Under the pieces are notes generated by a model. The model had not been told where the DNA came from, did not search any database, and saw only the letters and a program-made list of their open reading frames with translations. Shown here piece after piece: positions 1 to 60,794 of a stretch of DNA of 60,794 bases. The stretch spans positions 1-60,794 of the forward strand of contig CAIUMH010000067.1 in assembly GCA_903900235.1 (NCBI GenBank), given 5' to 3'. The first letter of the stretch is position 1, and every line of letters starts with the position of its first letter. The translations under genes were made by a program, and so were the position numbers. This stretch comes from an uncultured Actinomycetes bacterium. GTDB taxonomy: Bacteria > Actinomycetota > Acidimicrobiia > Acidimicrobiales > RAAP-2.

Positions 1-1746
1 CAAGTTGCGTCGGGGCGCTTTGGCGTGACAAGTGACTACCTCGTCAATGCCGATGACATCCAGATCAAGATCGCCCAAGGTGCCAAGCCCGGAGAAGGCG
101 GGCAACTGCCGGGGCACAAGGTCTATCCCTGGATCGCCGCCACCCGTCACTCGACACCAGGCGTCGGTCTCATCTCGCCGCCACCGCACCATGACATCTA
201 CTCAATTGAGGACATCGCTCAGCTGATTCACGACCTCAAGAGCGCCAATCCGAAGGCCCGAGTCCACGTCAAGCTTGTCTCCGAAGCCGGGGTCGGCACT
301 GTGGCCGCGGGAGTGGCCAAGGCTCACTCCGACGTCGTCCTCATCTCAGGCTACGACGGCGGCACCGGAGCCGCCCCGCTCACGTCGCTCAAGCACGCGG
401 GTGGCCCCTGGGAGCTTGGGCTCGCCGAGACCCAACAGACCCTCCTCATGAACGGTCTTCGCGATCGCATCGTGGTGCAAGTCGATGGCCAGATGAAGAC
501 CGGTCGCGACGTGGTGATCGCAGCGCTACTCGGCGCAGAGGAGTTCGGCTTCGCCAGCGCACCTTTGGTGGTGTCGGGCTGCGTGATGATGCGCGTCTGT
601 CACCTCGATACGTGCCCCGTGGGGATTGCCACCCAGAACCCCAAGCTTCGAGAGCGCTTCAGCGGTACCCCGGAGTTCGTCGAGACCTTCTTCGAATTCA
701 TTGCCGAAGAGGTTCGCGAACTTCTCGCTGCACTGGGCCTGCGATCCATCGAGGAGGCAGTGGGACGCACTGACCTGCTTGATGCTGCCAGGGCCGTCAA
801 CCATTGGAAGGCCGCCGGGCTCGATCTCTCGACCATCCTCGATGCTCCCTCAAGCGTGACGGGCATCGTCACCCGTTGCACGACGACACAGGATCACGGC
901 CTTGACATGGCGCTGGATCAGCAGATCATCCCGCAGATGGCAGCCACCTTGGTATCTGGCGAGCCGGTCGAGATCGCCATAGCCATCACCAACCGCGACC
1001 GCTCGGTTGGGGCCTTGACGGGCTACGAGATCACCAAGCGCTTTGGTGGCAACAGCCTCCCCGACGACACCGTGCAGATCACCTTGACCGGTTCGGCCGG
1101 TCAGAGCTTCGGCGCGTTTGTGCCCAAGGGGATCACCATGCGGCTGATCGGGGACGCCAACGACTACGTCGGCAAGGGGCTTTCCGGTGGCCGAATCGTC
1201 GTGGCTCCTGACCCACGGGCACCGTTCGTGGCAGAGGACCAGATCATCGCCGGCAATGTCCTGCTCTATGGGGCGACCTCGGGCGAGCTCTACGTGCGTG
1301 GAAGGGTGGGAGAGCGCTTCTGCGTTCGCAACTCTGGTGCCACCGCAGTGGTCGAGGGTGTGGGTGACCATGGATGTGAGTACATGACCGGCGGGCGGGC
1401 AGTGGTACTTGGACCCACGGGACGCAACTTCGGTGCCGGGATGTCTGGAGGCATGGCCTTCTTGTTTGATCCTGCTCGAACGGTGGGGGACCGGGTCAAC
1501 AACGAGATGGTCGACGTCGAGCCGCTGACCGACGAGGACGCGCAATGGCTCCGTGACGTGCTCGCCGTCCATCTCGCAGAAACCGGCTCGGCGGTCGCTG
1601 AACGAATCCTCGATGACCCTGCGTCACTCGCAGACTTCGTCAAGATCATGCCTCGCGACTACCGCCGAGTCCTGAAAACCATCGCCGATGCCGAACGTGA
1701 TGGACGGGACGTGAACGAAGCGATCATGGAGGCCTCACATGGGTAA
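1..1746 (+). CDS. gltB: Glutamate synthase large subunit, C-terminal part (5' end outside window)
   Basis: The frame is open from base 1, so the gene begins before the window; 581 residues are visible. GltB makes glutamate from 2-oxoglutarate and glutamine-derived ammonia. The start of the visible part ([11 protein letters not shown], then [17 protein letters not shown]) is the conserved FMN-binding synthase domain. Three cysteines spaced Cx5Cx4C (bases 580-615) are the usual 3Fe-4S ligands. The last third is the GXGXG beta-helix domain with repeated Gly-rich turns. The stop overlaps the gltD start by 8 bp, which indicates translational coupling to the small subunit. Family assignment is secure; the glutaminase domain lies upstream and cannot be checked. 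Confidence 0.97.
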
Positions 1747-3277
1747 GCCAAGCGGATTCCTTGAGTTCCCTCGCGAACTTCCCGAGCGTCGGCCGGTTCC
1801 GGTCCGGCTGCGTGACTGGCGCGAGGTCTACGAGCCATTCAGTGAGGACCAGACAAGGACTCAGGGTGCCCGCTGCATGGACTGCGGCATTCCGTTCTGT
1901 CATGAGGGCTGCCCCCTCGGGAACCTGATCCCCGAGTGGAACGACCTCGTCTACCGAGGTGATTGGTCGACGGCCATCGAGCGCCTCCACGCCACCAATA
2001 ACTTTCCCGAGTTCACTGGTCGACTCTGCCCCGCCCCTTGCGAGGGAAGCTGCGTGGTCGGCATCAACGACGACCCGGTAGCAATCGAGAGGATCGAGTT
2101 CGAGATCATCGAACGCGCCTGGGCCGAGGGATGGGTGACCCCCCAGCGACCGCTCGAGCGCACCGGCAAGCGGGTGGCCATCGTGGGATCCGGCCCGGCG
2201 GGCCTCGCTGCCGCCCAGCAGTTGGTCCGAGCTGGTCACGACGTCGTCGTCTTCGAGCGAGGCGAGCAGCCCGGTGGGTTGCTGCGCTTTGGGATCCCCG
2301 AGTTCAAGATGGAAAAGGCCGTGGTCGAACGCCGAATCAACCAGCTGGTCGAAGAGGGCGTCGTATTTCGGACGTCGACCTCGGTGGGTCTTGTGGCCGA
2401 CGATCCGGCACACAGCGAGCCTGGCCACGAACGAGGAGCCGGAACTGCCGTGAGCCCCGACGTCACCGTCGTGTCGGCCGAAGAGATCGCAGCCAGCTTC
2501 GATGCCATCGTGCTGGCGGGGGGATCAACGAATCCCCGCAACCTCGATATTCCCGGCCGAGAGTTCGCCGGGATCCACCTCGCCATGGAGTACTTGAAGC
2601 CGGCCAACATGGTTCAGGACGGAACGCTCGTTGAGCACCCAATCAATGCGGAATCTAAGCATGTCGTCATCATCGGTGGCGGCGACACGGGAGCCGACTG
2701 CCTCGGTACCGCCCACCGGCAGGGCGCTGCATCGGTCACCCAACTCGAGATCATGCCTCCGCCTCCGGCCAATCGTGGTGCTGCGAACCCCTGGCCAACC
2801 TGGCCAGTCATCATGCGAACCGCATCGGCCCACGAAGAAGGAGGGGAGCGCTTGTATTCGATCACCAGTTCGGCCTTCCTCGGTGACGAGAGTGGCCGCG
2901 TCCGTGCGATCCTGGTGAACGATGTCGAGATGTCATCTGGACCACACGGTCCACGCTTTGAGCCGGTTCCCGGCACCGAGCGAGAGATCCCAGCAGACCT
3001 GGTCTTCCTTGCGATGGGCTTCACTGGCCCAGAGGTGACCTCCGTCGTGGCTGAATTGGGTCTCGACCTTGACGCTCGTGGAAACGTGGCCGCGGGGGCC
3101 GACTGGTCGACATCTCGTCCCGGCGTGTTCGTGTGCGGTGACATGACCCGAGGACAAAGCCTCATCGTTTGGGCCATTGCGGAGGGCCGCTCCGCTGCCG
3201 CCAGTGTTGACGCCCATCTCGTTGGGACCACCGAATTGCCAGCCCCGCTCCGGCCCGGCACGGTAGCGCTGCGCTAG
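1739..3277 (+). CDS. gltD: Glutamate synthase small subunit (NADPH)
   Basis: The 512-residue protein has the size expected for GltD, which feeds electrons from NADPH through FAD and 4Fe-4S clusters to GltB. Cysteine groups near the N-terminus ([13 protein letters not shown] and [10 protein letters not shown]) are the two 4Fe-4S sites. A FAD-binding GSGPAGLAA motif follows, then a second dinucleotide fold GGGDTGADC for NADPH. Near the C-terminus [21 protein letters not shown] is the conserved FAD-contact segment. It overlaps gltB by 8 bp and ends 4 bp from the convergent NlpC/P60 gene. Confidence 0.97.
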
Positions 3278-3281
3278 CCGG

Positions 3282-4148
3282 TCACGAGGGCGCACCCTCG
3301 TCGATCAGTTCGGACCATGAATATGGTTCGATTCTGACGACCGCCCCCGCATGCGGGGCATCAATCATTAACTGGCCTCCGATAATCAGACCGACGTGGC
3401 CGATTGACCTCGCCGAAGCACCGAAGAAGGCAAGATCACCCGCTTGTCCCGGGGGGCGAACGATTCGAGCGACATCATGCTGAGCCTGGGCAGTGCGAGG
3501 CATGCGACGCCCGGCAGATCGTTCGGCTGCCACGATGAGACCTGAGCAGTCATAGCTTTGCGGTCCGTTTCCACCCCATGCGTAGGGAATTCCAAGGGCA
3601 TGGACTGCGAAGTCAATGGCCCGGGCATCGGCATCTTGGAGATGGGGCCGGTCGCTGAGGCTAAGCGACAGCACCTCAACCTCGAGGGCTGACGACGACG
3701 AACCCAAGGTCGATCTGAGGGCTTCAGCGAGAGAACCATATTGCGCGATGGCCCCACACATCCGATCCTCAGCCTCTCTCGCCGCACGGGTCACGCTCAA
3801 GCGTCGAGGAGAAGGGTCAGCCACCACCCCAAACACCCCACCATCCCATCCCCACCACGGAGGCGGCCTGCCGATCGGGAGCCGCCCCGAGCGCGATGCC
3901 AGCCAGCCGAGAGCACCAAGGATGTACCACGGAGATTCCGGGCAACTCTCAGCCGCACGACGCTCGGCTTCCAACCATGGACCCGGTACTGCTAACGCCC
4001 CGGTTGGCGCCGAAAGGATCGGTTCACCGCTGACACCAGCTCCTCCAACCTGCACCAGCACCGCCCCGAGGAGCCCGATGACCAACACGAATATGACAAA
4101 CGGCACTGCTGCAACCATGAGGATTCGAACTGGCAAAGGACGGGGCAT
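3282..4148 (-). CDS. NlpC/P60 endopeptidase with degenerate transglycosylase-like region
   Basis: The chosen start (ATG at 4148) gives 288 residues beginning with a basic tip and one membrane segment (about 9-33), so the protein is probably membrane-anchored or secreted. The C-terminal NlpC/P60 domain has Cys201 in YDCSGL, His251 in IGHVGL and a third polar residue in DAPHAG, the expected catalytic set for cleaving peptidoglycan stem peptides. The middle (about 73-150) resembles a lytic transglycosylase-like domain, but the usual catalytic Glu-Ser is replaced by Ala-Ser in GWLASRSGR. A longer reading frame to 4460 is open but would overlap the divergent acyl-CoA ligase. Function of the middle region is inference. 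Confidence 0.88.
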   Translation of the reverse strand: MPRPLPVRILMVAAVPFVIFVLVIGLLGAVLVQVGGAGVSGEPILSAPTGALAVPGPWLEAERRAAESCPESPWYILGALGWLASRSGRLPIGRPPPWWGWDGGVFGVVADPSPRRLSVTRAAREAEDRMCGAIAQYGSLAEALRSTLGSSSSALEVEVLSLSLSDRPHLQDADARAIDFAVHALGIPYAWGGNGPQSYDCSGLIVAAERSAGRRMPRTAQAQHDVARIVRPPGQAGDLAFFGASARSIGHVGLIIGGQLMIDAPHAGAVVRIEPYSWSELIDEGAPS

Positions 4149-4229
4149 AGAGCCCAACGGTCGCCGAGAATCACGTCGACGGGTACCATGCAACGCCGAA
4201 CACATTGTTCGTCGAGGAGGGGGGCAGCA
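4149..4229. promoter_or_regulatory. Divergent promoter region, NlpC/P60 gene and acyl-CoA ligase
   Basis: These 81 bp separate two divergently read genes and should contain both promoters. The only clear element is a GAGGAGG ribosome binding site at 4214-4220, ten bases before the ATG at 4230, which decides the acyl-CoA ligase start. No convincing -35/-10 pair or operator was recognised. Confidence 0.45.
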
Positions 4230-5855
4230 ATGCTCAAGAGCACCATGCAGGAGACGCCGCTGCTCATCAGCGACATCCTCACCTATGGCCAGCAGGTCCA
4301 TGCGCAGTCCAAGGTCATCACTGTGCTCGAGGATGGTTATCGAGAGGCAACCTTCGCCGAGGTGGGCCATCGGGCCGCGCTTCTTGCGAGTGCGCTCTCG
4401 AAACTCGGAGTTGGCACTGGCGACCGTGTGGGGACGTTCCTGTGGAACAACCAGGCCCACATGGAGGCCTACCTCGCCATCCCGTCAATGGGGGCGGTCC
4501 TGCACACACTCAACATCCGTCTCTTCCCCGAGCAGCTCAGCTACGTCATCAATCACGCGGAGGACAAGGTCGTGATCGTCGACGACGTCCTCGTGCCATT
4601 GCTGGCCCGTGTCGTAGATCAACTGACATCCGTCGAGACCTTCGTCGTGGTGGGCGATGGAGATGCCTCGGCACTCGGTAACGCGGTCCGATACGAGGAT
4701 CTTTTGAACGAGGCAGAGCCCTTCGCTGACTGGCCGGCCCTCGATGAGACCGCCGCAGCCGCCATGTGTTACACGAGTGGCACGACGGGCAACCCCAAGG
4801 GGGTGGTCTACTCACACCGGTCGACATATCTGCACTCGATGGCTGCGACGTCGGCAAATTCGATCGGTATGAGCGAGCGTGACCGGATCCTGGTCATCGT
4901 GCCCATGTTCCACGCCAATGCCTGGGGAACCCCCTATGCGGCATGGATGTCGGGATGTGACCTCATCCTCCCGCAGCAGCACCTCATGGGTCAGGCCCTG
5001 TCCCGCATCATCCCCGAGCAGCGACCCACCCTGGCCTGCGGGGTGCCCACGGTATGGAACGACCTGCTCGCTGTGGCCACCGCATCACCAGTCGATATGA
5101 GTTCGTTGCGAATGGTGACAGCCGGAGGCTCAGCGGTGCCTCGAACGCTCATGGAGTCGTTCGAAGGCCTCTTCGGCGTCAACATTGTTCAAGGGTGGGG
5201 CATGACCGAGACCAGCCCACTCGCCGCCATGAGTCACCCACCATTCCGCTCTGACCCATCACGCGCCATGGATTACCGGGTTAAGGCCGGGAGAGTGCTC
5301 TCTGGGGTCAAGGTTCGGGTCGTGGCCGATGATGGTTCCGTGCTGCCCAATGATGGACACAGCGTCGGTGAATTCCAGATCACCGGACCCTGGATCACCG
5401 CTTCGTATTACCTCGACGACGATCAGGAGAAGTTCCAGGACGGGTGGCTCCGAACCGGTGACGTCGGCACCCTCGATGCCGAGGGATTCATGGTCATCGC
5501 TGACCGATCCAAGGACGTCATCAAGTCGGGAGGCGAGTGGATCTCGAGCTTGGAGCTCGAGGACGAGATCATGGCCCATCCTGACGTCTTTGAGGCAGCA
5601 GTGGTGGCGGTCCCGGATGACCGCTGGGACGAACGACCGTTGGCCTGCGTCGTGGTGCGCCCCGGCGTGACGATCACGGCAGAATCGTTGCTCGACTTCC
5701 TCCAGAGCCGGGTAGCGAAGTGGTGGCTCCCTGAGCGGTGGACCTTCATCAACGAGGTGCCCAAGACCTCGGTGGGTAAGTTCGACAAGAAGGTCCTCCG
5801 GGCCCAGTACGCCGCAGGGGAGCTCTCCGTCACGATCGTGGCCCCTGGATCGTGA
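4230..5855 (+). CDS. Medium/long-chain fatty acid--CoA ligase (AMP-binding, AlkK/FadD type)
   Basis: This 541-residue enzyme belongs to the adenylate-forming family that activates fatty acids to acyl-CoA through an acyl-AMP intermediate. The P-loop YTSGTTGNPKGV lies at residues 181-192, the A5 motif GWGMTETSPL follows, and the YLDDDQEKFQDGWLRTGDVG and KDVIKSGGEWIS hinge motifs are intact; the terminal lysine motif is KTSVGKFDKK. Length and motifs resemble medium-chain ligases such as AlkK. The ATG at 4230 is preferred over 4188 because of the GAGGAGG at 4214. Its stop overlaps the next small gene (GTGA). Chain-length preference is not readable from sequence. Confidence 0.94.
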   Translation: MLKSTMQETPLLISDILTYGQQVHAQSKVITVLEDGYREATFAEVGHRAALLASALSKLGVGTGDRVGTFLWNNQAHMEAYLAIPSMGAVLHTLNIRLFPEQLSYVINHAEDKVVIVDDVLVPLLARVVDQLTSVETFVVVGDGDASALGNAVRYEDLLNEAEPFADWPALDETAAAAMCYTSGTTGNPKGVVYSHRSTYLHSMAATSANSIGMSERDRILVIVPMFHANAWGTPYAAWMSGCDLILPQQHLMGQALSRIIPEQRPTLACGVPTVWNDLLAVATASPVDMSSLRMVTAGGSAVPRTLMESFEGLFGVNIVQGWGMTETSPLAAMSHPPFRSDPSRAMDYRVKAGRVLSGVKVRVVADDGSVLPNDGHSVGEFQITGPWITASYYLDDDQEKFQDGWLRTGDVGTLDAEGFMVIADRSKDVIKSGGEWISSLELEDEIMAHPDVFEAAVVAVPDDRWDERPLACVVVRPGVTITAESLLDFLQSRVAKWWLPERWTFINEVPKTSVGKFDKKVLRAQYAAGELSVTIVAPGS

Positions 5856-6079
5856 GGGACGAGCAGGTCGACATGCTGGCCAGCCATCTCGGAGACGCTG
5901 CAGAACAGCTGGCTGATCTCGCCCTCGACCTGTTGAGCGAGGCCATGAGCGATGCTGATCCGAAGGCCTCCCCGGCCGCTGCGGCCGAGCGTGTGGTCAC
6001 GAGAGCTCGGCGAAGCGTTGTCAAAGCCATCCAACTCCTCGAGGGGATCAATCGGCCAGGTGAGCCCGACTTCGATTAG
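5852..6079 (+). CDS. Small helical protein of unknown function
   Basis: A 75-residue protein begins at a GTG that overlaps the stop of the acyl-CoA ligase (GTGA), so it is likely translated by coupling. The sequence is almost wholly predicted helix, with an acidic first half and a basic patch (VVTRARRSVVKA) near the end, and has no cysteine or membrane segment. Its end overlaps the convergent LOG-family gene by 4 bp. I do not recognise the family. Placement makes a role connected to the ligase possible but unproven. Confidence 0.65.
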   Translation: MRDEQVDMLASHLGDAAEQLADLALDLLSEAMSDADPKASPAAAAERVVTRARRSVVKAIQLLEGINRPGEPDFD

Positions 6080-7119
6080 CCGACGGAGCCCTCAATCTGG
6101 TTCAGGGCATCGATCAGCTGTCTCAGGCGACCGAAGTGCAGCCGATTGAAGTGAAATGCCAGCCGAGGTAGCTCGAGATGGTCGTCGCTCGACACTTCCG
6201 GTGGCATCGGATCAATCCGGCGGATCCGACCTTCGACGACGATGTCGGCAAACCGAAGATTGATCTCATCGAGCTCTTCATCGGTCGGTGTGGCTCGAAG
6301 CCGGAGCACCATGAGGTCCCCGACCATGCGGCTCGAATGGTAGATCCGGTAGAAGCCCTCGATGACGCCCATCGCCTCGTCGACGCTGCTGACCACCGAA
6401 TAGAAGTCTGCGTCCTCGCGCGAGACGTACCCGGCGGCGATGGCCTGGCTGTCGATGAAATCTTGCCAATGATGCCAGTAGCTGTCACCGGGGGTCTCAA
6501 CGAGGATGACTGGCGCAGGCTGCGCTTTGCCCGTCTGAAGGAGAGTGAGCAGTTCGAAGGCCTCGTCAAGGGTCCCGAAGCCGCCGGGCAGGATGACATA
6601 GGCGTCCGATTCCTTCACCAGGATCAACTTGCGAGTGAAGAAGTAGTGCATTTCGACGAGCTTGGAGTCCTCGGCGATGATCGGGTTCGCTCCCTGCTCC
6701 ATCGGCAGCTTGATGTTCACACCGAAGGACCGCTCACGCCCCGCCCCCTCAGTGCCGGCCTGCATGATGCCTGGACCCGCCCCCGTCACCACCATCCAGC
6801 CGTCATCGGCCAAGCGCTCAGCCAACTCTCGGGCGAGGACGTAGACCGGATCGTCGGCTTGGGTCCTCGCCGAACCGAACATGGTGACTTTGGGGACCGC
6901 TCGGTAGGGTCCGAAGATGCTGAATGCCTCCGCCATCTCTCGCAGCGCGGCGTCGGCGATCTTGAGGTCGAGCGTGTGGGTCGAACGTCGAGCCAAGACC
7001 CCGACGGTCTCAAGAAGGGAGCGCACAAGCGTCGCTTGGCTGGCGGTGAGATCTTCCGAGGCCGGCACCTCGTCAAGGAGTGATCGCCAGATCTCGGCGT
7101 CGGCGCTCTCTGCGTTCAA
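6076..7119 (-). CDS. LOG-family protein (TIGR00730-like, cytokinin riboside 5'-monophosphate phosphoribohydrolase fold)
   Basis: The 347-residue protein carries the Rossmann core of the LOG/lysine-decarboxylase-like family: TMFGSARTQADDP near residue 80, VVTGAGPGIMQAG at 110-122 and the signature PGGFGTLDE at 178-186 that binds the nucleotide phosphate. Family members hydrolyse the N-glycosidic bond of nucleoside monophosphates. N- and C-terminal extensions of about 75 and 90 residues make it longer than plain LOG proteins, as in the larger actinobacterial type. Its ATG overlaps the fbiC stop by 4 bp, so the two are co-transcribed. The true substrate is unknown. Confidence 0.9.
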   Translation of the reverse strand: MNAESADAEIWRSLLDEVPASEDLTASQATLVRSLLETVGVLARRSTHTLDLKIADAALREMAEAFSIFGPYRAVPKVTMFGSARTQADDPVYVLARELAERLADDGWMVVTGAGPGIMQAGTEGAGRERSFGVNIKLPMEQGANPIIAEDSKLVEMHYFFTRKLILVKESDAYVILPGGFGTLDEAFELLTLLQTGKAQPAPVILVETPGDSYWHHWQDFIDSQAIAAGYVSREDADFYSVVSSVDEAMGVIEGFYRIYHSSRMVGDLMVLRLRATPTDEELDEINLRFADIVVEGRIRRIDPMPPEVSSDDHLELPRLAFHFNRLHFGRLRQLIDALNQIEGSVG

Positions 7120-9377
7120 CTGACCGGCACGCCGTAGAGGGTCGTCCGTTGCACAAGCGACCGGCCAAGCGGCTTCACGATGGCTTCGAGATCTTCGGTC
7201 TCCATGCGCTGCCCATGCGATGCTCCAGCAGCTCGGGAAATGTTCTCATCCATGAGGGTCCCGCCGAGGTCATTGGCCCCCGCCTGGAGCACCTGCGCTG
7301 ATCCCTCCACGCCCATCTTGACCCAACTGACCTGAATATTGTCGATTGAACCCCGGTAGGCCAGCCGTCCGACGGCGTGCATCAACAGAGCCTCTCTCCA
7401 GGTTGGTCCCTTGCGGGCCATCCCCCGGAGGAACACGGGGGTTGCCATGTGGACGAAGGGGAGCGGGACGAACTCAGTGAACCCGCCAGTTCTCGCTTGG
7501 ACCTCGCGGGTGGCCACCATGTGCTTGGCCCACGAGCGCGGACCTTCGACGGTCCCGAACATGATCGTGACGTTCGAATTCAAACCGATCCGGTGTGCCG
7601 TCTCATGAACTTCGAGCCACTGTTCGGTCGTGACCTTGTCGGGGCAGATTACGGCACGGACCTCGTCGTCGAGGATCTCAGCCGCCGTCCCCGGGAGGGT
7701 GCGCAAACCACGGTCCTTGAGGGCAGTGAGGTAGTCAGCGAGGGACATCTCGGAACGACGAGCTCCCTCGAAGACTTCAAGGGCACTGAAGGCGTGAATG
7801 TGGATCTTGTCAGAGCCCTTGTGGACCGCATCAATGACGTCGAGATAGTAATCACCATCGAACGAGGGATGAATGCCACCCTGGAGGCAGACCTCTGTGG
7901 CTCCGTCAGCCTCGGCCTCGGCCACCCGACGGGTGACCTCATCGAGATCAAGAAGGTAGGGATCACCTCGGAGATTCAGCGACAGCGGACCCTTGGAGAA
8001 GGCGCAGAACTTGCACTTGAACGTACAGACGTTGGTGTAATTGATATTCCGGTTGATGACATAGGTCACGTCATCGCCCACGGTCGAACGACGTAGGTCA
8101 TCGGCGACCTCACACACAGCCGCCACTTCGGCCCCCCGAGCACTGAACAAGTCCTCGATCTCTCCGAGGCCGAGCTCCTCGCCGCTCGTGAATCCGTCGA
8201 GGATTTCAACAATCCGACCAGAAATGGCACGGCGAGAACTGCCGACAAGCAACGGAGGTGCTATCTCGCCACCAGAGACCCATCGTGAGTCTCGAGCAAG
8301 GCCGGCGGCGTCAGAGAGCACTCGTACCGGAGTCACCATTGCGGCGTCGAACCAGCGCTCTGATTCGGCAAGGTATTCGGGATAGGCCGTGAGCCGGGGA
8401 GTGAGCGAAAAACCTGCAGCCGCCACCCGGGCCTCGAGCAACTCGAGTTCCGGCCAAGCACGTTCCGGATTGACGTGGTCGATTGTTACCGGCGAGATAC
8501 CTCCGAAGTCATCGATCCCGGCCGCCAGCAACGTCACGGGATCATCGATGAGGTTCGGGGGTGCTTGGACATGAATGCTCATCGGGAGGACGATCCGAGC
8601 CACAGCGATGGTCCAGAGCAGCTCGTCCATCGGGGCTGCGGGATGCAAGGCCATGAGGGTGCCGGCCTTGGGGAGGAAGTTCTGGATGATCACCTCCTGA
8701 ACATGGCCGAAGGTCGCGTGTGACGAGGCGATGGCCGCGAGGGCATCAAGCCTGTCTTGGCGGCTCTCGCCTATCCCCACAAGGAGTCCTGATGTGAAGG
8801 GGATGGCGAGTTCGCCGGCGGCGTCAAGCGTGGCGAGACGACGATCAGGGGCCTTGTCCGGAGCGAGACGGTGAGCGTCGAGATCAGGATTGAGACTCTC
8901 GAGCATCATCCCCTGGCTGGCCGAGACTGGCCGGAGCAAGGCGAGCTCCTCTGCGAAGAGTGCGCCGGCATTGATGTGGGGCAGCAGACCGGTGGTTTCA
9001 ACGACGGCCTTGGCTGCTGCGGCGACGTACTCGACCGTTGAAGCGAAACCGTGCTCGGCCAGCCACGCGGCGGCGATCTCGTACCGGAGTTCGGGGCGCT
9101 CACCGAGAGTGATCAGGGCTTCGGTGCAGCCTTGCGCTGCACCTTCGGTAGCGATCTCCACCACCTGAGCGATCGACAGATACGGACTCTCGAGGCGGGC
9201 AGGTGCCTTGGCGAATGTGCAATAGCCACATCGATCCCGGCAGAGCATGGTGAGCGGTATGAACACCTTGGGCGAATAGGTCACCCTCGTTCCGGTTGCG
9301 CCATCCCTCCGAGCCGAGGCCCGTTGCATAAGCGATTCGAGGGGTTCCTCGATTAGATCGCTAGTGATGTCGTCCAT
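7116..9377 (-). CDS. fbiC: FO synthase, fused CofG-CofH (coenzyme F420 biosynthesis)
   Basis: This 753-residue protein makes the deazaflavin FO, the chromophore of coenzyme F420, from 5-amino-6-ribitylaminouracil and tyrosine. It contains two radical-SAM modules. The first has CRDRCGYC (Cys46, Cys50, Cys53) and is CofG-like; the second has CTFKCKFC (Cys451, Cys455, Cys458) followed by AFSKG and is CofH-like. The fusion is characteristic of Actinobacteria. The ATG at 9377 is preceded by a GAGG-containing site. It is read before the LOG gene with a 4 bp overlap. The rest of the F420 pathway is not in the window. Confidence 0.96.
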   Translation of the reverse strand: MDDITSDLIEEPLESLMQRASARRDGATGTRVTYSPKVFIPLTMLCRDRCGYCTFAKAPARLESPYLSIAQVVEIATEGAAQGCTEALITLGERPELRYEIAAAWLAEHGFASTVEYVAAAAKAVVETTGLLPHINAGALFAEELALLRPVSASQGMMLESLNPDLDAHRLAPDKAPDRRLATLDAAGELAIPFTSGLLVGIGESRQDRLDALAAIASSHATFGHVQEVIIQNFLPKAGTLMALHPAAPMDELLWTIAVARIVLPMSIHVQAPPNLIDDPVTLLAAGIDDFGGISPVTIDHVNPERAWPELELLEARVAAAGFSLTPRLTAYPEYLAESERWFDAAMVTPVRVLSDAAGLARDSRWVSGGEIAPPLLVGSSRRAISGRIVEILDGFTSGEELGLGEIEDLFSARGAEVAAVCEVADDLRRSTVGDDVTYVINRNINYTNVCTFKCKFCAFSKGPLSLNLRGDPYLLDLDEVTRRVAEAEADGATEVCLQGGIHPSFDGDYYLDVIDAVHKGSDKIHIHAFSALEVFEGARRSEMSLADYLTALKDRGLRTLPGTAAEILDDEVRAVICPDKVTTEQWLEVHETAHRIGLNSNVTIMFGTVEGPRSWAKHMVATREVQARTGGFTEFVPLPFVHMATPVFLRGMARKGPTWREALLMHAVGRLAYRGSIDNIQVSWVKMGVEGSAQVLQAGANDLGGTLMDENISRAAGASHGQRMETEDLEAIVKPLGRSLVQRTTLYGVPVS

Positions 9378-9489
9378 GACCCTCGCTCTCGCCTGCCACC
9401 TCGAGCATGCTGCACATCGACGATCGTAGGCATTGCCGGGCCCCGCTCGTGCACTGACTCGAGAGACCGGCTGGTTCGAGCACTCGATG

Positions 9490-11496
9490 TCACCGAGAGG
9501 TTCCGGCCAGCATGCTGCGTGCAGCCCTGATCACGCCGTCAACGGTGATGCCCAACTCGCCGAAGACCTCGGGTCCCGGCGCGCTCGCGCCAAAGCGGTC
9601 GATCCCAAGCGATTGAGTTGCCACTGCGCTCCACCCGAAGGTGCTCGCTGCCTCGACAGACAGCGTGGGCACGGCCGGCGGAAGCACTGCGTCGCGCTCG
9701 TGGGCCGGTCGGCGGAGATACCACTCCATGCACGGCATCGAGACCACTCGTACCGTCAGGCCACCATCGGCCAGCACCCGCGCCGCATCGAGAGCGAGGT
9801 TCACCTCGCTGCCCGTGGCGACAATCGAAAGATCCAAGGAGCCGTTCCCGAACTCGCTGAGTACGTACCCGCCGGTCGGGAGACCCTCGGCACCGCGTAC
9901 GGCGGTCTCAGCGAGGACAGGGAGATTCTGGCGGCTCAGGATCAATGCCACCGGACCATCAGCCTCGAGCGCTGAACGCCAGGCCACGGCACATTCGTTG
10001 GCATCGGCCGGTCGGATCACACTCAGCTCTGGCATGGCCCGCAGCGAGGCGAGTTGCTCCACCGGCTGATGCGTGGGGCCATCCTCGCCGACCCCAATGG
10101 AATCGTGAGTGAAGACGTAGACCACCTTGGCCCCGGAGATCGCAGCCACCCTGATGGCGCCGCGCATGTAGTCGGAGAACACGAAGAAGGTCCCGCCAAT
10201 GGGCAGGATCCCGCCATGGAGCGCCATCCCGGTCATCGCAGCACCCATGGCGTGTTCGCGGATTCCGAAGTGCACCTGTCGGCCTCCAGGATCTCCAGCC
10301 GACTGGGCTCGTGCATCGGGAAGGTCGGTTCCGGTGTTCTCGGTGAGATCGGCGGACCCAGAGAGCAGTCCAGGCAAGAGTGGCGCCGTCCCGGCAAGAC
10401 AGGTGGCGAAGGATCGCCGAGTGGCAATCTGGGCACCCGTCTCGAACTGGGGGAGCGGAGCGGCGATCGCAGCCGAGAGGTCGCCCGCCACCTGCGCGGC
10501 GAAGGCAATCCCGCGTTCGCCGGCCGTCTCAACCCGGAGCTTCCACTCCTCATGGGCTTGGCGTCCTCTGCTCGTGGCTCCGAGATAGCCATCGAGCACC
10601 TCAGGTGCCACCACGAACGATTGTTCGGGATCGAGACCCATCAACTCCTTGGTCGCTGCGATCTCCTCCGCCGGGAATGGGTTTCCATGGGCCAACGGCG
10701 AGTCAGTGAACATCGGCGAGGGAAAACCAATATGCGACCGCAAGATCACCAGGGCTGGCCGATCCTCATCAGCCATTGCCTCCCGAAGACCCGCTTCGAT
10801 TGCCGCAAGGTCGTTGGCTCGTTCGCCGAGCTCGATGACCTGCCAGCCATACGCTTCGAACCGCCGAGCAGCATCATCGGAGAGCGCCAATTCCGTGCGA
10901 CCGTCAATGGTGATGTGGTTATCGTCGTAGATGCAGGTCAGACGTCCAAGACCAAGGTGACCGGCCAACGAGGCGGCCTCGTGACTCAATCCCTCCTCTA
11001 GGCACCCGTCACCGGCGATCACCCAGGTGCGATGGTCGCACAGATCACTGCCATGACTCGTTCGAAGCTGCCGTTCGGCGATGGCCATGCCCACTGCGTT
11101 GGCGAGGCCCTGGGCCAACGGTCCGGTGGTGACTTCGACGCCCGGGGTCACTCCCACCTCTGGATGGCCGGGCGTGCGACTGCCGAGCTGACGGAATGCT
11201 TCGAGGTCCTCAAGTGTCAGGTCGTAGCCCGTCACGTGGAGCATCGAATACAGAAGGACCGAGGCGTGACCTGCCGAGAGCACGAAACGGTCCCGGTCTG
11301 GCCATGCCGGATCTGTCGGATCAAAGCTCATCACCCGCCCGAAGAGCACATGGGCGAGCGGCGCAAGCGCCATGGCGGTGCCTGGATGGCCTGAGTTGGC
11401 CTTGCGTACCGCATCCATCGCCAAGGCCCTGATGGTTCGAACCGCGAGGTCCTCCCACTCATCGCCGTTCTCCACTCCGCCACTGTGCTCAGCCAT
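9490..11496 (-). CDS. tkt: Transketolase
   Basis: The 668-residue protein has the standard length of bacterial transketolase, the thiamine-diphosphate enzyme that moves two-carbon units between sugar phosphates in the pentose phosphate pathway. ANSGHPGTAMALAP near residue 34 is the conserved N-terminal signature. GDGCLEEGLSHEA starting at 162 is the ThDP/metal motif. THDSIGVGEDGPTHQP is the transketolase signature of the pyrimidine domain. It is monocistronic as far as visible: 112 bp separate it from fbiC downstream, and it is divergent from the thioesterase at 11563. Confidence 0.96.
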   Translation of the reverse strand: MAEHSGGVENGDEWEDLAVRTIRALAMDAVRKANSGHPGTAMALAPLAHVLFGRVMSFDPTDPAWPDRDRFVLSAGHASVLLYSMLHVTGYDLTLEDLEAFRQLGSRTPGHPEVGVTPGVEVTTGPLAQGLANAVGMAIAERQLRTSHGSDLCDHRTWVIAGDGCLEEGLSHEAASLAGHLGLGRLTCIYDDNHITIDGRTELALSDDAARRFEAYGWQVIELGERANDLAAIEAGLREAMADEDRPALVILRSHIGFPSPMFTDSPLAHGNPFPAEEIAATKELMGLDPEQSFVVAPEVLDGYLGATSRGRQAHEEWKLRVETAGERGIAFAAQVAGDLSAAIAAPLPQFETGAQIATRRSFATCLAGTAPLLPGLLSGSADLTENTGTDLPDARAQSAGDPGGRQVHFGIREHAMGAAMTGMALHGGILPIGGTFFVFSDYMRGAIRVAAISGAKVVYVFTHDSIGVGEDGPTHQPVEQLASLRAMPELSVIRPADANECAVAWRSALEADGPVALILSRQNLPVLAETAVRGAEGLPTGGYVLSEFGNGSLDLSIVATGSEVNLALDAARVLADGGLTVRVVSMPCMEWYLRRPAHERDAVLPPAVPTLSVEAASTFGWSAVATQSLGIDRFGASAPGPEVFGELGITVDGVIRAARSMLAGTSR

Positions 11497-11562
11497 AGGG
11501 CGATGCTACAGAACGCAGGAGTCCCGCCTGTTGGCCCGGAAGGCATCCGGTAGCCTGCGGAC

Positions 11563-11967
11563 ATGAGTCGACATGCCCTGCAGGTGCCACCGAACTGCGA
11601 CCTTACGCTTGGGATGGTCTGCATCGACAAGGCAACGCCAGGGCGAAGCACCTGGACCATGACTGCGGATGAGCGCTTCGAGAATCCTGCCGGCATCATG
11701 CAGGGGGGATTCCTGACCGCCTTCGTGGATTCGTCCATGGGAGCCGCCGCAGTAACGTTCGCCGTGGATCGCAAGGTCTTCGTCGCCAACGCCGAGCTCA
11801 AAATAAGCTTCATGGCGCCGATAGCCACGGGCAGTGAGATGACTTGCTCCGCCGAAGTCGTCTCTGGTGGCAAGCGCGTGGCCTTCGTGGAGGCGAGCGT
11901 GGTCGATGCTGCCGGTCGACTGCTAGCGAGAGCGAGTTCCACCTACGTCTACCGCGAGCGCAAGTAG
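11563..11967 (+). CDS. PaaI-type hotdog thioesterase
   Basis: The 134-residue protein matches the single-hotdog PaaI/YbgC-like acyl-CoA thioesterases. Residues ENPAGIMQGGFLTAFVDSSMG contain the typical H/N..G...GG helix segment, and the SFMAPIATGSEM and YVYRERK strands complete the fold. The usual HGG is replaced by MQGG, so catalytic details may differ. It probably acts on an aryl- or short acyl-CoA in the cytoplasm. The next gene starts 10 bp later and is likely in the same transcript. Confidence 0.83.
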   Translation: MSRHALQVPPNCDLTLGMVCIDKATPGRSTWTMTADERFENPAGIMQGGFLTAFVDSSMGAAAVTFAVDRKVFVANAELKISFMAPIATGSEMTCSAEVVSGGKRVAFVEASVVDAAGRLLARASSTYVYRERK

Positions 11968-11976
11968 GATCCGTCC

Positions 11977-12318
11977 ATGGCAAATCGCAGATGGAGTGGC
12001 CTCAAGGCGCAAGGCGGCGACGTCATCAACTTGGTGGTCAGCTACCTCAAGCAGGAAACGGTCGGTCCGCTCAAGGATCTGGGTCGCTACACGGCCTATG
12101 GGACCCTGGGATCAGTCTTCATCGGCGGAGGACTGGTGCTGTTGCTCGTCGGGTTATTGCGAGGCCTGCAAACCTTCTCGTGGTTCCAGGGCAACCTCGA
12201 CTGGATCGCATATGTCGTGGTCTTGTTGGTTGCGGTGGCGATCGGAGCAATGGCTGCGTGGCGAATCAGCAGCGGACCTGCGAAGCGACGTATACCGAAG
12301 CAGGAGACGAGCAAGTGA
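11977..12318 (+). CDS. Holin-X (superfamily III)-like membrane protein
   Basis: A 113-residue protein with an amphipathic N-terminus (VINLVVSYLKQETVGPLKDLGRY) followed by two hydrophobic segments (about 45-65 and 75-95). This layout matches the actinobacterial Holin-X/DUF1469 type, small inner-membrane proteins named for phage holins but widespread in chromosomes. There is no phage gene nearby, so a lytic role is unlikely. Its stop overlaps the next GTG (GTGA), and the three small genes to 12734 form a coupled set. Confidence 0.72.
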   Translation: MANRRWSGLKAQGGDVINLVVSYLKQETVGPLKDLGRYTAYGTLGSVFIGGGLVLLLVGLLRGLQTFSWFQGNLDWIAYVVVLLVAVAIGAMAAWRISSGPAKRRIPKQETSK

Positions 12319-12527
12319 GCAGCTCGAAGGGACCCATCACCCGGTCAGATCTCGAAACGGCGTTCTCAGGCCTAGTTTCCGATGGCCAGGACAGCGTGGC
12401 AGAGGCCGGCGTGAAGGCTGCCGGCATCGCTGGCGCCTTCGGGTTCTTGGCGCTGGCGATCACCTATGTGATCGGCCGCCGAAAAGGACGTCGGTCACGG
12501 ACCGTCGTTGAAGTCCGGAGAATCTGA
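12315..12527 (+). CDS. Small single-span membrane protein, unknown
   Basis: Read from the GTG at 12315 that overlaps the preceding stop, this gives 70 residues: a polar N-terminal half (ITRSDLETAFSGL), one membrane span (AGIAGAFGFLALAITYVIG) and a very basic tail (RRKGRRSRTVVEVRRI). The basic end suggests a cytoplasmic C-terminus. No family is recognised. Position between a Holin-X-like gene and another small gene, with no gaps, supports it being real. Confidence 0.62.
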   Translation: MSSSKGPITRSDLETAFSGLVSDGQDSVAEAGVKAAGIAGAFGFLALAITYVIGRRKGRRSRTVVEVRRI

Positions 12528-12734
12528 GTGGCCGGCACCGTCATCGGCTGGATCTATCGCACAGGCTTGCGTCGGGGCACCACCGGGAGCCACTGGGCTT
12601 GGATCGTGGTTGCGGTCGCCGCACGCATCATCCGCAACGAAGTGGCACGCGAAGAGCGAGCCGTAATCTCAATGCCCGTCAAGGCGGGCGATCGACTGAT
12701 CGTCTCGGCCTCGAAGCCCGAGCCAAAGCGCTAG
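12528..12734 (+). CDS. Small protein, unknown (possible membrane-associated)
   Basis: The GTG at 12528 directly follows the preceding stop, giving 68 residues. A short hydrophobic stretch (HWAWIVVAVAARII) is followed by a charged region (RNEVAREERAVIS) and a lysine/proline-rich end. The trmI start lies 6 bp beyond its stop. It probably belongs to the same operon as its neighbours; function is unknown. Confidence 0.6.
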   Translation: MAGTVIGWIYRTGLRRGTTGSHWAWIVVAVAARIIRNEVAREERAVISMPVKAGDRLIVSASKPEPKR

Positions 12735-12739
12735 GCCCG

Positions 12740-13522
12740 ATGGAGCCATTCCGGCCGGTCCTTCCGGGCGAGCGCATCATGCTCGTCGACGCCAAAGAGC
12801 GCCGTTACCTCGTCACCATGGTCGAGGGGGCATCGTTCCACACCCATGCAGGGATCGTGTCCCACGACGACATCATCGGGGCCGACGAAGGCAATGTCGT
12901 CGTCGGATCGACTGGACGTAACTTCCTGGTCCTGCGCCCCACACTGGCCGACGTCGTCGTCAAGATGCCACGCGGTGCTCAAGTGATCTACCCCAAGGAT
13001 CTTGGGGCCATCCTCATCGCCGCCGACATCGGTCCGGGCATGCGTGTCCTCGAAGCTGGTGTGGGATCCGGGGCGCTCTCGATGACGCTTCTGCGTGCAG
13101 GCGTGTCCCTGCTGGGCTACGAGATCAGGGAGGATTTCGCCACCCATGCCCGCAAGAACGTCGTCGCCATGCTCGGTGACGACATCGACTACACGATCGA
13201 GATCCGTGACGTCACCGAGGGGATTGAAGAGCGCGGCCTCGACCGCATCATTCTCGACATGCCCGAACCATGGAAAGTCGTTGAGCACGCGGCAGAGGCG
13301 CTGCGTCCCGGTGGCATCTTGCTGGCCTACCTGCCCACCATCAATCAGACGACGCAGCTGCGCCAAGTCCTTGATGAGGGCTCCTTCGGCATGGCCGAGA
13401 CCACGGAGATCCTCAGGCGGACGTGGCACATCGAAAAAAGGAGTGTCCGTCCCGACCACCGCATGGTGGCGCACACGGGCTTCCTGACTACAGCGAGACG
13501 GTTGCTGGCTACACCATCGTGA
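12740..13522 (+). CDS. trmI: tRNA (adenine-58-N1)-methyltransferase
   Basis: The 260-residue protein is a class I SAM methyltransferase of the TrmI family, which methylates A58 in the T-loop of tRNA. The N-terminal small beta domain (RIMLVDAKERRYLV) and GADEG are typical. Motif I is EAGVGSGAL at 105-113, and LDMPEPW is the catalytic-site strand. The ATG at 12740 is the family start; the longer frame from 12599 overlaps the upstream small gene. trmI lies just upstream of the proteasome locus, as it does in mycobacteria. Confidence 0.93.
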   Translation: MEPFRPVLPGERIMLVDAKERRYLVTMVEGASFHTHAGIVSHDDIIGADEGNVVVGSTGRNFLVLRPTLADVVVKMPRGAQVIYPKDLGAILIAADIGPGMRVLEAGVGSGALSMTLLRAGVSLLGYEIREDFATHARKNVVAMLGDDIDYTIEIRDVTEGIEERGLDRIILDMPEPWKVVEHAAEALRPGGILLAYLPTINQTTQLRQVLDEGSFGMAETTEILRRTWHIEKRSVRPDHRMVAHTGFLTTARRLLATPS

Positions 13523-13536
13523 GCCGGCGGGGGAGA

Positions 13537-13773
13537 CTATGCCTCTTCGATGAAGATGCACTCTCCGGGGCACTCTTCCGAAGCCTCAACGACGGCGTCC
13601 TTCAGGTCGTCAGGGACGCCCGCCATGCCAGCTGAGCCGCCCGGCTCGTTCTTGACTGATCCGTCTTCCTTGACATAGGCAAGACCATCATCGAGCAGTG
13701 TGAAGACGGCAGGAGCGATCTCCTCGCAGAGGCCATCACCCGTGCAGAGATCCTGATCGATCCAAACCTTCAT
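13537..13773 (-). CDS. Small ferredoxin (3Fe-4S type)
   Basis: The 78-residue acidic protein has Cys10 and Cys16 (LCTGDGLC) and a C-terminal ECPGEC (Cys68, Cys72), the single-cluster ferredoxin pattern that often serves cytochrome P450s in Actinobacteria. A missing middle cysteine in the first group points to a 3Fe-4S rather than 4Fe-4S cluster. A strong AGGAGG lies just upstream of the ATG. It is on the opposite strand between trmI and mpa and its partner is not evident here. Confidence 0.88.
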   Translation of the reverse strand: MKVWIDQDLCTGDGLCEEIAPAVFTLLDDGLAYVKEDGSVKNEPGGSAGMAGVPDDLKDAVVEASEECPGECIFIEEA

Positions 13774-13943
13774 CTTTGCTGTCCTCCTGATGAGAGACGG
13801 CGGCGATGCCTCTGCACCACACCAATCCGTCTCGTGAGCTATGAGACAACTCTAGTCGGAGTGACTCAGACAACTCGCGGACCGCGACCACCTGCCGGGT
13901 CGCCGAAGGCTCCGTCTAGGGTGGCCATCGAGGGAGTTGGACC
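13774..13943. promoter_or_regulatory. Divergent region ferredoxin/mpa with 9-bp direct repeat
   Basis: This 170 bp region should hold the promoters of the ferredoxin gene and of the proteasome operon. It contains the direct repeat AGACAACTC at 13844-13852 and 13868-13876, 24 bp apart, which would place both copies on nearly the same helix face. A GGGAG-type ribosome binding site precedes the mpa ATG. The repeat could be an activator or repressor site; this is inference. Confidence 0.4.
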
Positions 13944-15680
13944 ATGGAAGACCACAAGCCAGCTGAGGCCAACCAAAGCGAGCTTGACTCCGCGCTGCAC
14001 GAGATCGCCACTCTGCGTCGGCGACTTGAGGAGCAACCCCATCGGGTCGAAGCACTCGAGGAGAAGGTGCTCGAAGTCCAAGGTGACCTGATGGCTGCTC
14101 GCTCGCAGAATCAGACGCTCGCCGAGACCCTGCGGCAAGCCCGAGATCAGCTTGCGACGCTGCGTGCCGAGGTAGCCCAGCTCTCCGAACCACCAAGCAG
14201 CTACGGCACAATGTTGGGCCTGAACCACGACGGCACCGCTGACGTGTTCGCTGGCGGACGAAAGCTGCGGGTGTCGGTGCACCCAGATCTCGACCCCGGC
14301 CAGCTGCACCGAGGCGACGAAGTCGTCCTCAACGAGTCGCTCAACATCGTGCTGGCCCGCGATGGCGAACGCTCGGGTGACGTCGTTACCCTCAGGGAGG
14401 TTCTGGCGGACGGAAGGAGGGCGATCGTCTCCGGCCGCTCCGACGAGGAGCGGGTCTGTGAGCTTGCTGATCCCCTGGACGAATCGACGCTGCGCCCAGG
14501 GGACGCGCTGCTGCTGGACCAGCGCGCCGGGCTCTTGGTTGAGCTCCTCGACCGCCGGGAGGTCGAAGACCTTGTCCTTGAGGAGGTGCCCGACGTCACC
14601 TATGCCGACGTCGGAGGCCTCGATGGTCAGATCGAAGCGATCACCGATGCTGTCGAGCTTCCCTACCTGCACCGGGATCTCTTCACTACCTACCGACTTC
14701 CGGCCCCCAAGGGGATCCTGCTCTACGGCCCGCCCGGGTGCGGAAAGACCCTCATCGCCAAGGCCGTCGCCAACTCGTTGGCAAAGAAGGTCGCCGAGGT
14801 CACCGGCAACACCGCCGTCCGCAGCTATTTCTTGAACATCAAGGGGCCCGAGCTGCTGAACAAGTACGTCGGTGAGACCGAGCGACAGATCAGAGTCGTG
14901 TTCCAGCGTGCACGCGAGAAAGCCGAGGAGGGCGTGCCGGTCATCATCTTCTTCGACGAGATGGATTCTCTGTTTCGGACTCGAGGCACCGGGATCAGTT
15001 CGGACATGGAGTCCACCATCGTCCCGCAGCTGCTGGCGGAGATTGATGGCGTCGAGGAGCTGCGAGATGTGATCGTGATCGGAGCCTCGAACCGTGAAGA
15101 CCTCATCGACCCAGCCATCCTGCGCCCCGGTCGACTCGACGTGAAGATCAAGATCGAACGGCCGAATGAAGAAGCGGCAGGGCATATCTTCAGCCGCTAC
15201 CTGACGTCGGATCTGCCAATCGATGCCGATGAGGTCTCCGGATCCGGGGGCGGTGATGTGGACAAGGCCGTCAGCGCCATGATCGAGTCGACGGTTGCCG
15301 AGATGTACCGCCGTGACGACGACAATCAGTTCCTCGAGGTTACGTACCAGAACGGCGACAAGGAGGTCCTGTACTACCGGGACTTTGCGTCAGGCGCCAT
15401 GATTGAGAACATCGTCCGTAGGGCCAAGAAGCTCGCCATCAAGCGAGAGATCGCCGGGTCTGGCATCGGTATACGAACCCAGGACCTGCTCGATTCGATC
15501 CGTCGTGAGTACAAAGAGAACGAGGACCTCCCGAACACGACGAACCCTGATGACTGGGCGAGGATCTCCGGCAAGAAGGGCGAGCGAATTGTCTATGTCC
15601 GAACGCTGGTGAGCAAGGACGACGACGACCCTTCCGGTGGTCGTTCGCTCGAGCACGTCGGCACCGGCCAATACCTCTGA
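13944..15680 (+). CDS. mpa: Proteasome-associated AAA ATPase (Mpa/ARC)
   Basis: The 578-residue ring ATPase recognises pupylated proteins, unfolds them and threads them into the 20S core. The N-terminal coiled coil (about 12-82) binds Pup; two OB folds follow (about 85-205). The AAA module has Walker A GPPGCGKT at 262-269 and Walker B IIFFDE at 334-339. The protein ends in GQYL, the C-terminal motif that docks into the proteasome alpha ring. It is the first gene of the mpa-dop-pup-prcB-prcA-pafA series. Confidence 0.97.
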
Positions 15681-15699
15681 GCTCAGGAGCATCGACGCG

Positions 15700-17184
15700 G
15701 TGGCGGTGAGCAAGGTCCTTGGAATCGAGACGGAGTATGGCATCTCGACCGGCAGACCTGGGGACGACCCCATCGTGATGTCGACGCTGCTGGTCAATGC
15801 CTTTGCATCGAAACTGGCTCACCACATCCGCTGGGACTTCGACGCAGAATCTCCCGGAGCCGATGCGCGCGGGCGAGTTCAGCCTGGATCGTTGGCGCCG
15901 ATGATCGAGACCCACCTCGCCAACGCTGTCCTCACCAATGGTGCTCGGTTCTACGTAGACCACGCCCACCCCGAATACTCGTCCCCCGAAGTGTCCACAC
16001 CGCTCGAGGCTGTGCGCTACGACCGGGCCGGCGAGGAGGTACTCCGACACGCCATGGCGGATGTCGCCCGGAGTTACCCCAACGCTCCACCAATCGTGGT
16101 CTTCAAGAACAACTCCGATGCGAAAGGCAACAGTTACGGCACGCATGAGAATTACCTGATCGCTCGGGATCTCTCCTTCGGAGATGTGATCGCCGCCATG
16201 GTCCCGCATCTCGTCTCGCGTCAGGTGTACTGCGGTGCCGGAAAGCTCGGTGCCGAGACGACCTCCTTCGATGGACCGCCTCAGTTCCAGATCAGCCAGC
16301 GGGCTGAGTTCTTTGAGGCGGTCGTGGGACTCGAGACAACGCTCAAGCGTCCGATCATCAACACCAGAGACGAGCCCCACGCCGATGCCACCCGGTTTCG
16401 TCGTCTTCACGTCATCATTGGTGACGCCAACATGTCGGAAGTGGCCACCTTTCTCAAGGTCGGAACCACAGCGCTCCTGCTCGCCATGCTCGAAGATGAT
16501 GGTCTGATCGAGCCGATCGAACTAGCGGATCCGGTGGGGGCCGTCCGGACCATCAGCGCCGATCCAAGCCTCAACGCCACTGTCGAGCTTGCCGACGGGC
16601 GCACACTCACTGCCCTTGAGATCCAAGAGATCCTCCTCGGCCAAGCTGTGAGATACGTCGAGCGGGGGGGCGGCGAAGCCATCGGAGACCCGTCGCAGGT
16701 TGTCGAGATCCTTCGGCGATGGGAGGGCTCCTTGCACGGTCTGGCCACCGACTCACCTTCAATGTCAGCGACCATTGACTGGGTGGCCAAGAAGCGAGTC
16801 CTTGAGGCCTTCGCCGATCGCCACAGGCTCTCGATGGGCGACCCAAAACTGCGCGCCATGGATCTGCAGTATCACGACCTGCGACCGGAACGATCCATCG
16901 CCTCCCGGGTGGGCCTCGAGCAGTTGGTGAACCAAAATGACGTCGATCGTGCCGTCACAGAACCTCCTCGAGGAACACGCGCCTACTTCCGAGGATCCTG
17001 CCTCGCAAAGTTCCCCCGAGAAGTCGTCACAGCAAACTGGGACTCTTTGGTCTTCGACCTTGGGACCGATCCGCTTCGCCGGGTCCCTATGATGGACCCA
17101 CTGCGGGGAACGGCAGACCACACCGAACAATTGCTCGGTTCGGTTCGGTCGGCCCAGGAACTGCTGGCACGGATCGAGTCATAG
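15700..17184 (+). CDS. dop: Depupylase / Pup deamidase
   Basis: Dop removes Pup from substrates and, where Pup ends in Gln, deamidates it. The start LGIETEYGIS carries the ATP/Mg-binding glutamates of the carboxylate-amine ligase fold, followed by the Dop-type loop and [24 protein letters not shown] and RLHVIIGDANMSE are shared with PafA. Distinguishing it from PafA, there is a longer segment near residues 35-75. The GTG at 15700 is chosen because AGGAG lies at 15685-15689; 15706 is an alternative. The resulting 494 residues fit the family. Confidence 0.93.
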   Translation: MAVSKVLGIETEYGISTGRPGDDPIVMSTLLVNAFASKLAHHIRWDFDAESPGADARGRVQPGSLAPMIETHLANAVLTNGARFYVDHAHPEYSSPEVSTPLEAVRYDRAGEEVLRHAMADVARSYPNAPPIVVFKNNSDAKGNSYGTHENYLIARDLSFGDVIAAMVPHLVSRQVYCGAGKLGAETTSFDGPPQFQISQRAEFFEAVVGLETTLKRPIINTRDEPHADATRFRRLHVIIGDANMSEVATFLKVGTTALLLAMLEDDGLIEPIELADPVGAVRTISADPSLNATVELADGRTLTALEIQEILLGQAVRYVERGGGEAIGDPSQVVEILRRWEGSLHGLATDSPSMSATIDWVAKKRVLEAFADRHRLSMGDPKLRAMDLQYHDLRPERSIASRVGLEQLVNQNDVDRAVTEPPRGTRAYFRGSCLAKFPREVVTANWDSLVFDLGTDPLRRVPMMDPLRGTADHTEQLLGSVRSAQELLARIES

Positions 17185-17214
17185 TCCCGACGATCACTGA
17201 GGAGCATGACGCAC

Positions 17215-17412
17215 ATGGCTGAACAGGAGCAGACGAGGCGAACCACCACCTCGACCACCGAGAGCCAGGATGTCGAGGCCCCACCGGCCGATCGCGACTC
17301 TTCCGAGCAGCTCAAGGCGGAGCTTGACGACATCCTCGATCAGATCGACCAAGTCCTCGAAGAGAACGCTGAGGATTTCGTGCGCAACTATGTCCAGAAG
17401 GGAGGCGAGTGA
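17215..17412 (+). CDS. pup: Prokaryotic ubiquitin-like protein Pup, ending Gly-Gly-Glu
   Basis: The 65-residue protein starts MAEQEQTRR, like mycobacterial Pup, has a disordered Thr/Glu-rich N-terminus, and a C-terminal helix region LDQIDQVLEENAEDFVRNYV that binds the Mpa coiled coil. It ends QKGGE, so the glutamate used for isopeptide linkage is encoded directly rather than made from Gln by Dop. The ATG at 17215 is preferred to 17206 because GAGGAG at 17199-17204 gives a 10-base spacing. The stop overlaps the prcB ATG by one base. Confidence 0.97.
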   Translation: MAEQEQTRRTTTSTTESQDVEAPPADRDSSEQLKAELDDILDQIDQVLEENAEDFVRNYVQKGGE

Positions 17413-18218
17413 TGGGACTGCCAATGTTCGATGCTGCCTCGGACCCCGGGCCAAGCTTCACCTCGCTGCTTCAAGCGAGTGGCCTCGATGCCCTCCCTGG
17501 CGGTGACCTCGCCGGGACGGTCCCGCATGCCACGACGGTGGTGGCTCTTCGTTACGCCGACGGCGTAGTGATGGCCGGAGACCGACGGGCGACCGCAGGC
17601 CACACCATTGCCCATCGATCGATGGAGAAGGTTTTTCCCGCTGACCGCTTTTCTGCGGTGGCCATCGCTGGTTCGGCGGGAATGGCTATGGAGATGGTCC
17701 GTCTCTTCCAGGTGCAACTCGAGCACTACGAGAAGGTCGAGGGGGTGACCCTGAGTCTCGAGGGCAAAGCCAACCAACTCGCCCAGATGGTTCGATCCCA
17801 TCTTCCGCTCGCCATGCAGGGGTTCGTCGTTATCCCGTTGTTCTGTGGCTACGACCTGACCCGCAAGACCGGCAGAATCTTCGGCTACGACGCCACTGGT
17901 GGGCACTACGAGGAGTCCGACTTCCAGACCAATGGTTCTGGCGGCCCCGATGCCCGAACCACCATCAAACTCGGATACCGAGATGGTCTGAGTCGCGACG
18001 ATGCTCTCGAGCTCGCCGTGCTCGCCCTCTATGAGGCCGCCGATGCTGACTCGGGAACTGGTGGCCCCGACATCATTAGAGGCATCTACCCAATCGTGTC
18101 GACCGTGACCGCAGAGGGCTACGTCCAGCTGGAGAGCAACGAGGTTGCCGACCGGTTCAGCGCTGTGATTGAACGGCGTCGAGAGCTCACTGGCGATGCA
18201 GGAGGTTCACTCCGATGA
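17412..18218 (+). CDS. prcB: 20S proteasome beta subunit
   Basis: The 268-residue precursor carries a 40-residue propeptide. Removal of that propeptide exposes the catalytic Thr41 (VPHA then TTVVALRY). The active-site Asp (AGDRRAT) and Lys (MEKVF) follow, and GGPDIIRGIYP is the typical C-terminal half motif. The chosen ATG at 17412 uses the last base of the pup stop; a GTG at 17409 would add one residue. It forms the inner two rings of the 20S core with PrcA. Confidence 0.97.
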   Translation: MGLPMFDAASDPGPSFTSLLQASGLDALPGGDLAGTVPHATTVVALRYADGVVMAGDRRATAGHTIAHRSMEKVFPADRFSAVAIAGSAGMAMEMVRLFQVQLEHYEKVEGVTLSLEGKANQLAQMVRSHLPLAMQGFVVIPLFCGYDLTRKTGRIFGYDATGGHYEESDFQTNGSGGPDARTTIKLGYRDGLSRDDALELAVLALYEAADADSGTGGPDIIRGIYPIVSTVTAEGYVQLESNEVADRFSAVIERRRELTGDAGGSLR

Positions 18219-18895
18219 CTATGCCGTTCTACGCCCCACCTGAGCAGGTAATGAAAGACCGGGCTGAGTACGCCCAGAAGGGTATCGCCCGAGGCCGCTC
18301 GCTGGTGGCCTGCCTCTATGAGGGTGGTGTGCTCCTAGTTGCGCAGAACCCGTCCAAAACTCTGCACAAGATCTCAGAGATCTACGACCGCATCGCCTTT
18401 GCTGGGGTGGGTAAGTACAACGAGTACGACCAGCTTCGGGTCGCCGGTGTGCGTCACGCCGATACCAAGGGTTTCGCGTACAGCCGAGAGGACGTAGACG
18501 CCCGAAGCCTCGCCAACCTCTACGCGCAGTACCTCGGCAATGTGTTCACCCACGAGATGAAGCCGCTCGAAGTTGAGATCCTCGTGGCCGAGCTCGGCGG
18601 GGGAGCCCGACCCACCCAGTTGTTCCACGTGGCCTACGAGGGGACCATCACCGATGAGGACCGATTCGCGGTGCTCGGCGGCGATGCCGAATCGATCCTC
18701 GAGACCTTCACCGGCCTCTACGTCGACGGATGGACCCTCGGAGAGGCCATCGCTGCGACCACGAAGGCACTCGCTGGTCCGGATCGGACGCTCGGAGCCG
18801 ACCAGCTCGAATGTGCCATCTTGTCCGACGGGCCGAGCCGCCGCACCTTCCGTCGCCTCGATGACGACGAGCTCAGCGAGCTGCTCGCCGACTGA
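18215..18895 (+). CDS. prcA: 20S proteasome alpha subunit
   Basis: This 226-residue protein forms the outer rings and gate of the proteasome. The N-terminal FYAPPEQVMKDRAEYAQKGIARG is the diagnostic alpha-subunit helix H0 and gating segment. FAGVGKYNEYDQL is the conserved core, and it lacks the N-terminal catalytic Thr, as expected. The start codon overlaps the prcB stop (ATGA), so equal production by coupling is likely. Confidence 0.97.
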   Translation: MTMPFYAPPEQVMKDRAEYAQKGIARGRSLVACLYEGGVLLVAQNPSKTLHKISEIYDRIAFAGVGKYNEYDQLRVAGVRHADTKGFAYSREDVDARSLANLYAQYLGNVFTHEMKPLEVEILVAELGGGARPTQLFHVAYEGTITDEDRFAVLGGDAESILETFTGLYVDGWTLGEAIAATTKALAGPDRTLGADQLECAILSDGPSRRTFRRLDDDELSELLAD

Positions 18896-18922
18896 CCTGC
18901 GTCTCCCACTACGGTCAACCGT

Positions 18923-20281
18923 GTGGAGCGCCGGATCTATGGGATCGAGAATGAATATGGCGTCACGTTCACCCATCGTGGACAGCGTCGCCTCAGCCCA
19001 GATGAGGTTTCTCGGCACCTTTTCCGCCAGGTAGTCCGATGGGGGCGTTCGTCCAACGTCTTCTTGAAGAACGGTGCGCGGCTGTATCTCGATGTTGGGA
19101 GTCACCCCGAATACGCCACGCCCGAGTGCGATCTGGTGGGGGACGTCGTCACCCATGACAAGGCAGGTGAGCGCATCATCGGCGAGCTCGTCACCACGGC
19201 GCAGCAACGACTCACCGAGGAGGGTATCCGGGGCGACGTCTTCGTCTTCAAGAACAACACCGACTCGGCGGGGAACTCCTACGGATGTCATGAGAACTAT
19301 CTGACCCGGCGCGATGACGATCTCGATCAGCACGCCAAAGTGCTCATCCCGTTCCTCATCTCGCGTCAGATCTATGCCGGTGCCGGAAAGCTCCTCCAGA
19401 CCCCCACTGGGCCGAGGTACTGCCTGAGTCAACGAGCTGAGCACATTTGGGAGGGCGTCTCCTCGGCGACGACTCGGAGTCGACCGATCATCAACACCCG
19501 GGACGAGCCCCACGCCGACGCCGAGCGCTATCGGCGTCTCCATGTGATCGTGGGGGATTCGAACATGAGTGAATACGCCACATTCCTCAAAGTCGGTGCC
19601 ACCGCGGTGCTCCTTCGCATGCTTGAGGACAAGTCACAGGTGCTGCGAGATCTCACCCTCGAAAACCCAATCCGTGCGATCCGGGAGATCTCCTACGACA
19701 CCGGGCTGACGACCACCGTACGATTGGCCAACGGCCGAGAGATCAGCGCCTACGACATCCAGTCTGAGTATCTCGATCGGGCTCTGCGCTACCGAGACAG
19801 CAAAGGTCTCCCGCCAGACGAGGACAGGGCGCTGACCATGTGGGAGCACGTGATGAGTCATCTCATGGTCGACCCTGACACCCTTTGGCGCGAGTGCGAC
19901 TGGGTAGCCAAGCGAAAGATCATGGAGTCCTATTGCCAGCGGCACGGTCTTGGGCTCGAGAGCTCGCGAGTGGCTCTCCTCGATCTCACCTACCACGACA
20001 TCGATCGCAGTCGAGGGCTGTACTACCTGGCCGAACGGGCTGGCGCCATGGCGAGGACAACCACCGACGAGCTCATCGCGATCGCCACCACCGAGCCCCC
20101 GCAGACCACTCGTGCCCGCCTACGGGGAGCATTCGTCGCTCGGGCTACGCAGCAGCGGCGTGACTTCACCGTGGACTGGGTGCATCTCAAGCTCAATGAC
20201 CAGGCCCAGCGGACCTTGCTGCTGAAGGATCCGTTCAAGGCATACGACGATCGAGTGGAACGGCTCATCGATTCGCTCTGA
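18923..20281 (+). CDS. pafA: Pup--protein ligase
   Basis: PafA uses ATP to join the C-terminal Glu of Pup to lysines of target proteins. The 452 residues starting [17 protein letters not shown] (GTG start) match PafA in length and sequence. Shared ligase motifs are [35 protein letters not shown] and [12 protein letters not shown]. Compared with the Dop in this window it lacks the extra N-terminal loop. It closes the proteasome run, 27 bp after prcA. The pafB/pafC regulators that follow it in mycobacteria are absent here. Confidence 0.96.
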
Positions 20282-20324
20282 GAGCGATCTCTGACGGCTC
20301 CATCGCTGCGATAGTGTCGCCGAG

Positions 20325-20942
20325 ATGCCCGAGGACGACCACGTGAACCCTCCGGCAACCGGCGCCGAGGCTGCAGGAGTCGACACGTTGGTCCAACCGA
20401 AGCCCCGAAGCCCGGGACGGGTGGTGGGTGAGTGGGTCATCGTCATCGTCCTCGCTCTGCTCGCAGCCTTCGTCATCCGCACCTTCGTCTTCCAGACCTT
20501 CTACATCCCCTCGGGCTCGATGGAGCCCACCTTGCAGGTGGGGGACCGCATCATCGTCTCGAAGCTCAGCTACGACATCCACAGCCCTGCTCGAGGTGAC
20601 ATCGTGGTCTTCCGGGCTCCTCCCCGAGAGGCGTTCGTCTGCGCCGACCCCAGCATCAAGGACCTGGTGAAGCGAATCATCGGTCTGCCCGGCGAGACGA
20701 TCTCGTCAGATGGCAACACCATTCTCATTAACAACAAACCCATCACCCAACCCTGGTTTCCATCGGTGCCGCTTGGCCCAGCCATCGTCCCGACGAAGAT
20801 CCCAGCCGGCAGCTACTTCGTCATGGGTGACAACCGAACCAACTCTTGCGACAGCAGGAGCTGGGGGACGCTCCCATCGACGAACATCATCGGGCACGTC
20901 ATCTTCCGTATCTGGCCCTTCAGTCAAATTGGATTTCCCTAA
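20325..20942 (+). CDS. lepB: Signal peptidase I
   Basis: The 205-residue membrane protease cleaves signal peptides from exported proteins. After a Pro-rich cytoplasmic tip comes one membrane span (about 35-55), then the box B motif with catalytic Ser65 (IPSGSMEPTL) and the general base Lys116 (VKRIIGLPGE). GDNRTNSCDSRSWG is box E. The active site is outside the membrane. It sits directly before the tat genes, so export and processing functions are grouped. Confidence 0.96.
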   Translation: MPEDDHVNPPATGAEAAGVDTLVQPKPRSPGRVVGEWVIVIVLALLAAFVIRTFVFQTFYIPSGSMEPTLQVGDRIIVSKLSYDIHSPARGDIVVFRAPPREAFVCADPSIKDLVKRIIGLPGETISSDGNTILINNKPITQPWFPSVPLGPAIVPTKIPAGSYFVMGDNRTNSCDSRSWGTLPSTNIIGHVIFRIWPFSQIGFP

Positions 20943-20981
20943 CGCTGACCTCACTTGACCGCGTCTCGGTAGGATGCCGGT

Positions 20982-21494
20982 GTGCTGTCATTGAGCCCCT
21001 TCAAGATCGTCATCATCGTGGTGGTTGCTCTGGTCCTGGTGGGTCCTGACAAGCTTCCGGGTCTCGCTCGTCAGATAGGTGGCGCTTGGAAGGCATTCCG
21101 GTCGTTCTCAACAAAGATCGAGACCGAGGTGCGCAGCACCATGCCAGACCTCCCAAGCACGGGAGACATCGCCCGGCTGGCCAGATCCCCAGTGGCCTTT
21201 CTCGACTCCCTCGCCAAGCTCGATATCGATCCCCTCGAGCCCGATCCCGGTATCACCAAACCAGCAGCGGAGGGCGGCCTCCAGCCCGACCCCGGAGCTC
21301 CTCCGAGCGATCCTGAGGCATTTGGAGATCCGACGATTGTCGGCAACGACGCTGATCAGGACTCGTCGGGCGTGCCCGAAAACCTCATCATCGAGCCGCT
21401 CACCCCAACTGAGCCTCAAGGCCAGCCGGACATTCCCAGCGTCCGCCCAGCCACACAGGCCGACCCTGGGGCCATTGACCCCAGCCTCAACTGA
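20982..21494 (+). CDS. tatB: Twin-arginine translocase TatA/TatB-family subunit
   Basis: The 170-residue protein has the TatA/B plan: a short N-terminal membrane span (IVIIVVVALVLV), the hinge GPDKLPGLAR, an amphipathic helix (GGAWKAFRSFSTKIETEVR) and a long Pro/Asp-rich tail. The length and tail favour TatB, but the polar TatB residue early in the span is not obvious, so it could act as TatA. The GTG at 20982 is used. tatC follows within 6 bp. Confidence 0.85.
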   Translation: MLSLSPFKIVIIVVVALVLVGPDKLPGLARQIGGAWKAFRSFSTKIETEVRSTMPDLPSTGDIARLARSPVAFLDSLAKLDIDPLEPDPGITKPAAEGGLQPDPGAPPSDPEAFGDPTIVGNDADQDSSGVPENLIIEPLTPTEPQGQPDIPSVRPATQADPGAIDPSLN

Positions 21495-21499
21495 CACGA

Positions 21500-22267
21500 A
21501 TGGACACCGAAGCCGACGAGGCAGCACCAAGCAGATGGCGGCGATCATCGACGTCGTCTCCTGATGCCATGACCCTGACAGAGCACTTGACCGAACTCCG
21601 TCGCCGACTTCTCGTTGGGGTCATCGGCTTTCTCATCGCAGCAGTCGTCGCCTTCTTGGCGTACAACCAGATCCTCGCCTTTCTCAAGGGTCCCTATTGC
21701 CACGCCAACCACGGGCATTGCGCTCTCTACGTCACCAGCCCTCTTGACGGACTCAGCCTGCGGATCAAGATCGCCGCCTTTGGAGGGTTGGTTCTCGCGT
21801 CTCCGATCCTGCTGTTCGAGCTGTGGCGCTTCATTACGCCGGGACTGAAGAAGAACGAGAAGCGCTATGCCATCCCCTTCGTGGTCTCCTCAGTCGTACT
21901 CTTCTTGTGCGGAGTTGCCGTTGCCTATGTCTCATTCAGTCACGCCTTAGTGTTCTTAGGATCGATCGGCGGACCGGGGCTGCAAGAGATCTACAACCCC
22001 AACCAGTACCTCAGTTTGATCATCTGGATGATGATCATCTTTGGATTGACCTTCGAGTTCCCGGTTCTACTCGTCTCACTCGAGCTGGCCCGAGTGGTCA
22101 CCCCAGCGCAGCTACTGGGCTGGTGGCGATGGGCGATCATTTCGATCACCGTCGCTTCGGCAGTCTTCACACCAAGTGGCGATCCGCTTTCGATGCTGGC
22201 GCTGGCCGTACCGCTCGTGGCCTTCTACTTCATGGCCATCGGAATCGGAAAGCTCGCCCGTCGATGA
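21500..22267 (+). CDS. tatC: Twin-arginine translocase subunit TatC
   Basis: TatC recognises twin-arginine signal peptides of folded proteins. The 255 residues show the cytoplasmic N-terminal motif LTEHLTELRRRLL and six membrane spans, with the conserved loop APILLFELWRFITPGLKKNEKRY-like segment (here LASPILLFELWRF) between spans 2 and 3. Its stop overlaps the helicase start (ATGA), indicating one transcript from tatB to the helicase. Confidence 0.96.
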   Translation: MDTEADEAAPSRWRRSSTSSPDAMTLTEHLTELRRRLLVGVIGFLIAAVVAFLAYNQILAFLKGPYCHANHGHCALYVTSPLDGLSLRIKIAAFGGLVLASPILLFELWRFITPGLKKNEKRYAIPFVVSSVVLFLCGVAVAYVSFSHALVFLGSIGGPGLQEIYNPNQYLSLIIWMMIIFGLTFEFPVLLVSLELARVVTPAQLLGWWRWAIISITVASAVFTPSGDPLSMLALAVPLVAFYFMAIGIGKLARR

Positions 22268-24432
22268 ACGACGACCCCGACCGAGATCCATCCACCCATC
22301 GATCAGCATTTGAGTCTGGACTCCTCTTCGAGCTCGACGGGTTCCAGGGAGAGGCAATGGACGTCTGGGACCGGGGATCCTCAGTCCTCGTCAGTGCTCC
22401 GACTGGATCTGGAAAGACGCTCGTGGCAGCGTATGCAATCTCCGAGGTGCTCGACCGGGGTCATAGGGCCTTCTACACAACCCCCCTCAAGGCGCTCTCG
22501 AATCAGAAGTTCACTGAGCTCCGGACCGAACACGGCGACGAACGAGTCGGCCTGCTCACCGGGGACACCGCCGTCCGACCTGATGCCCAGATCGTGGTGA
22601 TGACCACTGAAGTCCTCAGAAACATGTTGCTGACCGACTCGCCGGCACTGAGGGATCTGAGCGTGGTGATTCTCGATGAGGTCCATTTCATCCAGGATCC
22701 CTATCGAGGAGGGGTCTGGGAAGAGGTCGTCATCATGACCCCGCCCGAGGTTCGATTCGTTTGTCTCTCCGCCACCGTGGCCAATGCCTCCGTGCTCGGG
22801 GAGTGGATCCGAACGGTGCGAGGTCCACTTGAGGTCATCGTGGAACACGAGCGACCAATCGACCTCCATCACCATGTCGCCGTGACCCGTCGAGGCGAGC
22901 AGACTCCTCAGCTCATCGACCTCCTCACCGGAAGTAGAGCCTCCGATGAGGTTCTTGCCGTCGACCAGGCGATCCGTCGTCGTCCGCGCCCAGGTGGAAC
23001 AGCCTGGCGAGGCGGTCGGCCCACAGGTCCTCCGCTGCCGTTTCGCCCCCCAAGGCGGTCCGACCTGCTCCTCACCCTTGAGGAGGCAGACATGCTGCCT
23101 GCCATCTCGTTCATCTTTTCCCGCGCCGCCTGTGACGATGCGGTCCGCCAGCTCCTTCGAGACGGCGTCCGGCTGATCGGCCGGTCTGAGCGTGAGCGCA
23201 TCACGATGATCGCTGAGCACCACGTCGAGCAGTTCGACGACGACGAGCTCACCGCCCTCGGCTACGACGAGTGGCTCGAAGGCCTCGAAGCGGGGATCGC
23301 CGCTCACCATGCCGGCATGGTCCCGGCATTCCGAGAAGCGGTGGAGATGTGCTTCAGCGAAGGCCTCCTTGGTGTGGTGTTCGCCACCGAAACGCTCTCC
23401 CTCGGTATCAACATGCCGGCGCGCACGGTGGTGTTCGAACGCTTCACCAAATTCGGGGGCGCAGGCCGATCCACCCTGACCTCAGGCGAATATGCCCAGA
23501 TGACCGGACGGGCTGGTCGCAGAGGCCTCGATGAAGAGGGGCACGCCGTAGTGGCCTTCACGGTCGAGACCCCAGTCTCCGACATTGCCCGGGTGGCCAT
23601 GGCACCACCCCCGGATCTCCACTCATCGTTCCGGCCCACGTACAACCTGGCTTGCAGTCTCGTGAGTCGCTTCAGTCGCGACGATGCCCTCGCCCTCCTC
23701 GAGCGCTCCTTCGCTCAGTTCGAGGTCGACCACCACCACCGCTCGGCACGACGCTCGGTGGCCGAACTCTTCGGTCGACGCATGGCGGTCCTCGAGGAGG
23801 CCGGATGCGTTCGAGGATGGCAGCTCACCGAAGCCGGGGAGCAGCTCCGTTCGATCTACCACGAAGCCGATCTCCTCCTCGTGAGGATCGTAAGGTCAGG
23901 CATCCTCGACGAAGCCGAGCCGGCCATCATCGCTGCGATGTTGTCCACCCTCGTCTTTGAGCCTCGTCGAGCTCGACCCGTCCGCTCGGGCGGCCACCGA
24001 GGCGGTCCTTCTCGGCAGACCAAGTCGCCCAAGCGAGGAGCGCTGCCCGACCGCCTCGGCCAGGGCCGATCGAGAGACATCGCGAGCCGTGCCGCCTCGG
24101 TGGTGCAGATGGCCGAGGAGCTTCGCTCCATAGAGGAGGTTCACCTCGTCCCTCGAACCCGAGGGGCTGAGCCTGGTCTCGCAACCGCCGTCGCGTCCTG
24201 GGCGCGTGGCGCCGCTCTCAGCACAGTGCTTGAGGTCGCCAAGCGAGATGTGGGCGAAGTAGCCCCTGGTGACCTTGTGCGCATTTTGAAGCAAGTTGCC
24301 GACCTCGCTGAACAGGTCAGTCGAATTGCCAGCAACGATGACACACGAGCAGCATGCGACGCGCTCGGTCCTTTGATCCTTAGAAGCGTTGTCGCCACTG
24401 GCGGTCCGGTGGTATCCGCGAGAACCTCATAG
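22264..24432 (+). CDS. Ski2-like DEAD/DEAH-box RNA helicase (HelY-type)
   Basis: The 722-residue protein has helicase motif I APTGSGKT at 45-52, motif II DEVHFI, motif III LSATVAN, and motif VI QMTGRAGRRGLDEEG, the pattern of Ski2/Mtr4-like helicases. Its position after tatC is the same as helY in mycobacteria, though it is shorter than the roughly 900-residue mycobacterial protein. An Arg/Gly-rich insert at about residues 240-265 and a helical C-terminal domain follow the core. It probably remodels structured RNA. The ATG at 22264 overlaps the tatC stop. Confidence 0.92.
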   Translation: MNDDPDRDPSTHRSAFESGLLFELDGFQGEAMDVWDRGSSVLVSAPTGSGKTLVAAYAISEVLDRGHRAFYTTPLKALSNQKFTELRTEHGDERVGLLTGDTAVRPDAQIVVMTTEVLRNMLLTDSPALRDLSVVILDEVHFIQDPYRGGVWEEVVIMTPPEVRFVCLSATVANASVLGEWIRTVRGPLEVIVEHERPIDLHHHVAVTRRGEQTPQLIDLLTGSRASDEVLAVDQAIRRRPRPGGTAWRGGRPTGPPLPFRPPRRSDLLLTLEEADMLPAISFIFSRAACDDAVRQLLRDGVRLIGRSERERITMIAEHHVEQFDDDELTALGYDEWLEGLEAGIAAHHAGMVPAFREAVEMCFSEGLLGVVFATETLSLGINMPARTVVFERFTKFGGAGRSTLTSGEYAQMTGRAGRRGLDEEGHAVVAFTVETPVSDIARVAMAPPPDLHSSFRPTYNLACSLVSRFSRDDALALLERSFAQFEVDHHHRSARRSVAELFGRRMAVLEEAGCVRGWQLTEAGEQLRSIYHEADLLLVRIVRSGILDEAEPAIIAAMLSTLVFEPRRARPVRSGGHRGGPSRQTKSPKRGALPDRLGQGRSRDIASRAASVVQMAEELRSIEEVHLVPRTRGAEPGLATAVASWARGAALSTVLEVAKRDVGEVAPGDLVRILKQVADLAEQVSRIASNDDTRAACDALGPLILRSVVATGGPVVSARTS

Positions 24433-24455
24433 GGTCGCCTCTAAGGTCATCTCCG

Positions 24456-26093
24456 ATGTTCCCGTATGCGGAGGAAAGTTTCACCGAAGAGGAGCAGGCG
24501 ATCCTGCGGCCCTACTTCACCAACGTGGATTTGCCGGTGTTCGCCCTCGTGAATCTTCCTGAGGTGGTCAAGGGTGCGCTGTTTGCTCGCTACTCGCGAT
24601 CGCCCAAAAGCCTTCGCCGCCTCTTCCTCGATGAATTCGTCGGTGACCTTGACCTGTCCGGCGACCTCACGTTCGACGCCACCGTCGGCCTGCGTCGCGC
24701 CGAGGAGCTCTACGAGAAGGTCTTCTTCGAGTACGGCGATGACTCAGTCGCCCAGCTCGGCGGCGTCCACCTCGCCTGCGAGCAAGCCTCGAACCTCCTC
24801 ACGAAGATCCTCGAATGGGGCCGTCTCATGGCCTATCTCGAGCAGTCCACTCGGTACCTCGAGTACAGCGCCCGTCTGCCGAGCGGTCACTACCGCTACT
24901 ACCGGCCAGTCGAGGTGCTTGAGTCGGCGCTCGGAGCTCGCTACGTGGGCGACATGGATCGGATGTTCGACTCCTATGCGGAGATGTTGCCAGCGGCGCA
25001 GGCGTGGCTTCAGACTCGCTATCCCCAGGAGCCCGGTGACTCAGACTTCGTCTATCGCCAGGCCATCAGAGCAAAGGCTCTCGATGCCGTCCGGGGACTG
25101 CTCCCGGCTGCCTCGTTGTCCAATGTCGGGATCTACGGCACCGGTCAGTCCTATGAGATGCTCCTGCTCCGGATGCGGAGCCATCCACTCCCTGAAGCCC
25201 GCCGATATGCCGACCTCATGCTCGAAGAACTCCGGAAGGTCATCCCTTCATTCCTCCGTCGAGTCGATATTGCGGAGCGGGGAGGGGAGTGGAGCGACTA
25301 TCTCGCAACCACTCGCAAGGACACGGCAAGTGTCCTTGCGCGAATCTGGCCCGACATCATGGCCCCGCCGGTCGACCTCGACGAGCGAGAGGTTCGTCTC
25401 GTCGATTTCGATCCTGAAGGCGAGGACAAGGTCGTTGCAGCCATCGCCTTCGCCAATTCAACCCTTAGCGAGTCCGAGGCCATGCGACGAGTGGCGGGAC
25501 TTGGCCACGACGAAAAGGTAGCGATTCTCTCGGCCTATGTCGGCGAACGGGCGAATCGACGCCACCGACCAGGCCGAGCCTTCGAGCGAACCGATTACCG
25601 CTTCGAACTCGTCACGGACTACGGGGCCTTCCGAGATCTCCAGCGTCACCGCATCTTGACGGTCGAATGGCAGCCGCTCGGGCCCAAGCTCGGCTACGAC
25701 GTCCCCGCCGTCATCCAGGAGGCAGGACTCGAGGAGCACTATGCATCCATCATGGAGCGCTCTAGTGCCCTCTACGACGACATGAGGGAGCCGTTTCCCG
25801 AACAGGCCGGCTATGCCGTCTCGTTGGCCTTCCGGCTGCGCTATGTCATGCAGATGAACGCCCGCGAAGCAATACACCTCATCGAGCTGCGATCGGGACC
25901 TCAGGGTCATCCGTCGTATCGGCGTGTGGCCCAGCAGATGCACGCGGCGATCGCTCGCGATGCTGGTCACCATGCAATCGCTGAGGCCATGAGCCACGTC
26001 GACCACGGGTCCAGCGACCTCGAACGGCTCGAGTCAGAACGTCGAGCCGAGCAGCGTCGCGGTCGCGCTCAGGCTTCTCTTGACATCGTCTAA
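24456..26093 (+). CDS. Double-length ThyX-like (flavin-dependent thymidylate synthase fold) protein
   Basis: At 545 residues this is about twice the length of ThyX. The first half has YGDDSVAQLGGVHLACEQ and LEQSTRYLEY near 93-137, corresponding to ThyX GHxSxxEH and the SxRY end of the signature. The second half has RDLQRHRILTVEWQ near 393-406, corresponding to the RHRxxS start, and later HLIELRSGPQGHPSYR. So each half keeps a different part of the ThyX signature, suggesting an internal duplication that folds as a pseudo-dimer. Whether it makes dTMP, using FAD and methylenetetrahydrofolate, is uncertain. It is 23 bp after the helicase. Confidence 0.75.
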   Translation: MFPYAEESFTEEEQAILRPYFTNVDLPVFALVNLPEVVKGALFARYSRSPKSLRRLFLDEFVGDLDLSGDLTFDATVGLRRAEELYEKVFFEYGDDSVAQLGGVHLACEQASNLLTKILEWGRLMAYLEQSTRYLEYSARLPSGHYRYYRPVEVLESALGARYVGDMDRMFDSYAEMLPAAQAWLQTRYPQEPGDSDFVYRQAIRAKALDAVRGLLPAASLSNVGIYGTGQSYEMLLLRMRSHPLPEARRYADLMLEELRKVIPSFLRRVDIAERGGEWSDYLATTRKDTASVLARIWPDIMAPPVDLDEREVRLVDFDPEGEDKVVAAIAFANSTLSESEAMRRVAGLGHDEKVAILSAYVGERANRRHRPGRAFERTDYRFELVTDYGAFRDLQRHRILTVEWQPLGPKLGYDVPAVIQEAGLEEHYASIMERSSALYDDMREPFPEQAGYAVSLAFRLRYVMQMNAREAIHLIELRSGPQGHPSYRRVAQQMHAAIARDAGHHAIAEAMSHVDHGSSDLERLESERRAEQRRGRAQASLDIV

Positions 26094-26388
26094 CCCGCTT
26101 CGTTGATGGCGGTGGCGAAGTCCGGCTGTCTGGCATAGTCTCACTTCGTCGCAGGGAGTGGATCACGGGTCGGAGACGGCCATTGATCGGCACTCGGCGG
26201 AGCGGGCGTGCTGGCGCCGGGGAGCTGAGTAGAGAACGTCGAGATCGATCGTGCACATCAGTGCGCGAACGAAGCAGATGGCACCAAAGGCCCCCGGCGA
26301 CACCGCCTGATCGGCCAATCTGAGCCATGTCCACCACCAGTCCCTCCGTTCCCTCTATGCTGCGCGGCAACACAACAGGGAAGCAGAG
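26094..26388. other. Intergenic region upstream of DUF4193 gene
   Basis: No supported coding frame lies in these 295 bp. The repeated GATCGG and a CGAAGT/ACTTCG inverted pair near 26116-26149 hint at secondary structure but match no RNA family I recognise. It must contain the promoter for the acidic protein that follows. Confidence 0.4.
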
Positions 26389-26805
26389 ATGGCCGCAGAA
26401 GATATTGAAGAGACGATTGAACTCGAGGAAGACCTCGAGGTAGACCTCGACGAAGAGTTGATCGAGGAGCTCGACGAGGAGCTGACCTCTGACGACGATG
26501 ATGATGATGTCTCGGACATCGAGATCCCGTCGGGGGACACTCGGCAAGTCGTCGAAGAAGATGACGAGGACATCCCTGACGCCGATGACGTTGAGGCCAG
26601 CCTCGACGCCATTTTGAAGGAGAAGCTCGTCGTCGACGACGATGTTGAGGACGATGGGACTCCTGAGGTCGATGACCGAAGTGATGGGACCGAGAGCGTC
26701 TTGCCCAAACAGTCCGACGAGTTCGTGTGTACGAGTTGCTTTCTCGTCAAGAGTTCCAATCAGCTTGCTGACAAGAAGAAGCGGCTCTGCAGGGACTGTG
26801 TCTGA
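26389..26805 (+). CDS. DUF4193-type acidic zinc-ribbon-like protein
   Basis: The 138-residue protein is extremely acidic over its first 100 residues, with runs of Asp and Glu. The end, VLPKQSDEFVCTSCFLVKS then LCRDC, is the DUF4193 signature of Actinobacteria, with two CxxC pairs likely to bind zinc. Function is unknown; such highly acidic small proteins may contact nucleic-acid-binding proteins (inference). The stop overlaps the start of the next gene (8 bp). Confidence 0.86.
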   Translation: MAAEDIEETIELEEDLEVDLDEELIEELDEELTSDDDDDDVSDIEIPSGDTRQVVEEDDEDIPDADDVEASLDAILKEKLVVDDDVEDDGTPEVDDRSDGTESVLPKQSDEFVCTSCFLVKSSNQLADKKKRLCRDCV

Positions 26806-27298
26806 GTCCACAGAACCACAAGCTCCCAGCGAGCGTGACGGGATTGAGTGGGTGATGGACCGGCTGGTCTATGGACCCTATGGCGCTCTCACCGAGATGA
26901 CCTTGAACCCGACCGAGGCAGCCGAGGCAGGCCGCCGTCGGCTCGAGCAGCAGCTGCGCAACGCTCGATTCCTCGGTGAGATGACCGTCTCCCACGGAAC
27001 TCGCGAGCTCAAGCGTCGAGTCAGTGACCTGCTCGGAGCTTCGAGCTCACCGCGGTCATCGTCCGACGCCTCAGAGCCGACACCGGCTCGGGCCGCCCAG
27101 CCGACGACCAAGATGCCACGACCTCAGCCCATCGACCACGTCCTTGAGGGCTACGACGATCTGTCTGCTTCGCAAGTGGTCAAGTTGCTCGACTCTCTGA
27201 GCGCCGATGAGCTCGAGACGCTTCGTGCCTATGAGCAAGCCCTCCGTGGTCGACGGACCATCATCAACCGGGCGAGCCAACTTCTCGAACGTGCCTGA
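26798..27298 (+). CDS. Actinobacterial hypothetical protein with C-terminal YE-R-GRRT motif
   Basis: From the GTG at 26798 this encodes 166 residues. The N-terminal half is helical and rich in Arg/Glu; a Ser/Pro/Thr linker follows. The end, GYDDLSASQVVKLLDSL then YEQALRGRRTIINRASQLL, is a short helical motif I have seen at the C-termini of actinobacterial envelope or lipid-associated proteins, but I cannot name a function. It overlaps both neighbours by 8 bp, so translation is coupled. Confidence 0.7.
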   Translation: MSESTEPQAPSERDGIEWVMDRLVYGPYGALTEMTLNPTEAAEAGRRRLEQQLRNARFLGEMTVSHGTRELKRRVSDLLGASSSPRSSSDASEPTPARAAQPTTKMPRPQPIDHVLEGYDDLSASQVVKLLDSLSADELETLRAYEQALRGRRTIINRASQLLERA

Positions 27299-27746
27299 CC
27301 AGCTACCGCTGCGGGTTGCGACCGAGGCGGATCGACCGATCGTCGTCGACCTCGTCCAGCGAGCGGCAGAGGGATTGGCAGGACGACGAGGAGGAGATGC
27401 TCTGCTTCTCTCGTGGTTGGGCGACAGAGATCCCTCAGAGGCTCTGAGTGCCCTTGAGGAGGCAGTCTCCCCATCGTTGGTCCATGTGGTGCTTCATGAG
27501 CCGTCAGACGGTCTCAGCCTCGCCTGGACCACACCGTATGCGGGAGCATTCGCCGTCTGGGTGGATCCCTCGGCCCGGCACCAAGGCGCAGGTCCACAGC
27601 TGGCACAAACGGCCATTGCTTGGCTTGAGGATCAGGGTGCCACTGAGATTGACGCGCTCGCTCTCCCTGGTGATCGAGAGATGAAGAACGTTCTAGAGCG
27701 GGCGGGCTTCAAAGCCCGCCTCCTCACCCTTCGTCGTTCTGGCTGA
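27291..27746 (+). CDS. GNAT-family N-acetyltransferase
   Basis: Starting at the GTG at 27291, which overlaps the preceding gene by 8 bp, the 151-residue protein shows the GNAT fold: VATEADRPIVVDLVQRA at the N-terminus, FAVWVDPSARHQGAGPQLAQ as the acetyl-CoA pyrophosphate-binding loop, and ALALPGDREMKNVLERAGF as the C-terminal beta-bulge motif. The acceptor is unknown; small molecules or protein N-termini are possible. It overlaps the convergent Arg/Gly-rich gene by 23 bp. Confidence 0.82.
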   Translation: MPDQLPLRVATEADRPIVVDLVQRAAEGLAGRRGGDALLLSWLGDRDPSEALSALEEAVSPSLVHVVLHEPSDGLSLAWTTPYAGAFAVWVDPSARHQGAGPQLAQTAIAWLEDQGATEIDALALPGDREMKNVLERAGFKARLLTLRRSG

Positions 27747-29028
27747 TCGGGTCTCGTCGGTGGTGTACCACCGAACGACGTGGCGGGGGTGGTGGAATCC
27801 GAAGTCCGAGCAACTTTGCGAGGGCCGGCACGAGGCCAGCGGCATTGCGTGCTGCAGCCTCGGTATCGGCCTCGGAAGGGATACCCAGTGGCTTGACGGT
27901 CCGACGCACCGGCGACTCGCACACCGCATCGAGGAGAATCATCCAGGAGCGAGGGTCTGTCTCGGCCGTCAGTCCAGCCCCTGCTGCCTCGGAGAGCCTC
28001 GTCGCTACCTCCGCGGTCACCCTGGCCGCCGGCTCAGGTGCCCGAGCAGACAGGCGAAGTGCGTCAGCAACCCGATCCTCATCGAGTGCCGTGGTCATCC
28101 GCCCGATCCACTCGTCGTTGAGTGCCTGAGTTCGTTGAGTCAGCGTCTCACGGAGGGTCTTGGCCATGGCCTTGCCCCCCTCGTCGAGCGACACCGAGCG
28201 AGAGGCGGTCACGACGGTCCGAAGGTCCCGGAGACGGATCTCCTTGCCACCGCTGAGGACGCCTGCTGCTCGGTCCTTCCACGCTGCGAGTGTCGTAAGC
28301 GGGAGGAGACCCTCGGCCAAGGTCAGGACGCCCTCAGGGGCAATCTGAGGTTGACCATTCGTCCGAGCCTGGCTGTTCTGCTCATCGATGGCCTGGCGCA
28401 CGGCCGGGATTCCACCACGCAGCAGCTGCTCAGCGACTGGCAGCTGCTCGGGCGAGAGTGCTGCGAGCATCGCATTGCGGTGTTCGGTCGACTGCGGGGG
28501 ACCCTGCGGACGTCCGCCACGAGCCCCATCGCTACCACCTTCTGAGCGCCGATCGCCTGGTCGGCCACCGCGGCCAGAGTCACGACCACCCTCTGAGCGA
28601 GGACGACCGCCCGGAGCGCCCGGGCCACTTCGACCACCGCGATCACCGCCGCCACGCTCGCCGCGATCACCGCGATCACCGCGATCACCGCGATCACCGC
28701 GATCACCGCGATCCCCGCGCCCACGTCCCTTGGACTTGGGTGCGAGGCTCCACGACACGCCGACCTCGTTGCGACCAGAGCCGACCACCTCGATCACCTC
28801 AACCTTGGCTGGCTTGGCTGCGACGGCGGTCCCGGCAGTGACGGACAGCACCTCGATGCCGTCGATGGTTGTTTCGACCTCGGCGCGCAACACATCACCC
28901 TCCGCCACCCCCTCGGGCAGCAGGGTGGCTACAAGGACACCCTTCGGCTCGCGGGCGCCGGCAGCGCGCCACGTCCAAGTCTCGTCACTCTTGCGACTGG
29001 TCAGCTGGATCTCTATGCGGCGGCTCAT
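27724..29028 (-). CDS. Arg/Gly-rich (RGD-repeat) protein, possible RNA-binding
   Basis: The 434-residue protein starts with a beta-type region (residues 1-85, RRIEIQLTSRKSDETWTW). It continues with a low-complexity basic stretch of RGD repeats and RGG/GGR pieces (about 98-180), and ends in a helical domain to the C-terminus (ALSPEQLPVAEQLLRGG onward). The layout resembles proteins that bind RNA through RGG-type tails, but no known domain is recognised. The repeats come from a 9-bp DNA tandem repeat at 28662-28715. The end is proline-rich (IPPPPPRR). It is divergent from the HtrA gene. Confidence 0.78.
   Translation of the reverse strand: MSRRIEIQLTSRKSDETWTWRAAGAREPKGVLVATLLPEGVAEGDVLRAEVETTIDGIEVLSVTAGTAVAAKPAKVEVIEVVGSGRNEVGVSWSLAPKSKGRGRGDRGDRGDRGDRGDRGDRGERGGGDRGGRSGPGAPGGRPRSEGGRDSGRGGRPGDRRSEGGSDGARGGRPQGPPQSTEHRNAMLAALSPEQLPVAEQLLRGGIPAVRQAIDEQNSQARTNGQPQIAPEGVLTLAEGLLPLTTLAAWKDRAAGVLSGGKEIRLRDLRTVVTASRSVSLDEGGKAMAKTLRETLTQRTQALNDEWIGRMTTALDEDRVADALRLSARAPEPAARVTAEVATRLSEAAGAGLTAETDPRSWMILLDAVCESPVRRTVKPLGIPSEADTEAAARNAAGLVPALAKLLGLRIPPPPPRRSVVHHRRDPISQNDEG
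28662..28715 (-). repeat. 9-bp tandem repeat encoding RGD units
   Basis: Five exact copies of CGCGATCAC occupy 28662-28706 and a sixth, CGCGATCCC, occupies 28707-28715. Each adds Arg-Gly-Asp to the protein read on the minus strand. Being a multiple of three, copy-number change keeps the frame. There is one mismatch in the last copy. Confidence 0.9.
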
Positions 29029-29155
29029 GGCCTTGCAAATCTACAGCCCGCGGGGCACCCCTCCGTTCGCGAGGCCAGATCGGTGGTGAACATGCAGCGT
29101 GGGGCTCCCGTAGGATTCAGGTCAAACTCGCACCACACTCTCAGGAGCCTCCCAG

Positions 29156-30436
29156 ATGGACAACGATTTCTCGACGGCTGACACCCCGAGCGATACCCCA
29201 CCAAATGGTCCAACATGGCCACAGTTGCCCCTCGCTCCACGCTCAGGACCCGACTCGACACCACTCAGCGTGCCGGCGACCCCTGACCTGACGCCTACGG
29301 AGGGAACATCCCATTCGAAGCCAGCGCGACGGCGGTCGTGGGCACTGACCATGGTTGCGCTCCTCGTGGTGGGCACCATCGGTGGGGTCATCGGCGGATG
29401 GGCGACCCATGGGAGAAGTTCGAACGGCATGACCATTCAGTCCGTGGACGCTTCCCCGGGAGCCGCTCGGCTGCCCAATGGCGCATCGATTCCGAGCCTC
29501 GTCCAACGTGTCGTCCACTCGGTGGTCTCGATCGATGTGAAGAACAATGGAACAGAGGATCAGGGTACGGGCATGATCATCACGGCCGACGGGATGGTCG
29601 TGACCAACAACCATGTGATCGCCCTCGCCGCCGGCGGAGGGACCATCACCGTCACGGCATCTGGCTCCACCAAGGCCATGCCGACGGTGCTGGTCGGTGC
29701 GGATCCGTCGAACGACGTGGCGTTGCTTCGCATACAGGGTGTCACCGGGCTCAGTCCTGTGACCTTTGGCAACTCATCAAAAATTGAAGTCGGCGACGCC
29801 GCCGTGGCTATCGGAAACGCCCTGGGGCTTGCCGCCGGTACTCCGACGGTGACCTCCGGAATTATCTCGGCCCTCGGTCGCACGGTGACCGCAGGAGACG
29901 GCAGTTCGAGCTCCACCGAGACGCTCACCAACATGATCCAGACCGATGCAGCCATCAACCCCGGGAACTCCGGCGGACCGCTGCTCGATTCGGCCGGCGA
30001 CGTGATCGGAATGAACACTGCCGTGGCGGGATCCTCGCTCGGATCGAGTGCGCAGAACATCGGCTTCGCCATCACCGCTGCGAGGATCAAGTCCCTGCTC
30101 CCTCTGCTCGAAAAAGGTGGCACGTCGTCGACCAACCACGGCGGCTACATGGGGATCCAGATCGCCACGCTGACCCCTGACCTGCGCAGCCAGTACAACC
30201 TCACTCCAACCGAGGGGGCCGTCGTGCTCGACGTGGTTGCGGGGAGCCCCGCGGCGAGCGCCGGGTTCAAGCAGGGTGACGTGATCGTGGCCATCGACGG
30301 AAAATCCGTGAACTCCGCCGACCAGGTCACGGCCATCACACGGTCGCACAGCGCCGGCGACACCATCTCGGTGACCGTGCAGCGGGGCACCGAGAAGCAA
30401 CTCCTCAAGGTGACCTTGGCGTCGCCCCCGCAGTAG
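29156..30436 (+). CDS. HtrA-like membrane-anchored serine protease with PDZ domain
   Basis: The 426 residues comprise a Pro/Thr-rich cytoplasmic N-terminus, one membrane span (about 62-83), a trypsin-like domain and a PDZ domain. The catalytic triad is His153 (TNNHV), Asp187 (SNDVALL) and Ser272 (NPGNSGGPLL). The PDZ domain is about 325-415 with GAVVLDVVAGSPAASAGFKQGDVI. The arrangement matches actinobacterial HtrA/PepD proteins that handle misfolded envelope proteins outside the membrane. The 127 bp before it separate it from a divergent gene. Confidence 0.95.
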   Translation: MDNDFSTADTPSDTPPNGPTWPQLPLAPRSGPDSTPLSVPATPDLTPTEGTSHSKPARRRSWALTMVALLVVGTIGGVIGGWATHGRSSNGMTIQSVDASPGAARLPNGASIPSLVQRVVHSVVSIDVKNNGTEDQGTGMIITADGMVVTNNHVIALAAGGGTITVTASGSTKAMPTVLVGADPSNDVALLRIQGVTGLSPVTFGNSSKIEVGDAAVAIGNALGLAAGTPTVTSGIISALGRTVTAGDGSSSSTETLTNMIQTDAAINPGNSGGPLLDSAGDVIGMNTAVAGSSLGSSAQNIGFAITAARIKSLLPLLEKGGTSSTNHGGYMGIQIATLTPDLRSQYNLTPTEGAVVLDVVAGSPAASAGFKQGDVIVAIDGKSVNSADQVTAITRSHSAGDTISVTVQRGTEKQLLKVTLASPPQ

Positions 30437-30448
30437 CGGGGGAGTGGC

Positions 30449-30928
30449 TCAGCGAGCCCAGTTCCGATCAGGGTTCGGTGGTGGGATGTTCATCGGCTTT
30501 GTCGGCGACCACTTACTCTCGGCCAGATCTTCGAGCACGTGCATCATGTTGTACGAGTCCTCCTCGTAGGAGAACTTTCCCTCGCCGGCATAGATAAGGT
30601 GCGAGTAGGCCGACTGCGTGTAGGGCGTTCCGTCGGCTCTCTTGGTCGGCAGGACCTGAGTCCACTTGATGATGACGTGGTCACCCTCGATAGCAGTGAA
30701 CTCGATCGGGAAGTGCCAGTCCTCGAGGCCTACCATCGAGTCCACCAACCAGTTGTCGATCGCTGGGCGACCCTCAAGGCGGCCCCACGCTGCATCGATC
30801 ATCACCGCGTCGTCGGTGTAGAGATCAGCGAGGACGCCAAAACTGTCTTCATCGCCGACGTCAATCTTGCGACGCAGCTCGACATAGGTCGCCACGGTGG
30901 CCGCAACCTCTTCGCGTGGAAATGACAT
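30449..30928 (-). CDS. SnoaL-like/NTF2-fold protein
   Basis: The 159-residue protein matches the NTF2-like SnoaL group: FGVLADLYTDDAVMIDAAWGRLEGRPAI is the usual N-terminal cone segment, followed by strands IEFTAIEGDHVIIKWTQV and YSHLIYAGEGKFSYEED. In Actinobacteria these proteins isomerise, hydrate or bind small hydrophobic molecules, sometimes steroids. The particular ligand cannot be read. It is downstream of ppa on the same strand. Confidence 0.8.
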   Translation of the reverse strand: MSFPREEVAATVATYVELRRKIDVGDEDSFGVLADLYTDDAVMIDAAWGRLEGRPAIDNWLVDSMVGLEDWHFPIEFTAIEGDHVIIKWTQVLPTKRADGTPYTQSAYSHLIYAGEGKFSYEEDSYNMMHVLEDLAESKWSPTKPMNIPPPNPDRNWAR

Positions 30929-30944
30929 GGTGTTCCCCTCTCAG

Positions 30945-30973
30945 CCCTGACTCGACCGCCGGTCGGCTCAGGG
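30945..30973. repeat. Inverted repeat between ppa and SnoaL-like gene
   Basis: Fourteen-base arms around one central base, with two mismatches (CCCTGA and CGACCG parts pair exactly). It lies between the ppa stop and the SnoaL start on the same strand. With no T-run it is not a classic terminator; it may be an operator or a hairpin that limits read-through. Confidence 0.5.
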
Positions 30974-30990
30974 TCGACCGAACGGCCTGA

Positions 30991-31509
30991 TCAGTGACCG
31001 CCCTGCTCCCTGAAGCGCTCTCTGCATGCCTCGAGCTCAGTGATGGCGTCATCGCGCCCGCGGAAGAACCGGGGGTCGGAAGTCTTGCCGGGCTCAAGGT
31101 CCTTGTAGATCTTGAAGAAGTGCTGAATCTCGTCGATGAGGTGCTTCGGAAGATCCTCGAGGTCCCGGATGTGATCTCGCTGCGGATCCTTGTCGATCAC
31201 GGTGATCAGCTTGGCATCGGGGCCAGCCTCGTCAGTCATGAAGAACACCCCGATAATCCGGGTCGAGATCAAGCAGCCAGGGAATGTCGGGTCATCGAGC
31301 AGGACGAGTGCATCGAGTGGATCGCCGTCCTCGGACAAGGTATTTTCCACGAATCCGTAATCACTCGGATAGCGGGTAGCAGTGAACAAGCGACGGTCGA
31401 GTCGGAACACGTTGCGCTCGTGGTCGAACTCGTACTTGTTCCTACTCCCTGCAGGGATCTCGACGATGACGTCGACGAGTGCGTCGGCTTCTGTGTACGA
31501 CGGGCTCAT
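30991..31509 (-). CDS. ppa: Inorganic pyrophosphatase
   Basis: The 172-residue family I pyrophosphatase hydrolyses pyrophosphate to phosphate, drawing biosynthetic reactions forward. VIVEIPAGSRNKYEFD is the N-terminal signature and DGDPLDALVL (residues 61-70) holds the metal-binding aspartates. AKLITV and KDLEPGK complete the active site. The AGGAGG before the ATG is a strong ribosome binding site. Confidence 0.97.
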   Translation of the reverse strand: MSPSYTEADALVDVIVEIPAGSRNKYEFDHERNVFRLDRRLFTATRYPSDYGFVENTLSEDGDPLDALVLLDDPTFPGCLISTRIIGVFFMTDEAGPDAKLITVIDKDPQRDHIRDLEDLPKHLIDEIQHFFKIYKDLEPGKTSDPRFFRGRDDAITELEACRERFREQGGH

Positions 31510-31562
31510 GATGGGGTCTTCCTCCTGTGTGGTCGCTCCACGCTACATGGCACAGGAGTCGA

Positions 31563-32336
31563 TTAGTTGGTTCCTACTGTGGCGATACCGCCATCCACCG
31601 CGATGATCGATCCCGTGACATAGGACCCCGCCCTTGATGCAAGGAAAATGGCGGTGCCGGCCATGTCGTCGGGACGTCCAATGCGCTTCAGCGGAGCGGA
31701 TGCTGCGATCTGCTCACCCACTGCGTCGAGTGTCGCAGCCATCATCTTCGACTCGAAGGGGCCCGGAGCGATGGCGTTCACCGTGATCGACGGCGCCAGG
31801 CGACGCGCCAGGTGGCGGGTCAACTGGTGCACCGCCGCCTTCGATGCCGAATAGGAGTAGGTCTCAAGGATGGGAACGTGTATCCCGTCAATCGAGCCGA
31901 TGTTGATCACCCGAGCCGGCTCCTCTGGCGAACCTGCAGCCTCAAGCAACGGCAGGAGTGCCTTAGTCATATGGAAGACGCCCTTGACGTTGATCGACAG
32001 AACTTTCTCCCACGCCGCATCGTCGAACTCGGCGATCGGCGCACCCCAGGTGGCACCGGCGTTGTTCACAAGAATGTCGAGCGTGTCCTCTCGCTCGGAG
32101 ATGGCTGCGGCAAGCTCTCTGCACCCACCCTCGGTGGAGAGGTCAGCAGGCAGTGACTGGCACCATCCAATCTCGGAAAGTTCGGCGGCCATTGCATCGC
32201 ACGGGGCAGCTTTGCGCGACGAGATGTACGTGCGAACCCCAGCTTCGACAAACCCACGAGCGATCATCGCTCCAATGCCACGACTGCCACCGGTGACGAG
32301 GGCCACCTTGCCATCGAGTGCGAATAGGTCTGCCAT
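31563..32336 (-). CDS. Short-chain dehydrogenase/reductase
   Basis: The 257-residue protein has the classical SDR features: TGGSRGIG cofactor motif near residue 16, NNAGATW, and catalytic Tyr/Lys in YSYSASKAAVHQ. IAPGPFESKMMA follows the active site. The shape fits NAD(P)-dependent 3-oxoacyl or sugar/alcohol reductases; specificity is open. It reads toward ppa. Confidence 0.9.
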   Translation of the reverse strand: MADLFALDGKVALVTGGSRGIGAMIARGFVEAGVRTYISSRKAAPCDAMAAELSEIGWCQSLPADLSTEGGCRELAAAISEREDTLDILVNNAGATWGAPIAEFDDAAWEKVLSINVKGVFHMTKALLPLLEAAGSPEEPARVINIGSIDGIHVPILETYSYSASKAAVHQLTRHLARRLAPSITVNAIAPGPFESKMMAATLDAVGEQIAASAPLKRIGRPDDMAGTAIFLASRAGSYVTGSIIAVDGGIATVGTN

Positions 32337-32402
32337 GTGGCTCTCCTTGGGGAGGGGGACGAATGGTCTGATGTTAGGACAGCGCTGGGTTCTGGTCTGA
32401 CA

Positions 32403-32618
32403 TCAGCCCAGGGGCTCTTGTCGGGCCAGAAATGCCGTCCGGGGCCTCGGCAGGTCAGGGCGAGCCTCGGCTCCGAGCACCATCGCCTCGTCGACGTCGA
32501 AGGCCATGATCACCAGCGAATGCCATCCGGGGCGCCCAGGGACGCCCCACGTGACCAGCCAGCGCCATGGACCGGGCCCGAATTCTCCTCCGCCGACCGA
32601 GTCCGGCAGCCTTCCCAT
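32403..32618 (-). CDS. Possible small protein, unknown
   Basis: From the ATG at 32618, 71 residues are open, with a Trp-rich middle (GPWRWLVTWGVPGRPGWH) followed by VIMAFDVDEAMVLGAEARPD. The frame continues upstream to 32915, but that would cover the gene at 32718. No family is recognised and no strong ribosome binding site is visible, so it may be a chance frame. Confidence 0.4.
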   Translation of the reverse strand: MGRLPDSVGGGEFGPGPWRWLVTWGVPGRPGWHSLVIMAFDVDEAMVLGAEARPDLPRPRTAFLARQEPLG

Positions 32619-32717
32619 GATGGCCCTCCTGATTGGCGTGCCCCAAGTATGGGTCTTTCGGCCCTTGTCGGTGATGCATGGGCGGCCGCAGGATGACGGA
32701 GACGAAAGGAGTGCTCG

Positions 32718-32903
32718 ATGAGTGAAGGTTCGAAGGGCCTGCCCCTGCAGGCAGAGCTCGAAAAGGTGCTGCAAGATCTCAGGGGAGTCATTGACGAGGC
32801 GCTCGTGCAGATCAATCTCGGCGAGAAGAATGTCAAGGAGCTGCTCAATCCATTCGTGGAGCGCGTGGCCAACGGGATCGCTGAGTTGAGAAGTCACTTC
32901 TGA
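32718..32903 (+). CDS. Small helical protein, unknown
   Basis: A 61-residue, highly charged helical protein (LEKVLQDLRGVIDEALVQINL) starts at an ATG preceded by AAAGGAG. The quinone oxidoreductase starts 32 bp beyond its stop, so co-transcription is likely. It has no membrane segment or cysteine. Function unknown. Confidence 0.65.
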   Translation: MSEGSKGLPLQAELEKVLQDLRGVIDEALVQINLGEKNVKELLNPFVERVANGIAELRSHF

Positions 32904-32935
32904 GCCTCGTCGCATCGAGGTGAGAGACTCAGCCG

Positions 32936-33913
32936 ATGAGAGTTGTCCGCTGTACCGAGGTTGGAGAGATCACAGATCTTGTCGTTGAGGAGGTTGAACC
33001 TCCAACGTTGCGATCCGGGAGCGTCAGGCTGAAGGTTGAGGCGGCTGGCCTCAACTACGTTGACGCACTCTTTGTCCAGGGCAGATACCAGATCAAGCCG
33101 ATTCCTCCCTTCACCCCGGGCTCTGAGATTGCCGGAAGGATCACCGAGATCGCCGACGATGTCGAGTCGTTCGCTCTGGGCGACCGGGTGGTCGCCAGCA
33201 TCGGTCTCGGTGGCTTTGCTGAAGAGGTCGTCATCTCCGCGTCGCAGGCCACCTTGGTGCCTGAGGGCCTCTCCGCACACGCCGCCGCTACGTTGACCCA
33301 GAGTTTCTGCACTGCACTCTATGGACTCCAACGCAGAGCATCGCTCGCTCAGGGCGAAACCGTGCTCGTTCTCGGGGGAGGCGGGGGAGTGGGGCATGCC
33401 GCCATACAGGTGGCCGTCGCCATGGGCGCCCACGTCATCGCCACTGCATCAACCCCCGCAAAGGCCACCCATGCTGCAGCCGCAGGGGCGACTGTGGTCC
33501 TCGACCCCAACCCGGCTCACCTCAAAGACGCCGTCCGAGCCGTCGCTCCCGACGGAATCGATGTAGTCGTCGATCCCGTCGGAGATGCCGCGACCGAGCC
33601 CGCACTCCGCACCCTGCGCGAAGGCGGTCGCCTGCTCATCATCGGCTTCGCTGGCGGCGAGATCCCTGCGATCCCGACCAATCTGGTTCTGCTGAGGAAT
33701 CGATCGCTCATCGGAGTGGACTGGGGCGCTTGGGGCATGACGCACCCGGACGCCCAGGCTGCGCTGCTCGTCGAGGTCTTCGCCATGATCAACGATGGCC
33801 GGCTCAATCCGCCCGAGCCCACCTGCTACCCACTGGAGCAAGTGATCGATGCCCTGCACGATCTTCTTGGCCGCCAGGTCACCGGCAAGGCGGCGCTGGT
33901 GATGCCGGGATGA
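32936..33913 (+). CDS. Quinone oxidoreductase-like MDR protein (no structural zinc motif seen)
   Basis: The 325-residue protein belongs to the medium-chain reductase group near NADPH:quinone reductase. The N-terminal GroES-like domain has AAGLNYVDALFVQGRY and PGSEIAGRI; the Rossmann domain has VLGGGGGVGHAAIQVA for NADPH. The catalytic zinc cysteine and structural zinc loop of alcohol dehydrogenases are missing, as expected for quinone reductases. The substrate (quinone or enoyl) is uncertain. Confidence 0.9.
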   Translation: MRVVRCTEVGEITDLVVEEVEPPTLRSGSVRLKVEAAGLNYVDALFVQGRYQIKPIPPFTPGSEIAGRITEIADDVESFALGDRVVASIGLGGFAEEVVISASQATLVPEGLSAHAAATLTQSFCTALYGLQRRASLAQGETVLVLGGGGGVGHAAIQVAVAMGAHVIATASTPAKATHAAAAGATVVLDPNPAHLKDAVRAVAPDGIDVVVDPVGDAATEPALRTLREGGRLLIIGFAGGEIPAIPTNLVLLRNRSLIGVDWGAWGMTHPDAQAALLVEVFAMINDGRLNPPEPTCYPLEQVIDALHDLLGRQVTGKAALVMPG

Positions 33914-33915
33914 GC

Positions 33916-35418
33916 TCAGGCTCGCTGGGAGGCCGGCGCTCCGACCGGCGCAGTGTCGGCTTGGGGTGGAGAAGACGGCAACAGAAGCGCCGGGAAGATT
34001 GCCAGCACACAGACTCCAAATGACCACCAGAACGAGGTTGAGAACGCCTCAGCGAGCTTGACCAACACCGGCATGGGCAGATGCGCTGGGTTCATGCTCA
34101 GCGCCTGGCTGCTCGCAATGTGGAGTCGACTCGAGATCTGGGTCTGGAGGACCACGGCGAATGCCGCCACACCGAGTGATCCTCCCACCTGCCGCACGAT
34201 ATTGGTGGCGGTGGTGGCACGGGGGATCTCCATCGGCGCGAGGTTGCGATATGCCGCGGCAAACACGGGCATCATCCCGAGGCCGAGACCGATGCCTCTG
34301 ATGAACAGCGCACTCGCGAGATACCAATAGTTCGAGGATGCGGAGACTTGTGTGTAGGCGAGAGTTCCGATGGCCAGGATCAGCATCCCTAATGGGACTA
34401 CCGAACGCGTGCCATACCGGTCGGCCCACATGCCCGCTGGTCGCATGACCATGGCCGCTCCGATGCCCTGAGGGGCCATCATCAGACCCGCCATCCACGC
34501 GGACTGCCCTCTCACAATCTGGTAGTAGAGCGGTAACAAGAACATCGTGCCGTAGAGCGTCGCCCCCGTCAGGAAGATGCAGATCGACGACACTGAGAAG
34601 TTTCGGTTCTTGAAGAGCCGCATGTCCATCAGAGGCTCTGGTGCCCGAAGGGACCGGAACACGAACCCGGTGATCATCACCAGGCCCACTCCCGTGCACC
34701 ACAAGACAGTTGGATCGAGGAATGTCCCTCGGTTTCCCACCTCAGAGAGTCCGTAGACGAGTAGAGCAAGCCCGGGGGAGAGCAGCAGGAATCCCGGGAG
34801 ATCGAAGCGGTGTTCAGAGTCTCGAGCGGTGTCCGTCAAGAAGCGGACAGCGAGAATCAGGGCAACGATGCCGATGGGGACGTTGACGAAGAAGATCCAC
34901 CGCCAGGTGGTCCCCGTCACGATGGCCCCACCGATCACCGGCCCCAAAATGGGGCCCAGCAGGGTCGGGACGCCAATGATGCCCATCACGCGACCCATCC
35001 GATTCACTCCGGCCGCCCGGGCCATGATGGTCTGGCCGACCGGCATGAGCATCCCGCCACCGATGCCCTGAAGGACGCGGAAGGCGATCAGGCTGGTGGC
35101 TGACCAAGCCATGCCGCAGGCAGCCGATCCGACGATGAAGAGCACCAGCGACACGATGTAGAGCGGCTTCGCTCCGACGCGATGGATGGCCCATCCAGTC
35201 ACCGGAATCACCACGGCCAGAGCTAGCAGATAGCCCGTGGTTACCCACGAGATGGTCGAAATCGAGACATGAAAATCCTTAGCCAGCGTGTCAAGCGCCA
35301 CCGCCACGATGGTGGTGTCCAGAATCGCCATGATGGTGCCGAGCACCACCACGATCCCGGCTCGTACTACCTCTGGCTCAAGCCGATCATCGGCGGCAGG
35401 GGCTCCGATGTTGGCCAT
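33916..35418 (-). CDS. MFS drug/multi-substrate exporter, DHA2 family
   Basis: The 500-residue protein has the 14-span DHA2 pattern. IMAILDTTIVAVALDTLAKDF is the motif D1/C-terminal region characteristic of the family, followed by SWVTTGYLLALAVVIPVTGW and FRVLQGIGGGMLMPVGQT. Proton-driven efflux of drugs or small metabolites is expected. The ATG at 35418 is chosen since the longer frame would cover the divergent gene start at 35482. It ends 2 bp from the convergent oxidoreductase gene. Confidence 0.92.
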   Translation of the reverse strand: MANIGAPAADDRLEPEVVRAGIVVVLGTIMAILDTTIVAVALDTLAKDFHVSISTISWVTTGYLLALAVVIPVTGWAIHRVGAKPLYIVSLVLFIVGSAACGMAWSATSLIAFRVLQGIGGGMLMPVGQTIMARAAGVNRMGRVMGIIGVPTLLGPILGPVIGGAIVTGTTWRWIFFVNVPIGIVALILAVRFLTDTARDSEHRFDLPGFLLLSPGLALLVYGLSEVGNRGTFLDPTVLWCTGVGLVMITGFVFRSLRAPEPLMDMRLFKNRNFSVSSICIFLTGATLYGTMFLLPLYYQIVRGQSAWMAGLMMAPQGIGAAMVMRPAGMWADRYGTRSVVPLGMLILAIGTLAYTQVSASSNYWYLASALFIRGIGLGLGMMPVFAAAYRNLAPMEIPRATTATNIVRQVGGSLGVAAFAVVLQTQISSRLHIASSQALSMNPAHLPMPVLVKLAEAFSTSFWWSFGVCVLAIFPALLLPSSPPQADTAPVGAPASQRA

Positions 35419-35481
35419 GGCTTCACGATAGTTCCATTGGGTCCAACCCAGGAACCCCGGCAACGTGCCTACCATGCAGCC

Positions 35482-36267
35482 GTGGACCAGCGACGACCAT
35501 CGGCGGCCGTGAACCGTGTGGACTCGGCTGGGCGAGACCGTCGAGCTCGAGAGCTCTCGAGGAGACGTCGCCAACGCCTTCTCCCGCTGCTCGGAGGAGT
35601 CGCCGTGCTCATTGTTGCGACGATCGTGTTCGTGACCGGAGGGTCCTCGCCGCCATCGACCACCACGACCACCACTCCTGACTCCCTGAGATCCACGACC
35701 ACGGCGGCATCGTCAACCACGACCACGACTGACCCCGGGACGCTTCCCCAGACCACAGCCGAGCCGAGTCTCGGTGCGCCGCTCACGCGACAGATGACGA
35801 CGCTCTTCAGGGCCATCAGCTCTGGCTCTGAACCCGATGCCAGGACCGTCTTCTTTCCCGAGTCCGCCTATCTTCAGACGAAAACGGGCGTGATCCCCAA
35901 TCCGTCCTCGGACTACCAGAGTCGGTTGATCGCCTTCTACGATCTTGACCTCGAGGCCTATCGGTCGAGCCTCGGTCCAGCACCGACGTCGACACGTCTC
36001 GTCGACGTGCTCGCCAATCCCGCCGATGCAGCGTGGATAGCACCGGGAACCTGCGAGAACGCCATGGGCTATTGGCATCTGCCCGGAGTGCGGCTCGTCT
36101 ACCTCAGCGGAGCGAAGACCTACTCATTCCGAGTGGCGTCCCTCATCTCTTGGCGCGACACCTGGTACGTGGTCCACCTTGGTCCCAACCCTCGACCGTC
36201 GAACATCGGGACTGTCGACGACCCTCAGACGGGTCCGGGAACCCCTGGACCGCCAGGCGGCTGCTGA
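35482..36267 (+). CDS. Membrane-anchored Thr-rich protein, unknown
   Basis: The GTG at 35482 gives 261 residues. A basic N-terminus contains RPSAAV and RRQRLLPLLG (29-38), a membrane span follows to about residue 55, then a Thr/Ser-rich linker with runs of Thr (about 60-95), and an extracellular domain (about 105-245) with YQSRLIAFYDLDLEAYR and a Cys at CENAMGYWHLPG. The tail is Pro/Gly-rich and ends in Cys. I do not recognise the domain. Anchor and linker resemble those of the CapA-like and glycosidase proteins nearby. Confidence 0.75.
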   Translation: MDQRRPSAAVNRVDSAGRDRRARELSRRRRQRLLPLLGGVAVLIVATIVFVTGGSSPPSTTTTTTPDSLRSTTTAASSTTTTTDPGTLPQTTAEPSLGAPLTRQMTTLFRAISSGSEPDARTVFFPESAYLQTKTGVIPNPSSDYQSRLIAFYDLDLEAYRSSLGPAPTSTRLVDVLANPADAAWIAPGTCENAMGYWHLPGVRLVYLSGAKTYSFRVASLISWRDTWYVVHLGPNPRPSNIGTVDDPQTGPGTPGPPGGC

Positions 36268-36270
36268 GGC

Positions 36271-37446
36271 TCAGGGACTCGCCGGTGGAGTGATCGACCC
36301 GTTCGGTCCGATGGTGGCCGCCGCCGATCCAAAGTCGGCGGAGGAGAGCTGGTTCATCAATGAAGCGGCCTGACCCGTCGAATCGATGGCGGGCTGACCT
36401 GTGGAGCTGAGGAGCACCGAAGTCAGCGTCCCGGAGGCGAAGACTCCGGTGGCGCTCAAGGTGACGCGCAGGATCGCGGAGATCGACATGGTCCCGACTG
36501 ATGCGAAGTTCTGGAAATTGGCAAAGTTTCCCAAGGAGTACGCGATCAGCTTGCCTTGGTACCACTCCATCCCGCGCACCACATGTGGTCCCGATCCGAT
36601 CACCAGATCGGCCCCCGCATCGACGGCCGCATGCGCAAATGCTTTGGAGTTCCCGCGATTCTCGCCGAAGTAGGTCTCCTCCTGACCCGTCACGTGCGTC
36701 GCCGTCGATCCCTCCGCACCCGCGTGCATGTAGACGACAACCAAAGGAGCCAAGGTCTTGGCCTTGGTGATCAAGTCCTTGGCGGTGGCCAGATCGAGGA
36801 GGTTGTTGACGTTCGAGTACGGAGCGAAGCCGATTGTGGCGACCTTGGTTCCATGATCGTCGTTGACCGCGATCTGGCCAGGCAGTCCGGTCTGCTTTAT
36901 CGACGCCCCATTCAGGGCCGCAGAGGTATCGGATACCCCCTGTTCACCGAAGTCGTGGCTGTGGTTGTTGGCGCTGTTGACGACATTGAATCCGGCATCA
37001 GCCATGACGTTGGCATAGGACGGCGGCACGCTGAAGGCATAACAATTCGTCGATCCGGAAGCACACTTGCTCGATGAACCGGTGGTCATTGTGCCCTCAA
37101 GGTTGGCAAAGACGATCGGTGCCTTCAACGCCGACACCACCGGCGCCAAGATGGCCGCCGGATTTGCTGGGAGGTTGGGGGAATTGCCAAGCTCAGTGTC
37201 TCCAACGGCCACGAAGGTGGCCGGCCCGAGCTTGGTTGTGGTGGTGGTTACCGACTTGAGTGTCGTCGCCGGCGAGACGGAGCCACCCTTCGATCCACCT
37301 CCGCCGACCAGCGAGATGGCGGAGACCGCAAGCCCAACGACCAACAACAGCCCGAGAAGACCGGCAGCAATTCGGCGTCGTCGGTAGACGGCAGCGCTCG
37401 GGCGTAGCCGGTGGTTGGCCCTCGGCGGTCGGTAGGCGTTCACCAT
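36271..37446 (-). CDS. CapA-family (poly-gamma-glutamate capsule-type) metallophosphoesterase-like protein
   Basis: The 391-residue protein has a basic N-terminus with RPSAAVYRRRR, a membrane span (about 27-45), a Thr-rich linker, and a CapA-type calcineurin-like domain. Motifs are FVAVGDTELGN (77-88), FANLEGTM (113-120), NSANNHSHDFGEQG (157-170) and YMHAGAEG. CapA proteins act in poly-gamma-glutamate or related polymer export, but many members have other roles. Its ATG at 37446 overlaps the glycosidase stop by 7 bp; the longer frame to 37599 is rejected. It ends 3 bp from the convergent gene at 36267. Confidence 0.86.
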   Translation of the reverse strand: MVNAYRPPRANHRLRPSAAVYRRRRIAAGLLGLLLVVGLAVSAISLVGGGGSKGGSVSPATTLKSVTTTTTKLGPATFVAVGDTELGNSPNLPANPAAILAPVVSALKAPIVFANLEGTMTTGSSSKCASGSTNCYAFSVPPSYANVMADAGFNVVNSANNHSHDFGEQGVSDTSAALNGASIKQTGLPGQIAVNDDHGTKVATIGFAPYSNVNNLLDLATAKDLITKAKTLAPLVVVYMHAGAEGSTATHVTGQEETYFGENRGNSKAFAHAAVDAGADLVIGSGPHVVRGMEWYQGKLIAYSLGNFANFQNFASVGTMSISAILRVTLSATGVFASGTLTSVLLSSTGQPAIDSTGQAASLMNQLSSADFGSAAATIGPNGSITPPASP

Positions 37447-38507
37447 GGCTGAGCGATGGTGCCTGGCGTCTTGAGGTAGACGGCGAAGAAGTCCTTGGTG
37501 CTCGAGGAGAGGAATCGCCACGGCACCTGCTGGGAGTTGGGCACAAAGAGCGCTGGATCTGCCGCGTTCGGCCCGCCATAGGTCACGAAGATCGGCCACG
37601 CAGGATTGATGTCGAGTTGCATCGCCCGGACACAGCCGAGATGAAGGAAGATCTGCGCCAGACTCTGAGAGGTCTGTGAAGCGGCCGTTGCATAGATCAA
37701 ATCTCCATGGGCATCGATGCCGATGCCAGTGCGCCAGACTGCCGGCACGCCACCGAGGGTGATCCCGTAGGCACCGTTGTTGGCCGCCTCTGGAGTCGCC
37801 TGGCCATCATTGACCAGCAACGCCAGGTTCTGACGCGCCATCACCACGTTCGGCCCAGGCGTCGAACCTCCCTGCCAGTCGACCACGTCCACTGATCCAT
37901 CGACATACCGAACCAGGGTGGCGTGGCCCTTGACCAGGGGGAAGTACGTCGTGGCATTGGTGTAGAAGCCCTCCGCCGAGTCCGCCTCATAGAAACCGGA
38001 GTTGAAGGTAGCCAACAGCTTGTCTCGACCAGCAGAGGGGACCTGCTCGGGTCCACGGTCCAACGAGGTAGCACCGGGGCCCTGGTAGCCAAGGAAGAGG
38101 GCCAGCTGCGTTGTTGCGGTGCGGATCCACGATGCGTACGCCACTACTGACGAATTAGCGGGATCCGGCCGGAACGTCGTGGTCATCACCGACGGAGGAC
38201 CTGAGCTCCACGAGTCCATCGGCGTCCATTGACCCTCACCCGCTTGGGCAGGTTCCACCACCGGTGCCACCGGGGCCGGAAGGTACGCAGGTGCCGTCGT
38301 CGTCGTAGTCCTCGGAGAAAGCGGCGTCGTGGTCGCTGGGGGAGTTGTTGGACCGCCCGAGAACCAAGCCAGGCCCACCACGGCGATGCCGACCACTCCA
38401 AGCAGCGGAAGGAGGCGCTGGCGACGCTTTCGTCGCATGGCTTCCTGGCGAGCGGCGATCTTGGCTTCTTGGCGAGATCGCTGTCCCTCCGGTCGTGTCA
38501 TCGACAT
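37440..38507 (-). CDS. Phosphodiester glycosidase-family protein (NAGPA-like), membrane anchored
   Basis: The 355-residue protein has a basic start with RRQRLLPLLG (28-37), a membrane span, a Thr/Pro-rich linker, and a domain of the phosphodiester glycosidase (DUF2233/NAGPA) family. Typical segments are FNSGFYEADSAEGFYTN, VVMARQNLALLVNDG and WRTGIGIDAHGDLIYAT. In animals this fold removes N-acetylglucosamine from phosphodiesters; bacterial members probably act on exopolysaccharide or teichoic-type linkages. It precedes capA with a 7 bp overlap, so the two are an operon. Confidence 0.85.
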   Translation of the reverse strand: MSMTRPEGQRSRQEAKIAARQEAMRRKRRQRLLPLLGVVGIAVVGLAWFSGGPTTPPATTTPLSPRTTTTTAPAYLPAPVAPVVEPAQAGEGQWTPMDSWSSGPPSVMTTTFRPDPANSSVVAYASWIRTATTQLALFLGYQGPGATSLDRGPEQVPSAGRDKLLATFNSGFYEADSAEGFYTNATTYFPLVKGHATLVRYVDGSVDVVDWQGGSTPGPNVVMARQNLALLVNDGQATPEAANNGAYGITLGGVPAVWRTGIGIDAHGDLIYATAASQTSQSLAQIFLHLGCVRAMQLDINPAWPIFVTYGGPNAADPALFVPNSQQVPWRFLSSSTKDFFAVYLKTPGTIAQPW

Positions 38508-38589
38508 GGGTGAATCGTACGGCGAATCTGGCGTGAACGGGGCGGAGGGCTGCTGACCTCCATCCGACGCACGCTGATACCCTCGGCAG

Positions 38590-39108
38590 GTGCGTGCAAT
38601 TGGCGGCGTCGCTCTCGGCGCACTTCTCGTGATGGCAGGCTGCTCCTCAAGTCCCTCAACGCCAGCCAGTCTTCAACCTCCCGGCGCGACGCCGAAGGCC
38701 AGCACCAAGATGGTCTGCGCCGCCGAGGAGCAACGCAATATCGCCGTCTACCTCGGCGAGAGAGCTCGAGTCTCGAAACCGTCCTGGGTCAACGACACAT
38801 ACCGGTGCAACTACCAATATCCAGAGGGAACGGTACGTCTCGCGATCAAGGAGCTCGGATCATGGAGCTCAACAAAGCGCTACTTCAACGACTCAGTGAG
38901 GGCCGCCGGACCTACCACTCAAGTGCACAATATGGGTCAACAAGCAGCTCAGGCCGAGGATGGGACGGTCTTCGTTCGCAAGGACTTCTCGGTGCTGACC
39001 GTTGACGTTACCGGTGTAACCGCGCAGCTTGGTCGGCCGCCGACTGCCGCTGCTGACATCGCCTACACCTTCGCCGACCTGATTATGGCCTGTTGGACGG
39101 GCGAATAG
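38590..39108 (+). CDS. Predicted lipoprotein, unknown
   Basis: From the GTG at 38590 the protein has 172 residues with a short signal and the lipobox LLVMAGC, placing lipidated Cys18 at the mature N-terminus. A Ser/Thr/Pro-rich stretch is followed by a mixed domain containing two further cysteines (YRCNYQYPEG and MACWTGE), which could form a disulfide. It is divergent from the glycosidase gene. No family recognised. Confidence 0.8.
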   Translation: MRAIGGVALGALLVMAGCSSSPSTPASLQPPGATPKASTKMVCAAEEQRNIAVYLGERARVSKPSWVNDTYRCNYQYPEGTVRLAIKELGSWSSTKRYFNDSVRAAGPTTQVHNMGQQAAQAEDGTVFVRKDFSVLTVDVTGVTAQLGRPPTAAADIAYTFADLIMACWTGE

Positions 39109-39129
39109 CTCCCCAACGAACCTGACTGA

Positions 39130-40245
39130 TCAGGCGTTGGCTGGCTTCTTCGGAACGGTCATGATGAGTCCGAGGCACATCTCGTCCGAGGAGCCATCGC
39201 CCCACGTGATGAAACGAGGCGCCTGACTCCGCAGCTGCGGAAGCTTCTGGCGAAGCGTCGGGTCATAGGTGCACGTGAGCTTGATGGTGTCGCCGGAATT
39301 GATCTTGACCGGGTGCTTCAACGCGATCGCCTTCTGATCGTCAAAGTTGTAGTTGGCGTCGTCCAATATCGTCGTCTCATCCGGAGTTCCGGGGTTGAGG
39401 ACCATGCTGAGTGCGTGACCCGTCAGGTGCATGTGCGGAGCCACCCGGACGATCCAGCCCGCCTGGCGAGGCTTCCAGGTGCAGGTGGTGGTCACACCCG
39501 AAGGCGGGTTCCCACAGATGGCCTGGATCGCACTATCGAACATGGCGGCGGATGGACCAAATCGCTTGCTCAGATCAGCCAACGAGGCCGCCCGATCACA
39601 GAGCGGACCGGTCACGCCTGTCGGGCAGGGGACATTCGGTGGGGCCACGTATTGGCCAAGGGTCTCCGGCTGGATCGCCTTGGTGACCGGGACGGTATTG
39701 AGGTGCAGTGAGCTCGTCACCGGCTTATCACCACGAAGCATGTTGTAGTGGACCTGCATCACGACCATGGAGCCAGCCGGCAGTAAGGTCCCCGCTCCCT
39801 TGGTGTGGACATCTTTGCCATGCCCCGGCGCCCATGCGGTCAACCAGGGAGTCTGTCCCAACTGGGCAAGACCAGAACCGGGCAACGCTGTCTCGCCGAA
39901 GCAGGTCCAACCCTTCCCGCCAACATTGGCCTTCTTCGCCGCAGCCACCATATTGGGAGGGATCAAGAACAAGATGGCGTGATGGACCTCAGGGCTGTTC
40001 GGGAAGAACTGCGCCGAGACGATGTAGGACGAGGTCTTGATGTTGGGGTTCACCAACGAGCAGTGGTAATCATCCGTTCCACCGTTCGGAGCCACAGGCG
40101 TGTAGGGCTTCGCCTGCTTGAGGGTGTGGGTGGTCACCTTGGGCGCAGTGGTTGCACCACTCGCCTCCGGAAGTGTGACGGCCAGGGAGGGGAGGAGGAC
40201 TCCAAATCCCAAAGCGAGGGTTGCAAGACGTCGACGAATACGCAT
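39130..40245 (-). CDS. PHM-like copper type II ascorbate-dependent monooxygenase-fold protein
   Basis: The 371-residue protein has a signal peptide (to about residue 30) and the copper ligand pattern of peptidylglycine alpha-hydroxylating monooxygenase: His88-His89 (EVHHAIL), His166 (MQVHYN), His271/His273 (APHMHLTGH) and Met356 (SDEMCLG). These correspond to the two copper sites used to hydroxylate C-H bonds with ascorbate as reductant. Six or more cysteines could form disulfides. It is likely secreted and copper-loaded. It follows the SCO1 gene by 23 bp. The substrate is unknown. Confidence 0.85.
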   Translation of the reverse strand: MRIRRRLATLALGFGVLLPSLAVTLPEASGATTAPKVTTHTLKQAKPYTPVAPNGGTDDYHCSLVNPNIKTSSYIVSAQFFPNSPEVHHAILFLIPPNMVAAAKKANVGGKGWTCFGETALPGSGLAQLGQTPWLTAWAPGHGKDVHTKGAGTLLPAGSMVVMQVHYNMLRGDKPVTSSLHLNTVPVTKAIQPETLGQYVAPPNVPCPTGVTGPLCDRAASLADLSKRFGPSAAMFDSAIQAICGNPPSGVTTTCTWKPRQAGWIVRVAPHMHLTGHALSMVLNPGTPDETTILDDANYNFDDQKAIALKHPVKINSGDTIKLTCTYDPTLRQKLPQLRSQAPRFITWGDGSSDEMCLGLIMTVPKKPANA

Positions 40246-40268
40246 ACTTTTACCTTACTCAAGTCGGA

Positions 40269-41033
40269 CTACTTGATGGGTGCCACCGGTATCTCGGTAC
40301 CCGTCACCCAACTCAGCGCCGCCAGTGCACCGGGAGGCCGCCAGCCACGAGGATCAGGCTTCACGAGAGCGTTCAGTCCCTCTCGAGAGAGGAAGGCCCG
40401 AAGCTTGGCTGGAAGGATGCCATGGAAGTGCGGTGTGGCCGCGTTCACGAAGCGGACCGTGCCGTTCGTGTCGATGATGACGTAGCCGTCCGAGTGAGCC
40501 ACGTCGTAGGTGGTTGGCAATCTCGTCAGTGGGTCGATCACCTTGGAGTGAGCCAACGGGCGCGTGATGGCGGTGTAGCCGAAGTACTTGAACATGGCTG
40601 CCGTCCCGGCCTTGTCGCTCCGGGCGAGGGTCCAGGTGATGCCGTTGGACCGGGCGTATGCAGCCAGACGACGGACGCTGTCGCGGCCAGGATCCACTGT
40701 GAACTCGATGATTCGCGTCTGACCCGCTTGCTTGGCTGCGTCCAGTGACGCTTGGACCTGGGCCAAGTTTCCTGTCGTGAATGGACACACGTCGGCACAG
40801 AGGGTGAGGAATGGGCTGATGAAGACGTTCTTGCCAGCCAGAGAACCAAGCGTGAATCGCTTTCCCTTCTGATCCACGAGGACCGCTCGCTTCACCGCAG
40901 GCGACAACTGGCGATTGACCACGTGCCCATCGGAAGATGGTGGTGCAACGGGGCCATTCGCACAGGCGGTAAGCATGATCGAGGCTGTCATCGCCGCGGC
41001 CAAACCCCACACCCTCCGAGCGTTTGGGACCAT
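40269..41033 (-). CDS. SCO1/SenC-type copper chaperone lipoprotein
   Basis: The 254-residue protein starts with a lipoprotein signal ending in LTAC (Cys24). The thioredoxin-like SCO domain has the copper-binding pair Cys79 and Cys83 (CADVCP) and the partner His180 (VAHSDGYVIIDTNG). SCO1 proteins deliver copper to enzymes such as cytochrome oxidase. Here it precedes the copper monooxygenase by 23 bp on the same strand, so it may supply that enzyme. No cytochrome oxidase gene is in the window. Confidence 0.92.
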   Translation of the reverse strand: MVPNARRVWGLAAAMTASIMLTACANGPVAPPSSDGHVVNRQLSPAVKRAVLVDQKGKRFTLGSLAGKNVFISPFLTLCADVCPFTTGNLAQVQASLDAAKQAGQTRIIEFTVDPGRDSVRRLAAYARSNGITWTLARSDKAGTAAMFKYFGYTAITRPLAHSKVIDPLTRLPTTYDVAHSDGYVIIDTNGTVRFVNAATPHFHGILPAKLRAFLSREGLNALVKPDPRGWRPPGALAALSWVTGTEIPVAPIK

Positions 41034-41077
41034 TGCGTCATCATTGAGCGTTCACCTGGCCTTGGCAAGTCGCGGTT

Positions 41078-41113
41078 CCGACACTCCACACCCAACACGT
41101 GGCAAAGTGTCGG
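41078..41113. promoter_or_regulatory. Strong hairpin between SCO1 and enoyl-CoA hydratase genes
   Basis: An exact 8-base inverted repeat (CCGACACT at 41078-41085 and AGTGTCGG at 41106-41113) encloses a second 4-base stem (CCAC/GTGG) and the sequence CACGTG. It sits 24 bp upstream of the enoyl-CoA hydratase ATG and about 45 bp upstream of the divergent SCO1 start. It may be an operator for one or both, or a 5'-UTR hairpin. No terminator T-run. Confidence 0.55.
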
Positions 41114-41136
41114 CACCACAGAGCTCAGGAGAACCC

Positions 41137-41799
41137 ATGGACTTCAACGTCACTTGGAACGGCCCCGTCGCTGTCGCCACCTGGAACGATGGCGACAACC
41201 GGATCAACACTGATTCACTCGGAGCATTCAATGCCATCTTGGATGAGGTCGTCGCCACCACCGGTCCTCGGGCCCTCGTGCTCACTGGTGCCGGGAAGTT
41301 CTTCTCGAACGGACTCGATCTCGATCGGTTCGCCAACGACCCCGTAGAATTCGATCTGACCTTCCGAGGCCTCCAACGGCTCATGGGGCGACTGATCGTG
41401 TTGCCGTGTTACACGGTGGCAGCCATCAACGGTCATGCCTTTGCGGGAGGAGCCATGATTGCTTCAGCCTTCGACTGGAGGATCATGCGGGCCGATCGTG
41501 GATTCTGGTGCCTCAACGAGGTGGATATTGGCATCCCAGTCACTGACGAGATGTATGCCGGAGTGATTGCCCACCTGCCGATGCCAACGGTCGCCGAGGC
41601 GCTCCTGACCGGAAAGCGCTTTGCGGGCGATGAGGCCGTGGCGGCTGGCATCGCATCGGACCTCGCCAGCGAGGAGTCACTGCTCGAGGTGGCGGTTGAG
41701 CGAGCAGCCCAGATGGCGGAGAAGGATTCGAAGGTCTTTGCCATCCACAAGCAGCATCTCTATGGTCAGCTCGCCATCCGCTGCGGATTCGACGGGTAA
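41137..41799 (+). CDS. Enoyl-CoA hydratase/isomerase-family protein
   Basis: The 220-residue protein matches the crotonase superfamily: LVLTGAGKFFSNGLDLDRF carries the oxyanion-hole segment and GHAFAGGAMIASAFDWRIM the second conserved helix. The catalytic glutamate pair typical of true hydratases is not clearly present, so an isomerase or other crotonase function is possible. The ATG at 41137 has CAGGAG upstream; the longer frame from 40915 overlaps the SCO1 gene. It probably takes part in acyl-CoA degradation. Confidence 0.85.
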   Translation: MDFNVTWNGPVAVATWNDGDNRINTDSLGAFNAILDEVVATTGPRALVLTGAGKFFSNGLDLDRFANDPVEFDLTFRGLQRLMGRLIVLPCYTVAAINGHAFAGGAMIASAFDWRIMRADRGFWCLNEVDIGIPVTDEMYAGVIAHLPMPTVAEALLTGKRFAGDEAVAAGIASDLASEESLLEVAVERAAQMAEKDSKVFAIHKQHLYGQLAIRCGFDG

Positions 41800-41855
41800 C
41801 CGATCGGGCTGCAAGGCGCTGATTTGCCCAACGCCCAACGAGTACGCTTCAGCCG

Positions 41856-41869
41856 ATAATGCTCATTAT
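41856..41869. promoter_or_regulatory. AT-rich palindrome and promoter-like stretch before UbiA-type gene
   Basis: ATAATG and CATTAT flank CT exactly at 41856-41869, in an otherwise GC-rich region. TTATAC-like sequence follows at about 41876-41881. This is about 100 bp before the GTG at 41968 and could be the promoter with an operator on it. Confidence 0.45.
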
Positions 41870-41967
41870 GTAAAGTTATACGGATTGATCCCGATGACAC
41901 TCCGCTACGTCCTCGGCTTTCCATCAATTCCCCTTCGACGGTACGGTGACGAGATGGAGCCGACGCC

Positions 41968-42822
41968 GTGACGTCGACGCCCGCTCAACGCCCACGTGTC
42001 TTGAGCAGCACGGCCGGCCTGCTCCGAGCGAGCCACCTGCCACCGACTATGGCCGTCGTGGCGCTCACGACCGGCCTCGCCGCTCTCAATGGACGCGCCG
42101 TGATTGGATGTATCGCTGTCGCAGTCGCCGTCTTGTCGGGTCAGCTCTCGACGGGTTGGAGTAACGACTGGATCGACGCCGAGCGTGATCGATCTGTCGG
42201 ACGGACCGACAAGCCGATCGCCGCAGGCCTTGTGACGGTCTCGACCGTTCGCACTGCATCATTCCTGGCGCTCGTGGCTTGCGTGCCGCTCTCGCTGCTC
42301 TCAGGCTGGCGAGCCACCGCAGTGCACCTCGTGGCGATCGGATCGGCCTGGGCGTACAACGCAGGGCTCAAAGGCACGATCCTGAGCCCACTCCCCTATG
42401 GGCTGTCGTTCGCCCTGCTCCCGGCCTTTGTCACTCTGGCTCCACCGACCCAGGCCTGGCCTCGCCCCGGCCTGATGGCGGCTGCATGCCTCCTCGGCGT
42501 CGGTGCACACTTCATCAACACGCTTGCTGACCGTGATGACGATCACGCCACCGGCGTCCGGGGACTCCCCCAGCGGATGCCCTCCACTTCGGTGATCATC
42601 GTCGGAGTCGGGCTGCTTGGCGGTTGCGCAGCAGCAATCTGGACCCTCGGTGGATCCTCTCGCTCATGGAGCGGGTTGCTCTTCGTCGGATGCCTGATAA
42701 CTGACCTTGGTGTCGTGGGAACCGCAATCGCAGGACGGCCCCGGCTGGCCTGGATTCTCACGCTCGTCTCCGTCGTTGGCTGCCTCGGCCTCTTCGGTGC
42801 CTTGAGGCCCTCGCTCATCTAA
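41968..42822 (+). CDS. UbiA-family prenyltransferase
   Basis: The 284-residue membrane protein has about eight spans and the first Asp-rich motif NDWIDAERDRSVGRTDKPI, which binds prenyl diphosphate through magnesium. The second motif is NTLADRDDD. Such enzymes attach prenyl chains to aromatic acceptors in quinone, heme or lipid pathways. The acceptor is unknown; it does not look like MenA or CtaB closely enough to name. GTG start, with GATGGAG upstream. Confidence 0.87.
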   Translation: MTSTPAQRPRVLSSTAGLLRASHLPPTMAVVALTTGLAALNGRAVIGCIAVAVAVLSGQLSTGWSNDWIDAERDRSVGRTDKPIAAGLVTVSTVRTASFLALVACVPLSLLSGWRATAVHLVAIGSAWAYNAGLKGTILSPLPYGLSFALLPAFVTLAPPTQAWPRPGLMAAACLLGVGAHFINTLADRDDDHATGVRGLPQRMPSTSVIIVGVGLLGGCAAAIWTLGGSSRSWSGLLFVGCLITDLGVVGTAIAGRPRLAWILTLVSVVGCLGLFGALRPSLI

Positions 42823-42877
42823 CTCGAATCAGAGCTGACCTAGCGGCTCGCCATGAAGACAGGGCAACAGGGCCGAA

Positions 42878-43444
42878 TCAGGCGCGCCGGCCCGTGAGGT
42901 CAAGGAGCCGAGCCTGGAGATCCGCATCCTCGCCGAGCAACCCCGACGGGCCGTCACCGAACATCCCGATGCTGCCGATGAAGGGCTCCATGGGCGAAAA
43001 ATCTGCCCACGACCGCTCCACGAGTGCCTGCGGCAACGCCTCGTTCATGCCAGTAGCTCGGCTGAGGTCCCAGCTGTGAAGCGTCAGGTCGCCGATCCGG
43101 AAGCTGAGCAGTTGACTGGCCGGAACGTCCCCAACCGGGTGGTGGACGATGTCCTCATGGGCAATCGGTCCTTCGAGCGCCGATACTGCAGCACTCAACT
43201 GATGTCGGCACACTGCGACCAACTCACCCTCGACCCGCGACGACATGATGGCGGCAGCTTCCTCCGTCGAGGCTCCTTCGACCGAGGCGACCGCCATGGC
43301 GCTGCCGACGGCCACATGATTGATCAGGTCGGCGACGTTCCAACCCTCACACGGAGTGTCGAGGTCGAACTGTGCAGTCGAGATCCGGTGCAGGCGATCG
43401 AGAAATGCATCTGTGGCAAGGCGAAGGTCACTGCTTGGTTCCAT
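42878..43444 (-). CDS. DinB/maleylpyruvate isomerase-like protein (TIGR03086 type)
   Basis: The 188-residue protein starts with a four-helix segment LDTPCEGWNVADLINHVAVG typical of the mycothiol-dependent maleylpyruvate isomerase N-terminal/TIGR03086 family, with His residues that may bind a metal. FRIGDLTLHSWDLSRATG is the second conserved segment. Members are thought to be mycothiol- or other thiol-dependent enzymes; the exact reaction is unknown. It is divergent from the crcB pair. Confidence 0.82.
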   Translation of the reverse strand: MEPSSDLRLATDAFLDRLHRISTAQFDLDTPCEGWNVADLINHVAVGSAMAVASVEGASTEEAAAIMSSRVEGELVAVCRHQLSAAVSALEGPIAHEDIVHHPVGDVPASQLLSFRIGDLTLHSWDLSRATGMNEALPQALVERSWADFSPMEPFIGSIGMFGDGPSGLLGEDADLQARLLDLTGRRA

Positions 43445-43512
43445 CGTCGAACATTATCGCTGCTCGACCCGACAGTAGAGTGAGGACTGATGCACGCGAG
43501 ACTCCGGGGCTC

Positions 43513-43995
43513 ATGAACGAGCGTCACGATGGCGACGTCGGCCTCCCTCTGCTCGACCCTGACATCGAAGATGCTCGGCCGGGTCACGCCACTCGGCCCA
43601 CCCTCCTTCATGCAGGAGCGGTGTTTGTGGGCGGGAGCCTTGGGACGGTGGCGCGCTACGGAGTCACCGCACACGTTCATCTCGCCCCGAACTCGTTCCC
43701 GTGGACCATCATGACGATTAACACCGTCGGAGCCCTCCTGCTCGGGATCCTCGGTGGTTCGCTGTTCACCGCTCGGCCCGATGCGGTCACCCTCCGTCTG
43801 TTCCTTGGCACTGGAGTCCTCGGCGGGTGGACCACCTTCTCGTCGATCATCACCGGGCTCCTGACGCTCGGGCATCTCGGATCATGGGGCACGGCAGCCC
43901 TCAACCTGATCATGGCCCTGATCCTGCCCCTCGCAGCAGTGTGCATTGGCATCGCAATGGGAAGCGCCTTCATCAGAAACCGAGCGACGACGTGA
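43513..43995 (+). CDS. crcB: Fluoride channel subunit CrcB/Fluc, first copy
   Basis: The 160-residue protein has an N-terminal extension of about 38 residues and four membrane spans. GGSLGTVARYGV, NTVGALLLGILGG and GVLGGWTTFSS are the characteristic Fluc motifs lining the pore. Fluc channels export fluoride as dimers, and Actinobacteria often encode two unlike subunits side by side. The stop overlaps the second crcB start (GTGA). The ATG at 43513 is chosen; upstream codons cannot be excluded. Confidence 0.9.
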   Translation: MNERHDGDVGLPLLDPDIEDARPGHATRPTLLHAGAVFVGGSLGTVARYGVTAHVHLAPNSFPWTIMTINTVGALLLGILGGSLFTARPDAVTLRLFLGTGVLGGWTTFSSIITGLLTLGHLGSWGTAALNLIMALILPLAAVCIGIAMGSAFIRNRATT

Positions 43996-44366
43996 CTCTC
44001 GCCCTGTGGGTCATGGCGCTCGGTGGGCTCGGGGCCATGTGTCGATACCTTTGCGACCTCGCTATCTCCGCTCTGTTCGGCCGCCATCTCCCCTGGGGAA
44101 CCATGGCCATCAACGTCGCTGGCTCAGGCGTCGCTGGACTGCTGCTCGGCATCACCGATTATCAACATCGCCCTGGGACACTGAGCATCGCCCTCCTCGC
44201 TGGCTTCCTCGGTGGATTCACCACCGCCTCCACCCTCGCGTTTGAAGCGGCGAGGCTCATCGAGGTCCGCCGAATCACCTCAGCGTTCGGGATCTTGATC
44301 GGCACCATGGCGGCAGGCTTGGCTGCGGGAGGCCTCGGGCTCGCGGTCGGGGCGATGCTGCGCTGA
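43992..44366 (+). CDS. crcB: Fluoride channel subunit CrcB/Fluc, second copy
   Basis: From a GTG that overlaps the first crcB stop, 124 residues are encoded with four membrane spans. GGLGAMCRYLCDL, NVAGSGVAGLLLGI and AGFLGGFTTASTLAFE are the family motifs. The two proteins probably assemble as a heterodimer in opposite orientation. No fluoride riboswitch was recognised upstream of the pair. Confidence 0.92.
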   Translation: MTLALWVMALGGLGAMCRYLCDLAISALFGRHLPWGTMAINVAGSGVAGLLLGITDYQHRPGTLSIALLAGFLGGFTTASTLAFEAARLIEVRRITSAFGILIGTMAAGLAAGGLGLAVGAMLR

Positions 44367-44373
44367 ATTGGCG

Positions 44374-45207
44374 TCAGGCGAAGCGAACCTTCGCCAGCTG
44401 GGTGCCCTGCGCCACCAATCGACCTGTCGAGTCCCATATCTCGCAGACCTCGTCAACGAAGCCGGCATCGATGACTTGCGCCTTCTGCCGGATGATCACC
44501 GGTCCTGGTGCGGGGTGGGCTCGCAAATACGAGGTCAGCTGGAGCGTCGGCACCCAACCGGCGGATTGGAGCGGAAACGTTGCGGGAGGCATGCAGTCGA
44601 TCAGGTAGTGCAGGGCCAGTGCATCGACTGCTCGTCCGTCTTCGAATTCGGCCCAACCTCGAACCTCAGCAAGACCGTCGTCGAACCCTTGGTTGAAGAC
44701 TGCGGTCAACGGGTCATAGAGCACTCGTGTCCCCTCCATGATCATGACCCGGTGCTCGAAGGGGCCCTCCCCTGATTCCCCGCGAATGCACTGATCCAAT
44801 GGGGTCATCTCTGGCACCGGCGCGCTGTCATAGAGCCGATCTGGTGCCTTGAGGCGAGACATCACCAACTGGCTCTCCACCATCGGCTGCCCGTCTTGGA
44901 GCAGGGTGGCTCTCACTTGACTGACCCCTCGACCGGCACGGAGCACGGAGACGTCGATGATCGCGTCGGTCGGATCCGGTGCTCCGAGGAAGGTGGAGGT
45001 GATGGCCACGCAGTCTGGATGTTGCTGTCCCCGCCGAGCCAACTCCATCGTCGCCGCACGAATCATCGCCGCAGCCATGTAGCCGCCATTTGGCTTCCCA
45101 ACAACGCACCATTCGTCGCTCAGGAGGACGGAGAATGTACCGGGACGCGAGCCTGCAGTGACGTCGGTTGCTGCCTCGAAACTCGGGACTCCGGCTACCC
45201 CAATCAT
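44374..45207 (-). CDS. Thioesterase-family protein (double hotdog, TesB-like)
   Basis: The 277-residue protein contains two hotdog repeats: VVGKPNGGYMAAAMIRAA near the N-terminus and SAGWVPTLQLTSYLRAHP in the second half. VRATLLQDGQPMVESQLVMSR is a typical middle strand. It should cleave acyl-CoA, as TesB-type enzymes do. It is read just after the SnoaL-like gene (2 bp between them), so both are in one transcript. Confidence 0.86.
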   Translation of the reverse strand: MIGVAGVPSFEAATDVTAGSRPGTFSVLLSDEWCVVGKPNGGYMAAAMIRAATMELARRGQQHPDCVAITSTFLGAPDPTDAIIDVSVLRAGRGVSQVRATLLQDGQPMVESQLVMSRLKAPDRLYDSAPVPEMTPLDQCIRGESGEGPFEHRVMIMEGTRVLYDPLTAVFNQGFDDGLAEVRGWAEFEDGRAVDALALHYLIDCMPPATFPLQSAGWVPTLQLTSYLRAHPAPGPVIIRQKAQVIDAGFVDEVCEIWDSTGRLVAQGTQLAKVRFA

Positions 45208-45209
45208 CC

Positions 45210-45662
45210 TCAGAATCGACTGGTGAACGACTGAAGCTCTCTGGTGGAGAAGGCACGGCGCTCTTCAAAGACGCGTGAATATCCCGTGGCGGCGATCCGC
45301 CAGTGACCGTCCACCCGAAGGTAGCGATCCTCGTAGAACGCCGTCCCGCCGATCTCGAGGTCGGCGGCAGGGATGATGACCCGATCTTCGAGGTACCAGA
45401 CACCCATCGCCTCATCGTCGGAGATCCAATTGATCTCCGGGTGGTGACCATGATGCTCAGAGATGATCCCCGGGTCGCTCAATGAAGTGCTCAGGAACTC
45501 AACGATCGCGGCGCGACCAGTGAATGAGAGGTTCCCCCCGTCGTAGCCCGCCTCGCAATCTTCGGTCAGAAGTTCGCCAAGCCGGTCAAACTCCTTGAGG
45601 TCCAGCGTCCTGAAGTAGGCGTGCTTGAGCGCCAGGATCTGCTCATGGTCGTCGTGCCTCAC
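45210..45662 (-). CDS. SnoaL-like/NTF2-fold protein, second copy
   Basis: The GTG at 45662 is preferred over 45854 because GGGAGG lies five bases upstream and the shorter product (150 residues) fits the family. RHDDHEQILALKHAYFRTLDLKEF and LLTEDCEAGYDGG are the N-terminal cone helices; YEDRYLRVDGHWRI is the final strand pair. It probably binds or processes a hydrophobic small molecule. It lies directly before the thioesterase and is divergent from mmsA. Confidence 0.83.
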   Translation of the reverse strand: MRHDDHEQILALKHAYFRTLDLKEFDRLGELLTEDCEAGYDGGNLSFTGRAAIVEFLSTSLSDPGIISEHHGHHPEINWISDDEAMGVWYLEDRVIIPAADLEIGGTAFYEDRYLRVDGHWRIAATGYSRVFEERRAFSTRELQSFTSRF

Positions 45663-45780
45663 AGTGCCTCCCTTGAATACGTTCCAGAGTGTAGCGAGGC
45701 GAGGCCAGGCGACCTCAGCGCTAACCTCAACAGTGCTGCGAGCTATTGAGTTCCCGGCACACACGAGGAGAGCGATAGCA

Positions 45781-47277
45781 GTGCGCAAGATCACCCATTG
45801 GATCAACGGTGCCCCTACCCCATCGGATACAGATCGCTGGGGTGACGTATTCAATCCTGCGACCGGGGTGGTTCAGGCGCAGGTCCCATTTGCTCCCTCG
45901 GCCGAGATCGAATTGGCCGTGAGTTCAGCACGCACCGCAGCCGCCTCCTGGGGCCTCTCATCGATGTCGACGAGGACCGAGGTTCTGTTCTCATTCCGCC
46001 ACCTCGTCAACGCACACCGCGACGAGCTGGCGGAGATCATCACCGCCGAGCACGGCAAGGTCCACAGCGATGCCCTTGGCGAGATCTCCCGTGGCCTCGA
46101 GAACATCGAGTTCGCCTGCGGCCTCGGCAGTCACCTGCGGGGTGGGTTCTCTAGCCAGGTTTCCTCCGGCGTCGACGTCAACTCACTGCGACAAGCGGTC
46201 GGCGTAGTGGCTGGCATCACACCGTTCAACTTTCCCGTCATGGTGCCCCTCTGGATGACGGCCAATGCCCTTGCCTGCGGCAATGCCATGATCCTCAAGC
46301 CCTCTGAGAAGGACCCCTCCCCTGCCATGCGGCTCGCCGAGCTGCTCAAGGAGTCAGGTCTCCCCGATGGCGTCTTCACCGTCCTGCAGGGCGATGGTGA
46401 CGTGGTCGGCGCCCTCCTCGAGCACCCGGGAATCGACGCCGTGAGCTTCGTCGGGTCGACGCCCATTGCCAAGTCGATCTACTCCCGGGGCACGGCAGCT
46501 GGTAAGCGGGTCCAGGCGCTTGGCGGAGCCAAGAACCACATGGTGGTCCTGCCCGATGCCGACCTCGGCGTCGCCGCTGACTCGGCCGTCTCTGCCGCCT
46601 ATGGCTCGGCTGGCGAGCGATGCATGGCGGTCTCTGTCGTCGTGGCGGTCGGCGAGATCGCCGATCCGCTGATCGCGGCCATTGCTGAGCGTATGAACAA
46701 GCTCGTGATCGGTCCCGGCACCGACCCAGCGAGCGAGATGGGACCGCTCATCACCCGCCAGCACCGAGACAAAGTCGCAAGTTACGTCGCCGGTGCCGCC
46801 GACGAGGGTGCCACGGTCGTCGTCGATGGACGAACAATGCAGCTCGAAGGCGATGCTGCCGACGGCTTCTTCGTGGGGGCCTCACTCATCGACAATGTCC
46901 GCCCCGGCATGGCCGTCTACGACGATGAGATCTTCGGTCCAGTCTTGAGCGTCGTGCGCGCCGCCACGTATACGGAAGCCATCGAGTTGGTCAACGCCAA
47001 CCAATATGGCAATGGCGTGGCGATTTTCACCCGAGATGGTGGTGCAGCCCGACAGTTCACCGCCGAAGTCACCTGCGGGATGGTTGGAGTGAACGTACCG
47101 ATTCCCGTCCCCGTGGCGACCTACAGCTTCGGAGGCTGGAAGGACTCGCTGTTCGGCGATGCCCACATGTACGGCCCGGCCGGCATCGACTTCTACACAC
47201 GGACCAAGGTGGTCACCACCCGCTGGCCCGACCCCGCGTCCTCATCGGTCGACCTTGGATTCCCCAAAACCCGCTGA
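45781..47277 (+). CDS. mmsA: Methylmalonate-semialdehyde dehydrogenase (CoA-acylating)
   Basis: The 498-residue aldehyde dehydrogenase has the CoA-dependent MmsA pattern: ITPFNFPVMVPLWM, VSFVGSTPIAKSIYSRG, and the catalytic Cys281 in YGSAGERCMAVS. VGVNVPIPVPVATYSFGGWKDS is diagnostic. The usual catalytic glutamate of other aldehyde dehydrogenases is absent, as in MmsA. It converts methylmalonate semialdehyde to propionyl-CoA in valine (and related) catabolism. The GTG at 45781 has a GAGGAG upstream. Confidence 0.94.
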   Translation: MRKITHWINGAPTPSDTDRWGDVFNPATGVVQAQVPFAPSAEIELAVSSARTAAASWGLSSMSTRTEVLFSFRHLVNAHRDELAEIITAEHGKVHSDALGEISRGLENIEFACGLGSHLRGGFSSQVSSGVDVNSLRQAVGVVAGITPFNFPVMVPLWMTANALACGNAMILKPSEKDPSPAMRLAELLKESGLPDGVFTVLQGDGDVVGALLEHPGIDAVSFVGSTPIAKSIYSRGTAAGKRVQALGGAKNHMVVLPDADLGVAADSAVSAAYGSAGERCMAVSVVVAVGEIADPLIAAIAERMNKLVIGPGTDPASEMGPLITRQHRDKVASYVAGAADEGATVVVDGRTMQLEGDAADGFFVGASLIDNVRPGMAVYDDEIFGPVLSVVRAATYTEAIELVNANQYGNGVAIFTRDGGAARQFTAEVTCGMVGVNVPIPVPVATYSFGGWKDSLFGDAHMYGPAGIDFYTRTKVVTTRWPDPASSSVDLGFPKTR

Positions 47278-47281
47278 GCCC

Positions 47282-47728
47282 ATGGCAGAAGAACGCCGAC
47301 GCAGTGCCATCCAGCGGATCGCCACCTACGGAGTCCACCTCGCCGACGATCAGATCCTCTTGGTGCGCGCCTCGGACCTGACCGAGGTCCAGGGTCGCTG
47401 GTTCTTGCCCGGCGGCGGCGTCGAGCACGGGGAGCACCCCACTGAAGCGCTCGTGCGGGAGTTCGCCGAGGAGACTGGTCTCCATGCCGTGATTGGACCC
47501 CAGCTTGGCATCGTGAGCGACGTCCGCACTCGCCGCAACGGCGAGGTTGTCCATAGCATCCGCATCATCTACGAGGTCACGACAACATCTGGCACCCTGC
47601 TCGATGAATGCGCCGGCAGCTCAGACCTCGCTCAGTTCACCCCCATCGAGCAGGCCAGGGAGATGCCGCTGGCTCACTATGTGATTGAAGGAGCCCGCAT
47701 GGCAGGCATCGATCTCAGCCCTCGGTGA
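47282..47728 (+). CDS. Nudix hydrolase
   Basis: The 148-residue protein has an intact Nudix box at 44-66 (GGGVEHGEHPTEALVREFAEETG). These enzymes hydrolyse nucleoside diphosphates linked to another moiety. The substrate cannot be read; SAIQRIATYGVHLADDQILLVRAS is a common start for actinobacterial members. It starts 4 bp after mmsA and its end overlaps the convergent acyl-CoA ligase by 14 bp. Confidence 0.92.
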   Translation: MAEERRRSAIQRIATYGVHLADDQILLVRASDLTEVQGRWFLPGGGVEHGEHPTEALVREFAEETGLHAVIGPQLGIVSDVRTRRNGEVVHSIRIIYEVTTTSGTLLDECAGSSDLAQFTPIEQAREMPLAHYVIEGARMAGIDLSPR

Positions 47729-49403
47729 AGAACGTCTCCCGCAGGTCTCGCTTGAGGATCTTGCCGGAGGGGTTGCGAGGGAGTCGGTCGTCGCTGAACG
47801 CAATCCGGCTGGGAATTTTGAAGGCGGCCAACTTCCCGTGCAAGAAGTCTCGCAACTCGTCGGCGTCGAGATTCGACCCTGCCTTCCGGTGGATCACCAC
47901 GGCAACCTCTTCGCCCAACCGTTCGTGCGGAACGCCGAAGACTGCCGCCTCGTAAATCCCGGGGTGGTCATAGATCGCACTCTCGACCTCCGCTGAGTAC
48001 ACGTTCTCGCCGGCCCGCAGCACCATGTCCTTGGCTCGGTCTTCGATGTACAAGAAGCCTTCGTCGTCGATTCGCCCCAGGTCGCCAGAGGCAAGCCATC
48101 CATCAACGATGGTCTCCGCCGTGGCCTCAGGACGATTCCAGTACCCACGGATGATGTTGGGGCCCTTCATCCAGATTTCGCCACGCTCACCAGTCGGGAG
48201 TGGCACGCCTGTCTCGTCACGAATCTCGACGTCCATGATGGTGGTGCGGGCTCGACCGGTCGATGTGGGGTGCTCGACGTAGTCATCGCCAGTGTTGCTC
48301 GGACCAAAGGCATTGGTCTCGGTCATGCCGTAGCCGATGTTCGGACGACCCCGCTTGAAGCCTCCCTCGACACGCTCGACCAACTTGGCGGGGGCCGGAG
48401 CCCCTCCCCCGCCGACGCTGGCCAGCGAGCTGGTGTCGTACTTGGCAAAGTTGGGGCTCTCCAGCATGTCCCAAGACTGCGTCGGCACGCCGACGAAGGT
48501 GGTTACCTTTTCGACCTCGATCAGCCGGAGTGCCTGCTCGGGGTCCCATCGGTGCATCATGACGAGCTTGAGCTGCATCCCAAAGCAGCTCATCATCACC
48601 GGGACGCACCCAGTCACATGGAACAGGGGCACGATCAAGATGAAACTTGGCGGATTGCTGACGCTGCCACCCAGCAGGTTCTCACCCTTGCGAGCCGTGG
48701 CCACGGTGGTATTTGCCCAAAATGCCATCAACCCCTGGGTGACCGCACGATGCGTGGAGACTGCTCCCTTCGGGAACCCGGTTGTCCCGGAGGTATAGAG
48801 AATCGTCGCATCATCGTCCGGACTGACCTCGACCACCGGCATTGCGTCCCCAAGCGTGATCACCTCTTCGAAGCGCTGAACCCCTGTGGCGAGCGGCTCG
48901 AGGGTGTCTGAGCGCACCACCACGATGGCGCAGTGGTGATTGGCTGCCGGAGCGTGAGCTCGTTCGACTCGCTCGGGATCAGCGATCAAGAGACTCAGTC
49001 CCGAGTCGCCGATGGCGTAGTCCAGCTCCTCTTCAGTCCACCATGCGTTGAGGGAGACTGACACCCCACCGACCGACAAGATGGCGGCGAAGGAGATGAT
49101 CCATTCAGGAAGGTTCCGCATGGCGATGCCCACGCGATCGCCCTTTTTGATGCCAAAGGTCTCAACCAGTGCCGTTGCGAACGCATCGACGTGCCGCATG
49201 ACATCGTCAAAACTCCAGCGCTCGTCCTCGTAGACGAGGAAGGTCTCGTCCTTGCCTCGCGCATTGGCGAAGATTGCACCAAGGTTCGCCGGAGCGTTCT
49301 TGAACAACCGCTGCGCTACGCCGTCCACCACCGCTTCGGTGAGCTCAAAGATCTGCCCAGGCCCGGTGACCTGCTCGACTGCCTCGTCATAGCTGGCCGT
49401 CAT
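47715..49403 (-). CDS. Acyl-CoA synthetase (AMP-binding, long-chain/FadD-like)
   Basis: The 562-residue protein has the P-loop ILYTSGTTGFPKGAVSTH, the GYGMTETNAFGPSN motif, the GWLASGDLGRIDDEGFLYI and KDMVLRAGENVYSAEVE hinge motifs, and the terminal PRNPSGKILKRDLR lysine motif. It activates a carboxylic acid to its CoA ester. The Glu after AGEN rather than the FadD signature keeps the substrate open. An exact 14-bp inverted repeat lies 21 bp upstream of its start and probably controls it. Confidence 0.94.
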   Translation of the reverse strand: MTASYDEAVEQVTGPGQIFELTEAVVDGVAQRLFKNAPANLGAIFANARGKDETFLVYEDERWSFDDVMRHVDAFATALVETFGIKKGDRVGIAMRNLPEWIISFAAILSVGGVSVSLNAWWTEEELDYAIGDSGLSLLIADPERVERAHAPAANHHCAIVVVRSDTLEPLATGVQRFEEVITLGDAMPVVEVSPDDDATILYTSGTTGFPKGAVSTHRAVTQGLMAFWANTTVATARKGENLLGGSVSNPPSFILIVPLFHVTGCVPVMMSCFGMQLKLVMMHRWDPEQALRLIEVEKVTTFVGVPTQSWDMLESPNFAKYDTSSLASVGGGGAPAPAKLVERVEGGFKRGRPNIGYGMTETNAFGPSNTGDDYVEHPTSTGRARTTIMDVEIRDETGVPLPTGERGEIWMKGPNIIRGYWNRPEATAETIVDGWLASGDLGRIDDEGFLYIEDRAKDMVLRAGENVYSAEVESAIYDHPGIYEAAVFGVPHERLGEEVAVVIHRKAGSNLDADELRDFLHGKLAAFKIPSRIAFSDDRLPRNPSGKILKRDLRETFFTEG

Positions 49404-50040
49404 ATCTCTCCCCTTGGTTGTCCTTGTCCATGGTTACCGACAGGTAACCATGGACAGTTCCAGATCATAGAGCGTGAGGGCAATTTGGCGGGTGAGTCGC
49501 GAATTCTGGCCAACACGATTACGTCAAGGACTACCGAGGCGACCCAACCGATTCACAGTGGAACCTTTTCCACGCGTTTCTACTGGATCACTCATACTGA
49601 GATTCGCAACCCGTAAATCACTTTTCGTGGCGTTGTCAACACGACTCTCTGCGTCTCACGCACTGCCCGTGGGGAGCGCTCCCTGCCCGCGGCAGTTCAG
49701 TCCGTCGACCACGGACTCCTTACCCGGGTGCATTCGCCGAGCGGGCCCGCCGAACAACGGTCAGCAACCTCATCGAACCCGCACGTCGCGTCGACCCAAT
49801 GAACCTGCGTGACGCCACAAGTGGGGCGAGGCGGATGGCATCACCACGGCCTCGAACCAGGCCACCGATGCCATAAGCCGCGGACCCCTTGGTCTGCTTG
49901 CCCCGCCGCCCCCCCAATGCTCTTGGCCTGCAGCCGTGCACGCTCGATTGAAGGGACTACCGCTCCTCCCAACGTTTCTGTGATATTACATTGTTATCAA
50001 CGCTATTCCCCTTTATCGTCCACCGGGATCAGGAGCCACA
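49404..50040. other. 637-bp gene-poor region
   Basis: No supported coding frame is present. A 112-codon forward frame (49474-49812) has no family match, unnatural composition and no ribosome binding site. The region holds the ligase operator at 49425-49456 and, at its right end, AT-rich sequence with TTGTTA near 49991 and TTATCG near 50013 that could be the promoter of the next gene. Confidence 0.5.
49425..49456. promoter_or_regulatory. Exact 14-bp inverted repeat, probable operator of the acyl-CoA synthetase gene
   Basis: TGTCCATGGTTACC and its exact complement GGTAACCATGGACA flank the spacer GACA. The inner part (TTACC-GACA-GGTAA) resembles operators bound by TetR-type regulators in Actinobacteria. 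It is centred about 37 bp upstream of the synthetase start. A transcription terminator is unlikely because there is no T-run. Confidence 0.7.
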
Positions 50041-50859
50041 ATGTCCAACACGCGAACACCCGTCGCCGCCAGTACTCCGGTGCTCATGGCCGCAATCCTT
50101 GGATTTTTGATCTGGGGACTCGGTTGGTTCCTGCTTATTTCCGATCGCTCCTCCCACCTCGGCTGGGCACTTGAAGTGGCTGGACCGCTCTTGGTGGCCG
50201 TCGCGATCATTGGCTTCACGGAGCATCTCGTCCGACGAATCGGCCGGGCGGCAATGGTATTCGCTGCAGTCGGCGCCCTCGTTGGAGCAGTTTCAACACT
50301 CCCCTATGCGATTTCGCCCTCAAACCTCTCCAGTGTGGGTGGACTCCGCTTTGGGTACTTCGCCTACGCAGTCGGTCTCATCTGTGGGTTCATCTCACTT
50401 TCGCTCGTCGCAGTGACGCTCGGCAAGCACCTTCTCGCCGCCGACAAGCTGTGCCCCGTCGGGTGTGACTGCCCCGACAGAATCCACGCATCGGTAGGGA
50501 CAATCTCCCTCGCAGCGATTGGCTTGCTCATCTGGGGGCTCGGCTTCTTCGGCCTCTACGCCATGCCCACTGGGTCGAGTTACTCATGGATACTGGCGAC
50601 CGTTGGCACGGCTCTCGTCTCGATTGCCCTTGCGAGCCACCTCCGTCACCTGAGCGGTCGCTTCGGCGCACTCGCAGCGGTCATCGGCGTTGCGAGTGCG
50701 ATGATTTGGTCGGTCGGCTATCTCCTCGAAGCCATCAACCCGACAGCGGGCTTTCAGTCGCCGTGGTACTCGGACCTCTTCGGTTGCTACGGCGCGGGCC
50801 ACCTCTTGAGCGCACTCAGTATTTCCCTGGTCTTTGCCCACAAGGCAAAGTCGACGTGA
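50041..50859 (+). CDS. Integral membrane protein with internal duplication, unknown
   Basis: The 272-residue protein has about eight membrane spans in two related halves. GFLIWGLGWF (21-30) corresponds to GLLIWGLGFF (161-170), and the two ends ISPSN and INPTA recur 140 residues apart. The hydrophilic link holds a cysteine cluster, CPVGCDCP (138-145), which could bind a metal or form disulfides. AGGAG precedes the ATG. It overlaps the next small gene by GTGA. I do not recognise a family. Confidence 0.78.
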   Translation: MSNTRTPVAASTPVLMAAILGFLIWGLGWFLLISDRSSHLGWALEVAGPLLVAVAIIGFTEHLVRRIGRAAMVFAAVGALVGAVSTLPYAISPSNLSSVGGLRFGYFAYAVGLICGFISLSLVAVTLGKHLLAADKLCPVGCDCPDRIHASVGTISLAAIGLLIWGLGFFGLYAMPTGSSYSWILATVGTALVSIALASHLRHLSGRFGALAAVIGVASAMIWSVGYLLEAINPTAGFQSPWYSDLFGCYGAGHLLSALSISLVFAHKAKST

Positions 50860-51128
50860 CGCCTGGGCAACCAGATTCCGAAACCAGCAACTGGCGAGAA
50901 CGTGTTGGGATGACCAGCAACGGAGTATTCGTCCGAGCGGTTCGTCGATCCCGGCGGCCGAAAGTGCTCGATGTGATCGGGAAGCTCCTTTTGGTGTTGG
51001 CGAGTTTGGGCATGTTCGTCGGGGCGCAGGCCGCAGGGGTCGAAGTGGCCGGAGCTACCCCTGTCTGTAGTGGCTACAACTGGGCGGGCTGCAACCTCAC
51101 CAACCATGACTACACGGGAGCCAACTGA
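50856..51128 (+). pseudogene. Secreted pentapeptide-repeat protein, apparently truncated
   Basis: From the GTG overlapping the preceding stop, 90 residues are open (72 from the ATG at 50910). A basic segment and a membrane/signal region (VIGKLLLVLASLGMFVGAQAAG) are followed by GYNWAGCNLTNHDYTGAN, which fits the first units of pentapeptide repeats. The frame ends in TGA right after GAN, where further repeats would be expected, and other frames do not continue the pattern. It may be a remnant, or a genuine short peptide. Confidence 0.55.
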
Positions 51129-51268
51129 AGTTGGGGCAGACCCCACTCTGTGAACCCTTCGATACTTCGCTGGTTCTCAATGCAAAGTGGAAGATTGAGA
51201 CAACAAACACTCAGCGAGACCGGGGTCGGACACCCGGACGAGGGTCATTCCTTGCTAGAACACAGTTC

Positions 51269-52528
51269 ATGCCGATCACCGTCACCCCCATCAATTCCGT
51301 CGACGACTTCACCAATGACGTCCGTCTCCGCACCGCTGCACTAATCAACGAGCACGTGCTGCCTCGAGAAGCGGAGCTCTGGCCCCAGCGCCAAGGCGTC
51401 GCTCTCTCGGACGAGATTCGCGCTGCGGCGCAAGCGGGCCGCGAGGACATCAAGCAGAAGGTCAAGCAGGCCGGCCTCTGGGCCCCCCATCTTCCTCAGG
51501 AATATGGGGGAATGGGCCTCGACTTCCTACCCCACGCCTATATGAACGAGATCCTTGCCTACGCAGTGGGGGCCGCCAGCATGTTCGGCGTGGTCGCCCC
51601 CAACAGCGGCAACCAGAAGATCCTGGCCAAGTACGGCACCGAAGAGCAGAAGCAGAAGTGGCTCCTCCCGCTGATCGAGGGGACCATGGAGTCCGGATTC
51701 TCGATGACCGAGCCTGAGAACGCCGGATCGGATCCACGGTCCCTCAAGACCACCGCTCGACGGGAGGGCAACGAGTGGGTCATCAACGGGCACAAGTGGT
51801 TCACCTCCAATGGCATCGAGGCGGATTTCTTCATCGTGATGTGTCGAGCTGACGACCCCACCGGAGCCGAGGGTCGGTCTGGTTCGATGGTCCAGATCAT
51901 CGTCCCCACCGACACTCCCGGCGTCGACATCGTCCGCGGTATCGGTATCTGGGGAAGCCCAACCTCCGATCACTGCGAGGTCATCTACGACAATGTGCGC
52001 GTACCAGTGGACAATGCCCTCGGGCGCGTCGGCCAGGGCCACGAGGCCGCCCAGGACCGCCTTGGCGCAGGGCGGATCTACCACTGCATGAACTCAGTCG
52101 GTCAGATGTGGCGGGCCTTCGACCTCATGGTCGAGCGGGCGCTCACCCGAGAAGTCCATGGTGGACTCCTCAAGGACAAGCAGTTCATCCAGGGCTTTAT
52201 CGCCGACAGCTACATCGACCTGCAGACGTCCAGGATGATGACCATCAAGGCTGCCGAGAAGGTCGATGCCGGCGACCCTGAAGCTCGGACAGACATCTCC
52301 GCCCTCAAGATTTACGTACCCGCCGCCTACTCGCGGGTGGTGGATCGGGCCATCCAGGTGTGGGGTGCCGCAGGCGTGTCGAATGACCTGCCGTTGGGTC
52401 GCATGTACCTCGGTGCTCGCACCCTGCGTCTCGCCGACGGTCCCGACGAGGTCCACAAGATCCTCATCGCCAAGAACGTGGTTCGGCACTATGAAAAGGG
52501 CATCGGATCTTGGGACTTCGCCCACTAG
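51269..52528 (+). CDS. Acyl-CoA dehydrogenase
   Basis: The 419-residue flavoprotein oxidises acyl-CoA to 2-enoyl-CoA. SGFSMTEPENAGSDP and WVINGHKWFTSNG are the FAD-binding signature segments; VWGAAGVSNDLPLGRMYLGARTLRLADGPDEVH is the C-terminal signature. The substrate-binding and catalytic Glu position is conserved in general form. The ATG at 51269 fits family starts; no strong ribosome binding site is visible and the frame is open from 51131. It may form a catabolic module with the acyl-CoA ligase at 47715. Confidence 0.92.
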   Translation: MPITVTPINSVDDFTNDVRLRTAALINEHVLPREAELWPQRQGVALSDEIRAAAQAGREDIKQKVKQAGLWAPHLPQEYGGMGLDFLPHAYMNEILAYAVGAASMFGVVAPNSGNQKILAKYGTEEQKQKWLLPLIEGTMESGFSMTEPENAGSDPRSLKTTARREGNEWVINGHKWFTSNGIEADFFIVMCRADDPTGAEGRSGSMVQIIVPTDTPGVDIVRGIGIWGSPTSDHCEVIYDNVRVPVDNALGRVGQGHEAAQDRLGAGRIYHCMNSVGQMWRAFDLMVERALTREVHGGLLKDKQFIQGFIADSYIDLQTSRMMTIKAAEKVDAGDPEARTDISALKIYVPAAYSRVVDRAIQVWGAAGVSNDLPLGRMYLGARTLRLADGPDEVHKILIAKNVVRHYEKGIGSWDFAH

Positions 52529-52538
52529 GGCGTTTGCC

Positions 52539-52811
52539 GTGCGCTTCGCCATCCATGTCCAACCAGGGGCTCGCGTCCCCAAGGTCGGTGGCACCAAGGC
52601 CGGCAGCCTGTCCGTCCGGGTTCGAGAACGGGCCGTCGAGGGGGCGGCCAACGAGGCGGTGATCGAGGCGGTAGCCCGTGCGCTCGCCGTCAAGCCTCGT
52701 GCCATCCGAATCGTCCATGGGAGACAGAGCCGTCGCAAGTTGCTCGAAGTTACCGTCGACGACGACGCACTGATCGATCAACGTCTCACAAGTCTGCGGC
52801 ACTCAGGGTGA
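52539..52811 (+). CDS. YggU/DUF167-family protein
   Basis: The GTG at 52539 gives 90 residues with the DUF167 pattern: IHVQPGARVPKVGG then LSVRVRERAVEGAANEAVIEAVARAL. The fold is small alpha/beta and its role is unknown, though it is widely conserved. It lies 10 bp after the acyl-CoA dehydrogenase and may share its transcript. Confidence 0.88.
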   Translation: MRFAIHVQPGARVPKVGGTKAGSLSVRVRERAVEGAANEAVIEAVARALAVKPRAIRIVHGRQSRRKLLEVTVDDDALIDQRLTSLRHSG

Positions 52812-52901
52812 ACCGCTGAGTTCGACGCCCCCCCCATGAGCGATTCGAGCATTTCCCTCTGTTAGGTTGCATCAACACGATTCCTTCGAAAGGACCCAAC
52901 A

Positions 52902-53312
52902 ATGGACCTACTGACTATTGCTTCGAGCTACCCACTCCTGAACCTGTTCTGGACCATCTTCATCTTCTTCATCTTCTTCCTCTGGATCTTCATTGCAATC
53001 CAGTGCGTGATCGACATCTTCCGCAGTCACGACATGGGTGGCGTCGCAAAGGCGATTTGGCTGATCTTCATCTTCTTCCTGCCGATGCTGGGCGTCCTGA
53101 TCTACCTGATCGCCCGCGGCGGCAAGATGCAGCAGCACCAGGTAGATGCCGCCAAGGCCCAGCAGGAGGCATTCAACAGCTACGTCAAGCAGGCCGCCGG
53201 CACCGGTTCTGGCACTTCTGCCGACGAACTGGCCAAGCTGGCCGACCTCAAGTCGCAGGGCGTCCTCACCGACGCTGAGTTCGAGGCACAGAAGGCCAAG
53301 CTTCTCAGCTGA
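52902..53312 (+). CDS. PLDc_N-type membrane protein with SHOCT domain
   Basis: The 136-residue protein has two strong membrane spans (about 13-38 and 48-70), rich in Phe/Ile/Leu, as in the PLDc_N group. The C-terminal 30 residues (ADELAKLADLKSQGVLTDAEFEAQKAKLL) form a SHOCT domain, a short helical hairpin often involved in oligomerisation. GAAAGGA precedes the ATG. A hairpin with a TTCG loop follows the stop. Function is not known. Confidence 0.88.
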   Translation: MDLLTIASSYPLLNLFWTIFIFFIFFLWIFIAIQCVIDIFRSHDMGGVAKAIWLIFIFFLPMLGVLIYLIARGGKMQQHQVDAAKAQQEAFNSYVKQAAGTGSGTSADELAKLADLKSQGVLTDAEFEAQKAKLLS

Positions 53313-53335
53313 ACCACTCGGTTCATGAAGACGAA

Positions 53336-53361
53336 CGATGCCGGCCTTCGGGCCGGCATCG
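53336..53361. terminator. GC-rich hairpin with TTCG tetraloop
   Basis: An exact 11-base stem (CGATGCCGGCC and GGCCGGCATCG) with loop TTCG lies 23 bp after the SHOCT gene and 17 bp before the end of the convergent methyltransferase gene. No T-run follows, as is common in high-GC genomes, but the stem is very stable and may terminate both genes. Confidence 0.7.
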
Positions 53362-53378
53362 TCGCGTCGAGGTTCTTG

Positions 53379-54215
53379 TCAGCGCACAGGTTTCGTCGCC
53401 AGAAGGGAGTACTCCAATGGCACGTGAGCCTTTCCCGCAGGCGAGCGCCAGAGCGCAGCCTCACCGTCGACCCGTTGAAGGAAGGGCCACGGCTCGAAGG
53501 CGATCACGTCGTGCTCTCGCAGCATCTGGATCTCGAGTCCAGCATCGATCAGCGCGGTAACGACGTCGCCGATCGTGTGCGCCCACTCGATCGTGCGTCG
53601 CTCCTCGAGTTGCACCGTCGCGTCCGCATAGTCAGAGGGATCCTCGACCGTAATGCCAGCAGGATCATGGAAGTAGCTAAAGGTCGGATCAAGCACCAGA
53701 TCATCGTCCGACAGCACGAACAGCAGCGGGTGGAACTCAAGCAGATAGAACCGTCCGCCGGGGGCCACCAGGTGGGCCACCACGTCAGCCCAGGCATCGA
53801 CATCGTTGAGCCAGTTCAGCGCCCCGAGGCCGGTGTAGACCACGTCATAGGTCTCACCGAGAACCTCCGCCGCATCGTAGACATTCGCCTCAACGAAGGT
53901 GGCCTCGAGGCCGCACTGCGCCGCGAGCTTCGTAGCGGCTTCGATCGATGCACCGGAGAAGTCCAATCCGGTGACCGTCGCTCCTCGTCGAGCCCATGAC
54001 AGGGTGTCCGTCCCGAGGTGGCATTGCAGATGGAGCAGCGTGCAGCCCTCGACTGGCCCCAACTCTGCCGGTTCGAACGGGTGAAGCGTCGAACGGCCAG
54101 CGACGAACGAGTCAAGGTCATAGAGGGGGCTGGCCACATGCAGGGGTGTCCGCTCGTCCCATGACCGACGGTTGAGATCGAGGTGTGATTCGTCCATCGG
54201 TTTCGCCATGCCCAC
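53379..54215 (-). CDS. SAM-dependent methyltransferase (class I)
   Basis: The 278-residue protein has the class I SAM fold with LHLQCHLGTDTLSWARRGATVTGLDFSG as motif I region (residues about 60-88) and VVYTGLGALNWL, GGRFYLLEFHP as later strands. Small-molecule methylation is likely; the substrate is unknown. It ends close to the terminator hairpin and is divergent from the ABC-F gene. Confidence 0.88.
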   Translation of the reverse strand: MGMAKPMDESHLDLNRRSWDERTPLHVASPLYDLDSFVAGRSTLHPFEPAELGPVEGCTLLHLQCHLGTDTLSWARRGATVTGLDFSGASIEAATKLAAQCGLEATFVEANVYDAAEVLGETYDVVYTGLGALNWLNDVDAWADVVAHLVAPGGRFYLLEFHPLLFVLSDDDLVLDPTFSYFHDPAGITVEDPSDYADATVQLEERRTIEWAHTIGDVVTALIDAGLEIQMLREHDVIAFEPWPFLQRVDGEAALWRSPAGKAHVPLEYSLLATKPVR

Positions 54216-54277
54216 CAGCGTATCGACGCCTGTTCGGTGGCGTCCTCAGCCTGTGGGAGGATTGACGCTCCCCGCTC

Positions 54278-55876
54278 ATGATCACTGGAACCGACCTCAC
54301 CATCGAAATTGGCCAGCGCGTGCTGGCCCGGCAGGCCTCCTTCCTTGTCGCCACCGGAGAGAAGGTCGGCATCGTCGGGCGAAATGGCACCGGCAAGTCC
54401 ACCCTGATTTCCGTACTGGTCGGATCACCGGACCCAGAGGTCCACTCAACTGGTGACGTCAAGATCGTCGGCCAGATGGGGTTCCTCCCCCAGGTCCCAG
54501 ACCCCAAGGGCCTCGGCATCGATCCCAGTGGCTTCTCCCATGTACTCAGCTCACGAGGCCTTGACGTCCTCGACGAGCAGCTCAATGCCGCTCGTCATGC
54601 CATGGCCGGTGATCCCTCCTCGGAGAACATCGAGACCTTCAGTGACATCGAGCAGCGCTACGGCGAGCTCGGCGGCTATGAGGCTGAAGCAACGATGGCC
54701 CGACTCGCCGACGGTATCGGCCTGCGCCAGGACCTGCTCTTCGAGGACATCGAGTCGCTCTCTGGCGGACAACGACGTCGCGTCGACATCATCAGACTTT
54801 TGTTCCAGGGTCCCGAGATCATGATCCTCGATGAGCCGACCAACCACCTCGACCTCTCCGCCAAGCGGTGGCTCATGGACGAGCTCATCTCGTTCAACGG
54901 AACGTTGCTGGTCATCAGTCACGACCTCGACCTCCTCGACAAGGCGATCACCAAAGTCCTCCACCTCGCCGATGCGCGCCTCACGGAATACAAGGGCAAC
55001 TACACGACCTTCATGTCGTCGCTCGCCGAGGACCAAGCGCAGCGAGAGAAGTCAGCAGCTCAGGAAGAGAAGGAGATCCGACGACTCTCCGAGCTCGCCA
55101 ACTCGATGCGAGGTCAGACCGAGAAGCGGGCGAAGACGGCCAAGGCACTCGACCGACGCGTTGATCGGATCAAGGACAACCGGACCGAGGTCCTTCGACG
55201 CGACAAGAAGGTCAATCTCAAGCTCCCTACCCCTACGAGGTCGGGTGACATCCCTCTCGATGTCTACAACCTGAGCGTTGCCTACGGCTCGAAGAAGATC
55301 CTCTCCAAGGTCCGCCTTCAGGCCGGTCGCGGTGATCGCATCGCTGTCGTTGGCAAGAACGGCGCCGGGAAGTCGAGTCTCCTGCGCTGCCTCGCTGGCG
55401 TCCAGACGCCGACCACCGGCACCATCGAGATCGGCCATAACGTCAGTCTCGGGTATTTCGCACAAGAGCACGAGCAGATCGATCTTGATGCCTCGTCCCT
55501 GTCCAACGTCGATGATTCGGTCCTCGACACAGAAGCCGAACGGCGAGCGCTCCTTGGCTCCTTCGGCCTCAGCGGTGCGGCCATGGAGCAAGATGCCGGC
55601 TCTCTGTCAGGTGGGGAGCGCGCCAAGCTCGGCCTCGCCATGCTGGCAGCCGGCGGGTGCAACCTGCTGATCCTTGACGAGCCGACCAACAACCTTGATC
55701 CGGCCTCCGTCGAGGCGGTTGGTCACATGTTCTCTCGCTGGGAGGGAACCATCGTCGTCGTCAGCCACGAGCCTGACTTCGTCACAGCACTGAATCCCAC
55801 ACACTGCCTCAGGCTCCCTGAAGAGCGGTTCGATCTCTGGCGCGACGAGGACATCAACGTCGTCGCCATGCGCTAG
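54278..55876 (+). CDS. ABC-F family ATPase
   Basis: The 532-residue protein has two ABC modules without membrane spans. Module 1 has GRNGTGKST, LSGGQRRRVD and DEPTNHLD; module 2 has GKNGAGKSS, LSGGERAKLG and DEPTNNLD. A basic charged linker (about 245-320) joins them. ABC-F proteins act on the ribosome, some as translation factors and others as antibiotic protection proteins. This one lacks a clear resistance-type linker, so a house-keeping role is more likely. alsD follows 10 bp later. Confidence 0.93.
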   Translation: MITGTDLTIEIGQRVLARQASFLVATGEKVGIVGRNGTGKSTLISVLVGSPDPEVHSTGDVKIVGQMGFLPQVPDPKGLGIDPSGFSHVLSSRGLDVLDEQLNAARHAMAGDPSSENIETFSDIEQRYGELGGYEAEATMARLADGIGLRQDLLFEDIESLSGGQRRRVDIIRLLFQGPEIMILDEPTNHLDLSAKRWLMDELISFNGTLLVISHDLDLLDKAITKVLHLADARLTEYKGNYTTFMSSLAEDQAQREKSAAQEEKEIRRLSELANSMRGQTEKRAKTAKALDRRVDRIKDNRTEVLRRDKKVNLKLPTPTRSGDIPLDVYNLSVAYGSKKILSKVRLQAGRGDRIAVVGKNGAGKSSLLRCLAGVQTPTTGTIEIGHNVSLGYFAQEHEQIDLDASSLSNVDDSVLDTEAERRALLGSFGLSGAAMEQDAGSLSGGERAKLGLAMLAAGGCNLLILDEPTNNLDPASVEAVGHMFSRWEGTIVVVSHEPDFVTALNPTHCLRLPEERFDLWRDEDINVVAMR

Positions 55877-55886
55877 GGGACGATCC

Positions 55887-56693
55887 GTGCCACGAGAAGT
55901 GGTCGATGACCGACTCATCGGAGCCATCCACCTTCGAGCCCTGACTCTCGCTGGCCTCGATCACGATCCCGTCGAGGAGCATCGCGCGGTCCAGGCCGGC
56001 ACCATCGATGCACTCATGGCCGGGGACTATGACGGGGATGCCTCACTCGGAGAGCTCCTGCGCCTCGGCGACACCGGTATCGGCACCGTGCAGCACCTTG
56101 GCGGTGAGCTGATCATCCTCGACGGAGTTCCATGGCTGATCGATGCAGACGGCGCCATCAGCGAGCTCTCACTCGACGTCCGCACGCCCTTCGCCGTCGC
56201 CTGCCTGTTCCGGCCTGAGACGACCCTCGAGATCACCAGCACCCTCGACCTCGCGTCACTCCTCGCTCAGATCGATGAAGCGGCTCCACCAGGATCGCCC
56301 ATCCTCGCCCTGCGTGTGCACGGATCGTTCCGCGACCTCGCTCTTCGAAGCGTGCGTCGACAGCACCCCCCTTATCCGCCGCTCTCCGAAGTGGTCAAGG
56401 ACCAGACCACCTTCGATCTCGAGTCTGCCGTCGGCACGCTTGTAGGGTTTCGGTTTCCAGACGCGACCTCCGGACTCGAAGTACCGGGCTATCACCTCCA
56501 CTTCATCGATGATGAGCGTCGCACCGGCGGTCATGTCATGGGCCTGACCCTTGCCGAGGGAACGGTGGAGATCGATCACTGCGAGACCCTCCACGTCGAG
56601 CTTCCGCCCGGAGTATCGCTGGGCTCCCCCGGCACCGTCGACCGCAGTTCCATTGATGCCGTCGAAGGTCGCTTGGGCGAACCCGCCGATTGA
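55887..56693 (+). CDS. alsD: Alpha-acetolactate decarboxylase
   Basis: The 268-residue protein matches AlsD/BudA, which converts acetolactate to acetoin. LMAGDYDGDASLGELLRLGDTGIGTVQHLGGELIILDG is close to the family; zinc ligands are His203, His205 and His216 in GYHLHFIDDERRTGGHV. GTG start, 10 bp after the ABC-F gene, so probably co-transcribed. No acetolactate synthase is in the window, so acetolactate must come from elsewhere. Confidence 0.9.
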   Translation: MPREVVDDRLIGAIHLRALTLAGLDHDPVEEHRAVQAGTIDALMAGDYDGDASLGELLRLGDTGIGTVQHLGGELIILDGVPWLIDADGAISELSLDVRTPFAVACLFRPETTLEITSTLDLASLLAQIDEAAPPGSPILALRVHGSFRDLALRSVRRQHPPYPPLSEVVKDQTTFDLESAVGTLVGFRFPDATSGLEVPGYHLHFIDDERRTGGHVMGLTLAEGTVEIDHCETLHVELPPGVSLGSPGTVDRSSIDAVEGRLGEPAD

Positions 56694-56754
56694 TCCACCC
56701 GAGCCGTGTTCTCCGCCAAGATGGAGCATGCATCGACGAGCACAGGGAGAAATG

Positions 56755-58650
56755 ATGGCCAACGAGGCGACCGCACATACCGCAGCGATCCTGGCGGAAG
56801 CAGCAACGCACCTTCCCTTTCACAACACTGATGACGTAGACGATGCCACCAGGGGGTTCATCGGTCGAGCTGCAGTTCGCCAGATCCACGCCGATGATGG
56901 CCACCTGGTCTGGGACCTCGACGCCTATGAGTTCCTCGACGCTCCCGCACCCTCGACCGCCAACGCCAGCCTCTGGCGCCAAAGCCAATTGCTTGTGAAA
57001 GATGGCCTCTTTGAGGTCGTCCCCGGCATCTATCAGCTGCGGGGGTTCGACATCTCGGTGATGAGCATCATCGAAGGCGACACCGGGATCATCGTGATCG
57101 ACCCGCTGGTCTGCAAGGAGACGGCTGCCGCAGCCTTCAGCTTGTACTCAGAACACCGTGGGAACCGACCCGTCCTCGCCATGATCTATACCCACAGTCA
57201 CATCGATCACTTCGGGGGCGTCAAGGGCATCATCTCGCAAGAGGACGTTGATGCCGGTCGGACCCACGTGATCGCACCGGCCGGAGTCCTTGAGGCCGCC
57301 ATCTCCGAGAACGTCTACGCCGGTCCGGCCATGGCGAGGCGAGCGGTCTACATGTACGGCGCCGGGATCCCGAAAGGCCCCTCCGGCCAGATCGGATCTG
57401 GGTTGGGTCAGACCAACTCGCTCGGAGCGACGACCTTGATCGCTCCCACCTTCGAGATCACCGCCACCGGGCAAGAGATGGTCATCGATGGGGTGGCAAT
57501 CGTCTTCCAAGTCACACCCGGCACCGAAGCCCCTGCGGAAATGAACTTCTACTTTCCCCAACTTCGTGCCCTGTGCACTGCCGAGAACACCTCGCATACC
57601 CTCCACAACATCCTCACCATCCGTGGCGCTCAGGTGCGCGATGCCCACGGGTGGGCCCGTTACCTCACCGAGACGATCGACCTGTTCGGCGAGGATCTTG
57701 ATCTGGTCTTCGCCTCGCATCACTGGCCGACCTGGGGTCGAGAGCGCGCCGTTGAGTTCCTCTCGATGCAGCGCGACATGTATCTCTACCTCCACGACCA
57801 GACGCTGCGCCTTATGAATTCTGGTCTCACCGGCTCAGAGATCGCGGAAACGATGGAGATGCCACCTTCCCTCGCGGAGCAGTGGCACACCCACGGCTAT
57901 TACGGATCGGTCTCGCACAATGTTAAGGCCATCTACCAGCGCTACATGGGCTGGTATGACGCAAACCCCGCGAACCTGTGGACCCATCCACCAGTCGAGG
58001 CCGGTCACCGCTACGTGGCCGCCATGGGGGGACCCGAGGCCACCCTCGAGGTGGCCCGTCAGGCCTTCGAGGAAGGCGACTATCGGTGGTGCATGGAGGT
58101 GTGCAAGCACTTGGTCTTCGCCGATGACACCAATGAGGCTGCTCGCACACTCCTTGCGGACACCATGGAACAGGTGGCATACGGAACCGAGAATGCCACC
58201 TGGAGGAATGCCTTCCTGACCGGAGCGCTCGAGCTTCGCTCCGGGGTCTACGTCTCCCCTCTGGCCTTGGGGTCGTTCGAACTCGTCTCTGCCTTGACGG
58301 TGTCGCAGCTATTCAACGCGCTCGGCGCCAGGATCAACGGTCCTCGATCATGGGATCGTCACCTCGTCATCGGGTTCGACATCACCGACGAGGAGTCCTC
58401 CTATGTGCTTGAGCTGCGCAACGGCGCCCTCCATCATCGACTCGGGAATGCTCCCGAAGGATCCACCGTGTTTCGCCTCGCCCGGGTGCCACTCATCACC
58501 ACCGCCTTTGGGATTGCCATCGGGCTCGTGACCCTCGACGACGCCCTCGGCACGGGTGCCATCGAGGTGACCGGTGATCCTGCGATTCTTGGCGAGCTGC
58601 TCGGATATCTCGAGATGCCGACGCCGGCCTTCAATATCGTCACCCCCTGA
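56755..58650 (+). CDS. Alkylsulfatase-like metallo-beta-lactamase-fold hydrolase (SdsA1 type)
   Basis: The 631-residue protein has the binuclear zinc motif THSHIDH (146-152), with AENTSHTLHN and HHWPTWG as further ligand regions. A helical dimerisation region (about 370-490) and a C-terminal SCP2-like domain (about 510-631) match SdsA1-type type III alkylsulfatases. No secretion signal is evident, unlike the secreted SdsA1. Likely hydrolyses sulfate esters. Start choice: GGGAG precedes the ATG at 56755, with 56752 and 56728 as alternatives. Confidence 0.9.
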   Translation: MANEATAHTAAILAEAATHLPFHNTDDVDDATRGFIGRAAVRQIHADDGHLVWDLDAYEFLDAPAPSTANASLWRQSQLLVKDGLFEVVPGIYQLRGFDISVMSIIEGDTGIIVIDPLVCKETAAAAFSLYSEHRGNRPVLAMIYTHSHIDHFGGVKGIISQEDVDAGRTHVIAPAGVLEAAISENVYAGPAMARRAVYMYGAGIPKGPSGQIGSGLGQTNSLGATTLIAPTFEITATGQEMVIDGVAIVFQVTPGTEAPAEMNFYFPQLRALCTAENTSHTLHNILTIRGAQVRDAHGWARYLTETIDLFGEDLDLVFASHHWPTWGRERAVEFLSMQRDMYLYLHDQTLRLMNSGLTGSEIAETMEMPPSLAEQWHTHGYYGSVSHNVKAIYQRYMGWYDANPANLWTHPPVEAGHRYVAAMGGPEATLEVARQAFEEGDYRWCMEVCKHLVFADDTNEAARTLLADTMEQVAYGTENATWRNAFLTGALELRSGVYVSPLALGSFELVSALTVSQLFNALGARINGPRSWDRHLVIGFDITDEESSYVLELRNGALHHRLGNAPEGSTVFRLARVPLITTAFGIAIGLVTLDDALGTGAIEVTGDPAILGELLGYLEMPTPAFNIVTP

Positions 58651-58651
58651 G

Positions 58652-59746
58652 ATGGAACGCACCTCTGGACGGGTTCAGCCCTATCTCGCTCCACTCTTCG
58701 GCATCTTGGTGCTGGCGGGATGTTTGCTGGCACACCCACACCGGATCTTTGTCATCATCCCCGTGGCCGGCCTGATCGTCTCGGTCCTCGCTGCGGTGAC
58801 CAACGCCGAGGTCATCGCCCACCGGGTGGGCGAGCCACTTGGGGCGATCATCCTGGCACTCTGCGTCACCGTCATCGAGGCATCGCTGATCATCTCGATG
58901 ATGGTCGGTCACAGCCAAGACTCAACCACGGTGGCCCGCGATACGGTCTTCGCCTCATTCATGATTGTGGCCAATGGCGTGATCGGCATCTCGATCCTGG
59001 TGGCATCTCGACACACCCAGGTGGTGCGTTTCCAGCGATCAGGGACAGCCACCCTGCTCGCCACGCTGCTCACGATGGGAGCATTGACTCTCGTCCTGCC
59101 ATCGTTCACCCTGAAGACACCAGGGCCCACCTTCTCAACGTCTCAGCTGCTCTTTGCCGCCACTTCATGCCTCGCCCTCTATCTGCTGTTCATCTTCGTC
59201 CAGACCATCCGCCACCCAGAGGACTTTCAGGTCGTCGCACTCCCTGAAGCTGCCGACGATCGCGCCGATCTTCTCGCCTACAGGCCCACGATGCGCCAAT
59301 CCACCCGATCAGCCGCCTTGCTCCTCGTCAGCCTCGTCGCCGTCGTCGGCATTGCCGAGACACTCTCGACGCCCCTTGAATATGCAATCCACGCCGTGGG
59401 TGCCCCGCAGGCAGTCGTCGGGCTCGTCATCGCCCTGCTCGTCCTGCTCCCCGAGTCGGTCACCGCCGTTCGCGCAGCCACGCGCAACGAGGTTCAGACG
59501 AGCATCAACCTGTCACTCGGCTCCGCCATTGCCAGTATCGGTCTGACGATCCCGACTATCGCCATCGTCTCGCTGATCATCCATCAGCACATCGCCTTGG
59601 GTCTCAATCCCATGGGACTGGTGCTCTTCGTCATGACAGCTGTGATCGCCAGCATCACCCTGGGCTCTGGCGAGGCCACCTTGATGCAGGGAGCCATTCA
59701 CGTGGTGCTCTTCGGTGCCTTCGTGTTTCTCGCCTTTGTCCCGTGA
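58652..59746 (+). CDS. Ca2+/cation:proton antiporter (CaCA/ChaA-like)
   Basis: The 364-residue protein has about ten or eleven spans in two related halves. VGEPLGAIILALCVTVIEASLIISMM is the alpha-1 repeat with a key Glu, and LLPESVTAVRAATRNEVQTSINLSLGSAIASIGLTIP the alpha-2 repeat. The layout resembles ChaA-type Ca2+/H+ or Na+/H+ antiporters. It starts 1 bp after the preceding stop. Confidence 0.9.
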   Translation: MERTSGRVQPYLAPLFGILVLAGCLLAHPHRIFVIIPVAGLIVSVLAAVTNAEVIAHRVGEPLGAIILALCVTVIEASLIISMMVGHSQDSTTVARDTVFASFMIVANGVIGISILVASRHTQVVRFQRSGTATLLATLLTMGALTLVLPSFTLKTPGPTFSTSQLLFAATSCLALYLLFIFVQTIRHPEDFQVVALPEAADDRADLLAYRPTMRQSTRSAALLLVSLVAVVGIAETLSTPLEYAIHAVGAPQAVVGLVIALLVLLPESVTAVRAATRNEVQTSINLSLGSAIASIGLTIPTIAIVSLIIHQHIALGLNPMGLVLFVMTAVIASITLGSGEATLMQGAIHVVLFGAFVFLAFVP

Positions 59747-59768
59747 CGGCCATCGGCGGGATGAACCC

Positions 59769-60236
59769 CTAACGCCGGTCGCGTCGATTGCGCAGCATGC
59801 GACGGCCGACCATGTCACCGGCTGCCGTGGTGACCCAGATCAGAAGCGTCGCATAGACATAGGTCGACAGTCCTCGGATCGTTAGTCCTGAGACCACCAG
59901 CGACACGATCACCAGCGACGCGATCGTCGAGGCAATGGCCAAGAGTCCCGCCAACGCCACAGAGGGCTGGCGAATCAAGACCCGCAGGGCCATGAACGAG
60001 ACGATGATGTGCACACCCCAAAACACCAGCGTCGCCATGACGAGAGCAGTCAGGGTCATCGAGAAGCGACTCAGCACGGCCCATGACAGCAGGAGCCCAG
60101 CGGCGATTCCCACCAGTGAGGTCCCCAGTCGAATTCCCCATCGAGCTAGCACAACGCCCCTCTCCACCACTCCGTAAGTATCTCGTAATCCTAGAACCTG
60201 CGACTCGTCATTGGCGATACGCGAGTTGTCCGGCAC
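59769..60236 (-). CDS. Four-span membrane protein, unknown
   Basis: The 155-residue protein contains four predicted spans (about 38-52, 62-82, 92-112 and 118-140) and a strongly basic end (GRRMLRNRRDRR). The first 25 residues are polar and may be non-coding, as a start at VVERGVVLARWG is possible. I do not recognise a family. Confidence 0.6.
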   Translation of the reverse strand: MPDNSRIANDESQVLGLRDTYGVVERGVVLARWGIRLGTSLVGIAAGLLLSWAVLSRFSMTLTALVMATLVFWGVHIIVSFMALRVLIRQPSVALAGLLAIASTIASLVIVSLVVSGLTIRGLSTYVYATLLIWVTTAAGDMVGRRMLRNRRDRR

Positions 60237-60314
60237 TTCGGAATTGAGAAGGGCCTGAGATCCGAAGAGCCAGTATCCCTGGCCCTAGTGATCACCCGAG
60301 ATGGCCTTCCACGA

Positions 60315-60527
60315 CTACGGAGGGGTGCTGAGTCCACTCGAACAGAAGTTACTCTCTGGGTAGGAGTCACCGGAGCTCGAGAACGACGCCGTGCCGATGC
60401 CGAAGCCCGGCGCCGCTCCCCATCCGGTCATGATCAAGTAGGCCGGGACTGATGGAGTAGCGGCCCCTGCTGGTCACGAGGACACCAACAGACCGGTGAG
60501 CGCCACGGTGGAGATAGCAGCGGCCAT
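60315..60527 (-). pseudogene. Possible secreted small protein interrupted by an in-frame TGA
   Basis: On the minus strand an ATG at 60527 begins a signal-like MAAAISTVALTGLLVSS, followed by TGA at 60476-60474. In the same frame, reading continues for 52 codons (PAGAATPSVP onward, SSSGDSYPESNFCSSGLSTPP end) to TAG at 60315. This looks like a secreted protein with one nonsense mutation, a sequence error, or a chance frame. No family match. Confidence 0.35.
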
Positions 60528-60642
60528 TGTCGCGATCCGTCGAACCGAACAAAATCTGGGCGGAATCAACCGGTGAGCGCAAAGAGCTCGGCGACTTTCT
60601 CTGATGGTGTCATGAATTGAAGTGTCACGCGCTCCGTGCCGA

Positions 60643-60794
60643 TCAGCCGGAGGCAATCCGTCGGGCCTGGGTGGAGCGGTAGAAGACGAGCACGAAGAAG
60701 AGCACCAGGGCCAGCCGAGGGTCCAGCAGTACTCCGGCAGCGATGGCCACCAAGTACCCCAACGACCCGAAGAATGCCCAGATCGTCACCTTTC
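60643..60794 (-). CDS. Membrane protein, partial (5' end beyond window)
   Basis: The minus strand is open from the window end to a TGA at 60645-60643. It reads WAFFGSLGYLVAIAAGVLLD then LALVLFFVLVFYRSTQARRIASG, two hydrophobic segments with a basic end. Start is outside or near the window end. Family not recognised. Confidence 0.5.
   Translation of the reverse strand, partial: KVTIWAFFGSLGYLVAIAAGVLLDPRLALVLFFVLVFYRSTQARRIASG

Follow-up and report, generated by a model that had tools for sequence, protein, structure and literature searches.

A candidate exported copper monooxygenase of the PHM/DBH type next to a genus-level SCO paralogue in an uncultured actinobacterium

The SCO gene and the monooxygenase gene

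The window, the whole stretch of 60,794 nucleotides analyzed here (contig C67), carries two adjacent genes on the minus strand, arranged as an earlier note on this DNA had described. The upstream gene (40269..41033, minus strand) encodes an SCO1/SenC-type lipoprotein of 254 residues, hereafter SCO. The protein matches Pfam family PF02630 (E = 4e-17, 62.9 bits, above the cut-off of 22.8) as well as Sco (YpmQ) of Bacillus subtilis (7e-7), and inspection by eye locates a lipobox, LTAC, at Cys24. The Cys79-x3-Cys83 motif is encoded at 40785..40799 (minus strand), CxxxCP recurs in most sequences of the SCO set, and His180 (40494..40496, minus strand) belongs to a motif, DVAHSDGY, that is also seen in close relatives. 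The assignment as an SCO1-type lipoprotein with CxxxC and His is thus confirmed, and the protein shares with B. subtilis Sco (PDB 1XZO, 1ON4) its thioredoxin-like character, the CxxxC and His residues, and the lipid anchor.

The second gene (39130..40245, minus strand) encodes a secreted protein of 371 residues that resembles the dicopper monooxygenases of the PHM/DBM type by Pfam, PDB profile and structural model, hereafter MO. SCO lies 23 bp upstream of MO on the same strand, and the intergenic gap (40246..40268, minus strand) contains a AAGGTAAA stretch ahead of the ATG of MO. The region of the pair shows no terminator-like site and a single promoter-like match, which is at chance level. 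As judged from the sequence, the two genes are probably part of one transcript.

Convergent to MO is a gene for a small lipoprotein, LP172 (38590..39108, plus strand), with no Pfam match at E 0.1. Genes for PGA_cap and NAGPA (phosphodiester glycosidase) proteins adjoin at 36271-38507 on the minus strand, and their order is kept in the congener G003 (L060:3713-5955). A functional link to the UbiA gene (41968-42822) was weighed and discarded; the same congener stretch (L060) shows no match to it.

Fold and copper ligands of the monooxygenase

A Sec-type signal peptide was placed by eye, approximately, at 40156..40245 (minus strand); in the AlphaFold model, residues 1-25 have a pLDDT below 50. 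The C-terminal domain of MO is recognized as PF03712 (Cu2_monoox_C; E = 1.6e-8, 34.6 bits, above the cut-off of 23), while the N-terminal domain gives a sub-threshold match to PF01082 (E = 0.0018, 18.9 bits against a cut-off of 30). A search of the PDB with a profile of 37 MO relatives returned DBH as the best match (7.7e-9) and PHM with 5e-6.

The AlphaFold model, a protein chain without metals, has a pLDDT of 86.4 and shows two jelly-roll domains in the PHM arrangement (residues 36-368, about 260 aligned). It superposes on PHM (6ala_A) with a Z-score of 23.3 (258 aligned residues, rmsd 2.8 Å) and on DBH (4zel_A) with 22.6 (264 aligned residues, rmsd 2.8 Å); the next unrelated fold, PNGase, scores 9.2. 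The modeled fold is therefore in agreement with the likeness to PHM that had been proposed from the sequence.

The putative copper ligands were examined in an alignment of 37 homologues, which includes the window protein and 36 others that are 27-83% identical to it. The CuH site would be formed by His88-His89 (39979..39984, minus strand; PHM H107, H108) and His166 (39748..39750, minus strand; PHM H172), the latter in a Q-x-H motif with the invariant Gln164 (PHM Q170). The CuM site would comprise His271-x-His273 (39427..39435, minus strand; PHM H242, H244) and Met356 (39178..39180, minus strand; PHM M314), whose surroundings align with the SSDEMC segment of PHM, so that both proteins have a Cys next to the ligand Met in a DEMC motif. 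All six ligands are exactly where the earlier note had placed them and are kept in 37 of 37 sequences, which argues against a chance match. Tyr60 (PHM Y79), Gln164, Gln304 (aligned near PHM Q272), DEMC, and eight cysteines are invariant as well. Fold, ligands, and conserved second-shell residues support the assignment of MO as a predicted exported dicopper monooxygenase of the PHM type.

MO has in common with PHM (PDB 1PHM, 1OPM, 1SDW, 6ALA) the double jelly-roll, the six ligands, and the equivalents of Q170 and Y79. In contrast to PHM, with which it shares about 20% identity, it is bacterial and exported, has several paralogues per genome, and lacks three residues of the PHM substrate site. 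These are R240, N316, and Y318, the PHM anchors of the peptide carboxylate; the equivalent positions 269, 358, and 360 are never R, N, and Y, respectively, in the 37 MO sequences. Because the anchors are absent from the entire alignment, peptidylglycine is an unlikely substrate, and we file MO in the type II copper monooxygenase superfamily (PHM/DBH/TBH) and not as PHM proper. DBH (PDB 4ZEL) has the same fold and is the best sequence-profile match, but no DOMON domain is seen in the 371 residues of MO.

Paralogues and distribution

The window genome (G000) contains five MO-type genes on five contigs. All five can be matched one-to-one with orthologues in the congener G003 (74-83% identity) and are therefore old paralogues. 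One is located between gyrB and recF (names by eye; L012:6995-8116, contig C38), close to dnaN and dnaA, and the gyrB-MO-recF order near dnaN and dnaA is kept in G003 (L078:6035-7198, contig C18).

A single pattern scan recovered at least 578 homologues, with members in the Acidimicrobiales, freshwater actinobacteria, Actinoplanes, Nocardioides, Nonomuraea, and others. MO is thus a member of a widespread, little-studied bacterial family. In freshwater actinobacteria (L172, with similar loci in L151-L183), MO is frequently arranged back to back with a divergent gene that looks like a fused alpha/beta hydrolase-ABC ATPase, and a permease gene comes after the latter.

Adjacency and co-occurrence of SCO and MO

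Only two of 109 distinct MO loci have an SCO gene at a distance of 3 kb or less; the 109 count two pieces of a single broken gene (L052) and come mostly from MAGs, whose short contigs can hide neighbors. The two loci are the window and contig C5 of G003, where order and spacing of the pair are as in the window. On contig C201 of genome G001, the MO orthologue has the same flanking genes with no SCO between crotonase and MO. Within the window genome, SCO is near one of the five MO paralogues and the other four have no SCO nearby.

LP172 is a better conserved neighbor of the close MO relatives than SCO. With the same 3-kb limit it accompanies 13 MO entries (12 loci), compared with two for SCO. 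The lipoprotein gene is convergent to the MO relatives in about 12 loci, namely the window and L046, L052, L060, L061, L064, L122, L123, L125, L127, L135, and L137.

We also compared the presence of the two genes across 248 genomes of the order, each at least 90% complete. Both are present in 31, MO only in 36, SCO only in 92, and neither in 89, which corresponds to an odds ratio of 0.83 (p = 0.57, with genomes that are not independent samples). A sample of the family gave a similar picture (both 9, MO only 6, this SCO type only 10, neither 12; p = 0.51). The strong co-occurrence seen in 24 genomes of the same order, where all five with MO have a strong SCO match, is gone in the set of 248. 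One genome, G034, has five MO genes against a single SCO, found in a long frame of about 670 residues that resembles the oxidase-linked SCO fusions.

The SCO profile cross-reacts weakly with other thioredoxin-like proteins when applied to the loci and therefore errs toward too many SCO genes rather than too few. Three weak SCO-like matches near fused MO genes were rejected by eye as CcmG/TlpA-type thioredoxins of an apparent cytochrome c maturation operon (L203, L212) or a peroxiredoxin (L207), and an SCO match in L177, 5.4 kb from MO, falls outside the 3-kb test.

SCO appears dispensable for the MO family, given that in 36 genomes of the order MO is present and no SCO was detected. The earlier note had suggested a dedicated metallation pair and had named two observations that would speak against it: homologues that are not adjacent elsewhere, or ligands that vary among relatives. 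The ligands do not vary, but the dedicated pair largely fails in the comparison: the genes are neighbors in the window and one congener only, their presence is uncorrelated across the order, and four sister paralogues do without a nearby SCO. The pairing is local to one genus and does not amount to a system of general use.

The cytochrome oxidase and the origin of the window SCO

SCO genes are usually, although not obligatorily, found beside haem-copper oxidase genes. The window SCO is not, as the sole COX1 gene of the genome is on another contig (C133:38317-39633). The previous statement that cytochrome oxidase is not here is thus correct for the gene neighborhood and incorrect for the genome. 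The COX1 cluster (L014:1551-9273, on C133) encodes a 588-residue protein with a C-terminal SCO domain and contains a Caa3_CtaG gene, both within 8 kb of COX1. The oxidase has an SCO-domain fusion and CtaG of its own, and the window SCO does not follow the oxidase genes, in contrast to typical SCO1/SenC proteins. Long SCO frames of about 600 residues are common in the family of the window genome.

The genome has a second stand-alone SCO, on contig C134. The SCO tree joins the copies of the window and G003 in a single clade (100/100), whose stem is long (0.71) and which branches inside the group of the C134 copy and its counterpart in G001 (copies C134 and C140). From this position, the window SCO is best described as a fast-diverging paralogue of the other stand-alone SCO of the genome. 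The tree is most simply explained if the gene was duplicated inside the genus or shortly before it arose, and the copy ended up upstream of this MO. No second SCO of this type was found in G003, perhaps owing to genome incompleteness.

Both genes are under purifying selection, with dN/dS values of about 0.11 for MO and 0.17 for SCO at a dS near saturation. Since two species keep the pair in order and spacing and SCO is constrained, the two genes may well be functionally linked in this local setting. SCO could plausibly act as a local helper in these two species, whereas the idea of a dedicated pair is not plausible for a general system.

No PCuAC chaperone gene (PF04314) was found in the window genome, and a stand-alone SCO might therefore be its main periplasmic copper carrier. 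In two relatives (L113:6014-7360, L117:5331-7368), stand-alone SCO genes adjoin PCuAC genes (PF04314).

Fusions to cytochrome c and YceI

In seven order-level relatives, the MO domain is preceded by a CxxCH haem motif together with an MPPW Met motif; six of the seven also have an N-terminal YceI domain. Among 20 further loci, drawn from 12 families, CxxCH precedes the MO domain or sits at its beginning in 14, and YceI is present in eight. These fusions, from other Acidimicrobiales families, contain a homologous domain with the six ligands; unlike the stand-alone window protein, they carry a haem c (CxxCH, MPPW) and in many cases YceI. Since the MO domain of these relatives is fused to a c-type cytochrome, we suggest that cytochrome c, instead of ascorbate, may be the electron donor of MO-type enzymes.

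Fusions of YceI and MO, about 700-990 residues long and nearly all with CxxCH in between, were seen in order relatives (L053-L058) and in L203, L207, L209, L211, L212, L214, L216, and L219. CxxCH without YceI occurs in L059, L201, L202, L206, L208, L210, L215, and L217. In two loci (L203:386-6862, L212:3-5680), the cytochrome c-MO fusion gene is directly 3' of ccmF-ccmG-ccmH-ccmI (names by eye).

YceI proteins bind isoprenoid chains, and a hydrophobic substrate is therefore possible for these enzymes.

Discussion

In a 2020 review of cuproproteins, PHM and DBM appear in the eukaryote column only (Table 3; PMC7435645), and a structural study from 2022 describes PHM as widespread in eukaryotes (PMC8812541). 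In the open-access literature we came across no work on PHM-like enzymes of bacteria, a weak sign of absence given that subscription papers lie mostly outside it.

We consider it probable that MO is an exported enzyme of the PHM/DBH/TBH type with a substrate other than peptidylglycine, and that SCO is a genus-level duplicate that serves, at most, as an optional local helper. Two mononuclear coppers would be bound, one at CuH by three His and one at CuM by two His and one Met. By analogy to PHM and DBH, CuH would accept electrons, which the fused relatives suggest may come from cytochrome c, and pass them to CuM. There, O2 would be activated and a C-H bond of the substrate hydroxylated outside the cytoplasm. 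The exported C-H hydroxylase put forward earlier is supported insofar as the protein is, by fold and ligands, an exported dicopper monooxygenase of the PHM type; hydroxylation itself is predicted from this likeness. A duplicate of the stand-alone SCO would have come to lie upstream of one MO paralogue, where it may deliver copper or reduce thiols for MO in two species. It would not be a required metallochaperone, as MO relatives appear to obtain copper with no neighboring SCO and often with no detectable SCO at all.

The main competing view of SCO, which we regard as credible but clearly short of even chances, is that of a general or oxidase-assembly chaperone that lies beside MO by chance. 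It would fit the many gene contexts of the SCO relatives in the family, including those next to PCuAC, and their presence in genomes without MO. However, the oxidase has its own SCO domain and CtaG, and a second stand-alone SCO is encoded on C134, so that there is no obvious need for a third general copy. A dedicated role of this SCO paralogue in supplying copper to this one MO paralogue is unlikely. The shared strand, the 23-bp gap kept in two species, the long branch expected of a specialized copy, and dN/dS values well below 1 for both genes would agree with such a role, but adjacency in 2 of 109 loci, the lack of phyletic association, the four sister paralogues with no SCO nearby, and the 36 genomes with MO and no detected SCO argue against it. 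A more far-reaching version joins several of these elements: a large actinobacterial family of exported PHM-type dicopper C-H hydroxylases would be driven by c-type cytochromes in place of ascorbate and act on a hydrophobic, isoprenoid-like substrate carried by YceI, with the SCO duplicate as dedicated loader of one paralogue in one genus. Taken as a whole, we hold this combination to be quite improbable.

As for MO itself, a non-catalytic jelly-roll protein that binds copper, for instance for storage or delivery, is slightly less probable still. The five paralogues would fit such a role, and the enzymatic activity of MO is a prediction; yet all ligands of CuH and CuM are invariant, as are the residues that correspond to Y79 and Q170, and the same domain is fused to c-type cytochromes. 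Least probable is a true peptidylglycine alpha-hydroxylating monooxygenase that makes amidated peptides. Fold, copper ligands, and the DEMC motif are all common to PHM, but the R240, N316, and Y318 anchors are replaced in all 37 relatives. We therefore retain the reading of an exported PHM/DBH/TBH-type enzyme with an optional SCO helper.

The chaperone pairing itself matters less than first proposed. Of wider significance is a bacterial family of at least 578 homologues, with up to five per genome, in 37 members of which the complete PHM-type copper site set is invariant. Its natural fusions to haem c make the electron route to separate copper sites directly testable in bacteria.
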